64,000 nucleotides of DNA from assembly GCA_905250025.1 (NCBI GenBank), contig CAJNOJ010000108.1:62001-126000 (forward strand), given 5' to 3'. This DNA comes from Adineta ricciae. Its lineage: Eukaryota; Rotifera; Eurotatoria; Adinetida; Adinetidae. The notes under the pieces are model-generated. The model was not told where the DNA came from. It was given only the letters and a program-made list of their open reading frames with translations, and ran no database searches. The translations under genes were made by a program, and so were the position numbers. Below, in pieces: positions 1 through 64,000 of the stretch. Each line of letters opens with the position of its first letter. Position 1 is the first letter of the stretch.

Positions 1-490
1 TCCTTTAGTTTAGAACTATCTTAAACAATGTTCATATGCTCGTATGAAAAAATTTTCCATCAAAAAAATATCGTTATTGATACCTTCTCGGAAAGATCTA
101 TTTATTCAAAAACTCCGTGGACATACTTTCCGTGTCGAATTTTCATACAAACCAGTACAACGGCTGATTAAAGAGAAATACATAGCGCTGTTATATAACG
201 AGCATCTTGACATTTACTTATTTACTGTAGATACAAAGTAAACTTGAATCTCTCCACAAGATATGCTAATCATGACTCATATTAGATCTCGTGTTGAAAA
301 TAGCTGTTTGATATGTGTAATTGTTTATGGCATGGTAGTGACACAACGCTCATTTACGTGTAGTAGCATACCAGCAGAGCAATTCGAATCGATTTGGAAA
401 ACATAATTAAAGTCGCGAACTTCGATTCTTTTTTATTAAGTTAACAAAGATGATGTACACAACACGTAGAAAATCAGTTCAATTTGTCAC
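1..490. other. Left edge, no gene resolved
   Basis: This is the 3' side of the WDR19 gene on the minus strand. A 65-codon open frame on the plus strand (44-241) is Lys/Ile-rich, has no recognisable motif and no visible splice partners. It could be the end of a gene lying outside the window, but nothing supports that. Confidence 0.3.
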
Positions 491-3400
491 TCAAGCCATA
501 TCTGATGATTGTGCTAGAAATCGGTCAACAGCTTCGCCACTATCCATTCGTGTTAGACGAGTTCCATCGATTTTTGCTGAACACATTGGACATGTGTCAT
601 CTGTAGTTAAATATCTAACAATTGAAAGAAAAGAAGATTCATTTGTCGAATATTATTAAACAATACCTGAGAAATTCAGAATGAATAGCCGGAAAATTAC
701 ACGATGGACATACACAAAAATCATCTCGGATGACGTGTGCTCCCTAAATGTCAACCAAGCTTCATCGTTAACCTAGTTTTGTAAGAGAAATGTTTCCTAC
801 TGTAACAATACAATATGGCAATGCCAATTGACAACTTGGACATAATAATTCGTAATCAGGTACACGTTGATGACATTGTGGACACGATGTGTAATCTTCA
901 TCTGTTTCACTTTTATCAGGTTTTCTAATATTTCAAAGAAAATATACATTAATCGATATGTTAAATTAATTAATCGTGCTTACCGAACGAGTGCTTCAAT
1001 TTTCTTCTTATATTTTGTATCGATCTGATCACGATATTCCGGTTTCATCAAGATAAGAGAAAAGTTGAATGCTGTATTATTCATGCCAGCTTTTTGACAT
1101 TCGACCACCGTTGTTGTTAAGATTTGAACAATATCTAAAAACATATTTACAGATAATATATAACGACAATCGATTTATTGATACATACGTGCAGGAAATT
1201 TGCTAACATTATGCGCGACACGATTGAGAAGTCGTGCGGCACGAGTCTAAACAAAAAAGAAGACGTTGATTTCTCAAACATGAATATCTTCTCGAGTTAA
1301 TACATGATTGTTAAGTTTGATTTGAACTTTAACCAGAATATAACTATGTAATAACATTAGACTATTCGCCATTTCGAATGGTATAGCCGTATGTTGTGCT
1401 TTTAATTCTTGATGCATAGTAAATAAAACATCTCGAGCACTTCGATAGTTTCCCGATTCCTGATCTTGCTGTGCAATAATAATTGCTGTTTTCGATGCTT
1501 CAGTATACTGTCCCAAACTGAGATAGAACCGAAAGAGATATTTCGCTTCCTAAAAACGACGCGTTTTTAATCGATTTCACTCGTAAAATATGTTACTTTT
1601 GGGATTTGATCCTTTTCTCCAAGTAAATAATCCAATAATTTCTGTGTCAACTGTTGACTACGTGCTCGTCCAACACATATCAAAGCTAAATCGATTCCTT
1701 TACTTTCATTCGCACCAGTACAACGCATTAGATGAGTTAACGCCTAATAAGAAAACAATGAATTGTTCCAAAAGGAGATAAACATGTGAAAGATCTTACT
1801 CGATCGTAGTTTTGTGCAAACATAAAGAATTTTCCAGCAAGTAAATGATTGTTTTGATTTTGAAAGAATATTGCTGTACTTTCCAGATCATCCAATGGGA
1901 TATCTCGACCGTCTTTGAGAACTTTTTCTACAATCATATCAAGAAATAGTTTCCCGATGCTTGCAATCATATGTCGCTTACCAATGGCTTGTGCATAGAG
2001 TTCAATAAGGCCATTTTGTTGGGCCATTGAGAAAGCTTCAGTGTAACATTTTGATAAAACGAGAAATTGTACGGCAGAACTGTAATCATTGATGGATTCG
2101 AAGAAACGTGCAACCATTTTTGCACCTTCGATACTTTGAGTTTCACGAACAATTTTAACGGCTTGTTCAGGCGACTTTAATTGATTCAATTGAATTCTAA
2201 ATTTCCACCAATGTTCATTTTCGTACAATGGAAATCATTCAAAATGACTTACCTAATAGCATTTTCCCATTCTCCTGCTTTCATATAAGCAGCGCATGCT
2301 TCTTTGTATCTACCTTCACTTTCTCTTGCCTTTGCATACATCGAATGAATCTTTGGCGTGTTGACGTTCGGAAGAATATCTCCGACTTTTACCCTTCGTA
2401 ATACAAGAAAAAACCTCACATTATCGAAAGAGGACGTATCTCAAAGAGCATTACCAGTTTTTTATTTTGATATAAGCGATTGCTGCACTATCCCAACATT
2501 GTGCTTTTTCGAATAATTCAGCGGCTTCAGGCCATTGTTTCAACGCTTCCAGTAATTTTCCACATTCCTCTTTGATTTCCTTCCCCGGCAATCGTAATGC
2601 AATCATCACTCCTCTTTAAATTTAAACCTAGGAAATATTTTCTTCTCACCAATCATCATTTCTTACTTCTTAATTTCCCCAACTTTGATATAACATCGAG
2701 CAAGACCAGTCAAACATCTTTGATCATGCTGAATATCCTTCTCCTTTTTCGTTATACCTTGTTCATAGAACTTTACTGCCGAACTCGAATCTCCACTATA
2801 GAGAAATCAAACGATTTCAGCTTCATCTGTTTCTTGTACTTACGTAAACTCCAGTTGTTCAGCATGTGCTGCCGATATGTACGGTATTTGGTCAGGATCA
2901 TAAGCCTTTGCAAGTGTCATTGCTGCTTCAAATTGCATACAATCTCGTCGCATCTAGAGAAAACGAAATGTTCTTTGAAAATATACTGATATCAGCGTCT
3001 TACATTTAGAGCTTCAAGTGGACAACCGCATTTGAGGAAAAGTTCTTGAGCAAGGTCATAATCACCAAAGAGTGCAGCGAAATGTGCTGACACCAAACTT
3101 TTATCTTCCACATGCTATTGATGATCAGATATTTTCTTAATAAAAACAACAGAAATAAGTTACTAACCTTAATTTCTTCCAAAGTCATAACCATTCCCGG
3201 GTGTCCGATTTCTCGAAAAACTTTGATTGCTAAAACATATCACGTTATTACAATTCAAATTCAATTTCAACTCCTTTACCATAATCAACATTGAGGGAAT
3301 AGAGTAACGCAGTTGCGAATTTATTCCATTCACTGCTATCATTCAATTGTTTCGCCCAAAACATTGCATCTTCATATCTAAATTGACAGAGAAGTTTCGA

Positions 3401-6247
3401 ATGTTGTTAATCGAAGAACATATAATACCTTTTCATTAGAATAGCTTTCGATAATCGATCAATGGCATCTGCAAGTGTATATTCGTGTTCATTGGAATCG
3501 TTTAAGAATCCGTAAGTGTCTAATTTCGTTTGAACAATTTTACCAGATGAATCAAGTAGAAGGAGAAGACCTGCGTTGAGAAGTAGAGGAACAGTATTGA
3601 ACATGGGCACGCGTGTTGTGCCGACAAACATTATTTGAGGTCCTTTTAGTGAATCACGATAGACAGAATATGTCGAGATTGAATCCGAATCAAAACTAAT
3701 GAAAATCCACTAAGAATGACAAAAAATAAACATGATTAGGAAGTAAAACTGATTTTGTTTACTTCATTTTCGACATTTGTTTCCCAGAGAATTGACCTTG
3801 TTCCGGACGGAAGATTCGGGATTTGAATGATGGTTGGATGTTCAAAAAACTAATCGAACTCGAGCGTCCAAACGAAAAAAAAAACACAAGATGACTTACT
3901 ACATTGTACAAATATCCATCTCCTTTTTGATCAATAAATGCAACGGATGTACCAAAGTTCTCTGGAAATAATTTCTGAATTCCAGTCTTATGCTTATCGA
4001 ATTTATTCACAATTTGCCATTCCTCAATATGAAAGAAATTCAAAATTCCTTTCTAAAACAGCAAAGAAATGAATCATTTTGATGAAATTCTAACAAATCA
4101 TTTTACATCTGTTCCATAAACAAGATAATCTTTGGTTAAACCGTAGCAAAGTATTTTCCCATCATTCGCATCAGCTAAAGGAAACATGATTGATTGCCGT
4201 TCTTCACTACGTCGATCCGATTCTTCAATCTAAAATCTCTCACTGAATATCTTCGATCATATTTCAGATTTTTCTCTCAAACCATGTGTAATTGAATACG
4301 TCCATTCATAAACGCAGCTGCATAGGACGAATTGATTTGTAATTCAGTAATTGTACCTAGATAATCATGTTCTGACGCTCGTTTCACTTCTAAAACAAAT
4401 CTCATTATTGCAAACAATCCCTTTACTATCAACCATTCGAACCTTCGATACTCTGAATACGATAATACAACGCTCGATTATTAAATCCAACAGCAATGTA
4501 GGTATCACTCATTGCTAACACACTTGGTTCGATTTCTGTTGTCAAATGAATACTGTCGACCTTGGTGAAAGACAAACATTTGAAGTTCAAAGTTCAAAGT
4601 TATCTATTTTACTTTAGTCTTTGTTTGATGATCATAGATCGAAACCTCATGTAAGGACGTCAGAAACGCGATTTTTTGCTGCCAAACACTCGCTACCATG
4701 GATAATTTCGTCAAGTAAACATAAATTGCACCTGTAGCTTTAGCCACTGCAAGTAACTGACCGTCCACACTCCATGCTAAACAATGAAAAAGAAGAAGAT
4801 TTGCAATGTGTAATCGATAATATTTACAAATTTCAGTAAGATTTTCATTTCCTTCGTCGATTGTGATGATCGAATCAATAACGTATTGATCTGTTAGTTC
4901 ATGAAGTTTAATTCCACCATTTCCGCAAGTTGCTGCTTTATTTAATGCAGTAGATATCGCTACACTCGATAAATAACCTTTATGATCCCGAGTTTTATGC
5001 AATTCCTAATCGAACGAAAGTAAAATCTTCATTTTATCGTTTCCAAGAATTACTTCGCCTATCTCTTTATGATATGTCGAAATAACAATGAGATAACCGC
5101 CACTAAATCCTATCATAATATAACCATCCCCAAACCTATACAGTTCAGATAAAGAAAACATAAAGAAAGAAGGAAGTTTTGTTAACATTACCATTGATAA
5201 TCAACGATATCGCCATATTTATCTTGGAAATTTAATGTAAACAATTGACTACCGGTATTCGAGGCAGCATTACTATTCGGATCTACTACTGTCCACAAGC
5301 CTAAGTGTTTTCTACCAATAATGGCACTAACCTACGAATAATCATTTAAAACATAACCGAAAAAATGTCAATTCAATGTCCTACTGTGCTTTCTTCGTAT
5401 GTTCCTCGTTTTTCTCGTTTCATTTCCGAAAATTTGATATTTTTCGGCGCTTCATTCGTGGCACATCGTTGAATAACCGATCCAGTTGATAACATAACAG
5501 ATATATGATTATCGTCTGCTCCTATTGCTAAAAGATTATCTTTACTCCAAGCCATTGTTGTTATTCGACCAGAGTGTTGACCGAGTAGAGGTACTTTTCT
5601 ACAAGAAAACTTTGCTTTTGTCATTCAATGAAGATTCTCAACAAACTTTGCAGTGGATTGATCGTAAAGAATAACATTTCCACGTGATGTACCAATCGCC
5701 AAGAGAGAAGATGATTTCGACCAAGCAATAACAGTAACTGAATCCCTAAAAATACATCTTCAACAAAAGAAGTCATTCAGAAGAAAATTTACTTGGTTTG
5801 AGTGTCAATTGTCGTTGTCTTTTGACTGGTAGAATTCCATAAATAGACAATATTCGATTTTTCATGGATAGCTGCTAGTGTATCTCCATCTTTATCCCAT
5901 TTCATTTGAAGACATGGCCTAGAAACATATTATTGAATATCTCAATAGTTAATTCAAATGTAGATCTTTACCCGCCCAGTGATATTTGAGAAATTTCATC
6001 CCCTTGTCGATTTCGGATCGTAATTTTATTCAATGAACTAAAACGCTTCGGAATGCTTTTCGTTTTTCTTTAAATGAGCCACTCTTACCCGACAGCAGCG
6101 ATATGTGTACCATGACCTGTTTGCCAAGCGAATTTTGGTCGATCACCAATTTCCTCCGGACTAATGGCGAATAAACGCTAAATAGAAACGCGAGTTCATC
6201 ACAGATGGATCTTTATTGAACGATCGTACTTTAGGCGACGATGTCAT
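491..6247 (-). CDS. WDR19: WD repeat protein 19 / IFT144, intraflagellar transport complex A subunit
   Basis: IFT144 is a core subunit of IFT-A, which drives retrograde transport in cilia and delivers membrane proteins into them. The gene has about 20 short introns. The start exon (MTSSPK) splices to [19 protein letters not shown], matching the family N-terminus. WD40 repeats follow (for example [18 protein letters not shown] and [16 protein letters not shown]), then TPR-like helical repeats ([42 protein letters not shown]). The C-terminus is the diagnostic Cys-rich zinc-binding region: [19 protein letters not shown], then, after splicing, [18 protein letters not shown] and [10 protein letters not shown], ending at a TGA at 491-493. 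Every block and its order match vertebrate WDR19, so the gene looks complete and functional. It is divergent from the gene at 6662. An X-box-like motif lies about 80 bp upstream of the start. Confidence 0.95.
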
Positions 6248-6661
6248 TTTGAACTAAATATCTTTCTTTTCTTCAATCGAATAGACTCGTCACATATATC
6301 AACCATTGCTGGATTGCGTATTGTCTAGTTACCAAGCAACGCTTGGTCAACCAATGAAAATCATTGTGTGAAAAATAGGAAATGAGAAATGAAATTTCGA
6401 ATCCGATTTCAATCGATGCTTTTAAATAAAAAAAGATTTGATAATTTTCATGAAATTTCTCATATAAAACTGCACAAATGTGTTTAATTGAGATGAGTCA
6501 TTCCTTCTTTTTCTTGCTTGTCGTGACGTCGTCACCATCTCATCGTGGGTTTGTCCAAAACGTAGAAGGACGAGAAATCTTCGTGTAGTTATCATCATTC
6601 TTTACCTTGCATCATCAACTTTTTATTTTTAGACCACATCAGGATTTTCCAAAAACCAAAC
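6248..6661. other. Divergent promoter region between WDR19 and a small membrane-protein gene
   Basis: About 410 bp separate two divergent starts. It contains the X-box-like motif at 6328-6340 and a CCAAT sequence just beyond it. No open frame of interest was seen. Confidence 0.5.
6328..6340. promoter_or_regulatory. RFX X-box-like motif upstream of WDR19
   Basis: The 13-mer GTTACCAAGCAAC has the shape of an RFX binding site, two imperfect inverted 6-bp half-sites around a one-base spacer. It lies about 80 bp before the WDR19 start codon. In other animals RFX sites sit about 50-150 bp upstream of ciliary genes. The position and the ciliary function of the gene support the call; binding is inferred. 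Confidence 0.55.
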
Positions 6662-7247
6662 ATGTCCGCTTTGCAATCATCGTTTTTTGATAAAATTGCC
6701 GCTCAAGGTATTCCTGTAAGTATCGATGATGAAATTCGATTGAAGTTTTTGAAATGGTTGTTTTTTTTTTCTTATAGCTCGCACTATGGTCATCAATTAT
6801 GAGTGTTGGTGGTGGTTTAGGTGAAGTTTTTGTCAACCAAGATGCTCGTATGCATATTGCTGCGGAGCATGCACTACCGGAATTGCTTGAAGCACATAAA
6901 CGTTCGAAAGTCTTATCGAATCTATTATTACTCGTCAGTGGAACTTCCGGATTATTGGCTTACCAACAAACAAAAGACAAATATTGGCTTATTGGCTCAA
7001 GCTTAATGTTCGGTAGGTTATAGTAGATGATTCTTAAAGATCTAGTTTGTCTGTGTGTGTTTAAGCCGGTGTCCCATACGGTGTTTTGGTTGAAAACCCA
7101 GTTGCTGATCAATTGAAATTCTTAACACTTGATGCCCGATCAGAAAAGGCAAAGAAATTGATGAGTTCGTGGGGTGGCATTCAACTTGGAAAATTAGCAT
7201 TGGCTGCCGGTGGAGCGACTGTTTTCTATTGGTTTGCTCGTCGTTAA
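6662..7247 (+). CDS. Small four-helix membrane protein, DUF1772-like
   Basis: Three exons (6662-6715, 6778-7012, 7066-7247) join in frame to give 156 residues. The protein has about four hydrophobic stretches: ALWSSIMSVGGGLGEVFV, SNLLLLVSGTSGLLAY, YWLIGSSLMFAGVPYGVLV and LGKLALAAGGATVFYWFA. The pattern of Gly-rich first helix, a conserved Pro-Tyr at the end of helix 3 followed by ENPVADQL, and a final helix ending in Arg-Arg resembles the DUF1772/anthrone-oxygenase-like membrane family. That is a pattern match only; no catalytic residue can be named. The start follows a 5' region free of other in-frame ATGs, and both introns have clean GT-AG ends. Confidence 0.75.
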
Positions 7248-7451
7248 ATCAATATTCAAAATTTCCTTTCTTACCCATCATTGATTTAAACTTGCTGCCT
7301 GGAATTTTTTTATCTAATCGCGAAATAGTGATATTAGTTGACGTATATTTTCTTTTTTTACTGATTTGATTTTCGAAAAAAGGAAAAGAAATTTTTTTCA
7401 TCAATGTGATCGTGACACCGGTATCTTTCCCCTGCTTCAGATTTTTGAAGA

Positions 7452-9289
7452 ATGACAGCTGGAATCATCGATTCGCTGAACGACATAAAGTAAAGTGATA
7501 ATTTACCGTAGAAATCACTTTTCTATACGTTTTCTTTCGATTTCTAGTTACACCGGTGAACTAAACAACGAAAACAATCTTGAAGATGCTTTAAAAGCAA
7601 ATTTAAGATCTGAACAGTTTCTTCCTTATGGAAAATTAATCTCATGGTTAACCCAAGAGTTAAACGGAGCCTATTCTATAGATGAATGTGTTCAAGATGT
7701 TAATTGTAAGTCACATGTCACAAAAGTCGATACGATCCATTGATTTGATTTGTAGCAATTAATGATATTAATAATTTTCTACTCGAATTGGGCGGATTTC
7801 TTCGGGATTATGGTTGTCCGTATCGGAATCTTGTTGACAACGAAAACAGATTGAATGATCGTCAGTCACGTTTGCAACTCTTAGGTCAGTTTGATTTCGA
7901 ATGAAAAACTTAATATTTTTTTTATCGATTTGATTCGTTTTTTAGATTTTCTTTGTACAGAAGTTCAAGCGGCTCGAATGAACAAATCCGCAAGACGAGA
8001 AATCGTCGCTAATGGAACATCCGACCATTCACAGAATAAAAAGGTTTCTTCACAAAATTCATGTAAGACATTTGTTAATGTATTTCCGTTCTTTAGCAAT
8101 ATGAAAGTGATGAAGCTCGAGATCTGAAAGCTTTGCTCGTCGCACTAGGATTTCCTCGACCACCTGATAACATCACCGCAGGAGAAATTTGTACGAAAGT
8201 CTATGCAAAAGTTAGTGAATTGCTAAAAACAGTGTCACCAAAGTATCTCGGTCGACCATTGATACAAACAAATATGTCAGAAAATCAATGGAATCAAATT
8301 CATAAGATTAATAAGATCCTTTATGAAGACTATAAGACTCGACGAGAGCTGCTATTGAAACGACTCGATGTGACTATTCAATCGTTCAAATGGGCAGAAC
8401 GATTGAAAGTAAGAAGATGAAATAAGTTGCAAACGATGTCGGAAATTTCCTTTAGGATAAAACTGATGAGATCTCCAATGCATTCATGACTAAGCGTCGA
8501 GAATTGACAGCTGAACCTAATGTAAGAATAGAAGATATCATGGCTGCTCGAGATGGTAAGAGGAAATACGATATGAAGATCACGATTTTGAATACTTTGT
8601 TCGTTATGAAAGATTTATGTCATATGGAGAAAACATGTGGTACGAAAGAAATATCATCGACACGATCGAAATTACATAAAGTTCTCATACCAAAAGTAAG
8701 ATATCAAAAAAATGTTTGAAGACGAGAAAATATTTCTCTTTTTGTTTTCTAAATGGAGGAAGATAAGAATGTTTATGAATGCGTCTGTATGATATTTATC
8801 TTTAGGTGCCTGATCGTGGTGGACGAACTACAGAACTTCAAGCGCCACCACCTGATATGCCTTCGTTTCAACGTGGCGGATCAGCAGGTGGTAATCGTCA
8901 TGGTGGCGGCGGTCATCAACAACAACATCACCACCATCAGGAACAACGGAATCAATCGAATGGTTGTAAATTTCGTCTTTTGAAAGCAAAAGTAAAGTAT
9001 AACAGAACATTTTTCTTCAGGTCATCGAGGAGGAGGTGCTGGATGGTCAGCACGTGGTGGATATGGCGATAGACCTCATTCGGGTGGCTATCATCAACAG
9101 CAACAGCAACAGTATGCGATGATGGATCCGGGAATGATGATGCAATATCCTCAGATGGGGTATCAAGGTCAACAGCAAATTGTAAATGAATACGCTGCCA
9201 TGGATAATGGAGGAGATTATGGTGGTGGTGGACGAGGGCGAGGACGAGGACGTGGCGGTCGGGGACGAGGTGGCCGACGACCTTATTAA
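7452..9289 (+). CDS. FAM98A: FAM98 family protein (tRNA-ligase complex associated)
   Basis: FAM98 proteins associate with the tRNA-splicing ligase complex (RTCB, DDX1, CGI-99, ashwin) and with arginine methyltransferase PRMT1. The spliced protein starts MTAGIIDSLNDI and keeps family landmarks: FLRDYGCPYRNL; the LALGFPRPP-like stretch (LLVALGFPRPPDNITAGEI); RRELLLKRLDVTIQSFKWAER; and VPDRGGRTTELQAPPPDMP just before the tail. The C-terminus is the usual low-complexity region rich in Gly, Arg, Gln and His, ending in repeated RGRG/GGRG motifs and RRPY. These RGG motifs are likely methylation and RNA-binding sites. It has about seven exons. Paralogue identity (A, B or C) cannot be settled from sequence; the symbol marks the family. 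The gene is co-oriented with its neighbours. Confidence 0.9.
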
Positions 9290-9426
9290 TCGACCGGTTG
9301 TTTTGTTAATTTCTTTTAGCCAAGCTTCTCTCTCAATGTATTGTTATCGATCTATTTGACGATTGTTTTATTATGTTTTTCATTCAAATAGATTTCACTT
9401 TCATTTGTTTTGTTTTCTTCTTTCAG

Positions 9427-12171
9427 ATGGTGAAAATCGAGCCGATTAAACCGGTTATTCGTTCTCGTTCATCCTCATCGTCATCAGATGACGATGACAG
9501 TGACTATGATGATCTTCATTCCATATCTTCATCCGATTCGGACCTCACCCTAATCGAAACATCTATAACAAACTTATCGAAAACTTCTCCCAAACGTTCA
9601 ATATCCACGTCTACCCATGTCATTCCTCAAGGAACATTAATTCGCGATGTGAACAACAATCATTGGATTATTCACCAGTGCGTGAAAATCTCGCATCAGA
9701 ATGAACGATTCCTTTACTTATGCAGTCAAGTGAAAAGATCCATAGCAGTAAACGATATGAAAACCTCCGAAGACAATCAACAACAGAACATAGTGAAAAC
9801 GAAAATATCCCCACTGATGTATTTAACAGACAAGTTAAAACAATCGAGACAAGCGGTGATCGATAAAGCACGAGCTAAGAATGATAAACTTGATTATGTT
9901 TTCTATGGCGCAGTGATTGGAGAAACAAATAAAGAAATCGCTTCGATTTTATCAAATAACGATAGGTAAACGTTCAAGAAACAATCATGTTTGAATGATT
10001 TTCTTTGGATTTAGACAAGCAAAATCTCTTTCGTCGACATTGACTGAAACACACACGAATAAAATCATTCATGGAATTGTGGAATTTCTGACTGACGATC
10101 AAACTTACGATGAAAATCAAATCAATAAGTATTCAATTGAAATTCTATTCATTCAAGACAAGAAGAAATCGAACTTAATCACGAATCCATCAGAAGTACT
10201 TCAACAAATCTTGAAAAAAGAGATCGAAAAGTTAAAAGAACTACGAAAGAAAACATCCGCCATCAACGGAGAATCGCATAAATTTATTATAACTAAAAAA
10301 CCGGGAAATTCTCAATATGACATCCGAGAAAGTACCAATAATGACGGAGAAACTTCTTCATCATCCATCGAAACTTCACCAACAAAATATTTACTAAAAC
10401 TCGAATCAACATCGTCTTCTCCTTCGAAACACTGCACAATCGATGATGAAATCGCGTTTTATTCCCGCTTTGCCACACACGAAAAACTCAAATCTTATAT
10501 CAAACGTCACAATCTTATGTATATCGCTATTCCGGAATACATATCTCATGGCACATACAAACATCTGAATCTAACTTATAAATTCTTGATTATGGAGCAA
10601 TACCGCGAAAATCTCCGATCGTTGATTTACTCATACGATCAATCATTACCGGAACATAATGCGCTGAATCTATTCTTGCAAATGTTGTATGTGATTCAAT
10701 TTATACATGAGAAGAACTATGTGCATCAGATAATCAAACCGAAGTATATGATGTTTGCGAATAAACAACCATATTTCATCTTTCTAACACAATTTCGAAC
10801 GGTTAGAAATGTACATGAGATAAACAATGCAACCGGTAAGTTCTTCGCATCGATGTACAATTAGTGAAAGAGATTCATTGGATGTTTTCTTCCAGGAGAA
10901 GTTCCCAATGAAAGTCGTGTAACAACAATAACCAATGAAAATCATCATCTAAAACAACAGAATTCTCAAGTAAAGAAAAAAGTCAAACGTTCTCATCGTA
11001 CTCAATTAGCAGCTATTCAGAATAAAAACTCATCAGTCGTACCGGCAGCATCACCAATCATCGATATTCCAAGTCCATCGATCGAAGAAGATAACTTCTT
11101 AGTCAATGCACCTTCCTATCATCATGTCTTTAGCGTCTACTCTTCACTTGACATGCATCTCACTAATAAACAAACATATCGTGGAGATTTAGAAATGCTC
11201 GGGTATAATTTGATCGTTTGGTCCGGTGGACGATTACCATGGGATAAGAAAAACGGCAGTGTTCATGCGAAATTCCAACGCGATACGATTCCTAATGAGA
11301 AGAAACTGGCGAAATCGAATGTGAACGAATTTGTGAAGAAGTGTTTTTTTATGAAACTCATTTCACCTGTCACCCTTCGAGCTATTTGTGATTATATGTC
11401 AACTGTCTATCAATTGAATATCGATGATATCCCGAACTTTGATCAATTGCGTGCACCGATCAAGGAAATTGTGAAAGCGTTGGGCTTCAAAGTGAATATG
11501 CGATTGCAATTGAAGAAAAAAATATGTCTCATTTTTAGGCAAATGCGTGTCTGCGTTTATCAAATTCGAAATCGAAATCAAATAACATCAATAGCAATAA
11601 TTCGAATTCGACAAATCAAACACAGGCAGCGAAAAGCAATGAGACAACTGGAAAACATGTGAACATCAATGATATAACATCACCTGCGAAAGAACTTGAA
11701 GTTGAACAAGATGATCTCGAAGAAGAAGAAGATGATGATGATGATGATGGCGACGTCGATGATGATGAAGATGAAGAAGAAGATGATGATGATGACGATG
11801 ACGACGAAGAGGTTCAATTCGATGTCTCTCTCATACTTGATTTTATCGGAAATCTTTCATTTTTTAAGAATCATCCATGCCCACCAGGCTCAAGTTCATG
11901 CGACGAAGAAAATTCCAGCGAAGAGACCGACGATACTCGAATGGAACAACAGGCACCGACTGTACCAAATCAATCCACAACTTCCAAGTGTAAACGTTGT
12001 GGTGGTGACCATTCATTAGAAGATCAACAATCTCAATCAAGTAGTGACAAACAGAGTAATAGCAGTGCTGTACCAGGTTCAACGATCAATTCCAATACAC
12101 TTACCTATCAACAGAAACGACAACGATCGATTGCTAAACGGCTCCAATTGCGTCGGAAGAAGAAAAACTAA
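9427..12171 (+). CDS. VRK/CK1-like pseudokinase with Ser-rich N-terminus and acidic tail
   Basis: Four exons (9427-9965, 10015-10835, 10896-11491, 11539-12171) join in frame to 862 residues. The N-terminus is Ser/Asp-rich and disordered. The middle keeps VRK-family landmarks: a C-lobe start (LFLQMLYVIQFIHEKNYVHQ) and SVYSSLDMHLTNKQTYRGDLEMLGYNLIVWSGGRLPWD, which mirrors the VRK signature around SxDxH, RRGDLExLGY and GxLPW. The catalytic loop reads VHQIIKPKYMMF where active VRKs have HGDIK, so the catalytic Asp is missing. The metal-binding DYG position is replaced by TQF. It is therefore predicted inactive, as human VRK3 is. The tail (after about residue 650) has a long Asp/Glu run, a CKRCGG pair and a basic end (KRLQLRRKKKN). 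A 57-nt in-frame GT-AG segment inside the tail could be an additional intron. A pyrimidine-rich AG just before the ATG suggests a 5'UTR intron. Confidence 0.8.
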
Positions 12172-12622
12172 CGAATTTGTGTACATATTTCAAGAAGAGA
12201 GACCAATACTGGATGTCACTTTTCTCTCGGAACAAAAACTAACGATTATCTTCGGTCTCAATTGATTTCTATGTGCTTACGCGTGTGTAAACAGTTCGTT
12301 ATTACGCGATGATTTATTTTCTGTTTCCGGTCAATCCGATATTTTTATTTGTGATAGAACCGTTTTATTCTCTGTTTTTTTATTTATCGTTTCTCTTATT
12401 CTATCTACTGTATGCACACAAAACGAAACAAGGTAAACACACACACATACACACATGTTGTTGTTTTTAAATTATAGATAGAAAATAAATCACGAGAAAA
12501 AGACGTTCGAGTTCGTTTTTTAGCGAAGAATTAATCATTACAATGTTGTTTGACGATCAGATTTCTCTCATCTCTAATTTCAAAGTCGAAATCATGTCAA
12601 TATTTCATTTGTCTTCTTTCAC
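12172..12622 (+). other. 3' flank with short CA-rich tract
   Basis: The region is AT-rich and downstream of the pseudokinase gene. It holds a short CA-rich tract near 12440 and an AATAAA-type signal near 12483 (GAAAATAAATCA). No gene was seen. Confidence 0.5.
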
Positions 12623-13063
12623 ATGGAGAGAAATTTTCGATTGTTCGTGTTGGTGATCGTTTTTATGAATATTTCTCCGTCCTATTCGGATTTAACCGGT
12701 ACACATTATTTACAAACGATTAATTGTTCATCACCGTCATTGTACATCTCTCAAGGTCCTTATCTATTTAGTCACCATTGGCCATTTACATCGATTACAA
12801 TTGAATACGAAAAGCAAGTGTCTCGAGGAACGTGTTATCGAGATGGATCACTGTATTTCACTTTGAATACGAATAAAATCTGTTCGGGAATTTATTATGC
12901 TGGACAAGCGAAGCTTTTATGTCAGAATGGTAATGATGATTATTGTGTAATTCGAATGAAAACAACGGATGATCGTCCGTTAACGTGTGAAAGTTCAAAA
13001 GTCAAATCAATGACAATCAGATCAATCGGACTTATCATTTTTCTGCTATTCATTTCCTACTAA
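12623..13063 (+). CDS. Small secreted or GPI-anchored Cys-containing protein, unknown function
   Basis: This single-exon gene encodes 146 residues. It begins with a clear signal peptide (RNFRLFVLVIVFMNISPSYS) and ends with a hydrophobic segment (IRSIGLIIFLLFISY) immediately before the stop, an arrangement seen in GPI-anchored proteins. The mature part has six cysteines, enough for three disulphides, and an early N-linked glycosylation sequon (NCS). No known domain is recognised. Its size and topology resemble small Ly6-like or lineage-specific surface proteins, but the cysteine spacing does not let me assign it. Composition and codon use match its neighbours, which supports it being real. Confidence 0.65.
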   Translation: MERNFRLFVLVIVFMNISPSYSDLTGTHYLQTINCSSPSLYISQGPYLFSHHWPFTSITIEYEKQVSRGTCYRDGSLYFTLNTNKICSGIYYAGQAKLLCQNGNDDYCVIRMKTTDDRPLTCESSKVKSMTIRSIGLIIFLLFISY

Positions 13064-13563
13064 TCCTCTTTTCTTGTCGCCAAATATATTTTTCATAACC
13101 TTGACATTTCATTTCTCTCCTTGCGTTTGTCCTTACTCGAAAAATTCCACGATATCTCCTCTATTTTCAGTAACTATGTCCTCAAACAACAATGTCTCAA
13201 AGGTTACCCGTCTTACTTGATACTCAAAGTTGTTTAATGCTTCAATTGAACATTCTTTTCGTTTACTTCTTCGCTAATCCTTGTTGTAGGCCGATATTGA
13301 ACGTACATTTCTATTCACCTCTGAACGTCATAACATTCTCCGCTGTCGGAGTTTGATAATCCATCTTCGATATAGACATATATGTAGAAGACATAGTCAT
13401 GACTTTCTTTGTAACGAGGACAATAGAAAAAAAGAAAGAAGACCTTCGATTAAGAAGGCGAAGTTCAACACGAAGAGAAAAAGATGTTAATCGCATATAA
13501 ATATCCGATGAAAACTTCACTTCGTCGTTTGATTTAACAATTTCTCAAGTCTAAACTAGAATC
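13064..13563. other. Intergenic, no gene seen
   Basis: AT-rich spacer of about 500 bp before the Gln-rich secreted protein gene. Short frames here have no features of a gene. Confidence 0.5.
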
Positions 13564-14670
13564 ATGGCACGGATTACATTGATATTACTTTCGATCGTTC
13601 TACTTCTGAATGAAAATCTTCATGCATTGCCACCAATCAATTTTACTGATACGATTTTGACAAATCGCATGATCGAAGCATTAAACGAAGCACTTCTTGC
13701 TCGTGATGGACAAGAACTATCGCCATTTCAACAACTCCGACAACAACTTTATCATCAACAACAAGCTGCCGAGCAACAAAATCAACATCACATTTATCAA
13801 CCCCAACCGCAATTATATCCTCAAGCATATCCAGAACAACAACAACAGCAACAGAATCAACAGTTTTATCCACAATATCTTTCCGAACAACAGCAACAAC
13901 AACTCTATCAACAACAATTTCTAGATCAACAAACTTTAAATCAACAATTATTTCAACAACCAGTACCATTGAGCTCACCTTCTGAGCAACAACTGCCGCA
14001 AGCGACTCAGCAAGTTTATCCTTCTGAGCAAAAGCCGTCACAATCAGTACAACAAAACTATGCTCCCGAACAGAAAATACCACAGTTAGTTCAACCCAAC
14101 TATCTTCCCGAACAGGCACAACCGCAGCAAGCTGTTAATTCAGATTCTCGAGGTATAATGAAACAACTAATACTCTCAAATTCGCCGATAGTTGTCTTTA
14201 GGTTATTATTACCCTTATCCCTATCAAAATATCAACTGGTACAATTTCGCTAGTTTATGGCCAAATGTTGCTGCTGGTCAAGCCAACGTTGCAGTACCAA
14301 GCACTGGCGCAGTTGTCGAAGCAGCTGGTTTAGGTACGAGTGCTGGATGCCCAGTTGGTTTCTGTCCAAAAGGCGCGACATGTTCACAACTTTCTGGTCA
14401 ATGGCAATGTGGATGTAGTACCAATGATTGCATCGGAAGTGAGTGATTTACTTTACTTTTCGAAAGTCAAATGAATTCTGTTAAGTCGCAAATCCTTGCG
14501 GTGTTTTTGGTCAATATTATTTTCCTTATTATCCGGATGCAACACGATTCATTCAATGTGATCAAACAGGTGTGTTTTGGATACGTCGCTGCGCTCCTGG
14601 TACGATCTTCGATCCTAAAATTAGTGTTTGCAATTATCCGCCTGTGGTTGTCGAAACTGGCAAAAAATAA
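13564..14670 (+). CDS. Secreted Gln-rich protein with C-terminal chitin-binding (CBM14/peritrophin) domain
   Basis: Three exons (13564-14152, 14202-14438, 14486-14670) give 336 residues. A signal peptide (ARITLILLSIVLLLNENLHA) is followed by a long Gln/Pro/Tyr-rich region with a loosely repeated unit of the form Tyr-(Ala/Pro/Leu)-(Pro/Ser)-Glu-Gln. Next is a short EGF-like cysteine stretch (CPVGFCPKGATC, CGCSTNDC). The last exon encodes CGVFGQYYFPYYPD, FIQCDQTGVFWIRRCAPGT and FDPKISVCNYP. This is the cysteine and aromatic pattern of a type-2 chitin-binding domain. The protein is probably secreted into a chitinous or cuticular extracellular matrix, for example jaw, gut lining or integument. 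The Gln-rich part may be cross-linked or self-assembling (inference). Confidence 0.85.
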
Positions 14671-15119
14671 CTTTTCATCTGGACTGATTTGTTGAAATAT
14701 GTTTTCTCCTACTTTCGAGCTTTTTTACTTCTTTCAAGTTCTACTTAATATCCGTTCTTTTTCTTGAAATAAATCGTAGTCGAATAGGTTTTTATTCATG
14801 CCAAATTTTTCATCTAGCCATAATTCACTCGGTCAACAGTTCGTCCACTTTTGTACACAATTAAAGTACAGTCCAAGACGGTAAATGTATGCTAACGAAG
14901 TATTTACATTCAATCTTAATTAGAAATTTTCAAACTTCTATGGACTTGATTCCACTTCATACTCATTGATTTGCTATTTTCCTTTTGTCTTATTATATCT
15001 CTAGTTAATTTTTTGTTGCCAAGAAAACTTACAACATATCATGAACAAACATACACGCCTACTTTAACTCAATCTTTTGTTCGTTTTAAAACAAAGATCG
15101 CGATATTGAGGCATGCACA
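14671..15119. other. Intergenic with poly(A) signal
   Basis: The 3' flank of the chitin-binding gene includes an AAATAAA signal near 14768. The rest is AT-rich and holds no gene that I can support. Confidence 0.5.
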
Positions 15120-17913
15120 ATGGCAGCAAATGGTAATTCATTGGTCGTTGACAAGAATACTCACGGTTTAGAATATTACGAAGAAGTTGATCACAGTACA
15201 CTTGATTTTCTCAATCGAAATCAACGTTCAAGAAAAGCACCGGCAAAACCTATTCGGGAAGTGATTCAGATCGTCGATCCTGTTCAAGAACTGAACAAAC
15301 AATTAAATCGACAATACCGACCTGATCTTGTATGTTAGAATTTTGTAATCCTATTATTCATTCTTCCAAGGCGAAAATCGAATTTCGTTATGAAATTTGT
15401 TTGTTCTTATTTCAATTAAAACAAATGCATAATCAATTTTATTCTCTTCTTTTTTCGAATGCGACATGCCTATTGATTGAGACAAAAATTTCTTCATAGG
15501 TCATTTCTGCGTACTCAAACAAAAGTCAAATTTTTTCTTCCATATGATCTCCTATTCTAACAGAGTTTGATCATAGAATAGCACAAACTTTAAAAAGTAC
15601 ATTTCCTAATCAATCCCTGACTTTCGTTTCGGAATGTTAATCATTGAAAATGAATTTTTCAGAATTATTCCTTCGAATATGATGTTTTTTGTAGGCCGTC
15701 TCTACACCCGAATCATCATCTGAATCACCCGTTAGTTTACAATCTGTTCCACAAACACCAATTCCGAATCCTGTTGTATTCGATGCACGTGTAAAACCTG
15801 CAAAACTATCTGAAGAAAATAAAGAACCATCGATCAGTCTCAAACGACATTTACGTGATCGTATTCATCAAATAACTGCACCCACTCCCATACTATCAGG
15901 TAAACAAAGGAAAAAGTTGCGAATTCGGCTAGTGAATAAGAACCATTGCCTTTGTAGAGGAGTTCAATCAAGAAAATCTTGTTAATACAAACGAAATACC
16001 ACGTGCTGGTGTAACAAGAATACCAGCATTTGAAAAACAAATGAGTAAACACGATAGATCTTCGAAATATCCACCACCTCATCCCATTGTCTCGGATTAT
16101 CAACCTCCAACAGTGAATTATAATAATTCTATTAAAATGAATAGGGTAGCACCGCCACCACCAATACAAACAGATTATACTGTTAAAAATTATGATCAGA
16201 ACAGATCCCATAAACGTAAAAACATTATCCGAAATAGATTAAATCATTAAACGCAGATACTTTTCTTCTATAGTTGTTCAACAATCATCATCATATATTT
16301 CATCAAATCCACAGTTTCAATCAAAATCTATGGCTTATCAAAAACCAATACAAAACTCAATTGATCGATCGAAACCGGATAAGAGAAAGTCGAAAAAAAC
16401 AACTGGCCAAGATGCTACGAATACGAATCGATCATACGCTCTATACAATCAGCAAAACGGACGTATCGGTATGTTTTCTATATACTTTCGCAAGAACAAG
16501 TTGTCAATATCTTTTGATGTGTAGAAGGTATTGTCAAAAACCAATTGAATGTTGCTTCGGATGACGCACTTGGAAGTCAAATTGTCGATGATAACACTGC
16601 AACGAAAAGTAAACTGGTATGAATCCGAACCTATAACCTCATTTACGTCTAAAGCTCATATCTATTCAGGCTTTGTGGCTTTCACAACCGCTGTGTTTAG
16701 GCTTGACACGATTAACTGGTGGACTTTTATTTGGATCGATGATCATTCTCGGTATCGGTTCATTTGCCGGTCTTATTGCATCGATTGCTACTTATAGTAT
16801 AGGTACGTCTTTCTACTTTTTTCTTTCATTGATGAATTGAGAAAGAATGGTTTAGATAATGTCAACGATGCTCAGTGGAAAATTCTCGGTATGGTTGTTT
16901 GTTCCATTATGTTGATAACGATAATTGTGACATTAATTGTATTTATTTGTTGTTACAAATATGGTTATATGTTTAATAAGGATGAAGACATGGATGTCGA
17001 TGATCCATCAGCAGCGTACGATGCAGAAGGAAATGAACGGCAAAAGGCAGTTTTAAGAAAAATTTACAAATTTAATCGTCCGGTTGACACATCGTCAATT
17101 CCATCCGGAAGACTCCAAGATGTTTCAACAACAGACTCAGTAGCCAATCAAGTGGTCGAAGTAAATGACAAACAAACAAATACAGAATCGACAATCGCTG
17201 TCGTACGTCCCAAAGATATTGAACGCGGTGTTTGGGCATCGAGAAATGCTTTCGGAGGAATTGTTTATCGTCCACTTGTCCAGCCGACAATGGTCTCTCG
17301 CATTGTTCAAGTTCTTCCAGAAGATTTCGAACTAATGCAACCGACTCAAATCATGTATCAAGTGGTCGTACCGCAAACGGCTGAAATTCAATCGAGATAT
17401 GTTGAAGTACCCGTTCAACAGCCCTCGTACGTCGAAGTTATTGAAACAAAATCTAAACCATCACGAACACTTCAACAGGCATCTATGGTAGAACGGACTG
17501 AGGCAAAATCGAAACTGACAAGAGTAATTCAAGAAGCACCTGTAGTAGAAATGATCGAGACAAAGCCGAGTCAGCCACGAGCGACAATTGTTCGTCCACC
17601 ACAAACTCAACACATCGTTGTTCAACAATCGGTGAAACCTCGTTATGAATACGTTGAGGTTGACGAAGATTCAACAGTACTTCGAAAAGGTCGACCTCAG
17701 TATGAAATTGTTGAAGAAACTACCGATGAATCCGACGATGCATCTGTGGAAGAAATTGTCGAAATTGTTGATGCACCTAAGCATCTTCAACAACAACAGA
17801 AATCGAAGAAAAAAATTAAAGAGACTAGAAAAGGCTTTGGAAATGTGCTTGTTAAACACGTGAAGTCCAACAACGATGAACCTTATATGGTTGTTAGAGA
17901 TTATCCTTCTTAA
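15120..17913 (+). CDS. Two-pass membrane protein with long disordered N- and C-terminal regions, unknown family
   Basis: Seven exons (15120-15329, 15695-15899, 15958-16215, 16274-16468, 16525-16616, 16670-16802, 16856-17913) join in frame to 716 residues. The first ~320 residues are polar and disordered, with poly-Pro (RVAPPPPIQ). Two membrane segments follow at roughly 325-363 (LTGGLLFGSMIILGIGSFAG onward) and 378-402 (ILGMVVCSIMLITIIVTLIV). The C-terminal ~310 residues are polar, with imperfect repeats of the type (V/I)E-(V/M/R)-(I/T)E-(T/A)K-(S/P). No family is recognised. The 365-bp first intron is unusually long for this window and may carry regulatory sequence. Both termini are probably on the same side of the membrane. 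Confidence 0.75.
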
Positions 17914-18329
17914 AAGTACTGTTGTTCTATTCTTCTTCTTCTTCGTGTCATTCAAATAATAATATTATCGACAACAAAGTCAATGGACTATAATGTAACG
18001 AGAACTATACCAATAAGAACTGTAGTGACATCTGTCTACTAGCTTCTAGATGCATCGAGAGTGTTGTAGTCATTGCATCAGACATAAGCTCCGCTATAAA
18101 CCGATGAAAAATGTATTCGTCCTATAGTTTTTTTCCTTTTCTCTCTCTCTCTCTTCCTAAATCGATAGCACTGTATGATCACTACTGGAAGAATTATCTC
18201 CCATTTACCTGAATGTCGAAGAAAATTCTCGAAGTTTCGAGAATGCTGCACACTATTGAATATATAAGCTGATCCCAATTCATTGCTTTTTAATTGTTTC
18301 TATTCTCTATCAATACAAACATTTTCTTA
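17914..18329 (+). promoter_or_regulatory. Heat-shock promoter region upstream of small HSP
   Basis: It contains a CT-repeat (GAGA-type) tract near 18139-18153, a five-unit heat-shock element at 18221-18243 and a TATA box at 18261-18268, followed by the sHSP start at 18330. The order and spacing are those of a classic heat-inducible promoter. Confidence 0.75.
18221..18243 (+). promoter_or_regulatory. Perfect five-unit heat-shock element
   Basis: Five alternating 5-bp units are contiguous and exact: GAA at 18221, TTC at 18226, GAA at 18231, TTC at 18236 and GAA at 18241, each pair separated by two bases. This is the canonical binding site for HSF trimers. It sits about 20 bp upstream of a TATATAAG box (18261-18268). 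Confidence 0.9.
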
Positions 18330-19029
18330 ATGGCTTCATCTCGTATTGTTTCACGTCTTCTTGTACCAACTGCTCGCTGTGGTCTATCAATGATAGGCAA
18401 CCCGAGTGGACCGATTCGTACGATTTTCTATCGAAATCCACGAAATTTACCTGATGTATTTCTTGGTTCATCATCGAATGTTTTCCGCGACTTGGAAAGA
18501 GAATTTGAGCGTATGCAACGAAACTTCGATCATTTCTTCCGTGGTAGCAATACAAACAATACTGTCGATAATCGATCTTTGACAAATTATACCGGCGATG
18601 CAAATGGTAAATAAATGATTTTGTTTTCGATGAACTCTTCTTGAAAAGAAATTTATTTTAGAAAATAATATGATTGTAACAGAAGCTGATGGATCGCGAA
18701 AGTTTCATCTGGCATTTGATATGCGTGGCTTTGAGCCGGAAGAAGTGAAGATTAAAACACAAAATGGAACATTAGTTGTTTCAGCGAAGAAAGAGAAGAA
18801 AGTATGAAAACAAAGATTTCCTTTGCTTCAGTTTCGATGTTTTCACTTGTTCTAGGCTGGAAATAGCTATTCTCTTCATGAATTCAGTCAAACTTACACA
18901 TTGCCTGAAGATCTCAAACTCGATGAGTTGAAATCAAAGTTTACTGAACAGGGCATTCTTTCTATTGAAGCGCCATTACCTAAAGCCGAAGCAAAAGATC
19001 GCCAGATTCAAATTGAACATGCGAACTAA
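18330..19029 (+). CDS. Small heat-shock protein (alpha-crystallin/HSP20 family)
   Basis: Three exons (18330-18606, 18662-18801, 18856-19029) give 196 residues. This ATP-independent chaperone family binds unfolding proteins. The alpha-crystallin domain is evident: KFHLAFDMRGFEPEEVKIKT, NGTLVVSAKKEKK, SLHEFSQTYTLPEDLKLDELKSKFTEQGILSIEAPLP, with the conserved GILSIEAPLP (family G-x-L). The C-terminus ends DRQIQIEHAN, including an I-x-I motif used in oligomer assembly. The N-terminus (ASSRIVSRLLVPTARCGL) is Arg/Ser/hydrophobic without acidic residues for about 45 positions, so a mitochondrial presequence is possible. The promoter has a perfect heat-shock element, implying HSF control. AATAAA follows at about 19097. 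Confidence 0.92.
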
Positions 19030-19165
19030 AAAGTTGTTTCTTGTTAGTGTGTTTGTATAAAAGTTTTTGTTGTTAGTTAAGCTCGCATTTCGAAAAATAA
19101 AAGTAAAAAGTATAAAATTGATCGCGAGTTTATTTGAAATAAAAGTTAGTAGAACAAAAATTCTT

Positions 19166-20116
19166 CTATTTTAATCGAAACAGCTGCAGTTTATTCGGTT
19201 TTTGACATTTTACAACAAGAAGATCGTTTCCCAATCTTCCGGTATTCAATGGTGAACTATCTTTACCTTGAACCTTCTGTATTTGGTTATCTTCATTAAT
19301 TAACAACAATTCACGTTGTTCACTATCAACAGCGAGCCATTGATTGTTCGCTAATGCTGACAACATAGTTGTTGTCGGACTTAGTTCCAAATGATGGACA
19401 ACACGTGTTGCTAAATTGAAGTCGAACACTTCTAAACGTGTAGTTTCACCTTTGATTAATACACCGACATGTGTACCGTCAGTACGAATTGTTAAGATCT
19501 GCTGATCAGTTTCTTCGACGACTTTCGCTTTTGTCCATCGATTGACTAATTGTAAAGTTGGCTTCCATGTCCATTTGGCAACAGCGGATGCATCTGAATG
19601 GGCGAGAAAGATATGTTCGTCATGAGCAGTAATCGATGCGAATTCGAGTTTGTCTTCACCAGATTTGTCTTTTCGGCTGAATTCTTTTAAATGTTTCATC
19701 TCGAATGACTCGATGTTCAATTCATAAATGTGACTTCGAGTTAGGACAAGAAAAGAATTTTGACATGATAAATAGGTTAAATCATTGATGGTTAAAATTC
19801 CTGTCGAATCGAACTCTTTCCATTCCAGTTCTTTGATTTGTTGAAGTTTATTATCGAAAAGACGAAATTTCGTTGAATCGTAAATGAGAATATTCTCATC
19901 TGATGTTGCTAAAGCTATTTCATCGGTTTCAAGGTCACATTCATGTAAAGCAGTACGAGATAATTCAGGCACATGTTCGAGTTTACGCAGTTCTTGATGA
20001 GTTCTTTTCTTGGATTCGTCGACAGTTGCTTGTTTAGGTTTGTTCAGATTTTCCACGTCAACTTTATTTTCGTTGGTCTTGGAAGGATCCGATTCACGAT
20101 TTGGTGCTGACGCCAT
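19166..20116 (-). CDS. Intronless beta-propeller-like protein, unknown function
   Basis: A single exon of 316 residues. The first ~50 residues are charged and disordered. From about residue 60 there are recurring short hydrophobic strands with a spacing expected of propeller blades (EIALATSDENILIYDST, TYLSCQNSFLVLTRSHIYEL, HIFLAHSDASAVAKWTW, HVGVLIKGETTRLEVFDF, QWLAVDSEQRELLLINED), but no canonical WD, kelch or NHL signature. There is no signal peptide. It converges with the small HSP gene; their stops are about 140 bp apart. The lack of introns in an intron-rich neighbourhood suggests a retrocopy or lineage-specific gene. No function can be assigned. Confidence 0.7.
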   Translation of the reverse strand: MASAPNRESDPSKTNENKVDVENLNKPKQATVDESKKRTHQELRKLEHVPELSRTALHECDLETDEIALATSDENILIYDSTKFRLFDNKLQQIKELEWKEFDSTGILTINDLTYLSCQNSFLVLTRSHIYELNIESFEMKHLKEFSRKDKSGEDKLEFASITAHDEHIFLAHSDASAVAKWTWKPTLQLVNRWTKAKVVEETDQQILTIRTDGTHVGVLIKGETTRLEVFDFNLATRVVHHLELSPTTTMLSALANNQWLAVDSEQRELLLINEDNQIQKVQGKDSSPLNTGRLGNDLLVVKCQKPNKLQLFRLK

Positions 20117-20522
20117 TTAATGAAATAAGTCCGTCGGTTCAACCAGTGTGCTTTTTTAAGAGAAAGAAAAATATGGATGACTCATTTCAACCATCAATAA
20201 GGAATCACAGATGTCAGCTTGCTACTGGTACAACTTCTCATTCGTATCACATAGATTTATAGGTACCAATGGATTTGGAAATGACAACTATTAGATTAGT
20301 AGGATATTTTATAAGTGTAGATGGTGCTTTAAAGTATTCTACGACGGAAAGACGGTAACTAAAAGTGAACTTGATGATGTTTTCTTTATTAAATGGAATA
20401 GTAAACAAAGAATGATAATAATAATCATGACTTTCATGAATCGATTTTTCTCTTTGTTTTCGAACATATATTGTTTATATACAGACAGAAGAAGAAAGAT
20501 TAATTTGATTGATAATATATGT
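20117..20522. other. Intergenic between two minus-strand genes
   Basis: Holds the upstream region of the propeller-like gene and the 3' flank of PPP4R2, including a minus-strand AATAAA near 20390. No other gene was seen. Confidence 0.45.
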
Positions 20523-21593
20523 TTATTGTTCAAGCATATCTTCTGCTGATGATGAAGGTAATGGTGTTGAATTACTATTGCTTGAACTACTATTCTCATC
20601 AGTAAGATTGGCTGCTGGTGGCGATGATGATGATGAAGGTTTATCTTCTTCTTCCTCCTCTTCTTCTTCTTGATCACCATCATCTTCCTCGTCTTGTTCC
20701 TCTTCATTTGTATTTTGTCCCATCTCATCGTCTAATTGAGTATTTGTTGTCGAACCAGCTTGTGTTTCTTGGCTTTCGACTCGAATTGAGTCATTGTCGT
20801 TGATGTTGTGTGGAATGGCAAAACCGTTCGTGATTTGAGAATTTGACAGTGAATCCGACGAGTCCATCGTTGTTGACGATGATAAACCATTTCGAGGTGG
20901 TTCAACATAAATTTTACTGAACAAGATACTCGTATGAAGATGCGATTTATCAATGGTGACTTACTTTCCTTCATTGTCGATCGTTGTCACAACTGAAACA
21001 CATTTAGTCAAACCACGTACGAATTTGTCTGTTCGTCGGTAATGCGTACGTGGCGAGAGAATTAATTCACATAAGCGTTGAATCGTAAATGGTGCACTTT
21101 GAGGATAAAAAGATAAGAACAAGAATTCCAAATGAAAGATTTTTACTTTTCAAACGAATTAATACGTTCGACGATGTCGCTTTTCAGTTCTTCGAATGTC
21201 GATTGATCTACGTTTGGATGAATATCCAATTTATCCATACTTAATTCATTATTGAATTCATCAAGAACAACAATTAATTTTTGAAGAAATAAAGGTTTGA
21301 TTTTTTCCCATGGATAACTACAACCAAACGATGAATAATCAAGACGCAATGGAAAGAAATTCCTACCGTGAATAACCGGTTTTCGCGATTTGCGATAGAA
21401 TTTGTTCCAATTCAGGAGTTAGAATTCGCTCATCTTCGGCTTTTTCCAGATATTCTAAAAGGCAAACAATACGTTGGAAAGGTCGATTTTCCCGTTCGAT
21501 GAGAAATTTACTGTCAAGAATATCAATCACTGAATTGGGTGATGAACTTGAAGTCACCACAGCCTGTTCGTGTTCTTCCTCAGCGATTTCCAT
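20523..21593 (-). CDS. PPP4R2: Protein phosphatase 4 regulatory subunit 2
   Basis: PPP4R2 binds the PP4 catalytic subunit and directs it to targets in DNA repair and centrosome or spliceosome function. Four exons are visible. The N-terminal part includes [20 protein letters not shown] and [10 protein letters not shown] (family VAKTG), then [21 protein letters not shown] and [18 protein letters not shown]. The next exon carries the strongest family signature, [20 protein letters not shown] followed by [19 protein letters not shown]. The C-terminal third is disordered and acidic with Ser-rich and Glu runs, as in other PPP4R2 proteins. The start at 21593 is about 145 bp from the divergent ZFAND1 start, so the two genes probably share a bidirectional promoter. 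Confidence 0.92.
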
Positions 21594-21738
21594 TATCTGT
21601 TTATTACAAAATATATTTCAAAACAAAGGAAGAGAGTCAAAGTGAAGTTAAAAATTGCATCTGCTATCCCATTCGTTCTTTTTTCTCCAATAACAAAAAA
21701 GAACAGCTCACCATCGAATTTTTCATTATTCTATCATC

Positions 21739-22467
21739 ATGGTTGAACTATTAGGAACACATTGTGAATATCCAGAATGTAACACACTAGATTTTCTCCC
21801 GATCTACTGTTTTCATTGTGAGAAAACATTTTGTAAACGTCACGGTTCAGCACCTGATCATTCGTGTATATCTTTACAACAGACAAATTTAGAAAATTCG
21901 ACATCAAATTTACCGTTTCTTCCATGTGCTTATTCAAATGGCTGTAAAAGTCAAAAATCTCCGATTAGCTTCACATGTTCATTATGTCTGAAGAATTTCT
22001 GTGTTGAACATCGTCACGTCGACGATCACGAATGCCCAAATCGAGCACAACAACAGCCGATGACTCATTATGCATCTCAAACGAATAAGAGTGAGCCGAA
22101 AGCGACGAGTAATTACCCAACAGAGAAGTTCGTTGGAACGAAAAATGAAGCGTTGGCAAACAAAGTGGCGATTATGAAGTTAAAACAAAGTGCGAAAGGA
22201 CCTGTCGGAGTTCCAATGGAGAATCGACTTCATGTATTTGTACAAATTGATGACGGCGATGGAAATAATAAACGATACCCGTTTTATCTATCGAAGCTTT
22301 GGCCATTGGGAAAAGGACTTGATTATTTAACCAAAGAATTGAAATTACTATCAGCAAATCGTATTATAATTTTGGAAAGAGAAGACATTCAATTGGATTT
22401 ATCGGCGACAATTAGCGATTTGAAACAGTTACATGATGCAGATGTGATTATTCTGAGAAAAAATTGA
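21739..22467 (+). CDS. ZFAND1: AN1-type zinc finger protein 1
   Basis: A single exon of 242 residues. Two AN1 zinc fingers occupy the first ~110 residues: CEYPECNTLDFLPIYCFHCEKTFC with its His pair, then CAYSNGCKSQKSPISFTCSLC with FCVEHRHVDDHEC. The C-terminal half (HVFVQIDDGDGNNKRYPFYL, LGKGLDYLTKELKLL) matches the ubiquitin-like domain of ZFAND1. In other animals and yeast (Cuz1) this protein recruits the proteasome and p97/VCP to arsenite-induced stress granules. The length and domain order are those of the family. It is head to head with PPP4R2. Confidence 0.92.
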   Translation: MVELLGTHCEYPECNTLDFLPIYCFHCEKTFCKRHGSAPDHSCISLQQTNLENSTSNLPFLPCAYSNGCKSQKSPISFTCSLCLKNFCVEHRHVDDHECPNRAQQQPMTHYASQTNKSEPKATSNYPTEKFVGTKNEALANKVAIMKLKQSAKGPVGVPMENRLHVFVQIDDGDGNNKRYPFYLSKLWPLGKGLDYLTKELKLLSANRIIILEREDIQLDLSATISDLKQLHDADVIILRKN

Positions 22468-22979
22468 AATAAATTGAAAAACCGGTTTCATTTTAATCTA
22501 ATTAATAGAAACCAAAAAAGAACGTTTGTCTTACTGATTTCGTTTTTTTCGGCCAGAGCCGACAACATCAGCACCCCCGAAAGTCATCAATACATTCTTG
22601 CAAAAATTCGCGAAAATATTTACTCTTTCTCTCTGGAATACAAATTTACTTACCTGTATACATAAATAGCTTTCTCAGTCGATCTGAGAACATCAAAACA
22701 ACAGGTAGTGGAGTTGTTTTTCGAAAACGTTTATTTCATGCATCGAAGTGGAGTATTTTTGTGTGAAAGCCTTCGGTACGAAAAATTTTCCCCGAATGTG
22801 AAGCACTATTTACTCTATGCCAATGTGTTTTTTTTGTTCCATACATCTCGTACAGTGTCATAGCGAGTAGATAATTTGTATAAAGCTTACTCATTTATTT
22901 CTCACACAAAAAAGCACAACGAAAAATGATAATAAAAAAGTAAAAAAGAGAGTTTTTCGGCAGTTTTCATCTAAAATGC
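22468..22979. other. Convergent 3' region, no gene seen
   Basis: The ~510-bp spacer between the convergent ZFAND1 and germin-like genes is AT-rich. Short frames have no recognisable content. Confidence 0.5.
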
Positions 22980-23783
22980 TCACAGACCACATCGTTTGCG
23001 ACATTCCTCAATACCAAGTGATGGATTGCCCTGAATATTCATACGAATATCCTCGATCGTTGTAATGTTCAAACCACCGAGATTAGCACCAATGACGGTT
23101 GCTGGTAAGGCACCAAAGTAAGCATTGGCAATGGTCAACACACCAGGATCTTCGCTGTTAAATGCTGCTACGAATGTAGCAGGTTCGCAATTTAAGTTCT
23201 GTTCGAAATGGATGGCACCTTTGGGAAAAACTGCGACTTGATTTTTTGTTATTTCATTCATGATGAAAGCGGCACCATTTTCTTGATAAAATCCTACTTG
23301 AAAATGACCGTCAACTGAGTAATTGATTTCTGTTGCACGAGGATGTGTGTGTGGTAGATTGATACCACATGGACCGAGAAATCCGAGTGTCATAGCGACA
23401 CCGTGACCGATTAAACCAGGGAAATTGCTGGACTAAACAAAAGGTATCTTAGCAAATTTGATAACAAATATTGGAACACTTACAGTAGCAGAAACTGTAC
23501 GGCCACCAGTACCTCTTGAGACTCCTGTTGTTGCATTATTGAAATCGAAAATAAAATCTGATGGATTGGTTTTGGATAGAAGATTCAATTCCGAAAAGGA
23601 GTTTTTAATTGCTTCTAAACGTGCCGGTGCCAATGGATTCGATAAATTAGCTACTTTGGTAGTTGATGTAGATCCTGCTGTTGGCATTGTTGCAGTGGTA
23701 GTGGTACCGTTGGTGGCTAGTTTTTGACAAACGTCGGCATTGGCAAAAATCGTCAGATAGCATAAGAATTGAGTTAAGTCCAT
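22980..23783 (-). CDS. Secreted germin-like cupin
   Basis: Two exons (23484-23783 and 22980-23432) give 250 residues. A signal peptide is followed by a Thr-rich linker, then a single cupin barrel. Motif 1 is GINLPHTHPRATEINYSVDG, giving the His-x-His and Glu metal ligands. Motif 2 is VFPKGAIHFEQNLNCEPA, giving the third His. All four ligands of Mn-germins are present. In plants, fungi and slime moulds such proteins include oxalate oxidases, superoxide dismutase-like germins and spherulins of the extracellular matrix. Activity here cannot be told from sequence. Germin-like proteins are unusual in animals, so a fungal, plant or protist origin is likely (inference). It has acquired an intron with normal GT-AG ends. 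Confidence 0.88.
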
Positions 23784-24255
23784 GATGAAGTAAACTTTGT
23801 TGCAGTTGTAACGAAAGTGAAAATAGAAGTCTATTCGCTTGGTATTTATAGCTATTCATGCGCAGTAGGAGAGAAATCTGTGATATATAAAAATCAAGCG
23901 TTGTTGCGCTCGCTTCCATACATGAGTCATTAAAAATCATGTATAGACGTGGTTAAACTGTGATTTTGCGTTCGCGACTGTATAATTTTGAAGAAAAGCG
24001 ACACGGGGAAGGAACAGAATCCATCGATTGTCATTGCAACAATTTCGCGTATAAATATGTCGAGATTTTTTCGTAAAAACAGAATTGAATTTGACAAGAA
24101 GCCACTTAAGCGAAAATAACTAAGACGTAAGTAACGCCAATGTTGTTTTGTTTGCTTTTCAAGGATAAGCCGAGCGAATGTTCCTTTGAAGTTTTGAAAC
24201 ACTACTAAGTTTATCTAATTGATATTTTGTAATAGACGAAAACCCTTAATTATCA
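23784..24255. other. Divergent promoter region between germin-like and NOX genes
   Basis: About 470 bp separate two divergent start codons. There are TATA-like stretches but no assignable regulatory motif and no gene. Confidence 0.4.
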
Positions 24256-26943
24256 ATGGATCCTACGCCAGACGAACTACGACATGCATCGAATCGGTCG
24301 AACAATGGTTTGCGAACCGATTCGAATCGATCGAACAATGGCACGCGAGGTGCATTGCGAAATTTCGGAAGTGCTCTTCGGGCAAGGTTGTCTGCGGCAC
24401 CCGCTCTATCACGAATAGTCTCGTAAGTCTCATTTCGATGAATCTATCGGAATTTACTTGGAAAGATTTGTTTAGAGGAAAAACTACTTTGAGTGCTCCG
24501 TCGGATCGAGTCATTACCCGACTGTTTAATGATCTTTTTCATGAACCAATATCAGATCAACATCAGAAATACTTTAGAAAATACTTTGGTTCAGATATTA
24601 GCACAAAAACTTTTAATATTCAAGACTTCGGTCGTATGTTTCAAATGAAGAAAATGCTCAGTATGTTATTTTGTTCCAGAACAGAACTCTTCTGATATTC
24701 CTTCTTCTATCTCATATAGGTCAGCGTCTATTAACTGTGTTCAATCTGCAATCATCAGTGCAAGCCGATCAGATCTTGGGTAGTGATATTATTCGTATAG
24801 CTCGTGTACTTTGGAGTTCCCCTACATCTGTGAAAGCGCTGATATTATTCAAATTATTTGATGAAGACAGTGACAATAATGTAACAATAGACGAAATTCG
24901 TTCATTCTATGAAAAATATTCCTCAGAATTCAATTTTTTCAAAGACGATGAACATCACAAAGAGGTTATCAACATATTTCTACGTGGCTTATTTCCAATC
25001 AATGACGAAGATGTACAACAAGAGTCACTAACCTTTGACGAATTCTACAGCACTCTCCGACACAATCCTGACGTTTTCAAATCACTTTATCTCATTAGTA
25101 TTCCTGATCAAGACAAAGAAGAAGAAAAAGAATTTACCTTCTCCCAACGTTGGTGGCTGTACATAAAGAATAACAGCAATCGTCTTGCTTTTCTCGCCAT
25201 TTATATCCTGATCCAAATCGCATTGATTATCTACGTGTGTATCTATCGAACTGTTATCATTCAAAACACATCTGTCTGGCGAGTGATCGCCCGCGTGGGC
25301 GGAATGTTAGTTAATTTCAACTTCGTCGTTGCTGTTATTCTCATGCTTAAACAATTGATGACGTTCATACGGAAAATTGACTTTCTTCGTTCAATTGTGC
25401 CAGTTGACGATCACATTGATGCACATCGACTGGTCGGTGGAATGATGTTCGTGTCTTCAATGGTACATGCTTTTGGTCACACGGTTCATTTTGCTACGCA
25501 TACGGATGGTGAGTAATGAATTGAAAGTTGACATTCATCGATATGATTATGTTTTTGTAGAACAAACATGGGCACAATCGATGTTCACAACAGCAGCAGG
25601 AATAGGTTGGGTGGGTCAAGCTGCTACGATTACTGGTGATATTTTATTTGTTTTTATGATCATTATGTTCGTTTGTGCTTTGCAATGTATCCGACAACGA
25701 ACTGGTTTCTATCGCCTCTTTCAATATACGCATCTTTTGTTTTGGCCAATATTTATTCTGATGGTTCTTCACGCGCCAGACTTTTGGAAATGGGCTATTG
25801 GGCCAATGATACTATTTGTCCTAGAGAAAATTTATCTACTCAAACGCTACTCGACAAAATATGGTCGAACTCGTTTGAAATCAATTCGTATTGAAGATAA
25901 GAATGTTTTAACATTGATCATCGAACGACCAGAACGTCTTGAATTTCGAACCGGTAGTTACATCAATGTTTGTTTACCATCGATTAGTACGTATCACCTT
26001 TTCTTCCTAATTGATCATTGATGAAAGCGAAGTACTTGTCTTTTTATTTGTAGCAAAAATCGAATGGCATCCATTTACAATCTCCAGTGCACCTGAACGA
26101 AGGGATACTATTCGTTTGAATATAATGAAGAAAAAAAATTGGACTAGAAAAGTTTACGAGCACTTCGATAAGCGCATAAGTCTTACTACTTATCCAAATC
26201 AATTAACAGATATTGCAGTTGTCACCAATAACGAACAGACTGTCGACACTGCCAGAGAACTCGTATTTGAAGCAAAAGATCCGGATGCAGTTATTTGGGT
26301 AGAAGGTCCATTTAGTACTTGTACGTCGTACATCTTTGATCATGAGCATGTTGTTTTAATTGGTGCTGGTATTGGAGTGACACCTTCGATCAGTGCTTTA
26401 GATAGTTTAATTCAACGGTTACAAAAGGAAAGGTGTGTTTGTCCTAATTGCAGTACACTCAGTTATAATCATGAACGGCTAAATAGTCAAAAACTGAAAA
26501 AAATCGATTTTGTTTGGATTAATCGTGAAATTGGGAACTTCTCATGGTTTCTCGATATTCTCGGTGAATTTGAAGCCGAACAAGAAAAATACTTGAGTAC
26601 TCTTACAACATCATCAAGTTCCAGTCAACAAGCACCGAAAAGATACCTCGACTTTCATTTATATTGTACATCGTTACGAAAGAATGAACGTGCGATGCTC
26701 GATCAACTTCCATACGACCTTGTTGCGAATATGTACGCGGCAATGCAACGACGAGATATGCATACAAAATTGAAAGCACCAACACATGTCGGACGACCAC
26801 CATGGAAATTGTTATTTTCGAAATTTAAAGCAGAGCAGAAATCAACGGCGGTGTTTTTTACAGGAAATACAATGATGGCAGGTGAAATCAAACAACACTG
26901 TGACGAATTAGGATTCGCTTTTCAACATGAGCCTGGATTTTAA
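24256..26943 (+). CDS. NOX5-like calcium-regulated NADPH oxidase
   Basis: Five exons (24256-24422, 24476-24660, 24720-25508, 25561-25986, 26054-26943) give 818 residues. It transfers electrons from NADPH across the membrane to oxygen, making superoxide. An N-terminal EF-hand region includes FKLFDEDSDNNVTIDEI and a weaker second hand. The ferric-reductase core of about six helices has paired haem histidines: DAHRLVGGMMFVSSMVHAFGH in one helix and YTHLLFWPIFILMVLHAP in another. FAD binding is shown by HPFTISSAPE and NADPH binding by VVLIGAGIGVTPSISALDSL. The NADPH lobe runs to a C-terminal aromatic Phe. EF-hands at the N-terminus and no peroxidase domain favour NOX5 over DUOX. The chosen ATG opens a disordered Ser/Asn/Arg-rich leader that splices in frame. 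Confidence 0.92.
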
Positions 26944-27572
26944 AACATAAACGAACAAATAATCAATTATTATTTTTTTTTTTTCAAAATAAAATTATCA
27001 TATGTAGAATGATATGGAATGATAAATCACGATTAGATGAAATAGAATTTATCTCATTAGTTTTCTATCGTTCTACTTTGTTATTCCCCTCGTGTTGGAA
27101 GGTCAGGTGAACTGTATCCATCCTGATTTGACGTCGAGGAGAAGAATGTCTATCGATAGATTCGATTATGTATTTGATATTGTAATTTGTATTCGAGTTA
27201 TCTTCTTCCGATGCTGTAGAATCAAATAGAAACAAATACATCCAAGAATATCCTTAAATATATAGTTGATATGAAAGTACAAAGACACAAAGGACTGATA
27301 CCAAGCGATACTACATTACTATATCCTCTTGGATTTTTATATAAGAATGAAAAGCTATATTGATATTAATAGACTGATTGATGCAGATGGCATTGGTTCG
27401 TTATTCTTCTAGTATAGATATATAAACTTACCTTTCATTGGTGACTAAAGTATTGATAAAATGAAGTAAATATGAGAACAGGTACGCGTAATATTTGATA
27501 TTTTTCTTCATTTACACTTTTGGGCAGTGCGCGACAGAAACGAACACAAATATACATTAAATACCAATTTTC
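26944..27572. other. Intergenic upstream of ispE, contains hairpin repeat copy A
   Basis: The AT-rich spacer has a poly(T)/AATAAA-like 3' end for the NOX gene near 26975-26995. It also contains repeat A (27084-27165) and an AT-rich 400 bp leading to the ispE start. No other gene was seen. Confidence 0.5.
27084..27165 (+). repeat. Hairpin-rich dispersed repeat, copy A
   Basis: It shares with copy B (32366-32459) the blocks AAGGTCAGGTGA, then CTGT, then ATCC, and an identical end GTCTATCGATAGATTCGA. Three hairpins can be drawn: TTCC with GGAA, TCCT with AGGA, and the palindrome TCTATCGATAGA. The first two stems differ in sequence from copy B but still pair. Confidence 0.6.
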
Positions 27573-28490
27573 ATGTTTCTTCGTGCACCATGCAAAGTCA
27601 ATTTAACGTTGGATGTATTTAATAAAAAGGAACATACGGATGTTTATCATAATCTTGACTCGCTTGTCGTTCTATTTGGGCAACCAGCTGACGAACTGCG
27701 CATCTATATAGAACCAACTAACAACAAGACTTCTATTACATTGCTATGCAGCGATTCTCGGCTACCAAATGATAATCGAAATTTGGCCTATCGAGCAGCT
27801 GACGTCTATCTTAAACATATTGACGAACCTTTTCATGTAAAAATAGAACTGGACAAGCACATACCAGCTGAGGCGGGACTCGGTGGTGGGAGTAGCGATG
27901 CGGCGGCTGTTTTGCGCGCTTTAAATATTTATTTCAATCATAGGATTGATCAAACAACATTAATGGCAATGGCAGCTCGTCTAGGCTCTGATGTTTCGTC
28001 CTTTCTGGCAGAAAAGCCTGTGCGCATGCGCGGCTATGGTGATGTTATTGAAACACTACATTGTGAACTACCTTCTCTATATGGCGTAGTCGTACGCCCC
28101 AATACAGGCGTATCAACAGCACATGCATATGCACTTCTCGATGCGATTCCAAACCGACAGCCAGGCAGTAGTACCGAACAGCTTCTTTCTTGTATACGTG
28201 CCGATAAAGACAGTTCAATCGATATTGTCACACTACTAGCAAAGAAACTTTCCAACGACTTTGAATCTGTCATATTTGCTGCTTATCCGACTATCGCAGA
28301 AGCATATGATATGGTACTCAGTGCCGGTGCGCTGCGTGCTCTTCTGTGTGGAAGTGGTTCGGCTGTTTTCGGTCTCGCTCGAAATAGTCAGCACGCGGAA
28401 CAATTAGTAAATCAACTGGCTCCTCATTTTCCTTTTGTAACCAATGTTTCAACTGCTACTCTGGAAACGTTTACCATCAATCACTTTTGA
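27573..28490 (+). CDS. ispE: 4-diphosphocytidyl-2-C-methyl-D-erythritol kinase (IspE), bacterial type
   Basis: IspE phosphorylates CDP-methylerythritol, the fourth step of the MEP isoprenoid pathway. The single exon encodes 305 residues, close to the usual bacterial length. It opens with APCKVNLTLDVF, carrying the active-site Lys. It has the GHMP-kinase ATP loop (IPAEAGLGGGSSDAAAVLRA), the catalytic Asp in ARLGSDVSSFL, and the late GHMP motif ALLCGSGSAVFGLA. There is no plastid or mitochondrial leader, so it should be cytosolic. Animals make isoprenoids from mevalonate and lack this gene, so it is a strong candidate for transfer from bacteria. It uses more CGC and GCG codons than its neighbours. 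AATAAA at 28607-28612 provides a eukaryotic 3' end. ispF follows 581 bp downstream on the same strand. Confidence 0.95.
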   Translation: MFLRAPCKVNLTLDVFNKKEHTDVYHNLDSLVVLFGQPADELRIYIEPTNNKTSITLLCSDSRLPNDNRNLAYRAADVYLKHIDEPFHVKIELDKHIPAEAGLGGGSSDAAAVLRALNIYFNHRIDQTTLMAMAARLGSDVSSFLAEKPVRMRGYGDVIETLHCELPSLYGVVVRPNTGVSTAHAYALLDAIPNRQPGSSTEQLLSCIRADKDSSIDIVTLLAKKLSNDFESVIFAAYPTIAEAYDMVLSAGALRALLCGSGSAVFGLARNSQHAEQLVNQLAPHFPFVTNVSTATLETFTINHF

Positions 28491-29071
28491 CAGTGTCTAT
28501 GTTTTCTTATATTTCAGATTGAAGTCTTCAAGAATTTGACTTGCTAATCATTTCCGTCTGACTTTCTTTTCATTCCGATGTGTCTTATCTCACTCATTTT
28601 CTTATTAATAAAAGGTATTTACTTGAGCTTAGCACTGTTTTCTTTGCTTAATATATGAAATGCTGAATCAATATTGGCCGATTTACTGCTGTATGATGCA
28701 GAAAAATATGGTGTATAACGGTTCTTTATGCAATATATGCATTTTGATAAAATATCTTTTGTAGGCTTTATTATGGCTTTATGAAGCACTTAAGTCTAGA
28801 GTGCAGTCAGATGGATTTTGAAAATAATCTTGTCGATTATTTTAGATTCGCTTCTCCACCATCGAGATAATTTCAACTGACTCTCAATTTCCATTATTTG
28901 TCTTGTATATAAAGTGCAATCGGGTCATAGAAATAAATCACAGCTCATAATTGAAACACTTACGTACGACTAGGAGTCTCTAAAGTTCTGTTCATTGATA
29001 ATCGACAGTTTGAATCGGTTCTCGAGCTTGCCTATTAGTATAATCAGGTCCCAAGTACTTTTAGGTACTAT
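28491..29071 (+). promoter_or_regulatory. ispE 3' end and ispF promoter region
   Basis: It contains AATAAA (28607-28612) about 115 bp after the ispE stop and a TATATAA box at 28906-28912 about 160 bp before the ispF ATG. This suggests separate transcription of the two genes rather than a bacterial-style operon. No open frame was recognised. Confidence 0.55.
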
Positions 29072-29572
29072 ATGACATCGAAACAAACACGAGTTGGTAT
29101 GGGCTTTGATGCTCATCGTTTCCTTCCAACAAAAAACGGCCCTTCGAACAAAATTATGCTCTGTGGAGTACCAGTTCCGTCAGAATATGATGTGGAAGCT
29201 AATTCAGATGGTGATGTCGGAATTCATGCACTCGTGGACGCTTTACTCGGTTCAATAGCTGCAGGTGATATTGGTATGCATTTTACTCCAAATGATTCAC
29301 AATGGGCAAGAGCAAAATCTGAAATCTTTCTCAAACATGCTTTAAAAATGGTGCACGAGAAAGGTGGTGAAATAGTTAATATAGATATCACTATTATCGG
29401 TGAAAGACCTCGTGTGTTTCCACATCGAGAAAATATGCGTAAGATGCTTAGTGAATTATTGGCATTAGATATAGATCGTGTCAGTGTCAAGGCGACTACA
29501 ACGGAAAAAATGGGTTTTACTGGAAGAAAAGAAGGCATTGCTGCACAAGCAATAGTTAGTGTCCTTGTGTGA
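29072..29572 (+). CDS. ispF: 2-C-methyl-D-erythritol 2,4-cyclodiphosphate synthase (IspF), bacterial type
   Basis: IspF cyclises the product of IspE to methylerythritol cyclodiphosphate, releasing CMP. The single exon encodes 166 residues, the normal length. GMGFDAHRF supplies the Asp-x-His metal ligands. SDGDVGIHALVDALLGSIAA supplies the third metal His and the substrate loop, followed by GDIGMHF. KATTTEKMGFTGRKEGIA is the conserved CMP-binding end. All catalytic residues are present. No targeting peptide is visible. A TATA box lies about 160 bp upstream and AATAAA at 29586-29591, 14 bp after the stop, so it seems expressed as a eukaryotic gene. IspF trimers need no further subunit. Its neighbour ispE makes its substrate. 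Confidence 0.96.
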   Translation: MTSKQTRVGMGFDAHRFLPTKNGPSNKIMLCGVPVPSEYDVEANSDGDVGIHALVDALLGSIAAGDIGMHFTPNDSQWARAKSEIFLKHALKMVHEKGGEIVNIDITIIGERPRVFPHRENMRKMLSELLALDIDRVSVKATTTEKMGFTGRKEGIAAQAIVSVLV

Positions 29573-29585
29573 TTATGTATCGTTT

Positions 29586-29591
29586 AATAAA
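29586..29591 (+). promoter_or_regulatory. Poly(A) signal of ispF
   Basis: An exact AATAAA hexamer 14 bp after the ispF stop codon. It supports use as a eukaryotic transcription unit. Confidence 0.6.
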
Positions 29592-29770
29592 TTAGAACAA
29601 TGTTTGAGGATAATGACACGGAAAATACCCATCCTCACTATCAAGATCATTATTTAGTTAAGGATTTATTTCACTACGTGAAGTACGCACATATAAAATA
29701 TCTTGATTACAGGTAAATTAAATATGTACAAAATCATTGGAAATATTGTGTTTGCTCGCGAGGAAAACCG

Positions 29771-31886
29771 TTAGACAGTCATATTATTAAGGATTGATAA
29801 CCGTTCAACAAGTTCATTCGATAAAACGAGTTCTGAATGATCAGATGGTAGTTTAAGTTGCTGAATACGAAGTGCTTTGGAAGCGAATTCATATGCTAAA
29901 GAATAATCTTTACATTCTTCGAAAAGTAAGCCTATTTGATAACATGTTCGAGCGACATATGGATGTGTGGGAGCAAGTAGAACTTCTCGCATTCGAAGTG
30001 CTTCTTTAAAAGAAACAAGTGCTTCATTCACCATACCCATTGCTCGCTGTACTAATCCTAAATTATGATAAGTTTGTGCATGTCCGGGATGATCTGTAGG
30101 CATTTTGCTCTTGTAAAAAATCAATGTTTTGTAGTTTAACTCTAATGCTCGATCGTATTGCTTTTCGAGATAATATGCATAGCTAAGTCGATTGAAATGG
30201 AAAATTGTTTCAGTATTATAATTATTCGAATCACAATTATAATAGAAAGTAGCTTGTTCAAGTACAACCAAAGCATTTTTTGAATCATTCAATTCCATAT
30301 AAACAGTACCTAAACCGGCTAAAACTGTTCCATACTCATAACTATGTTGAGGTAATAATCGACGATACAACAATTTTGCACATTTGAAATAATGAATGGC
30401 TTGTTGATGTTTACCTAAAAAACGATACATACGAGCTAATTGATAATGTATATTAGGACGATCTTCATGATTGACAGGTAATTTTCGTAAAAGTCGCTGA
30501 AAATGTTGTACAGCTAATGAATATTCACTTATATGAGCCAATACACGACCATATAAAATGGTCGCATTTGTTTCCGAAAGTCGTTGATGCATATAAGCAT
30601 CATATTCGCGACTTCGTTGTGCTGCTTCATTTGATCCTGTCATTTGAATATGCCACAGATGATCTAAATCACCATAGAAAATCTCAGTGATGACGAATGT
30701 TGTTCCGAGATCGAATAAGAATTCTTCTTCGTCTACTATGAAACTTTGCTGTCTGATATCTGCACCGATAAGATCAGGTGTTAGATGGAGATCAACGTTG
30801 ATTTGAAACAGGATGAATTGATATGGATCTGTTCGAGATCGATCTCGATCAGAATCCGCGAATGCTAAAGCAATTTGACGAGAGTAAGTTGAAGAGAAAA
30901 AGCCATTACTCGATACAGTTGAATCGACTTTTAATTGTTCGACCTCATCACGATGTAGTATTGTACCGCGATATACAAAAAATGGTTTCAAATCACGATA
31001 TCGTATCAACGCTAAACTTTCACATAGATCAAAGATAAAATATCGGAATGTATACAAAGCATGTACATTATTTGAACGTAGAGTTTTGTTCACCAGAGAA
31101 GAAAGAAAACCTGGTTTTGTATACCATTTAATTGCATCACATGATCGATAATTTCGTTGAAATTCGTCTATTTCTTTCAGTTGAGAAGGTTGATGATAAA
31201 AACATTTTCGACATTCTCGTAACATTTGAAATTTCGCTTCTTTGGAATTATGAGGCATGTTTATAAAAAGTACTAGAAAATTTGAACATCTATCGCTGTG
31301 TCTCGACAAGACAACACTAACCTCGAAATGTATGTGTCCAAACGAATGCACCCAAATCATGTTTTAGATTTCGTAATGCTTTTTCTGCTGAATTGCAAGT
31401 AGAAATTAGGCCTGTATCATTAATATGTTTCTCTGTAGTACTGATAAGGTTTTGTAAATTGCTGCAGAGTGAATCCCATTGATCAAAGTTCTGAATTAAT
31501 TTCAAGTGATTTTCTAAAGTTTTACTTGGCTTCGTCTCAATGCGATTTTCATTTTCGACGTTCGCTTTGTCTTTTTGTAACTGTAAAGTAAGAATAGCTT
31601 GAAGTTGCCGATATGAATGGAGTTGCGAAAGCATCGTTTGTATTTGATCATTGCTGAAATTGATAAATAAAAGAATAATACAATGTTGTGATGAAGCTTT
31701 CTTGAAATATTTTATGCATTGCAGAAAGTTTTCACAATGAAAAATAAGATACTGATGGATTTTCCCATAATCAAGAATCTTCATTTCGAATTCGGTTCGA
31801 TCTTTAATAACAAGAAGAGAAATACCTTCACGCATCAATACCGACCGCCGTAATCGACAATTGGTAAGCTTCTTGGAATTTTCCAT
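29771..31886 (-). CDS. Arginine-type ADP-ribosyltransferase fused to TPR repeats
   Basis: Two exons (31322-31886 and 29771-31272) give 688 residues. The first ~190 residues have no recognised domain. The middle is an R-S-E class mono-ADP-ribosyltransferase: VYRGTILHRDEVEQLK holds the Arg, GFFSSTYSRQIALAFA the Ser-Ser-Thr motif, and DEEEFLFDLGTTFVI the Glu-x-Glu catalytic turn of arginine-specific enzymes. From about residue 415 there are at least six TPR units of kinesin-light-chain type, such as YGTVLAGLGTVYMELNDSKN, AQTYHNLGLVQRAMGMVNEA and ARTCYQIGLLFEECKDYSLA. The enzyme should transfer ADP-ribose from NAD to a protein held by the TPR region (inference). No signal peptide is seen, so it is probably intracellular. 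Similar ART-TPR proteins are expanded in bdelloids, from general knowledge. Confidence 0.88.
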
Positions 31887-32599
31887 AACGCGTACAAATG
31901 TACTTTTGTAGTGATTTAAATGAAATAGTTTCGTTTTCGTTTCTGTTATTTATATTTTTTCGAAATTACGTGTACAAACATGACATTTATTGACATAAGA
32001 CACGGAAGAATTAGTAATGACCAAACCATTGACTGGGCACTTTTCTGGTTTATCACTTCCCTTTCAATCCAATCGAGGTGAGAATCAACGAGAAAACAAA
32101 AACATTGGTAATGTATAAATATGATTTCTTTCATTCTTAGAACTACGTCGATTTCTTCCAAGAAACTCGAATCTAATTTGTAGGGCACTCTTCGATTATT
32201 TGCGCAAGAATAAATCTTCAATTATTCTACTCATACGAAATATGAGGATCAGCTGCCTTAGCATACGTCAAAACGTTATACTTTATATATCTTTCGATTA
32301 ATTAATCAAGAAATCTTGAAAATAAAGGGAAAAGTAAGTTATAAAGACAAGGAAGTATTCACGTCTACCCCTGTCGTTCTTCTCATGGTGAGAAGGTCAG
32401 GTGAGCTGTGTTTATCCCACCTTGATGTAGAGGTGGAGAGTGTCTATCGATAGATTCGAACTGCTATACGATGAATAAAAAGTACACAAACCATTCTGCT
32501 ATTTTATATAAATAGATATTATTAGAAGAAAACTCTTAGTCTTAATGGATTTTTATTCAGAACAAAAATGTAACAAGTAAGTTTATTTGTAGGAATTTA
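31887..32599. other. Intergenic, contains hairpin repeat copy B
   Basis: The spacer between the ART-TPR start and the 3' end of the receptor gene holds repeat B (32366-32459). A short plus-strand frame at 31980 stops soon after its possible splice site and is not supported as a gene. Confidence 0.5.
32366..32459 (+). repeat. Hairpin-rich dispersed repeat, copy B
   Basis: It is the same orientation as copy A, 5.3 kb away. It has hairpins CTTCTC with GAGAAG, CCACCT with AGGTGG, and the palindrome TCTATCGATAGA. The arms of the first two hairpins differ from copy A but still pair, and the junction blocks (AAGGTCAGGTGA and GTCTATCGATAGATTCGA) are identical. Confidence 0.6.
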
Positions 32600-33657
32600 T
32601 CACTTCAATTCACTTTCCTCGGCATTCGATCGTGGGCCACTCGGATGGATCTCGTTGGGCTTGACGTTACATAGGTTTTTCAATAATCGCCAACATTTTT
32701 TCCCAAAAAAATATTTCACTTGTCGACGATATCGCGCCGATGACACCAGAAATATGTAAAAACTCATCTAAAACCGAAATTCTCTCAAAAATTTTCACAA
32801 AACATCAGTCCATCCTTTACCGTATAGTTGAGATTTAAAAAAGATGCCAAAATCGAAAACGATAATCGATCTATCGCATACGAATAAATAGTCACTTGAC
32901 TAGTACTGATATTCAGTGCATAGATACGATAGATAGTATAAGGAGTTAGAACACAAACGAAACAAACAACTCGTATAAATATCATCGCTGTTAACTGTCG
33001 ATCCAGTCGACGACGTTCATTGCCTATACCACGTCGAACTAAACGGCGAACATTTCGATAAGCAAGAAGAGCAAATGTAGATGAACCAAATAGCGGTAAG
33101 ACTCCATGTAGAAATGGATAATAAAAGAATGAATAATAATGTGTTAAACAAGTACTAATCATAACACATCCAGTTAGAGGGACGATCTGATAAAAGATTC
33201 CAAAGGGTACAGTATGTAATGACCAAATAATAATGGCGATAATTGTTAGGCGGTGTGCCAGTCGAAGTGAACTCATTTGTCGAATGATCAATAGAGGATT
33301 TGTAGAGAGAAATTGATCTAATGCCGCAAAACATACCATGGATGTTGAAAGTAATCGAAATGCTTGAGGAATCATAGCTCTTACTTTACACCAACCAATC
33401 GAAACATTTCCAAGATCGAATCCATTGACAATTGGTAGAAGATTTATAATGAAAAGAATGGTTAACTGACATGTATTGACAACAGATTCAAAGATGAGAT
33501 AGAAGGCACATTGATTTGATCGAAAGAGTTTCAAAGATGTTAAAACACATATGTTGATAAGATTTCCAATTCCACCGATAACGAAAATAGTGAAAGTAAA
33601 ATACATAGAGAATCTTTCGGTAAAAGAAAGAATATCTTCAGCGACACTCATATTCAT
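32600..33657 (-). CDS. Rhodopsin-family seven-transmembrane receptor, orphan
   Basis: Two exons (32821-33657 and 32600-32767) give 334 residues with seven hydrophobic helices. Helix 1 has the Gly-Asn pair (FVIGGIGNLINICVL). The Cys before helix 3 (IGWCKVRAMIPQAF) can pair with a Cys in the second outer loop. The DRY position is altered: ALDQFLSTNPLLIIRQ. Helix 7 ends NLNYT instead of NPxxY. After the intron it continues SFYIFLVSSARYRRQVKYFF, giving helix 8, and a basic tail. Family members of this type are abundant in rotifers and are thought to be chemosensory or peptide receptors; the ligand is unknown. An in-frame stop in the intron makes it look shorter if splicing is ignored. Confidence 0.85.
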
Positions 33658-34879
33658 TGTGAAAGAAGAACAATCTGTTGAAATGTTCTTATTTCTTTGA
33701 CGTGTTGTTTTCTTTTGTATTGATGCTTGATTACATCGCAGTTCTACTGTAAGATAAACTAGAAATTGGAAATCTTCAACGCAGGTAAAGCATCTGCCAA
33801 GCTGCTTAAATGAATAGTAATAAAATTAATGAAGAAGGATAAATCCATAGAAAGTAATATACTCATTTTGTCAGGAAGAAAGGAGAATACGTTAATTGTG
33901 CGAATTATCAGTGACAATATGAATTAAGGAATGTTCTTGTCATGGCGCAACTCACGTAAAATAATTTGATAGTTATTGAATTTTCGACAGTTTTGCTAGG
34001 CTTTTAGAATTGAAGTGAGTGGGAAAATTTATAAAAATAAAACAAATGAATGCATTCTTTGTAGAAACTAAACATGTTTGGTAATCGAAGCAGAAAGTAG
34101 TCATAATGATTAGTGAGATATTTGTCAGCGCGTACCTTTAGTTTCTCATTATATACGAATTCGAAGTAGATTAAAGAAGTATGAAATGATTCTCGTCAAA
34201 AACACATGAGATTCTAAAGTCCATATAGTTAACATTTAGTTCTACTCTAAAATCACAATCTTACTCTACCAGACGAGGAAATATACATAAAAACAAACAA
34301 ATCTGTGTCAGTCAGTTCGTGATAAATGCTAATCAGCTAGTTCCTGGTAAGAATAACCTTTTGTTTTTGAATGAAATTCAAATTACCGAGCAGACAAGTT
34401 CGATTTGCTTAAGAATTATAAATATTACTCTGCCCGAGGTAGATCTCTAATAACCTGTCGACACTTTTTAGTTTTCCATTCATTTGTTACTTTGAAACTT
34501 CCTCTCGTTTCTTTAATTTTGTTGATCCATGACATTGCACTATCAATACTCGTGAAAAAGGTTTTCCTCCTCTTCTCTCTCTCTCTGTTTAAGTTATGTG
34601 ACATCATCCCGCACTGGTTAAGTGACTATATGCTTAGAGATAGCCTCAAGCAGAAATTCCATCCGATTGAGAAACCAATTATATCATCACTTCTTCCACA
34701 TATGTTTCCTTTTATCACATTCTGAAAATGGAATAGCTGAGCTTTGGACATTTCTTGAGAATATTTATTGAGCATTATTAAACAAAGCAAATGACTGACA
34801 TATAGACAAAAAAATACTAAAAAATAAAACTAAACGCTCCTGCGTATATCTGATCTGTTCCAGTCGAAAACGTCAAGGT
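33658..34879. other. Intergenic, no gene seen
   Basis: The 1.2-kb AT-rich spacer has a short CT repeat near 34574. Open frames in it are short and lack coding character. It includes the upstream region of the receptor gene. Confidence 0.5.
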
Positions 34880-37800
34880 TCAATTTGACTGCAATTGACA
34901 TAGAAATCCGTGAATATCTTGAAATGTTGGTCTTTCATGATGATTTAGTTTCAAACAAGCAAACATTAAATCCAGCAATTGATTACATTGCATTCTATCA
35001 ATAAATGTCACATCTAAATCGGACGATAATGGTGGTGAGGAAAGAATTTCTTGATCAGATATATGTGCAAATGGAAGTAATCGACACGTCGTCAAAATTT
35101 CATATAAAGTTATACCAAAACTGTACACATCGGATTTTATCGAATAACCATTTCCACCATTCTATTGAACGAAGATTCAATGAAATAAGAAAATAATAAA
35201 TAAGGAAAGACTTACGACTAATACTTCAGGTGACATCCATCGAACAGGTAAATGTGCATCTGTGGTGTAATAATGTGAATAAATAGGTGAAGCCATAGCA
35301 ACATCAGTAAGTTTAATCATATAATTATTGAATACTAAACAGTTTCTAGTCGAAACATCACGATGAATCAATTGTCGTGATTCAAAATAAGACAATGCAC
35401 TGGAGATTTGACATGTAATGAACAACATCGCTTGATGACTAGGAGAAAACAATTCAATTGATTAGTCGTTTCTCACGAAAATACATACTCAAGTTGAGCG
35501 TTCATGTCATTCTCGACGATTCGTCGCATGAATAAACATAAATCTCCTAGTTCCGTATATTCCGATACAACTGCCAGACCATCCAACGTTTTATAAAGAA
35601 TATTCGCAAGGTTCGGATGATCAATCGAACATAACAATTGGCATTCTTGACTAAATAGCGATCGAGACATTGTAGAAACTTTTGTTAATCGTCGAATAAT
35701 GACAGGACTATTTGAATGAACATTTCCAATAGAAATCTTTCCAAAGAAAACGTATGAGAAGATGAGTAACAGAATCATATCCGAAACATACCTGACCAAA
35801 TCTTCCTTCACCATACAAATCTCCTGCCGGGACGATTTCACTTGAAATCAATTCAACTTTTCTCGGTGGTACAATCATTTGTGGTGTATTTGTTAGTGCT
35901 CGCATCATTAGACTTGTTCCACATACACCACGTAATGTAGATGACATGTCATTAGTTGCGTTATTAACACTAATAATATCAGTTGACGCATAAAAGTTCG
36001 TATCACTATCGATTCCATTCGTCGAAAGAAGTTTGACGCATTGCGGATGATGGAATGTGGTGGAAGGTAAGCATTTGTTTCGCGCCAAGAGTTTTGGTGT
36101 GCCGCTGAATGTTGAAGGTTCGGATGTACTTGGTGCACTGTAGGAACTTTGACTACGATCTAAGAAAAAATGATTGATTATTCATTCTAATCGACCGATC
36201 GCACTTACTGGAACTTTGAGTATCTTTATCAATATTGTTGCAACATGGAATTTGAAGTTTTAATTGATTATCATTATGACATCCTTGTAGAATAAGTTTT
36301 TCTCCATAACTGTAAAGAGAGAAAGACAGAAATAAGATTATTCTGATGCCTTCTATACGAACCGATTTAGTTTTCGTTTGTTTCGATGTTTATGAAACAT
36401 CGCTGAAAAGCAAAGAACGACGATAATCAATGCAATGGAAAGAACAACAGCCAGAATAATAATTGACTGAAGTGGAATTGTAATCGTTGTCACTGAATTG
36501 AATTTCGATGAGTATTTCTCTAAAAGAAAATATTTTTAATCATTATGATTACTTTTTGTTCTCAAATGTCAATATTCAACACTTCACTTCTTCTCACACT
36601 TGATTTAATCAAGTACGTTAGCCTCTAGTGATGTCGATATTGTTTTTCTTAATAAAACTACACTTGATTTCTCATCAGGGGAAGAACAATGACTTGATTT
36701 TGTTTTCTTTTACTTACCATTCAATTCGGCGAGTAGTTTCAAATCTTGAATTTCATTGGAATGAAATTGTATTTCACTAATTAACATCCAATTGGCATTT
36801 CCAAAGGTTAATTCGATCAAAATCATCTTTGCTAATTGTTCCTTCAAAGGAATATTTATCCATCGCGCTTGTTCAGATTGTCTATCATCGGATAATTCAA
36901 TTAGAATTTGTTTATTCTCGAGAAAATGTTCATTCAACGACGTGGTGAGATTAATTCGACGGAATTGTTCGACATCTTTACTAAACATGTTGTTTGTATG
37001 AATGTGAATTTCCGTAAAATTTCGAATGGAATCAAAGATGAATTTCATTTGGATCGTCGTTCGATTCTGAATACTTTTTTTCCAACCGATCCATTCAAAG
37101 CCACGTAAACCCCAACTTTGTGTATCTACACGAATATCATCCGAGCCAGTGTCTCCATCGACTAATTGTCCGAGTCCATACGCTAATGGTGAACCATAAC
37201 TATCGTAAGTCTTATCACTGAAGTCCATATCAAATGCTCGTCTGTCGCCTTGTGGAATCGTGTAGGACATTAGATGATCAGTGCTTAGACATCCGTATAA
37301 TTCTAATCGAAGACACATGCGTTTGGCTTTTTTATCTTGAGTTTGCACTGGATAGATACGTAATTGTTTTGCAATGATTGGTTGAGCGATTTCACGAATT
37401 TCGGCGATATTATTGTTGGAATTACCGTAGAATGTTTCTTTTTTACGAAAATCACGGTATTTTATCCATGGGTGGGTTGGATCACGACGATATTCTAATC
37501 GATAATAATCAACGTAATCTTCCTAAAAAGAAATCATCAGATTTGCAAAGAAGATCTTTCAATATTTTCTTTTACTTGAAACGGGCCATGTCGTCCTTGC
37601 GTTTCAATCAACGTAATAACCGTCAAATTGAAAAAATTCACTTGAAGATACTCTTCACTCTGACTATTTATTAACGATTTCGGACACCAGCCGCCTCCTT
37701 CGATCGCCGATCGAATACGAGCTGTATGTGGGCCGAGAGAAACATCTAACGATGAACTTGCCGCGAACGCTGAATCTGGTATCGCACCAGATTGAATTCC

Positions 37801-37943
37801 GAGTGGTGCTCGGCATGTTCCTTAACACGAAAAAATGTTATTTGAAAATGATACAAGATGAAAAAGCAAAGAACATGTTTATTACCGAGATCTAAACCAT
37901 AACATAGATGATTGATAAGGAGTATGAAGAAAATTAGAAGCAT
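34880..37943 (-). CDS. Discoidin domain receptor-like tyrosine kinase, probably catalytically impaired
   Basis: DDRs are collagen receptors. The protein has a signal peptide (LLIFFILLINHLCYG), then a discoidin domain (CRAPLGIQSGAIPDSAFAAS, WCPKSLINSQSEEYLQVNF, TQGRHGPF, CLRLELYGCL). A second discoidin-like domain follows (YGLGQLVDGDTGSDDIR, FEWIGWKK, FGNANWMLISEIQFHS), then one membrane helix (IIILAVVLSIALIIVVLCF). The kinase domain keeps GEGRFGQ, IHRDVSTRNCL, LPVRWMSPEVL and SDVYSFGITLYEILTTCR. The VAVK Lys is replaced (VIIRRL), and DFG is DVA (LTDVAMAS). With Lys changed to Arg and the DFG altered, ATP catalysis is doubtful. The extracellular part is full length and intact, so collagen-type binding may remain. 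Many short introns. Start chosen for the signal peptide. Confidence 0.9.
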
Positions 37944-40900
37944 AATTATGGCTTTAATCTAAAACAATAAATATACAACTAATCAATATCTTCTGCTCGA
38001 TCGATTGCATCGAACAAATCTCTCTTTTCTCGCATCTCTCAGGAGATCGTCTGATGAAGATAAAAATTCGTCATTTTTGTTTCTCTCTCGTCCTATTTCA
38101 TACTTATGTAAGAAGATTCACACGACTGACTGGTAAAACAATAAATAAATCAAATGGTAAAAGTGTTCACACGAGAAAATTGTTATTTAATCAATGATGA
38201 TGCTTCGAAGAGAAGATCATATAAACGAAGACGAAGATGAATAGCTTGCATCGATATTTTTTTCATAGTTATTGTTTGTTCTCGATGTGCACTCATCATG
38301 TCATCGGGGCGAAATGTACAAATGATGATGATGATGATCATCATCATCAAGAAAAATGAAATAACAAACATATCTATCAGACCACACTCGCGGCGTGTTC
38401 TCAGACAATGGCTTGAAAAGAATAACTTTCCTGACATTCCAAACAATCCGATTGTATAACTGACTACGAAGAGAAAAGTTAACGAAAACAATTTGTTTGA
38501 TAAGACTCAAGGAAAAGAAGATCTATTTCATATGCTCGATGCATAAAACGCTTTCTTCATCGCCGTTCAAATCAAATTATCTCAGACACATACATTTCCT
38601 TCTCTTATCTACTTATGCAATCACAGTTCCAGTTTTATCTACGAGCAGGCTATCTATCTGACGACACATCTACACAACAATTCGTCGTCGGCATGCGTTA
38701 CACCATCTTAGACTCGCATAAAAGAATGAAATTACGTACGAAACCTTAGGTATATTCTTCTTCTTCTTCTTCTTGACGAGACAAGTTTACTTGTGTCGAT
38801 GTGAAACAAAATACCATTTAAAACAAGAGAGACAGAACATCGATATCACACTTGATTATTAAGAGAAAGAACAGAAGAAGGAGAAAAAAGAACGACAGAC
38901 GTGTATACGTACGTTGTACANAAGATCTTCTGTTAACAATTCATCAGAAGAAGATTATATACATATGAAATAATCTTCGACAGACAAAGTTGTTCGACAT
39001 ATGCAATTTCTACTTGCCTTGCAGTCTATTGATGTGCTATTAGAGGAAATGGAAATAAGAATGTGTGTAAGCCTCATTTTTCTTTACGCATATGCATATG
39101 CCTTGTCTGTTAATGATACAAGATAAATATTATGACGACCGCCCTTTACTTCTCTCATGGTCATTCATTCTTCTTCTTCTTTCATAGTCATGATGATATA
39201 TGAATGTAGTTCACACATTCATTGAACATTATATCTGTTTTGATCTTGAAATACAATCAGCCGGTCGTTTACAGAGCATCTGGTTTAATTGCATTCAAGA
39301 TGCTTTCGATATATGTATAATATACCCCATACTAAGATGATCAAACGTTGACCATTCTTGTCTTTTAACAACGAAGAACAATATACATCGATTTGTATTC
39401 ATGAAAGAGAAAAAAAAACGAAGAAAATTAATGATAACCAAGGTAGCTCATATGTCAAAATAGACAAACTAGTCGATCTTTTTGAACTAATGTTCTGAAT
39501 GAACATCAATCACGATCGAAAACGATGATAGGGTTAAATCTTATCTGTATAACGATGTAAGCATCTGCTTGATGAAATCACTTCTTTCTTTAATTTAATC
39601 TGAACTTCATTCACAAATGTATACATACGATGTTTATCCATATGCTTATATGTTCAAAAAATAACCAGGGACAATTTGATTGTTCCACTAACACACCACT
39701 AGATCGGATGAAATTTCAAGGCGAAAGTGAATTCTTTTGTTTGAACAACAGATCAGTCTATTGAATGAATGAACGATGACAAAGCATACATATATCTATA
39801 GACACTAGGGGATGCTTGTTGTCGTTCTAACTGCTGTTGCTTCTGCTACTACGACTACTGCATTTAATTGAATCTATTGTCTTTTTCTTCTCTCTCTCTC
39901 TTCGACTATTATCACGCTCGACTCGCTTGTTATAGATGGTGTTTGTCGAATGTGTCACCATCCGTTGTGCTACCGATTGAAATGATGAACAACAGAAAAA
40001 AAGTGACATTCAACGACACCATCTGTTCAATATCTTGATCAAATAAAGTTGAAATATTGATTTTTTTTCCAATATTTGATCTAAAGTGATGACATAAAAA
40101 TCAACTTCGATATGGTGATCATGATTGATTAAGAAGATTTCTTTTGCGTATTTAATGACATTCACGTTAAAGAGACACTCAATTACATTGAACGAAACGG
40201 TACGATTACGTATTAATCACATTTAAATGTTCTTAAATTTGCATGATCAAGTATACTGTAAAATGACCCAATGATTCGTCTACTTCTAGTTACCATTATC
40301 AAATAACATGAGGAAGTAATCTGAACTTTAGTCAAAGCTGTGAAGAAGAAGCCAAGGGGTTGATATTCAAGATCAGAATAACAAAACGCTTGACAAATCA
40401 ATTAAATCATCTCTTTTTTTTATCGAAAAACTAACACGCATAACCGTATTCTCAAGTTGCTCCGACTTTTATATCTTTGATGGTCAATATATTAGGTTAA
40501 TGGTTACTTCTTCCACATATGTGAGATCAGTTCACATCCAGGCAAATCTCATCTACTTCGAATATTTTCTCGTAAAGAAAAGTTAATATTTAGGACGTAG
40601 ATAAATGAACTGAAACTTGTAGTTTGTTAATCAAAACTGTCGAATAAAACTCGTACAATTATCATCAAATATTAGATTTCCAAGTTCAATAGTAAAATAG
40701 GAACAAACCTTGTCATTGAAATTCTAATAAGACATTGTGTTAAGCTAAATGAAACGATAGAAGAATGAAATGCCTTCTATTTACGATTAACTATCAGGCA
40801 TGTATATATACATTGATCCGATTTGAATAGAAAGACCTTCGTAGGTAATCTTATCAAAGGCTAATACACTCTACGATGACCTTCAGTGGTATTTGTCACA

Positions 40901-41155
40901 TTTTCTTTTCTCTGAGACATGCAATCAAATAGCGAGAAGGACAAGATTTTCTTAAATTGTCGACAGAGAAAAAGACAGAAATGGAAGATTTTTCTAGTTA
41001 ACATCATCTTCTTCTTCTCAGCAACTTAGAATACTTGAAAATTTTTAATAAATAAAAGCAAAAATAATTCATGTCATGTGTGTACATTGTTTTGTATTTA
41101 ACAACAGAAGAAAAATATACAGTCAACAGTCAGTTGTCTGATTGAGACTATTTTG
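37944..41155. other. Gene-poor 3.2-kb region with microsatellites and one undetermined base
   Basis: It contains a TTC/CTT repeat near 38757-38775, a CT repeat near 39889-39900, an ATG/CAT palindromic repeat near 38321-38349 and a single N at 38921. One minus-strand frame (38183-38491, 102 codons) has two hydrophobic stretches, but one is created by the microsatellite, so it is doubtful. It may include upstream control sequence for the receptor kinase gene. Confidence 0.5.
38321..38349. repeat. Palindromic ATG/CAT trinucleotide repeat
   Basis: About five GAT units are followed directly by about four ATC units, so the tract is its own reverse complement and can form a hairpin of about 14 bp. 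Confidence 0.7.
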
Positions 41156-41392
41156 TTAGCAGTGTCTACCACCGAAATGGTGACCACCATGATGATGATG
41201 ATGATGATGATGATTAAATCCAAAACCAGGACCCATATGATGATGAGGACCAAAACCGGGACCCATGTGATGGTGAAGACCAAAGCCAGGTCCTAGATGA
41301 TGATGATGATGAGGTCCTGGACCAAAATAATGAGGATGATGTGGTTCGAAATGTGGATGAGGAGGAGGATAATGCCCGTAACCACTACCCAT
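41156..41392 (-). CDS. Small Gly/His-rich repeat protein
   Basis: One exon of 78 residues is made almost entirely of His, Gly, Pro and Phe. It contains near-exact copies of MGPGFG followed by two residues and two or three His, a run of eight His, and ends GGRHC. There is no signal peptide. A TATATATA box on the minus strand at about 41471-41482 lies some 85 bp before the start, and AT-rich 3' sequence with AATAAA-type signals follows. The composition suggests metal binding (Cu, Zn, Ni), or phase-separating or matrix behaviour. It is not assigned to a family. The coherent repeat and promoter argue for a real gene despite its size. Confidence 0.65.
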   Translation of the reverse strand: MGSGYGHYPPPHPHFEPHHPHYFGPGPHHHHHLGPGFGLHHHMGPGFGPHHHMGPGFGFNHHHHHHHHGGHHFGGRHC

Positions 41393-41921
41393 AGTTGTTG
41401 GAGATATTACTTGTGCGTAAAACTTTGTTTAATGAAATGAACTGCAAGTGCAAAAAAGCAACGTATGACATTCTTATATATATATGTCAGAAAAGGAAAC
41501 GAGAAGATTTGACGTTGTTAGCTACTGTTATGAGTAAGAAAAATTCTTCCTCTGACGTTTGGTAGAAGAGAAAATAATCATCATCGAAGAACAGATTTGC
41601 GTTGGCAGAAATGCCAAAATATGAGTCATGATTTAAATGTGAAATAAAATGGCGACAGATCGTGTCATCAATGACAGTAACATAATTTATATTTTATTAC
41701 GAAGTTAATATTGAAAATCTTATGATCGAGTATAACATATACGATTGAGTTGCGGGTCTTTGTTCTTCGTGATCTTCATTTGCAACTTTCAAATATGACT
41801 CATCGTCAACACCATAGACCTATTCGGGAAAAAGTCTTATAAGAGACTAAAATACCCAGTCGACATAGTTATATATTCGAAATACGACATTTTCTAAATC
41901 AACGTTTCGTTTCTATACCAA
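41393..41921. promoter_or_regulatory. Divergent promoter region of two very small genes
   Basis: TATA-like boxes face both ways: about 41471-41482 for the Gly/His-rich gene (minus) and 41869-41877 for the hydrophilic-protein gene (plus), the latter about 45 bp before its ATG. Confidence 0.5.
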
Positions 41922-42146
41922 ATGTCAGAGAAAAAACAGGGAATTTCAAAAGAAGGTGCCGTTGGTAAAAATATGTCTGGTGCTCTTGCGGGTCGAACTG
42001 ACGGTGCGGTATCAAAGAATTATCAAGGAATGCCTCGCAATGCCAATCCACACTATCCTCATAATCCAAACAATAGTCTACCCGTATCTGAGTGGACTCA
42101 ACAGAAAATGCAACAGTGTCGAAAAGATGCAGCAAAAAAGAACTGA
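41922..42146 (+). CDS. Small hydrophilic disordered protein
   Basis: One exon of 74 residues, rich in Lys, Asn, Gly and Ser, without hydrophobic segments or a signal peptide (for example SKEGAVGKNMSGALAGRTDG). A TATATATT box lies about 45 bp upstream and an AATAAA near 42212. The composition resembles hydrophilins that protect against water loss in desiccation-tolerant animals, but the 11-residue LEA repeat is not present, so this is only a suggestion. Function unknown. Confidence 0.55.
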   Translation: MSEKKQGISKEGAVGKNMSGALAGRTDGAVSKNYQGMPRNANPHYPHNPNNSLPVSEWTQQKMQQCRKDAAKKN

Positions 42147-44031
42147 AACAACAGAAAATTTGCTGTTTTACTAAACAAGATTTTTTTTGTTCGGATTATA
42201 AAAAATACTCAATAAAAATATTGCGAACATACTGACTTAATCTGATTTGTAAAATGAAATGTCCACATGAAGGTAAGTAGAAAAATAATCTTTACTAAAG
42301 AAGAATATATTCATCGACTATCCAAGATCAACAGATGACTGATCTTTCTATTATCTTTGCTAGTTATATATTTGGTACAAATAGAATCGTTATTTGTTTT
42401 TAGATCACTTGAATCATTGTCGTAGATACTGATTAAGAACTGGAAAACTCTATTTCGATCATTAGAAAACGAGTCAAATGATCGTCCAGTTAGAAAAGCG
42501 GTTAAAAAGAAAGCATAGGACGAGTTGTGATTATAGCATAAATACACTTGTTTAAAATTTGTTTCTTGATAATATACATTTATAAAACAAATGCATTTTG
42601 TGGATTTAGCCATGCTACTTAATATTTATGAAATCAAAGATAAAACTTGTACAGAAAATTTTCGATAAATGATATAGTAGAGGTAGATCAAACAAGTTAA
42701 ATACACTTTACAGTTTTAAGGTAGTTTCGTGTTGCACTTGTATATTTATTTTCTTGCACATAAATAAATTACTATTTTCTGTGTCTTATATCATCAATTT
42801 AGTAATGAGATCACCTACTTTTTGCTGATCGAAATATTCTTAATCTATTAAGAAAATAAATGTGATTTAGTCATTCAATTAAAGAATATATGACCTTCCT
42901 GATCTTAAAAGTTGAACACAAATGAAAAGTTCCGTGAAATGTCAATAAATTAATAAAGTCACTTGATTTCATCTGAACATTGTTCACTGTTTCAGATATA
43001 TGTTTGATCTCTAAGTGTATTATGAAATATAAATTGCATCGACGTGCGAAATCGTTGATGAATATTATTTCATTATTTGAAACAAATTTTTATAGAATGT
43101 TTTGGTAATTAACTGTTATATTATCGAAAACATAAAGAATATCGTACAATAAAACTATTGCAGTATTGATCTTGTCTCATGAGAGAACCGATGACGTTTC
43201 TTCTTTTGAAGGTTTATATATATGTTTGTCTATTACGGTAACAATGAATGGTTAATCAATAAAAATGAATTTCTCATCACCTGTTGCACCTCTCGTATGA
43301 AACGTCCGTCATTTTATTGACGTAAATGATAGTGAAGTTTAAACCTCATCTTCAAAGAACTAAAATTAATAATAGATGTACTTTGCTTTTAAATTAAGGA
43401 AGAATCTATTTGAAATTGTGAAATACATTCAAACCATAAAAAAACATCAACCACTGATGTATATTCTTCTATTTTGTTCTGAATAGAAGCCTCACAAGGT
43501 CTTTTTAGTATAATTTCTTGTAAGAATAGATTTAATAAGTTATTTTTCTTTGATACGCATACGATTATGACAGGCAGCTTTCTTCTCGATGTTTACATAG
43601 GTAAAGAAAGTGAGGATCGTGTATAAATATTACCTTCAAAAACCTGTATTATTCCCTCGACTGATAGGAGAGTCACATGCAAAAAAAATACTCTTTTTAT
43701 CATACTGACAAGGATAAGCTTGATTTTTTTTTCTGTGATACAATCGTTGAACAGAATATCGAGAAAAAAAGTACAAAAATGTCACAAGTCCGTGCGACGA
43801 TATGCATTTGTGTGTAGTCATAGTCAGGAAGAAGAAGAAAAAAAAAAGGTATTCAGAAATTTTTTCTCGACGTTCTTTTTTACTTTTTGCGTTCTATGAT
43901 TTTTCTTTTCTAGTGAGCATAGCATACAAATTGGACGACACGCATCGAGATAGAAGAACAAACAGCAACATTTATTTATACGCTAATATTCTCTATTTGA
44001 GACAAAGGTTAGGAGAAAAGCAACACTAGAC
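42147..44031. other. Intergenic, no gene supported
   Basis: The 1.9-kb AT-rich stretch contains a minus-strand frame of 100 codons (42311-42613) without recognisable features or splice partners. Nothing else is assignable. Confidence 0.45.
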
Positions 44032-45932
44032 ATGCGTTGGTTGATTTTCAGTTATGAACAAGATTCCATTGTCAAACAATGTGATGATATTTTACATGTT
44101 GTGGGACAAACTGTCGTTCATGAACATCATCATGGAAAGTCTTCCATCGAAGACGTGAAAGCAAAAATTACACGACATCAACCAAATCGTATCATTGTAA
44201 TTGTCAATGACGATAAGTCTGAACAAGATCATTCACTTTTAACAACATTAAACGATCATCTTTTGATTCCTTTGTATGTTGCACAAGCAACTATTAGTAC
44301 GTATTCACCAATTCCTGTTCTACTACTGTCATTCACAACAAGAAACGAACCTTCTGAGTCAGTGTCACCAACTGACATCGTACAAAATGCAACGGATGAA
44401 TTGATCAATATTTATCCACATATCATCAAGTACGTTAAACAATATCTTCTCTTTCCAAATCAGACTTTCTCTGTTTAGCGCAAAAATTTTTACAGCGATC
44501 ACGGACGAAGACTTAAATGATAATACCTTATTGGCCAAATTTCGATCTTTATGGGGAGAAAATCCTGAAGAATCGCATTACATTACAATCCTCTCAGATG
44601 CCTTACCTATCCTATTGGCATTGATACACGACGGTAAAATCAGTGGTCAAGTCGATATTTGTAATAAAGGTACGATTTCAATTCAATGGTTCGAACAATA
44701 TCTTTCTAAACAAATCAAACGCGATCTTAATGGTCAAAAGATTGTTTCTGGTGAAAATATCACTGACACATTCGAAAGATGGAATAAATCGATGATAACA
44801 CCTGAAACACGTCATCTCTATCAAGCAGCGTTTACATTACCAAATGCGGCAACAAGTATCGAACAATATCTTCAACAAAAGTCCATTCAACTCAATCCAA
44901 ATGCACCACGAATTATTTTAGTTACAGGTGGTTGTGGCTTTATTGGAAGTACATTTATTAATCATTGGCTTGAAACATATCCCGATGATCGAATCATTAA
45001 TATCGATCGATTAGATCCTGTTTCCAATACGAAAAATATTGAAAATTCTTCGTCACCAAACTATTCATTAATCGTTGCTGATATTAGTAACAAAGACATC
45101 GTTTTGCACTTGATGAAACAATATAACATCACGCATATTGTTCATTTTGCTGGTAAAGTCTTTCGATTTATCTGTAGCATTATTTGTTTCTATATTAATC
45201 TTTGCAGTTCAAGCTCATTTGGATAATTCATTCGGAAATAGTATAACATTTACTGAAACAAATGTCTATGGCACGCATGCGGTTCTCGAAGCTACTCGAA
45301 TCTACGGTAAAATTCAAAAATTCATTCATATCAGTACTGATGAAGTTTATGGTGAGTCGCCGGATGGAAGTTATCAAGAAACAAACCTTCTGAATCCATT
45401 GAATCCTTATGCAGCCACCATCGCTGCTGCCGAATTTCTTGTGAAATCGTATGGTGAAAGTTTCAAACTATCGTATTGCATCGTACGTTTAACAAACGTC
45501 TATGGACCACGACAACATATCGAAAAACTGATTCCTGCGTTTGTAAACAACTTACTTAAAGGTGATAAATTAACAATTCATGGTGATGGTAAACAGCAAC
45601 GACTTTATATTTATGTTGATGATGTTATCAAAGCTGTCGAAAGTATCTTTCATCGTGGAAAATCAAAAATGGTTTATAATGTTAGTGGAGAAAAAGAACT
45701 GAGCGTTTTAGAGATTGCGAAGAAACTTTTGGAAAAATTTCATCTTGATCAAAAGGCTGATGAACTTATTGTGCATGGTAAACCACGTTCATTCACGGAA
45801 AAACGATATTCAACAACAGCAACAAGTGGGGCAATGAAAACATTAGGATGGACAGCAAAAGTTTCGTTTGATGAAGGTTTAGATCGAACAATTCAATGGT
45901 ATAGAGAACATTCCGACTATTGGACAAAATAG
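44032..45932 (+). CDS. RmlD-like / RmlB-like nucleotide-sugar fusion (dTDP- or UDP-glucose 4,6-dehydratase family)
   Basis: Three exons (44032-44429, 44479-45152, 45208-45932) give 598 residues. The C-terminal ~315 residues are a short-chain dehydrogenase of the 4,6-dehydratase type: LVTGGCGFIGSTFINHWLE (NAD-binding Gly motif), HFAVQAHLDNSFGNS, ISTDEVYGESPDG, RLTNVYGPRQHIEKLIP and LGWTAKVSFDEGL. The catalytic Tyr is present but the partner Lys of YxxxK is Ile (NPYAATIAAAEF). The N-terminal ~270 residues resemble the reductase half of rhamnose synthases in outline (SIEDVKAKITRHQPNRIIVIV; SHYITILSDALPILLALIHDGK). They have lost the Gly-rich NAD loop. The order reductase-dehydratase is the reverse of plant RHM proteins. 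It may be a degenerate or regulatory enzyme of rhamnose-type sugar synthesis. Confidence 0.82.
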
Positions 45933-46197
45933 GATAACAAATTCTATTGAAAATTTACCAAAAGAAAAACAGTCTTGTGATAATCTCAGCAGATCTTATT
46001 CTTTTTTTTTCTTACAATAAATATTGAAAAATCACGTTCAATTTCGTATTTATTTTTATGAACAAAAGGGTATGCGTACATATGCAAAGAAGAACTCGAA
46101 TAAAAAGATGTTAATATACTGTAATATAAAATGAGATCTAAAAGAAACGAAATCATTCGAATAACATAGGAAAGAAAGTACACGAAATTGGCAGGGA

Positions 46198-47383
46198 TCA
46201 TTCGTCTTGTCGAGATATATGAATGATATGTTTTTTCATATGTCCTACAAGAAAAAAAAGAAGAGATTGGGATATTTTGATTAAAAAATAATCATCTTCA
46301 ATTACGATCAAGATTTGTTTGTTGACCAAAACGTTTTCCGCATTCATTACATCCATAAGGTCGTTCTTTATGATGAATACTTCGAATGTGTCTCTAAATA
46401 ACAACCAATGCTCATCTCATTCATTGAAATTCGTTGAGTCTCACTTGTAAATTCGATGAGATGCTAAATGCACGTGTACACATTAAACACGTATACGGTT
46501 GTTCACCTGTATGACTTCGCAAATGTCTGGTGAGATTCGCAGCACGAGGAAATTGTTTCGAGCAAAATTCGCATTCGTAATAACCATTTCCATGTAAACG
46601 ATGTTGTTGATGTTCGATTTGCTGTTTTTCATCTTCATCCTCCTCATCCGATATCATACTACTACTATTCGATTCATCTTCAATAGAACTTTTCTTCGGA
46701 ATGGTCAGATCCAATGGTGTATCACATAGACTTTGTTCATCTTCTTCGTCTTCGTCGTCTTGTCGTTGTTGTTGTTGTTGTTGCTGCTGCTGTTGATATA
46801 GATGGAATAAGATTTGTTTGTGCAGAAGTGTCCATGCGTCTAACGGAAGTGTTGGAGAAATTAAACTTTCTTTTGTGGAATTATTTGCTAATGAATGATA
46901 CACTTGAGTAGCGGCAGCACCAATTGCTTTACATTTATTTTCTTCGTTGAAGTTGCTTTTCTGAGATTGTTGATTTGATACACAAGATTTCTTGTGTCTT
47001 ACATAGAATTGTCCGTTCGGAAATGTAATCAAGCATGTTGGACATTTGATTTCACGTGAATGAATGCGTTTATGACGACATAAATTCGATGATTGAGTAT
47101 AAGCTTTCGAACAGATCTGAACAAAAAGTTTTCAACAAATGAAAAACTTAACATTCGACTCTTCCGTAGAACTTACTTCACATGTATAAGGTTTGATTGT
47201 TTTATGTATATGCATGTGTTGTTTGAGTCCACTAGGAAAGAAAGATCTGTTGGATGAATTGCTAATGAATAAAGATAATTTTTACCTATGTGTGGCAAAT
47301 GATTTTCGACATTCAGTACATTGATGATGATGATGATGATTTTGTTTTAAAGTTGAAGATGATGAAGAAAGTAAAGATAACAT
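46198..47383 (-). CDS. MECOM: EVI1/PRDM16-type C2H2 zinc-finger transcription factor
   Basis: The protein has two finger clusters. The first includes [48 protein letters not shown] and [15 protein letters not shown], matching the N-terminal EVI1 fingers. The second reads [60 protein letters not shown] and [15 protein letters not shown], matching the C-terminal finger trio of EVI1/PRDM16. Between them are poly-Gln and acidic runs and PLDLTIPKK, a CtBP corepressor docking motif. A last 3' intron is needed: without it the final finger would lack its histidines. The PR/SET domain of the long isoform is absent. The start at 47383 is the first ATG before the fingers, with an upstream in-frame TGA nearby. 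The 5' side runs into an assembly gap, so more exons are possible. Confidence 0.88.
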
Positions 47384-47730
47384 TGTAGGAGAAAAACGAA
47401 TGTTTGTATGTCTTTTGCTTAATCGAATGAATTGGTTGTACCGTTTTAGCTCGATGCCATTATCAAAGTCTCATTTATATATTCTCTCTCGATTTTATCG
47501 TCTACCTGCNNNNNNNNNNNNNNNNNNNNNNNNNNNNNNNNNNNNNNNTGATGATGATGATTTTGTTTTAAAGTTGAAGATGATGAAGAAAGTAAAGATA
47601 ACATTGTAGGAGAAAAACGAATGTTTGTATGTCTTTTGCTTAATCGAATGAATTGGTTGTACCGTTTTAGCTCGATGCCATTATCAAAGTCTCATTTATA
47701 TATTCTCTCTCGATTTTATCGTCTACCTGC
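47328..47730. repeat. Exact 182-bp duplication around a 39-N gap
   Basis: Bases 47328-47509 are repeated without a difference at 47549-47730, with 39 Ns (47510-47548) between. It includes the first coding exon of the zinc-finger gene. Identity and the N run point to an unmerged contig overlap in the assembly rather than a biological repeat. Confidence 0.85.
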
Positions 47731-48416
47731 TTATTGTATTCATTTATATATATTCGAAGAAATAGAGAGAGAGAGAGAGAGAGAAAAGAGAGAACACTTC
47801 TGTTTGCTTAATCATCATCCTTCTAACTGTCATAGCAGATCATAAAGACATGGGTGTTGAGAATGTCGCCGTTTATCTGCCGCCCGATATATTTAATGAC
47901 CAGGTAGAGAAAGAAAGAGAGAACGGAACAATCGATACCCGGGTGCCATCGACGACGAATCATTTGACTAATGGCCATCATCATCGTCGTCGTTCTCACA
48001 CATAAGAAAGAAGAGAATGAAAAGCAGAACATAGCTCTACATTCATCTAGCAAAGAAGTGATATGACATTCCAGCGATGAATTGAAAAAAACAGGTTATC
48101 ACAATCATTATTTGATCATTAGAATATATACAATCGTCTTTAATGCTATTTTATCATTTTACCATTGATGACAATATACATGTCGATGCTCATTATATGT
48201 ATATAAAGAATGAATGTATAAAGACTCTCTTTCTCACAACAGGTAGTCTCATTGGAATTGAATAGAAGAGAAAAAAAACGGAACATGCTCGATAATGATA
48301 TCAGACAGACTGAATAAGTGAAGAAACAATTACACCTCTTTGCTTCGACGATTCTTTTCATTGAATAGAAAACGATACATACATTCATGATGAGAAAATG
48401 ATAGTTTTCAAAAATA
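47731..48416. other. Intergenic with GA repeat
   Basis: It contains a GA dinucleotide tract of about ten units near 47764-47784. No gene was seen. Confidence 0.5.
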
Positions 48417-48859
48417 CATATATCTTTTCAGAATTTTTCTTTCGCTGAAACAATGTGATTGGACAATGAGTGTGCAAATGGATCATCTTTTGTTCGTTCA
48501 TTCTTTTTCTTTTTTTTATCAAACAAGAAAAAAAAAGTTTTTACAAACACTCATTGCCAGTAGAAGAGGAATTTACAAAAGAAAGAATGATAGACGACAG
48601 ACACGAGTTTATCAAAAAACGAAACATAAAATAGCATNCATATATCTTTTCAGAATTTTTCTTTCGCTGAAACAATGTGATTGGACAATGAGTGTGCAAA
48701 TGGATCATCTTTTGTTCGTTCATTCTTTTTCTTTTTTTTATCAAACAAGAAAAAAAAAGTTTTTACAAACACTCATTGCCAGTAGAAGAGGAATTTACAA
48801 AAGAAAGAATGATAGACGACAGACACGAGTTTATCAAAAAACGAAACATAAAATAGCAT
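48417..48859. repeat. Exact 221-bp tandem duplication around one N
   Basis: Bases 48417-48637 are identical to 48639-48859, with a single N at 48638 between them. As with the previous gap, this looks like two contig ends joined without merging. It lies just outside the ATG2 stop codon, so no gene is affected. Confidence 0.85.
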
Positions 48860-48879
48860 TTTTGTTTTTTTTGTCTGGA

Positions 48880-51800
48880 TTAATTATGTTCACTTCGATA
48901 TTTTTCTTTATCATCATTTCTTTCATCTCGATCGATTTGATTTCGAACGCCAACAAGAAAATTTTCCGCTGCTTTAGTTGTTGTAACAATCGGTTGAATA
49001 GCCACGGATGGCACTTGTCTAAGTAGACCTCCGACAACTCCGAGTACACCTTTTCGTCGTCGTCCGAGTTGTGCTTCTGTTCGTAATTGATTTGATGTTG
49101 TATTGAAACTTTGTCGGATGACGTTCACTGCATAAGTCACACCTTCACGAATGTCGTTCGGCGGTGGATGATTCCGTACCATAATCGCTTGAGCTGATGA
49201 AGATGGTCCATTTGGTGGAATTGTTGATGAGGAAACCAACTCAAAACACAGAAGCGCGGCGAAATGAGCACAACGCACAACTTGACTACTCAGTTCAATC
49301 AATGCCAGAGCTGTACTTGTAGTAAATGATGATGCACCGCGTTGTATACCACGTAAAACTCGTCCATCACGACGATATTGATCAATTGGTAAATAGAATA
49401 AATCTTTAATTCCAAGAATAATTTGTGATATGGACGATAACGGCACAATGCCTTTGATAACATCAGTTGGTCGAATATCATTTAACCATTCGTTTAATAA
49501 AAAGGTTAAGAGTTTTTCATAACCTAAGAGACCACGTTTGTAGGAAATACGTTTTAAATAGATATCCACTTTGGCTAGTTGAGCCAAGCCGATCAATAAG
49601 TTTAAGAACGGGCCTGATTCGAATAGTTGTTCGTTACGAAGCTTTCCATGATAATCAATACGAATGTGACACGCTGGTGAGAAAACGAAATGTTTTATAA
49701 AGATATTCGAATTGACTGATGAAGAAGATGACGAAGATGGGGAAGTCGATTCACCTCCAAGTGTAGTGTTTAATGTTGGAGATGATGATGCATAGTGTGA
49801 GGTTGGAGATGTACTTAGATCAGAATCTAAAGATGATGATGGATAATCAGTATTGATGTTTTGATCAGTAACTGAAATTATGCGAGACATAGGTCAAGTT
49901 GATTTGAGAGAATCGATGATTTTACCTGGAATTGGGACAGATGTTTCGCGATTCGTTGTGGAATTTGTTAAATTAACAAAAAATTGTCTCATAAATACTA
50001 ACGTGTCCTAAGAGAAAGAAATGCATACTCATCAGTGTTGTTTGTGTTTGCTTACTTGATCGATATTGATTCGTAATGGTTGTAATGAAACCTTAATTTC
50101 ACATTCTAATGGTTCCGATGATGAGTTTGGATTTAGTCCGTTCTCAAATTCTTCATTTGGAGTTTTCATGAAATAACCTTCCGGTTTCGTATTTAGAACT
50201 TTCAAGACCAACTGAAGTAAAAACAAGGTAAAGTGAAAAACAATTGAAAACGAAAAGTTCTTTTCTAACCATATCAGCATGTGTTCGTCTTGGCGCTGCT
50301 TCTGTTGTATATAAATATAGAAATTTATTGATTTCAGATCTTGCCAGTAATCGATCACGAATTTCGAATTCATGAATAGCGAAGACGAATCTCGACGAGG
50401 CCTTTTCTTGTTCACCGTAGGTTTCATATTGACATCGGGCTTTACTGATCGAAAATTCCATACTGGTTCGTAAATCTCGGCAAGGGCCACCTCGTTCATG
50501 ACGTGCTAAACGTGTCGTGTCATAAGAACTGTATATACGACCACCGACTTTCTCTCTACAAAGATAAATTTCGGTCATGTGAAGAATTAGTTCAATCGAG
50601 CGTACTGTGTGGAAGGTGTAGAAGCTGTAGCTGCAGCTGCACTAAATCGAACAGATTCGTTGATATTCAGTTGAACCGGTTGTTGGTGACTATCATCTGG
50701 TAAAATAGAATGGTAATGAGTGAAAGTCAAAGGTAATTTGACGATTTACTTGGTTTCGGTTGAGTAAAATCACTTCCACCATAAATATGCCAAACAATGG
50801 AGATTTGTCGAATGGAGAATCTCAATGTTGGCACGGGTAAATGTGCTGGTGCGTTAAGAATATCGTTACGTTCCAATGGTTTCGCAAAATGATTTTCATG
50901 AATTTGTATTGGCGTGTTTCCTAACACATGAACTTCCCACAAACCATTTTCAGGCTAAAAGAAACTCTTCTGAATCGAATCTTTCGACAAAGAATCAACA
51001 TACCGGTCGACACATTCCAATGTCTCTTTCAATTAGCTCGAAATCTCGATTATTCTCTCCACTATATGTTGTCGATCGTTTTTGCAATGGCGGTGAGTCT
51101 TCATCATCATCGTCATCCTCATCATCTTTGCCATATGTTGACGAAGAAAACACCGATCCGCATTCAACATCCGATGTATGACTGTTCGTCATTCGATTGG
51201 ATTCATCACCATAATGATTCAATCCCATACCTGATTCATTCAATGTACCTAAAATTCATTTTCATCAATCTTTGACCATTATCGTTAAAAGTTCTTTACT
51301 CATTGGTTCATGGAAATCTTCCTGCATGGCTTCTTCAAGTAATGACATTCGATTCGACGTCTAAAGACACGACTTGAATTGAGCATATGAAAAATAATCC
51401 TACTTACATTATCCGTTGCCAGCTGTTCATTGTTCAATGTTTCATCACTAATCATTCGAACGGGTCGATCACTTCGTTTTCTCTCAATCGGTGTGCTACT
51501 TCGACTAATTTCATTCGTTTGTTGCTGTTGTTGTTGAAGATCGCCGTCAGTTATAACATACTTTAATAACTCAATCAAAGCATTTGCAGAGTCCGAACAC
51601 GTTCGAATATGAATCATATTACATGCAATACGAATATCAACCAACGGATCGTTCTAAAAGAACAAATCGAGTAAAATCATGAATGAGAGCGAAGAGAAAT
51701 TTACCATTGGTACGTCTTCCGTTGGCTCATTAAAACATAATTTGATTTCGAATGCTCCACCGTTAATAACCGAGATATAATCATTGAGTAGATCGATTTG

Positions 51801-54800
51801 ATACCGATCACGTTTTTGTTTTGATAAATAAATTGCCCAATCATCTAGATTAAGTCTACAAAACCGGCGATTAATCATCAATACGAAAAAATTCATCTTA
51901 CTCAAGTAAAGTCGTTTTACTGTTTTTAACAAATGTATTCGTTAAAGTTAACGAATCGATGGCGACGAAACATTTCGTATCGAAATACAATGGTCTGAAT
52001 GAAAAGCATTGCACAGGAGTGACAATAACAAAAACTTCTTACCGATAATGGGCAGCACAATGACGAAATTCCAAATGCCAATCAACCAATGAAGTCGATG
52101 GAATGTACCCAACAACTTCTTCGTCAGTTAAATCGAATAACTCAATAAGCTATATCGCAAAAAATGCATAAGATTTTTCTCTGGAAATATTCACTCACTT
52201 GTAGCAACCAACTTTCTGCTTTGGGTACAATCTTCTGATGCAGCATCGCTCCTTCGATTGTAAATGCACCTCGAATCATTTTCTGTCTTCCTTCGACTCG
52301 ATCACCTGTTGTACGAATCTCAAAAGCTGCCCGAATCATCGTACCATTATTATTATATTTCGGAAATGCATTCGCTGGCAAACGTGTTATTAATTCTGGT
52401 AATGATCGACTAACGACTTCACTCAACGGCACATTTGATTTCGATGTTGGAACATTACCTAAAATTTCCACAGTGTACAATCAAAACATTCTCTCATTCG
52501 TTTTTCCTTCTTACCGTTGTGATAAAGTAATGCTGAATGGCTAAGTAAACAGAAATATTGAAGATTAATGTCACCTTGATAACCATCGACAATTGCAAGT
52601 GTTAAACCTTGACCATCGATTCGAAATTCGCCCATATTTGAATTAGCTGTACGTGATTCTTTCGGAATCTTTTCACCCTAATTGAAACCAATAAAATCTT
52701 TGTCATTGAAAGTTTTCAACTTACTAATGGTGCATTGGCAGCGAGATGAATATTGTGTATGTTCAATTGTAAGACGAAACTATGTGGACCTTTCTTTTTC
52801 GAGCCTCTTGGTGTGACACTTCCGTGTTCTTCGTCTTCATCTTCATCTGAAAGGACTTGATCATCATCCGAAGATTGACTATGAAATCGATTGATTAATG
52901 ATCGACATGTCTGAAATGCTTGATCATTGGAAATGTTTCCAAGTGAACTCGTCATTTGTCGATTCACATTTTCACTTGTCGTTGGTGCTGAACTTTCCCA
53001 CATAAATAAATTATTGACAAAACTACAATTAATTTCGTTGATTTTCTCTCTGAATTAACTTCATCGTTTTCTTACCGATTGTAGATCGTTTCAAGAAACA
53101 TTTGATTTGGGATGTAGAGTAAAATGTATGGGATGATAATATGAAGATTTAACTTCGTTTCTTGACTGCATGATGAGATAAATTTCTTGATCGTCTCGGC
53201 GTCAGCAACTTCGAGAACTTGCCGATTATCATTCAGAGTGTTTTTGTTTCTCAATGGAAGTTTATCGTCATTTGTTGGTAAACGACAAAAAACTGAATCG
53301 AATAAGGTTTCCGTCATCGGTGGATTTAATTGATTCGTTAAAAACGTTTTCAAATCATTTAAATTTACAATTAATCTAAATAGAACATCGAAAGATGCAT
53401 TTGTGAGGTTTCTCTTCGATATTTACTTGATATTTTCGCCATTACTAGACGATAATTGAGCAATATGTGATCGCTCTGAATAAATACTCGTCATAAAATA
53501 AACTAAAAGAAAACAAATTATCGAAGTGAACTTCATTTGAATGAGCAATGTTTATTACCTTGAATTGCTTCCGTGTTGATTGTTAAGACCGTTGCTTCAT
53601 CGAGATCGAAATCTGATTGAAATTGAACTTGCTTTAAATCAAATGTTAAAATTTCCTTATGTACAGCTTGAATCCACCAAGGTCGACGTTTATTCAACGG
53701 TTGTAAATCCGCAATTGGAAATCTAATTTACAACGAACATTTAGAATCAAAACAAAACCTTTTCTCCTCGTACCGAACATTCAAAATACAACCAACAGAA
53801 CTGACTGTTAACATTGTCAAAGATGAGCTGGAGTTTGTAGTTGCTGGAGAATTCTATAAAGACAAAAAACAATCGGTCAAACAATCCATTGGATTTTGTC
53901 GAGTTTCAATTACATTGACTTGACATGCGTTGATCGTTGAATAGATTCGATCAATAATTGAAATATCGAAATCGATTTGACATGTTCCCAAACGAATATT
54001 GATGTCACTGAAAGGTTGCAGTGTAGCTAGGCGACGACTGAATGCACTGTTTGACCTCTTTTTCTAGAAGGAGATGTGGGTTTAATTACAAATGAAACGT
54101 CTTTTCTACTTTTGTTTCGTTAATGTCAAAATTTGTTATGGAAATTTGAATGGAAGATTGAATACCGTTGTAAGGAACTTGAAAAGATGAAGGTGTATCG
54201 AATGTTGAGCTTTCATTCGAACGAACAAATGATAATAACTAAGAGAAATTCATTGAATAATAATGAAAATGATTTTTTTTATTGGAATTTACTCGATTGA
54301 AAACCATCTGTTGATTCGTATTGATGATTTTCTGTTGAATATTAGTGTTTTCTCCTTGCAAACATTCGCATAGATCAACTGAACTGATACGTATATCCAA
54401 ATCCAAGCAAAGACAATTCTCCGCCGATTGTTGAGTAAAATCAATAATCAAAGGCTTTCCAATCAATCTAAATAAACGACTTTCTCGATAAAAACACAGA
54501 AAATTATTGTGAAAAACATACGAAAGATGATCTTTCGCACATGCTTGCGAATATTTCAATCGATGTTCGTAGATTTGCTTTTCATCAAGCATTCCGGATG
54601 TGTTTATTGTTGCTATGTTCGCAAAATATCCATCAGCAAAGTCTTTCAGTGACATTGAACTTGTTTGAATATCACGATGGAGTAAACACAAAGAAATAAA
54701 ATTAAATTGTAAACGACATTTTGTACTGATGATCGATTGATTTTGTTCAAGTAAACGTTTTGTTGTTTCTAAACGAATTCGATGAGAATATATGTCGAAC

Positions 54801-56737
54801 AGATCGTTTGTTTTACCTTTTAAATGGGCTTTATCGACGGTTGATGCATTCGATGAACGATGATGAGGCGACGAACGACGACGATGACCTGAAAGGTCCA
54901 ATGATGAACTTAAGTGATTGATATGAATTTATTTTACTTGATATTGACGCGGAATCTGGTCGACTACTTGTATATGATGATTCCAAATCGATACTTGTTG
55001 ACATTCCTTTTACCGAACAGAACATTGAGTCCGATGGATCTGAAAATAGTCGAGAAAACGAGAGTTTAGCTAAATAGCTGTTTATTTTCATACCAGGTGT
55101 ATTCTCAACATCAGAAAAATGGGCGAAATCATTGTCATATTGTTGAGAACCCATCTGACAATTTTTCCTTCGAACTTCTTCGGCTAAATTTTGCTCGATA
55201 CGTCTGAAATCTTCTTCAGTCATTGGGCGATTATTTGCACTTGAAGTATTGTACAAATTCGGATTACCCGTCGAATTCAATGCTACAGAACATGAAGTGA
55301 AAAATAACTCCGTGTCAAAATTAGATAAACTTTACCAGCTTTTTGATAAGCAGAAAAGAGAATGATCAATGATTGTAATTGTTTTGGTGTTAATAAACAA
55401 TTCACTGAGCCACAATGTGCTTCGATTTCCACCTGATCGAAAAGATGCAAAAGATGAATGTTTCTTTTTTTAGTTTCTTACTTTCGGTCCGAAAATCTGC
55501 TCGGACTGCTTGAGTTTCAGGCGAATATCTTGTTTTCCCGAAACTGTTAAACATAAAACCGGATCAAACGTTTCATATCCAACCATTCTTGAAAATCCAT
55601 TCGACGTTGTCGTCATTATTGACGATGAACTATTTGTTAATACACTGGACATCATACTCTCCTAAGAATCATTTCGATAGAATCTTTATTTAAACCCTCA
55701 CAATTTTGTCTCTTACTCCAATTAAACGATTCGATAAATTCAGTTCGGACGAATCAGTCATGTTCGATGAGTTCGTCAGAATTGTAAATTCATCAGTGAA
55801 AAGTGTTACACCACTCAATTCGAAGTTTTTATTTGTAAATACAGTCGGACGTATCAAAGAATTGGCATCGAGTGGACCTGTCATATCAATACTTGTTGCT
55901 TCACTGTCAAAATATTTGAATCTAAACCAAATTCCCATCGAATAAGTCAACTTTCAATATTTTTTTTCTCCTTACTTTTTTATTCGAATTTCTAGTGCAA
56001 CGCCTTGATTACTGTTATGAATCAAATGCTCCAATCGAATAATAGTATCAGTTAGTTCAACTTTAACTCGAGCGAGAACTAAAATATTCAATAAGAAAAT
56101 TATTTTGTTTGCTCTTTCGACGAGAAATCTTACCTGAATCAATAGTTGCTGCAAAAGTCTCTAATCCTTGATATGTCGTATCTTCTTCGGTCTCATTTTT
56201 CAAACATTCTTGAGCTATTAGCATACTGGTATTCATACTGTTAAACATTGTTGATAATTCAAAACTTCCATCGGACATATCTTCAAAAATTAAAATGTTT
56301 CTCCTTAATTGTCTGTTTTCTTCAAAAAGCATTTTACTTTGATCATTGGTTTGCTTTGGTCGAATAGTTATCTCTAAACCTTTGATATCGAGTAATGAAT
56401 TGTCACTCAGGAGCGATGTCCATGGAATCGAAAGATTGATTTCGCCAACGTATGCTTTAACAATTTCGAAAGGAATATTATTATTTGTTAGTGATTCATT
56501 TAAAGCCTAATAATGAAGAAAATTTTCGAATGAAAAGAAGAAAAGTCGACTTTTGATAATTACATTCAAATTTAAGATCACATCTTTGACTTGTCCACAG
56601 CCCGAAAAGAGATCAACAGATAGTTGATCGAGGGAGAGTTTTTCTTGGAAAAATACACCTAGATAATGATGTATTAATTGCCGACATGCACGCGTTTTCA
56701 ATGAATTGGACCACGGTATAAAAGACGGCCAGGGCAT
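48880..56737 (-). CDS. ATG2: Autophagy-related protein 2 (lipid transfer protein)
   Basis: ATG2 is a rod-like bridge that moves phospholipid from the ER to the growing autophagosome, working with ATG9 and WIPI proteins. The start is MPWPSFIPWSNSLKTRACRQ followed by LIHHYLGVFFQEKLSLDQL, the chorein-type N-terminus of ATG2. About 25 short exons follow. The C-terminal ATG2_CAD-type region is highly conserved: FSPACHIRIDYHGKL, GPFLNLLIGLAQLAKVDIYL, YKRGLLGYEKLLTFLLNEWL, DLFYLPIDQYRRDGRVLRGI, QRGASSFTTSTALALIELSS, then GVVGGLLRQVPSVAIQPI. The stop is at 48880. The coding extent (7.9 kb less introns) fits the ~1900-2000 residues of animal ATG2. The middle part is less conserved, with Ser- and Asp-rich loops. 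Confidence 0.94.
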
Positions 56738-57383
56738 TTCAAATGAATATGAATCTGCAAAATAAATTTTTACTGAAAACTACCAATGAATCATCATATT
56801 ATCTACGAAAAAAAAATTTCTTCCAACGATGCAGTCACATGACAAAGGTTAGGTTGGCTGTTTGTTTCTATTGATAAAAAAATACAAATATTTTACATAA
56901 TTGATTAGTAATATAGAAAATAATGATGCATCTTATTTTTATACGAAATCGTCGGGCAGCTGACATTAACATATGATATCAGCGCGTGCAGTTTGATTTC
57001 TGATTGGTCGAACAGTCGACCAATGAGGTTCGCTAGATGAACCTTCTCTTGTTTAATAGAATTAAATCAAAATAAACTTTTCATTGAATTATTTCTCATA
57101 AAATTTCATTTCCATTTGAATTTACAGGAGCAGTATTTGACTTTTGATTTCATTGCTAGGCAGACAATCTCCAATGAAATAATTGATTTCATTTTGTGTT
57201 CTCTCTCTCTCCTTTCATTGCATATGTACTTGTCATTGAAACAGGGATTCTTTCCCTCACGTCTTACTTGTTCATTTTTCGTTCTTTCGTCCGCCGACTG
57301 ACTCGTAGGTAAATGATGATATATAAAAAAAACAAAAAAAGTAAACTATCTAGTTCCTTTTTTCCATTAGATTTGTCTTCAAA
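56738..57383. promoter_or_regulatory. Bidirectional promoter region ATG2/UBE2Q
   Basis: About 650 bp separate two divergent start codons. It contains an inverted repeat with two CCAAT boxes (57003-57024). No gene is seen in it. Confidence 0.55.
57003..57024. promoter_or_regulatory. Inverted CCAAT-box repeat
   Basis: ATTGGTCGA (57003-57011) and its exact reverse complement TCGACCAAT (57016-57024) are separated by ACAG. Each arm carries a CCAAT core, in opposite orientations, placed between the divergent ATG2 and UBE2Q genes. Confidence 0.6.
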
Positions 57384-58824
57384 ATGCGTTCCCTTCAATC
57401 TTTAAAAGAAGAATTACGCGCCCTGGAACAACATTTTCCAAAACGTACCAACGCACCTTTTTCGATAGTCAGTGCATCTGTTGATGACATAACCAGTATT
57501 TATCGTGATCCTACTAATCAACGATCAATATCAATTTGCGTAAATGACAACCTTCAAAAGAAAATCAAAACAAACATGTTTTTGTTGTTTATTTCAGTGT
57601 AAAATACTTGAAGTACCAAATAAATGTTTATGGTATACGGAAAGTGATAATAGGGATGATGTGCAAGAGCAATTAACAACGATATTTGATGAGTTAAATT
57701 CGAATACGTCGAACGAAACTCGCAGTGTCACATTGCAACTTGAATCGATCATTGAACGATTGAATGGCTTTTTCAATGCTTCTAATTTACCATTGCCAAG
57801 TCATTTGACAACAAATTTAACAAGTCGAGTTGAACCGGAAGACTCCGGTGTTGATCAAGAAGAAGAAGACGACGACGATGAAACCGAACAACACCCAAAT
57901 CCCGATCAGGATCAATGTTCACTGGATGATGATGAAAAAGTTCCGCAAACTGAACAACTAACTGAAGATATAGACGGTATATCTTTAGAAAACTGGCAAT
58001 TGCTTCAATCGCTGAAATACAAACGCATTAATGAAGCTGCACAACGCAACCATGAGAAAATCTATGCTAATAATAACAATAATAACACATCGACAAAGAG
58101 AGAAAGTGCATCGTCATCATCGTTGACATCATCTGTGCAAGCAACTGATCGGTTAATGAAAGAATTAAGAGAAATATTTCGATCTCAAGCTTATAAAAAA
58201 GGAGATTTTACTATTGAATTAGTGGATGAGAGTCTGTATGAATGGAATGTCAAAGTAATACTTTGATGATTTAGATCCATATCGACATGGTTTTTTTATT
58301 TATTTTTTAGTTATATCATGTTGATAAAGATAGCAAATTATACGCAGATCTCGAAGAAATGAAAACTTCCGAGAAAAATTTAGATAAACTAGATCATATT
58401 TTATTAAACTTCACATTCAGTGATAATTACCCATTTGCACCTCCATTTGTACGTCGAGCAGAACATTTTCTCCCAACTAACTTTATCTATTTCAGGTACG
58501 TGTCATCCGACCGATAATCACCGGTGGTCATGTATATTCCGGAGCTATATGTACGTAGATTTCTTCTCGAAATTTTCATTTCCAGCCAGTTTAATGAATA
58601 CTCTAGGTATGGAATTACTGACTCGGCAAGGTTGGTCTTCTGCGTATAGTGTAGAATCGTTACTTTTTCAAATAGTAGCCACATTGTGCAAAGCAGATGC
58701 ACGTATTGATTTCAATTCCCTGAACGAAACATTCTCATTGCAACGTGCTCAACAAGCCTTTCGTCATATAACGAATGTACATGAAAAAAGCGGATGGTAC
58801 ACAGCACCAAAAGCCGATGGATAG
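57384..58824 (+). CDS. UBE2Q: Ubiquitin-conjugating enzyme E2 Q family
   Basis: E2 enzymes carry ubiquitin as a thioester and pass it to substrates with an E3. The N-terminal region ([17 protein letters not shown], then [14 protein letters not shown]) resembles the RWD-like part of UBE2Q1/2, followed by an acidic linker. The catalytic fold contains [57 protein letters not shown] and [20 protein letters not shown], where the Cys is the active-site residue. It ends [15 protein letters not shown], the exact family ending. Five exons with GT-AG introns join in frame; one intron splits the codon of the active-site Cys. The long N-terminal extension separates it from typical small E2s. Confidence 0.93.
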
Positions 58825-59171
58825 TTCTTTCGTGTTCTTCCTCTCTCTCTCCTCGAACAATTACAAATATTTGTCTTCTTTCTCTCTTCTTCGTGTAAAT
58901 ATATACTTGTAATTGTCGATGTGGATTATTTTTCTTTCTTTTCGTGGTGTTCGATACTGTGCGCTGATTGTGTGATCGTTTATCTAGATTTCTTTGTCGA
59001 TCGATATCTTCTATGAAAAAAAAACCAATAAAGAACAAAAACTAAACCACAAGAAAATATCACATCATCCTTGCTATCTGCATCTTCGTTTTCTATTAGA
59101 TAATCATCAATTATCTGTGATATGTCGACAATATAATCATTACTCAAACAATCAAAATTATCTCATTTAGA
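58825..59171 (+). other. Intergenic, UBE2Q 3' end
   Basis: The 347-bp spacer holds an AATAAA at about 59028. It is otherwise CT/AT-rich with no gene. Confidence 0.5.
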
Positions 59172-60625
59172 ATGTTGAATCGTGGTCTACGTCAGTCGTT
59201 ATTTGTTCTCGTGTTAGCTCTACATCTAATTGTCTTATCAACATATACGATTCTACGTTATCAAAGATCGACACCGACTGAAACTTATCCAGATCATATT
59301 TTGACAGAAGCAGATCCATTTGCTAAACCATTATCACCTGGACCTCTTCCGGCGAGTTTGATTGAAAAAAGTGAACGATTATTGTTAAATCAAAATTATA
59401 AACGATTCAATAAGCAACAGAAAAGTGCAGGTAGACATTGAAGGAAAACGTTCGAATCGTTTAAGAGTTTCTTAAATTTAAGATAAAAAGTATATTTTAC
59501 CACGCGTACCATGTCCACTTCTGCCACCGAATTTAGGTACTTTGTTTGAGAGAAGATTATTCATTCGGAAATAATTGATTTGTATCTAGTTGGCCGTGTT
59601 ACGGCAGATTTATTCTCTTATGAAATGCATGAAGTTGAAGAACATTTAGCAAATTCAAGTATTCAACTTGGAGGTCATTGGTCTCCACCACATTGTACAG
59701 CTCATTATCGAGTGGCGATTATAATTCCATATCGAAATCGCGATATGCAATTGCGAATCTTTCTCAATTTTATGCATCCGTTTCTTCAGAAGCAACAGAT
59801 CGATTATCAGATTTATCTCGTTGAACCAGTAAATAACGAAAAGGAGAAGAAATTTTTGTTATCTTTCTGTTTAAGATCGAGAAAATTAAATTCAATCGAG
59901 CATTGCTATTCAATATTGGTTTCCGTGAAGCATTGAAAGAATATCCATGGCAATGCTTTATTTTTCATGATGTTGATTTGATTCCGGAAGACGACCGAAA
60001 CATTTATTCATGTCCGCCTGAGCCACGACATATGTCTGTCTCGGTAAATACTTTCAATTATCAGTAAGAATCAATCAAAAGTGAATTTGAAAAAGAAACT
60101 AAAGAAATCTGACTGATTAGATTACCTTATCGGGGAATCTTCGGTGGAGTATCAGCGATGACAATCAAACAAATGGAAGCAGTGAATGGATTTTCTAACC
60201 AATATTTTGGTTGGGGTGGCGAAGATGATGGTAAGTTGCGTAAATTTCCTATAATAAGAGAAAACATGATTATTGTTCATCGGCAGATATGTCCGCTCGT
60301 GTGATCACAAAATATCGTATATCTCGGTATCCGGCATCAATTGGTCGTTATCGAATGTTACGACACCGTCCTGATACTCCGAATTCTAATAGGTAGTCTT
60401 CATTGATTATTGACGTTTTCTTCTTTCAAGCTTTGTTTTTCCAGATTTACTTTCTTACATCTTGGAACTGGGCTGATGAATCACGATGGTCTTTCGAATT
60501 TGCAATATGATGTAGTCAGTATCGACAAGAAGAAACTCTTTACGCATATTCTAGTAAATTATAATGAAACTTTAATCAAAGCTAGTGTTGCTGATTTAGT
60601 CAAGAAAAAGAAAAAGCCTCATTAA
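59172..60625 (+). CDS. B4GALT: Beta-1,4-galactosyltransferase family (Golgi type II membrane protein)
   Basis: It transfers galactose from UDP-Gal to N-acetylglucosamine- or glucose-type acceptors in the Golgi. A short cytosolic N-terminus is followed by one membrane helix (LFVLVLALHLIVLSTYTIL). A small internal exon encodes DKKYILPRVPCPLLPPNL. Then come GGHWSPPHCTAHYRVAIIIP YRNR, with the family CxxxxxVAIIIPYRNR block. KFNRALLFNIGFREAL matches FNRAxLLNVGF. FIFHDVDLIPEDDRNIYSC has the metal-binding DVD. FGGVSAMTIKQMEAVNGFSN and YFGWGGEDDDMSARV carry the acceptor-side GWGGEDDD. The end RFTFLHLGTGLMNHDGL is the family C-terminus. Which B4GALT member it represents cannot be told. About seven exons. 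Confidence 0.93.
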
Positions 60626-60821
60626 ATCCTTTCCATTTTCACTGATAAAGCAATTTTTGTACAAAACTCAACTTTCTTTTTGCATTGAACCTTTATAGGC
60701 AACGATGTCAGTTATGTTTTATGTTCTTTTTGATAAATTCAATAAAAAATATATAAGAACGATTGGTCAGAGATTCACAATGAAATAGTACCTTTTCAGA
60801 CAGACTGAAAAAAACCAAAGA
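60626..60821 (+). other. Spacer between B4GALT and XPF
   Basis: The 196-bp spacer contains AATAAA at about 60743. XPF starts on the same strand. Confidence 0.5.
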
Positions 60822-63799
60822 ATGGAGATCGAAGAAAAATTAGCAAAAACTGATGAAATTCTTCAATATGAAAACGAAATTATTCTTCAAATATTTCACG
60901 AAGATGGTTTATTAATCCTAGCAAGGTAATACACTCTCATTCCATCACTATTCTCTTCTACTTTTCCGTTTATACAGAGGCCTCGGTTTAGAGAGAATCT
61001 TTTGCGAAATGTTAAAACTTTATTGTGCAGAACACAATCTTGTTTTCATTTTGGGCTGTACAGATGTCGAACAAAACTACTTCATAGAACAATTAATTCA
61101 TCAAGGAATCGATCCACCACCACGTGTGATTACAGCGGACATATCAATTCATGAACGAAAGGAACTTTACCTGCAAGGTGGATTGTTTTTCGTTACTGCA
61201 AGGTAATTTCATTCGGATAGAGTAAAAGTTCAAATCATGTGAATTTTTATTTAGAATTTTAACTGTTGATTTGCTCACTGATCGAATGCCGATCGATCTA
61301 ATTACTGGTTTATTGGTGTACCGTGCTCATCGTATAACAGATTCGTCTCCTGAGTCATTCATTGTTCGTTTATACCGTGATAAAAATAAAACCGGTTTTA
61401 TCAAAGGTTTCACTGATTCAGCGTTGGACTTTTCTCGTGGATATAATCAACTAGATTGTGTAATGAAAAATCTTTTTCTTCGTCACGTTTATCTGTATCC
61501 AAGATTTCAAGTCACAGTACGTTCGACATTTGAAAACTGTTCACCGGATGTGATTGAACTACAAGTACCATTAACAGTGCTAATGATGGATATTCAAATA
61601 TCTCTAACAGAATTGATCAACGCATGTTTACAAGAACTTCGCTCATCAACAACATGGTTAGATAATGATATGTTAACCGTAGATCAAGCGATATTAAGTT
61701 CATTCGAACGATTGATTCATGTACAACTTCAACCTATATGGAATCAAATTAGTATTCGGACAAAACAGTTGTTGAATGATATTAAAACACTACGATTATT
61801 TGTGCTTTATTTAACACAATATGATTGTGTGACGTTTTATAATGCGGTGCAAGCGGTTTTTATCAACGAGAAAATGTATGGATCGCGTGGAAAGAATGTT
61901 TACTCGTCGCAGGGAACAACGGGCAGTTGGCTTTATCTACCAGCAGCAGAAAGATTATTAGTGGTGAGTGAGAAAGTGGGAGGGAATGAGTAGTGGAAAA
62001 AAGAATTTGTTTAGGCAGCGAAATGTCGCGTTTTTGGCGAAATAGCGAAGAAACAGATACAACAAGCAAAAGATAAAGAAGAACCGGCGAAACTTGAAGA
62101 AAATCCGAAATTAAAACTGGTTTCTGATGTTCTACAAGAAATTCGAGAAAACGAAGATAATCAAATGTTAGGACCACCCATAACATTAATCGTCTGCGCA
62201 GAAGATCGAGCATGTTCGCAATTGAAACAGGTTAAAACATCACAATCATGAAAGCCTTAAATTATTCTTTCGATGTCTTTTCAGTATCTTCTATTAGGCG
62301 GAAGGGTTATGCTGGAACGTTTACTAGAACAAACACTCAACCCACCAACTACGAACGAAGTCGAAGTGAAAAAACCAGTAGTACTGGATGTCCGTCTTTC
62401 GTATTTGTTAGTTCTCATTGTTGGTTACATTGTTCTAGGAGAAAAAAGCGAAGAAGACTCGAACAACAAATGAGACGAAAGAAGAAACAACAGATGAAAC
62501 TTCCAATAGAGACGAAAAGCTTGATATCGAAGGCGTAAAATTGCATATTCTATTTGTTACTCTTTCGAAAAACGATGTTTTAGATTGAAGGAGGTTATGT
62601 CATTGAGGATGACGATGGGTCAACCTGTCCATCAACAACCATTCTCTATCCTTTCAGTGGAAATATCGATAATCATTTTGTTCTCGGAAAGATTTTATTG
62701 AAATATCGTCCACGATTTGTTATTTTGTATGACGCATCACTAACATTCGTTCGACAACTTGAAGTAAAATTCAATAACATATAAACAAGGATTGAATTGA
62801 TTTTGCTTCAGGTATTTAAAGCAACAAATCCCACTCATCCTCTACGAATCTATTTTCTTCTCTACGGTAAATCAATTGAAGAACAACGGTATTTATTAAG
62901 TGTTAAAAAGGAAAAAGAAGCTTTTGAAAATCTTGTTCGAGAAAAAGCTGTAAGGAAAAGAAAACAAACTCGAATTTCAACATAAGTGCATCTCTAATTG
63001 CAGTCGATGGTCATTCCTGAAGAACGTGAAGGTCGAGATGAATACAATCCATTACTAAGTCGTGATCCTACTCCAGCTAATCAACAAGCATATGGAACCG
63101 GTGCAGCTTCGACTATCGATCCAACCGATACGAGACATGGAGGTTTAATTCCAATGAAACCAATATCAAACCTTCGTCCAAAAGTGATTGTCGATATGAG
63201 AGAATTTCGAAGTGAACTTCCATCGTTGATTTGGAAACGAGGCATTGATATCGAACCGGTGACACTCGAAGTTGGAGATTATATTTTAACACCAGAAATA
63301 TGTATTGAAAGAAAAAGTGTATCGGATTTGATTGGTTCGTTGAACAACGGTCGATTGTACCAACAAGCGTTACAAATGACAAGATTTTATAAGAAGCCAA
63401 TGTTATTGATTGAATTTGACCAAAAACAAGCATTTCATCTTGCGGTAGATTCGAAGAAAATGTTCTTCTTTTGAACATAAACCTTTTCTTTTTCGGTAGA
63501 ACAAACAAAAACACAATTCTTCGTCAGAATTCAATGCACATGACGTCACATCAAAATTAGCCTTGTTGACAATGCATTTTCCGAAATTACGAATTCTCTG
63601 GTGTCCATCACCTTATGCAAGTGCAGAACTATTTGAAGATTTAAAAGTAAGGAGCCTAACGTTCTTCAAAGCCTTCTGAAAAACGAAAACTTCACATTTT
63701 CAGAGAGATCGAGAAGAACCCGATTCCAAAAATGCCATGTTAGTCACGGCTGAATCCGAACTACTCGATGAAGATGAACGATACAATTCTATTGTTCAG
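60822..63799 (+). CDS. ERCC4: DNA repair endonuclease XPF (ERCC4), 3' end missing or broken
   Basis: XPF with ERCC1 cuts the 5' side of lesions in nucleotide excision repair and acts in crosslink repair. Start [15 protein letters not shown]; then a helicase-like region ([52 protein letters not shown]) whose helicase motifs are degenerate, as in all XPF. The nuclease domain is intact: [40 protein letters not shown] (the GDx(n)ERKxxxD active site) and [18 protein letters not shown]. It continues [20 protein letters not shown] and [14 protein letters not shown], where the exon ends at 63799. The tandem HhH domain that binds ERCC1 should follow but is not visible. The next in-frame exon ends after about 13 codons. 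Confidence 0.9.
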
Positions 63800-64000
63800 G
63801 TAATTTACTAATCAGAGTACACAACGAAGTTACAAACGATATCTAAACAATTATCAACAGTTTTTAGTAGTGTACCGTACTGAAAAAGTAGCGTTTACAT
63901 GATTTCAGTTAAGCCAGTAATACAATGAGCGATTCACTCGAAGTTGTGCGTCTCCGGACATTCCTTTTAATAGAACTGTTGTAACCGACAAAATACGCAT
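63800..64000 (+). other. XPF terminal intron and unresolved right edge
   Basis: A donor at 63800 (GTAATTT) and an acceptor ending at 63861 would lead to FLVVYRTEKVAFT and a stop at 63899-63901. Only the first two residues fit the XPF family. The rest (63905-64000) matches nothing recognised. A longer intron reaching beyond the window, or an insertion or breakpoint, is possible. Confidence 0.45.

What the first reader, a model, noticed from the sequence alone, without database searches (positions are those of the whole stretch)
27573..29572. Two consecutive MEP-pathway enzymes, IspE and IspF, side by side in an animal genome
Both reading frames are full length, intronless and keep all catalytic motifs (GHMP loop AGLGGGSSD and Asp in LGSDVSSF for IspE; GFDAHRF, SDGDVGIHALVD, KATTTEKMGFTG for IspF). 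Animals make isoprenoids from mevalonate and lack this pathway. The enzymes act in direct succession (CDP-methylerythritol to its 2-phosphate to the cyclodiphosphate), so co-retention suggests a working segment rather than random transfer. The remaining enzymes (Dxs, Dxr, IspD, IspG, IspH) are not in this window. Possible roles are a complete hidden MEP route, use of diet-derived intermediates, or production of methylerythritol cyclodiphosphate as a stress metabolite (all inference).
Basis: partly seen in the sequence, partly recalled or inferred. Interest (0 to 1): 0.92.

Follow-up and report, generated by a model that had tools for sequence, protein, structure and literature searches.

The report
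Orphan bacterial isoprenoid gene pair, rotifers
A bdelloid rotifer, a microscopic animal, carries two neighbouring bacterial genes for consecutive steps of an isoprenoid-precursor pathway that animals lack; related rotifers have them too, but four other enzymes of the pathway were searched for and not found, so the pair probably does something else.

Summary
Window 27573-28490 is a full-length IspE and 29072-29572 a full-length IspF, single copy, in Adineta ricciae, beside animal genes. Orthologues occur in Adineta vaga, Rotaria and Didymodactylos carnosus; in A. vaga IspF, IspE and the neighbouring oxidase gene are numbered consecutively. So it is an old bdelloid acquisition, not contamination. 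IspE groups with Armatimonadota-type and IspF with alphaproteobacterial sequences: probably two donors. Dxr, IspD, IspG and IspH gave no match in the genome; Dxs could not be tested. So no MEP pathway is evident. Catalytic and zinc residues are kept, but 20 of 21 bdelloid-like IspFs changed two near-invariant residues in the lid that holds methylerythritol phosphate. The pair does not follow desiccation tolerance; gene models look damaged in R. sordida and R. magnacalcarata, and A. steineri has no listed entry. Best reading: an orphan kinase-cyclase module recruited to another CDP-polyol; the substrate is inferred, not shown. Main rival: a relic being lost.

The parts
27573..28490 (+). ispE-like gene (GHMP kinase, 305 aa), intronless coding region, bacterial origin
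29072..29572 (+). ispF-like gene (YgbB family, 166 aa), intronless coding region, bacterial origin
27482..27527 (+). candidate 5' UTR intron of the ispE gene (GT...AG, 46 bases, pyrimidine-rich 3' end); by eye, no transcript data
28607..28612 (+). AATAAA polyadenylation-like signal 117 bases after the ispE stop, suggesting a separate transcription unit (inference; another AATAAA lies at 28932)
29586..29591 (+). AATAAA polyadenylation-like signal 14 bases after the ispF stop (inference)
24219..26943 (+). upstream neighbour: NADPH-oxidase-5-like animal gene with three short predicted introns (24661-24719, 25509-25560, 25987-26053); its start was not determined; it marks the locus in A. vaga too
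29771..31360 (-). downstream neighbour: tetratricopeptide-repeat protein gene on the opposite strand

Best explanation
Two bacterial genes, an IspE apparently from an Armatimonadota-like donor and an IspF apparently from an alphaproteobacterium-like donor, entered the genome of an ancestor of the sampled bdelloid rotifers and came to lie side by side. They were kept as an orphan two-step module outside the MEP pathway. Step 1 (inferred from family and retained residues): the IspE-like kinase uses ATP to phosphorylate a hydroxyl of a CDP-linked small polyol (Lys8 and Asp140 at the catalytic site, Tyr25, His26 and Tyr186 around cytidine, AGLGGGSSD as ATP loop). Step 2 (inferred): the zinc enzyme IspF (Asp13, His15, His52; Glu145 for the second metal) lets the new phosphate attack the CDP diphosphate, releasing CMP and a cyclic diphosphate. 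As no enzyme that makes CDP-methylerythritol or consumes methylerythritol cyclodiphosphate was found, and the lid of IspF that holds the polyol phosphate differs at two otherwise near-invariant residues in all bdelloid-like rows but Didymodactylos, the likeliest substrate is another CDP-polyol available in the animal; its identity is unknown. The product would be useful but dispensable, since some lineages seem to be losing the pair.
For: Linkage and age: A. vaga IspF I4U23_030923, IspE I4U23_030924 and NOX-like I4U23_030925 on a 13.9 Mb contig; 8 of 20 bdelloid-like IspF rows share their exact longest-contig length with an IspE row, Didymodactylos among them; four Rotaria entries are single gene models reading IspE then IspF. 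Constraint: at columns at least 95% identical in the other listed rows, bdelloid-like rows keep the residue in 94.5% (IspF, 45 columns) and 95.8% (IspE, 69 columns), against 41% and 40% elsewhere; A. ricciae to A. vaga identity is 89% (IspF) and 76% (IspE), against 71% (over 85% of the query) for the neighbouring animal gene. Not the MEP pathway: no match at E <= 0.001 for Dxr, IspD, PF01128, IspG, IspH, each of which rings in 9 to 14 of 14 control genomes, while HMG-CoA reductase is found in this genome; the three IspD hits at E 0.01 to 0.07 lie in a 298-aa nucleotidyltransferase frame (PF00483) and in two 193-aa frames without a Pfam match that look eIF2B-gamma-like by eye. Lid: Asn44 for His in 20 of 21 bdelloid-like rows against 0 of 100 others, and no Pro at 72 in 20 of 21 against 3 of 100; both fall in the two segments that PMC2151065 (passages) names as binding the ME2P part. 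Donors.
Against: No substrate, expression or activity was shown. The methyl-contact Ile (I67) is unchanged, and F86, which I equate with E. coli Leu76 by recalled numbering, is as in the alphaproteobacterial relatives: this fits the original substrate equally well. The lid argument is post hoc (chance 0.02 that two of two changed columns fall in the lid, 7 of 45 columns) and may rest on one event per site. IspE shows no matching substrate-site change. A single origin of the bdelloid IspFs is not shown: Didymodactylos fell apart from the other bdelloid rows and is unresolved against nine unnamed rows; for IspE the bdelloid branch is 89/88, not starred, and one search left Didymodactylos outside. 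Damage in R. sordida and R. magnacalcarata and no listed A. steineri entry argue against an important function. Overall GC of the pair (0.43, 0.40) is above that of the four neighbouring genes measured (0.35 to 0.39).
Confidence: 0.45

Rival explanations
1. A relic: two captured bacterial genes that once had a use and are now being lost, with little or no joint function today. The constraint seen reflects past or single-gene selection.
For: The R. magnacalcarata IspF entry (standing for 11 contigs) has no similarity after about residue 120 and lacks the KATTTEK motif; two R. sordida IspE entries lack the first 45 residues, the third about the first 95, and all three lack 20 internal ones. No A. 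steineri entry is listed for either gene although its NOX-like neighbour has six. One copy only in a degenerate tetraploid.
Against: IspE and IspF full length in A. ricciae, A. vaga, R. socialis and D. carnosus, the last giving the deepest bdelloid divergences known to PMC7943196; near-invariant columns kept at about 95% in both proteins; both differ less between A. ricciae and A. vaga than the neighbouring animal gene. The damaged forms are gene models; I had no DNA of these species.
Confidence: 0.27
2. The pair does its original chemistry on CDP-methylerythritol or upstream intermediates taken up from bacterial or algal food, making methylerythritol cyclodiphosphate as a protective or signalling metabolite.
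For: Catalytic and methyl-contact residues unchanged. Methylerythritol cyclodiphosphate accumulates under oxidative stress, signals, and may be an antioxidant (abstract of PMC11192765).
Against: No IspD match, so CDP-methylerythritol itself would have to be absorbed intact (inference: unlikely for a charged, scarce nucleotide). The lid differs. Distribution does not follow desiccation tolerance.
Confidence: 0.13
3. The whole MEP pathway works in the animal: the missing enzymes are too divergent, unassembled, or supplied by symbionts.
For: Dxs could not be tested; the assembly may be incomplete.
Against: Dxr, IspD, IspG and IspH gave no match in 130 Mb, where IspE, IspF and HMG-CoA reductase are found.
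Confidence: 0.04
4. On origin only, and compatible with the readings above: both genes came in one transfer from a single donor with a mosaic gene set, rather than from two donors.
For: They share a contig in the eight cases where the listings let me see linkage; no Armatimonadota IspF was at hand to compare.
Against: IspE sits in a set in which 4 of 5 named rows are Armatimonadota (22 rows unnamed), cut off from two alphaproteobacterial and three other named IspEs by a 100/98 branch; IspF sits with six named Alphaproteobacteria and 15 unnamed rows, cut off from 15 other named bacteria by a 100/98 branch.
Confidence: 0.2
5. Assembly chimera or bacterial contamination.
For: Overall GC of the pair is a little above that of its neighbours; nothing else.
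Against: Same three-gene order in the separate 13.9 Mb A. vaga sequence; animal genes in the window; third-position GC (0.32 and 0.25) within that of the neighbours (0.22 to 0.34).
Confidence: 0.01

Closest known systems
Bacterial and plastid IspE (4-diphosphocytidyl-2-C-methyl-D-erythritol kinase, TIGR00154)
   Same: Sequence over the curated cut-off, fold, ATP loop, Lys and Asp of the catalytic site, cytidine-binding residues.
   Different: Sits in an animal genome in which the enzymes before and after the pair were not found.
Bacterial and plastid IspF (2-C-methyl-D-erythritol 2,4-cyclodiphosphate synthase, TIGR00151); named nearest rows are Alphaproteobacteria, several of them IspDF fusions
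   Same: Fold, zinc ligands, metal-binding Glu, CDP site, methyl-contact Ile.
   Different: Stand-alone in an animal; the lid His (E. coli His34) is Asn and the loop Pro is Thr, Ala or Ser in 20 of 21 bdelloid-like rows, Didymodactylos excepted; no IspD or IspG match in the genome.
Horizontally acquired metabolic genes of bdelloid rotifers (PMC3499245: passages seen; PMC4632278: abstract start and a term search)
   Same: Bacterial genes in an animal context. A passage of PMC3499245 already notes that bdelloids may metabolise some compounds only partially, which would suit an incomplete pathway.
   Different: Two consecutive enzymes of one pathway from apparently different donors, adjacent, with other enzymes of the pathway missing; term searches in the main texts did not find these genes.

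Membership tests
IspE (TIGR00154) | Sequence over the curated family cut-off | tested here: met
   182.5 bits, cut-off 138.7
IspE (TIGR00154) | Catalytic-site Lys and Asp, cytidine-binding His and stacking aromatic residue (E. coli Lys10, Asp141, His26, Phe185 in passages of PMC11541488) | tested here: met
   K8, D140, H26, Y186 in the window; D140 and Y186 in 30 of 30 bdelloid-like rows, K8 and H26 in 25 of 25 that reach them (equivalence by alignment and recalled numbering)
IspE (TIGR00154) | Phosphorylates CDP-methylerythritol | not testable with these tools
   needs an enzyme assay
IspF (TIGR00151) | Sequence over the curated cut-off and IspF fold | tested here: met
IspF (TIGR00151) | Zn ligands Asp, His, His and a metal-binding Glu or Asp | tested here: met
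   D13, H15, H52 in 21 of 21 bdelloid-like rows; position 145 is Glu in 18 and Asp in 2 of the 20 that reach it
IspF (TIGR00151) | Near-invariant His of the ME2P-binding lid (E. coli His34); conserved, but I do not take it as needed for membership | tested here: not met
   N44 in the window and 20 of 21 bdelloid-like rows; His in 100 of 100 other listed rows and 18 of 19 from named genomes
IspF (TIGR00151) | Makes methylerythritol cyclodiphosphate | not testable with these tools
   needs an enzyme assay
Working MEP pathway | Dxr, IspD, IspG and IspH in the same genome | tested here: not met
   no match at E <= 0.001; looser IspD hits lie in other or probably other genes
Working MEP pathway | Dxs in the same genome | not tested
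   twelve identical requests were answered 'busy'
Ancestral bdelloid horizontal transfer | Grouped with bacterial sequences and shared by distant bdelloid genera in the same arrangement | tested here: met
Ancestral bdelloid horizontal transfer | Trees show one origin for all bdelloid copies | tested here: inconclusive
   IspE 89/88 but Didymodactylos apart; IspF two changes, unresolved
Ancestral bdelloid horizontal transfer | Expressed from the animal genome | not testable with these tools
   no transcript data at hand

The most novel reading that the evidence does not exclude
Bdelloid rotifers assembled from two different bacterial donors a new two-enzyme animal pathway that phosphorylates and cyclises a CDP-polyol into a cyclic diphosphate not known from animals, with a remodelled IspF lid as the mark of the new substrate.
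Probability: 0.3. Interest if true: 0.85.

Novelty: new variant of a known kind. Interest (0 to 1): 0.62.

Why it matters
Bdelloids are known for capturing many foreign genes. A linked pair of consecutive enzymes from apparently different donors, found without four other enzymes of the pathway and shared over the deepest sampled bdelloid divergence, makes a sharp test of whether captured enzymes are rebuilt into new chemistry or merely drift away. It also touches drug-target reasoning: IspE is promoted as a target because it is absent from the human proteome (abstract of PMC11541488), and here it exists in an animal.

Tried and rejected
Contamination or misjoin: rejected by A. vaga synteny. 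Hidden full MEP pathway: rejected for Dxr, IspD, IspG and IspH; Dxs untested. An animal ISPD/CRPPA enzyme as source of CDP-ribitol for IspE: considered, but PF01128 gave no match and the loosest IspD hits lie in a nucleotidyltransferase frame and in two frames I read by eye as eIF2B-gamma-like, which had no Pfam match at 0.001. Second copy in the same genome: none at DNA level. Desiccation-specific role: distribution does not fit. Literature: 'rotifer + IspE', 'bdelloid + horizontal gene transfer + isoprenoid', 'bdelloid + methylerythritol', 'Adineta + mevalonate', 'rotifer + cyclodiphosphate' listed no paper on this pair; the sponge paper that came up (PMC4784904, passages) concerns HMG-CoA reductase. 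Supplements could not be read, so the A. ricciae transcript tables of PMC3499245 remain unchecked. The structure comparisons give family, not function.

Full report

Whose genome. The gene just upstream is an NADPH-oxidase-5-like animal gene with three short predicted introns. Its protein is 100% identical, over 98% of my query, to an annotated Adineta ricciae protein, on a contig of the same length (329,919) as that of the record identical to the window's IspE. Downstream lies a tetratricopeptide-repeat gene; WDR19-like, discoidin-receptor-like and zinc-finger exons lie elsewhere in the window. Third-position GC of the pair (0.32, 0.25) lies in the range of four neighbouring genes (0.22 to 0.34), while their overall GC (0.43, 0.40) is a little above it (0.35 to 0.39). 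AATAAA signals follow both genes, and a 46-base GT-AG candidate intron lies before the IspE start; without transcripts these are leads only.

Age and linkage. Named relatives in the two protein searches are Adineta vaga, Rotaria socialis, R. magnacalcarata, R. sordida, two undescribed Rotaria species (Silwood1, Silwood2) and Didymodactylos carnosus. In A. vaga the locus tags run I4U23_030923 (IspF), _030924 (IspE), _030925 (the oxidase-like gene), all with a longest contig of 13.9 Mb, so the three-gene arrangement is shared by two species and two separate assemblies. Of 20 bdelloid-like IspF rows, 8 have exactly the same longest-contig length as an IspE row, including D. carnosus (87,182); four Rotaria records are single gene models that read IspE then IspF. 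PMC7943196 (passages) says D. carnosus gives the deepest molecular divergences known in the class, so the simplest reading is an acquisition before the sampled bdelloids split.

Origin. The careful IspE tree (46 chosen rows) puts the 14 bdelloid rows on one side of a branch (89/88, not starred), in a set of 41 rows where 4 of 5 named bacterial rows are Armatimonadota (Capsulimonadales counted so from recall), the fifth a MAG named Fibrella, and 22 are unnamed. That set is cut off from two alphaproteobacterial and three other named IspEs by a 100/98 branch. A quick tree of 89 rows left Didymodactylos outside the other bdelloid rows and put the same two alphaproteobacteria next to the whole set. 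The IspF tree (46 rows) puts ten bdelloid rows with six named Alphaproteobacteria and 15 unnamed rows, cut off from 15 other named bacteria by a 100/98 branch. Inside it, the bdelloid rows share a starred set of 19 with nine unnamed stand-alone IspFs, and the fork is unresolved; a quick tree of 86 rows needed two changes, with Didymodactylos apart. So one origin of the bdelloid IspFs is likely from linkage but not shown by the trees. The two genes point to two donors; I had no Armatimonadota IspF to exclude a single mosaic donor.

Missing partners. Whole-genome searches gave no match at E <= 0.001 for Dxr, IspD, IspG, IspH, or for the Pfam IspD family PF01128, to which animal ISPD belongs (recalled); the same searches rang in 9, 14, 9, 9 and 13 of 14 control genomes. 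At E <= 10, three weak IspD hits appear (best 0.0104). One lies in a 298-aa nucleotidyltransferase frame (PF00483); the other two lie in near-identical 193-aa frames without a Pfam match that look like eIF2B-gamma by eye. HMG-CoA reductase is present in three pieces, as expected for an animal with the mevalonate pathway. Dxs was not tested: the tool was busy in all twelve attempts.

Constraint and decay. At columns at least 95% identical in the other listed rows (the nearest hits, not a random sample), bdelloid-like rows keep the residue in 94.5% (IspF, 45 columns) and 95.8% (IspE, 69 columns), against 41% and 40% at the rest. Between A. ricciae and A. vaga, IspF is 89% and IspE 76% identical over the full length, while the neighbouring animal gene is 71% over 85% of the query. 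Against this, the R. magnacalcarata IspF entry (standing for 11 contigs) has no similarity after about residue 120; two R. sordida IspE entries lack the first 45 residues and the third about the first 95, and all three lack 20 internal ones; the four merged Rotaria models also end IspE some 29 residues early. These are gene models and I had no DNA to check. No A. steineri entry is listed for either gene although its oxidase neighbour appears in six entries. By PMC7943196, R. socialis and R. magnacalcarata do not tolerate desiccation and the other species named here do; the pair is full length in R. socialis and not listed for A. steineri, so it does not follow desiccation tolerance.

Active sites. 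Mapped through the numbering in PMC2151065 (passages), the zinc ligands (D13, H15, H52), the ribose-binding D66 and the methyl-contact I67 of IspF are kept in 21 of 21 bdelloid-like rows; the metal-binding position 145 is Glu in 18 and Asp in 2 of 20. In IspE (PMC11541488, passages), D140 is kept in 30 of 30 rows and K8 and H26 in all 25 that reach them. A scan of all near-invariant IspF columns shows just two where most bdelloid-like rows depart: N44 instead of His (20 of 21; others His in 100 of 100) and no Pro at 72 (20 of 21; others Pro in 97 of 100). Among 19 further IspFs from named genomes, His is kept in 18 and Pro in 19. PMC2151065 states that the ME2P part is bound by contributions from two helices, residues 33-37 and a flexible loop 61-71 of the E. 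coli enzyme, and that the His34 side chain hydrogen-bonds carbonyls of that loop. By offset from the zinc ligands, position 44 is His34 and position 72 falls in the loop. D. carnosus alone keeps His and Pro. Seven of 45 near-invariant columns lie in these segments, so two of two there has a chance of 0.02, post hoc and with few independent events. In IspE the departing columns (139, 155) are not residues named in the passages I saw.

Mechanism. Shown: family, fold, conserved catalytic residues, linkage, partners not found, lid changes. Inferred: the kinase adds a phosphate to a CDP-linked polyol; the cyclase closes it on the CDP diphosphate and frees CMP. The substrate is unknown; that the metal and CDP sites are kept while the polyol lid changed is why I prefer another CDP-polyol over CDP-methylerythritol. 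The relic reading is the strongest rival and cannot be excluded without transcripts, DNA-level selection tests and enzyme assays.

Novelty. Captured bacterial enzymes are a known feature of bdelloids (PMC3499245, passages). Five paper searches listed nothing on this pair, and searches for isoprenoid, terpenoid, erythritol or cyclodiphosphate terms in the main text of five bdelloid papers (PMC3499245, PMC4632278, PMC10809525, PMC12220480, PMC5916493) found no mention of it (one 'terpenoid' hit in PMC3499245 concerns ubiquinone). Supplements were not readable, so the genes may be listed there.

Noticed in passing
L115:347-2352 (genome contig C277 near 109486): Two adjacent, divergent, long open frames: a nucleotidyltransferase (PF00483, reads like RmlA) and a dehydratase (PF16363, reads like RmlB); possibly a second captured pair of consecutive enzymes (dTDP-sugar synthesis). 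The RmlA and RmlB names are by eye; Pfam.
   Followed up: partly
window 29072-29572: The window's own IspF is not among the 120 listed database proteins (best 95%, P0001), while its IspE is (P0121, 100%): IspF may be missing from the published A. ricciae annotation.
   Followed up: no
window 22983-23432 (-): Cupin_1 domain (E 3.9e-21) in an open frame near the oxidase gene; could be another captured gene.
   Followed up: no
window 27642-27644 (IspE residue 24): The usual DGYH motif reads DVYH here and DIYH in A. vaga; the Gly is kept in 22 of 25 bdelloid-like rows that reach it (the window and its identical record P0121 are two of the three exceptions) and in 91 of 91 others. A. vaga also has Asn for Asp in the GGGSSD loop.
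   Followed up: partly
L116 and L117 (contigs C313, C216): Two near-identical copies of a 193-aa open frame that looks eIF2B-gamma-like by eye (no Pfam match): the assembly keeps two copies of some loci, while the IspE-IspF pair is single.
   Followed up: no
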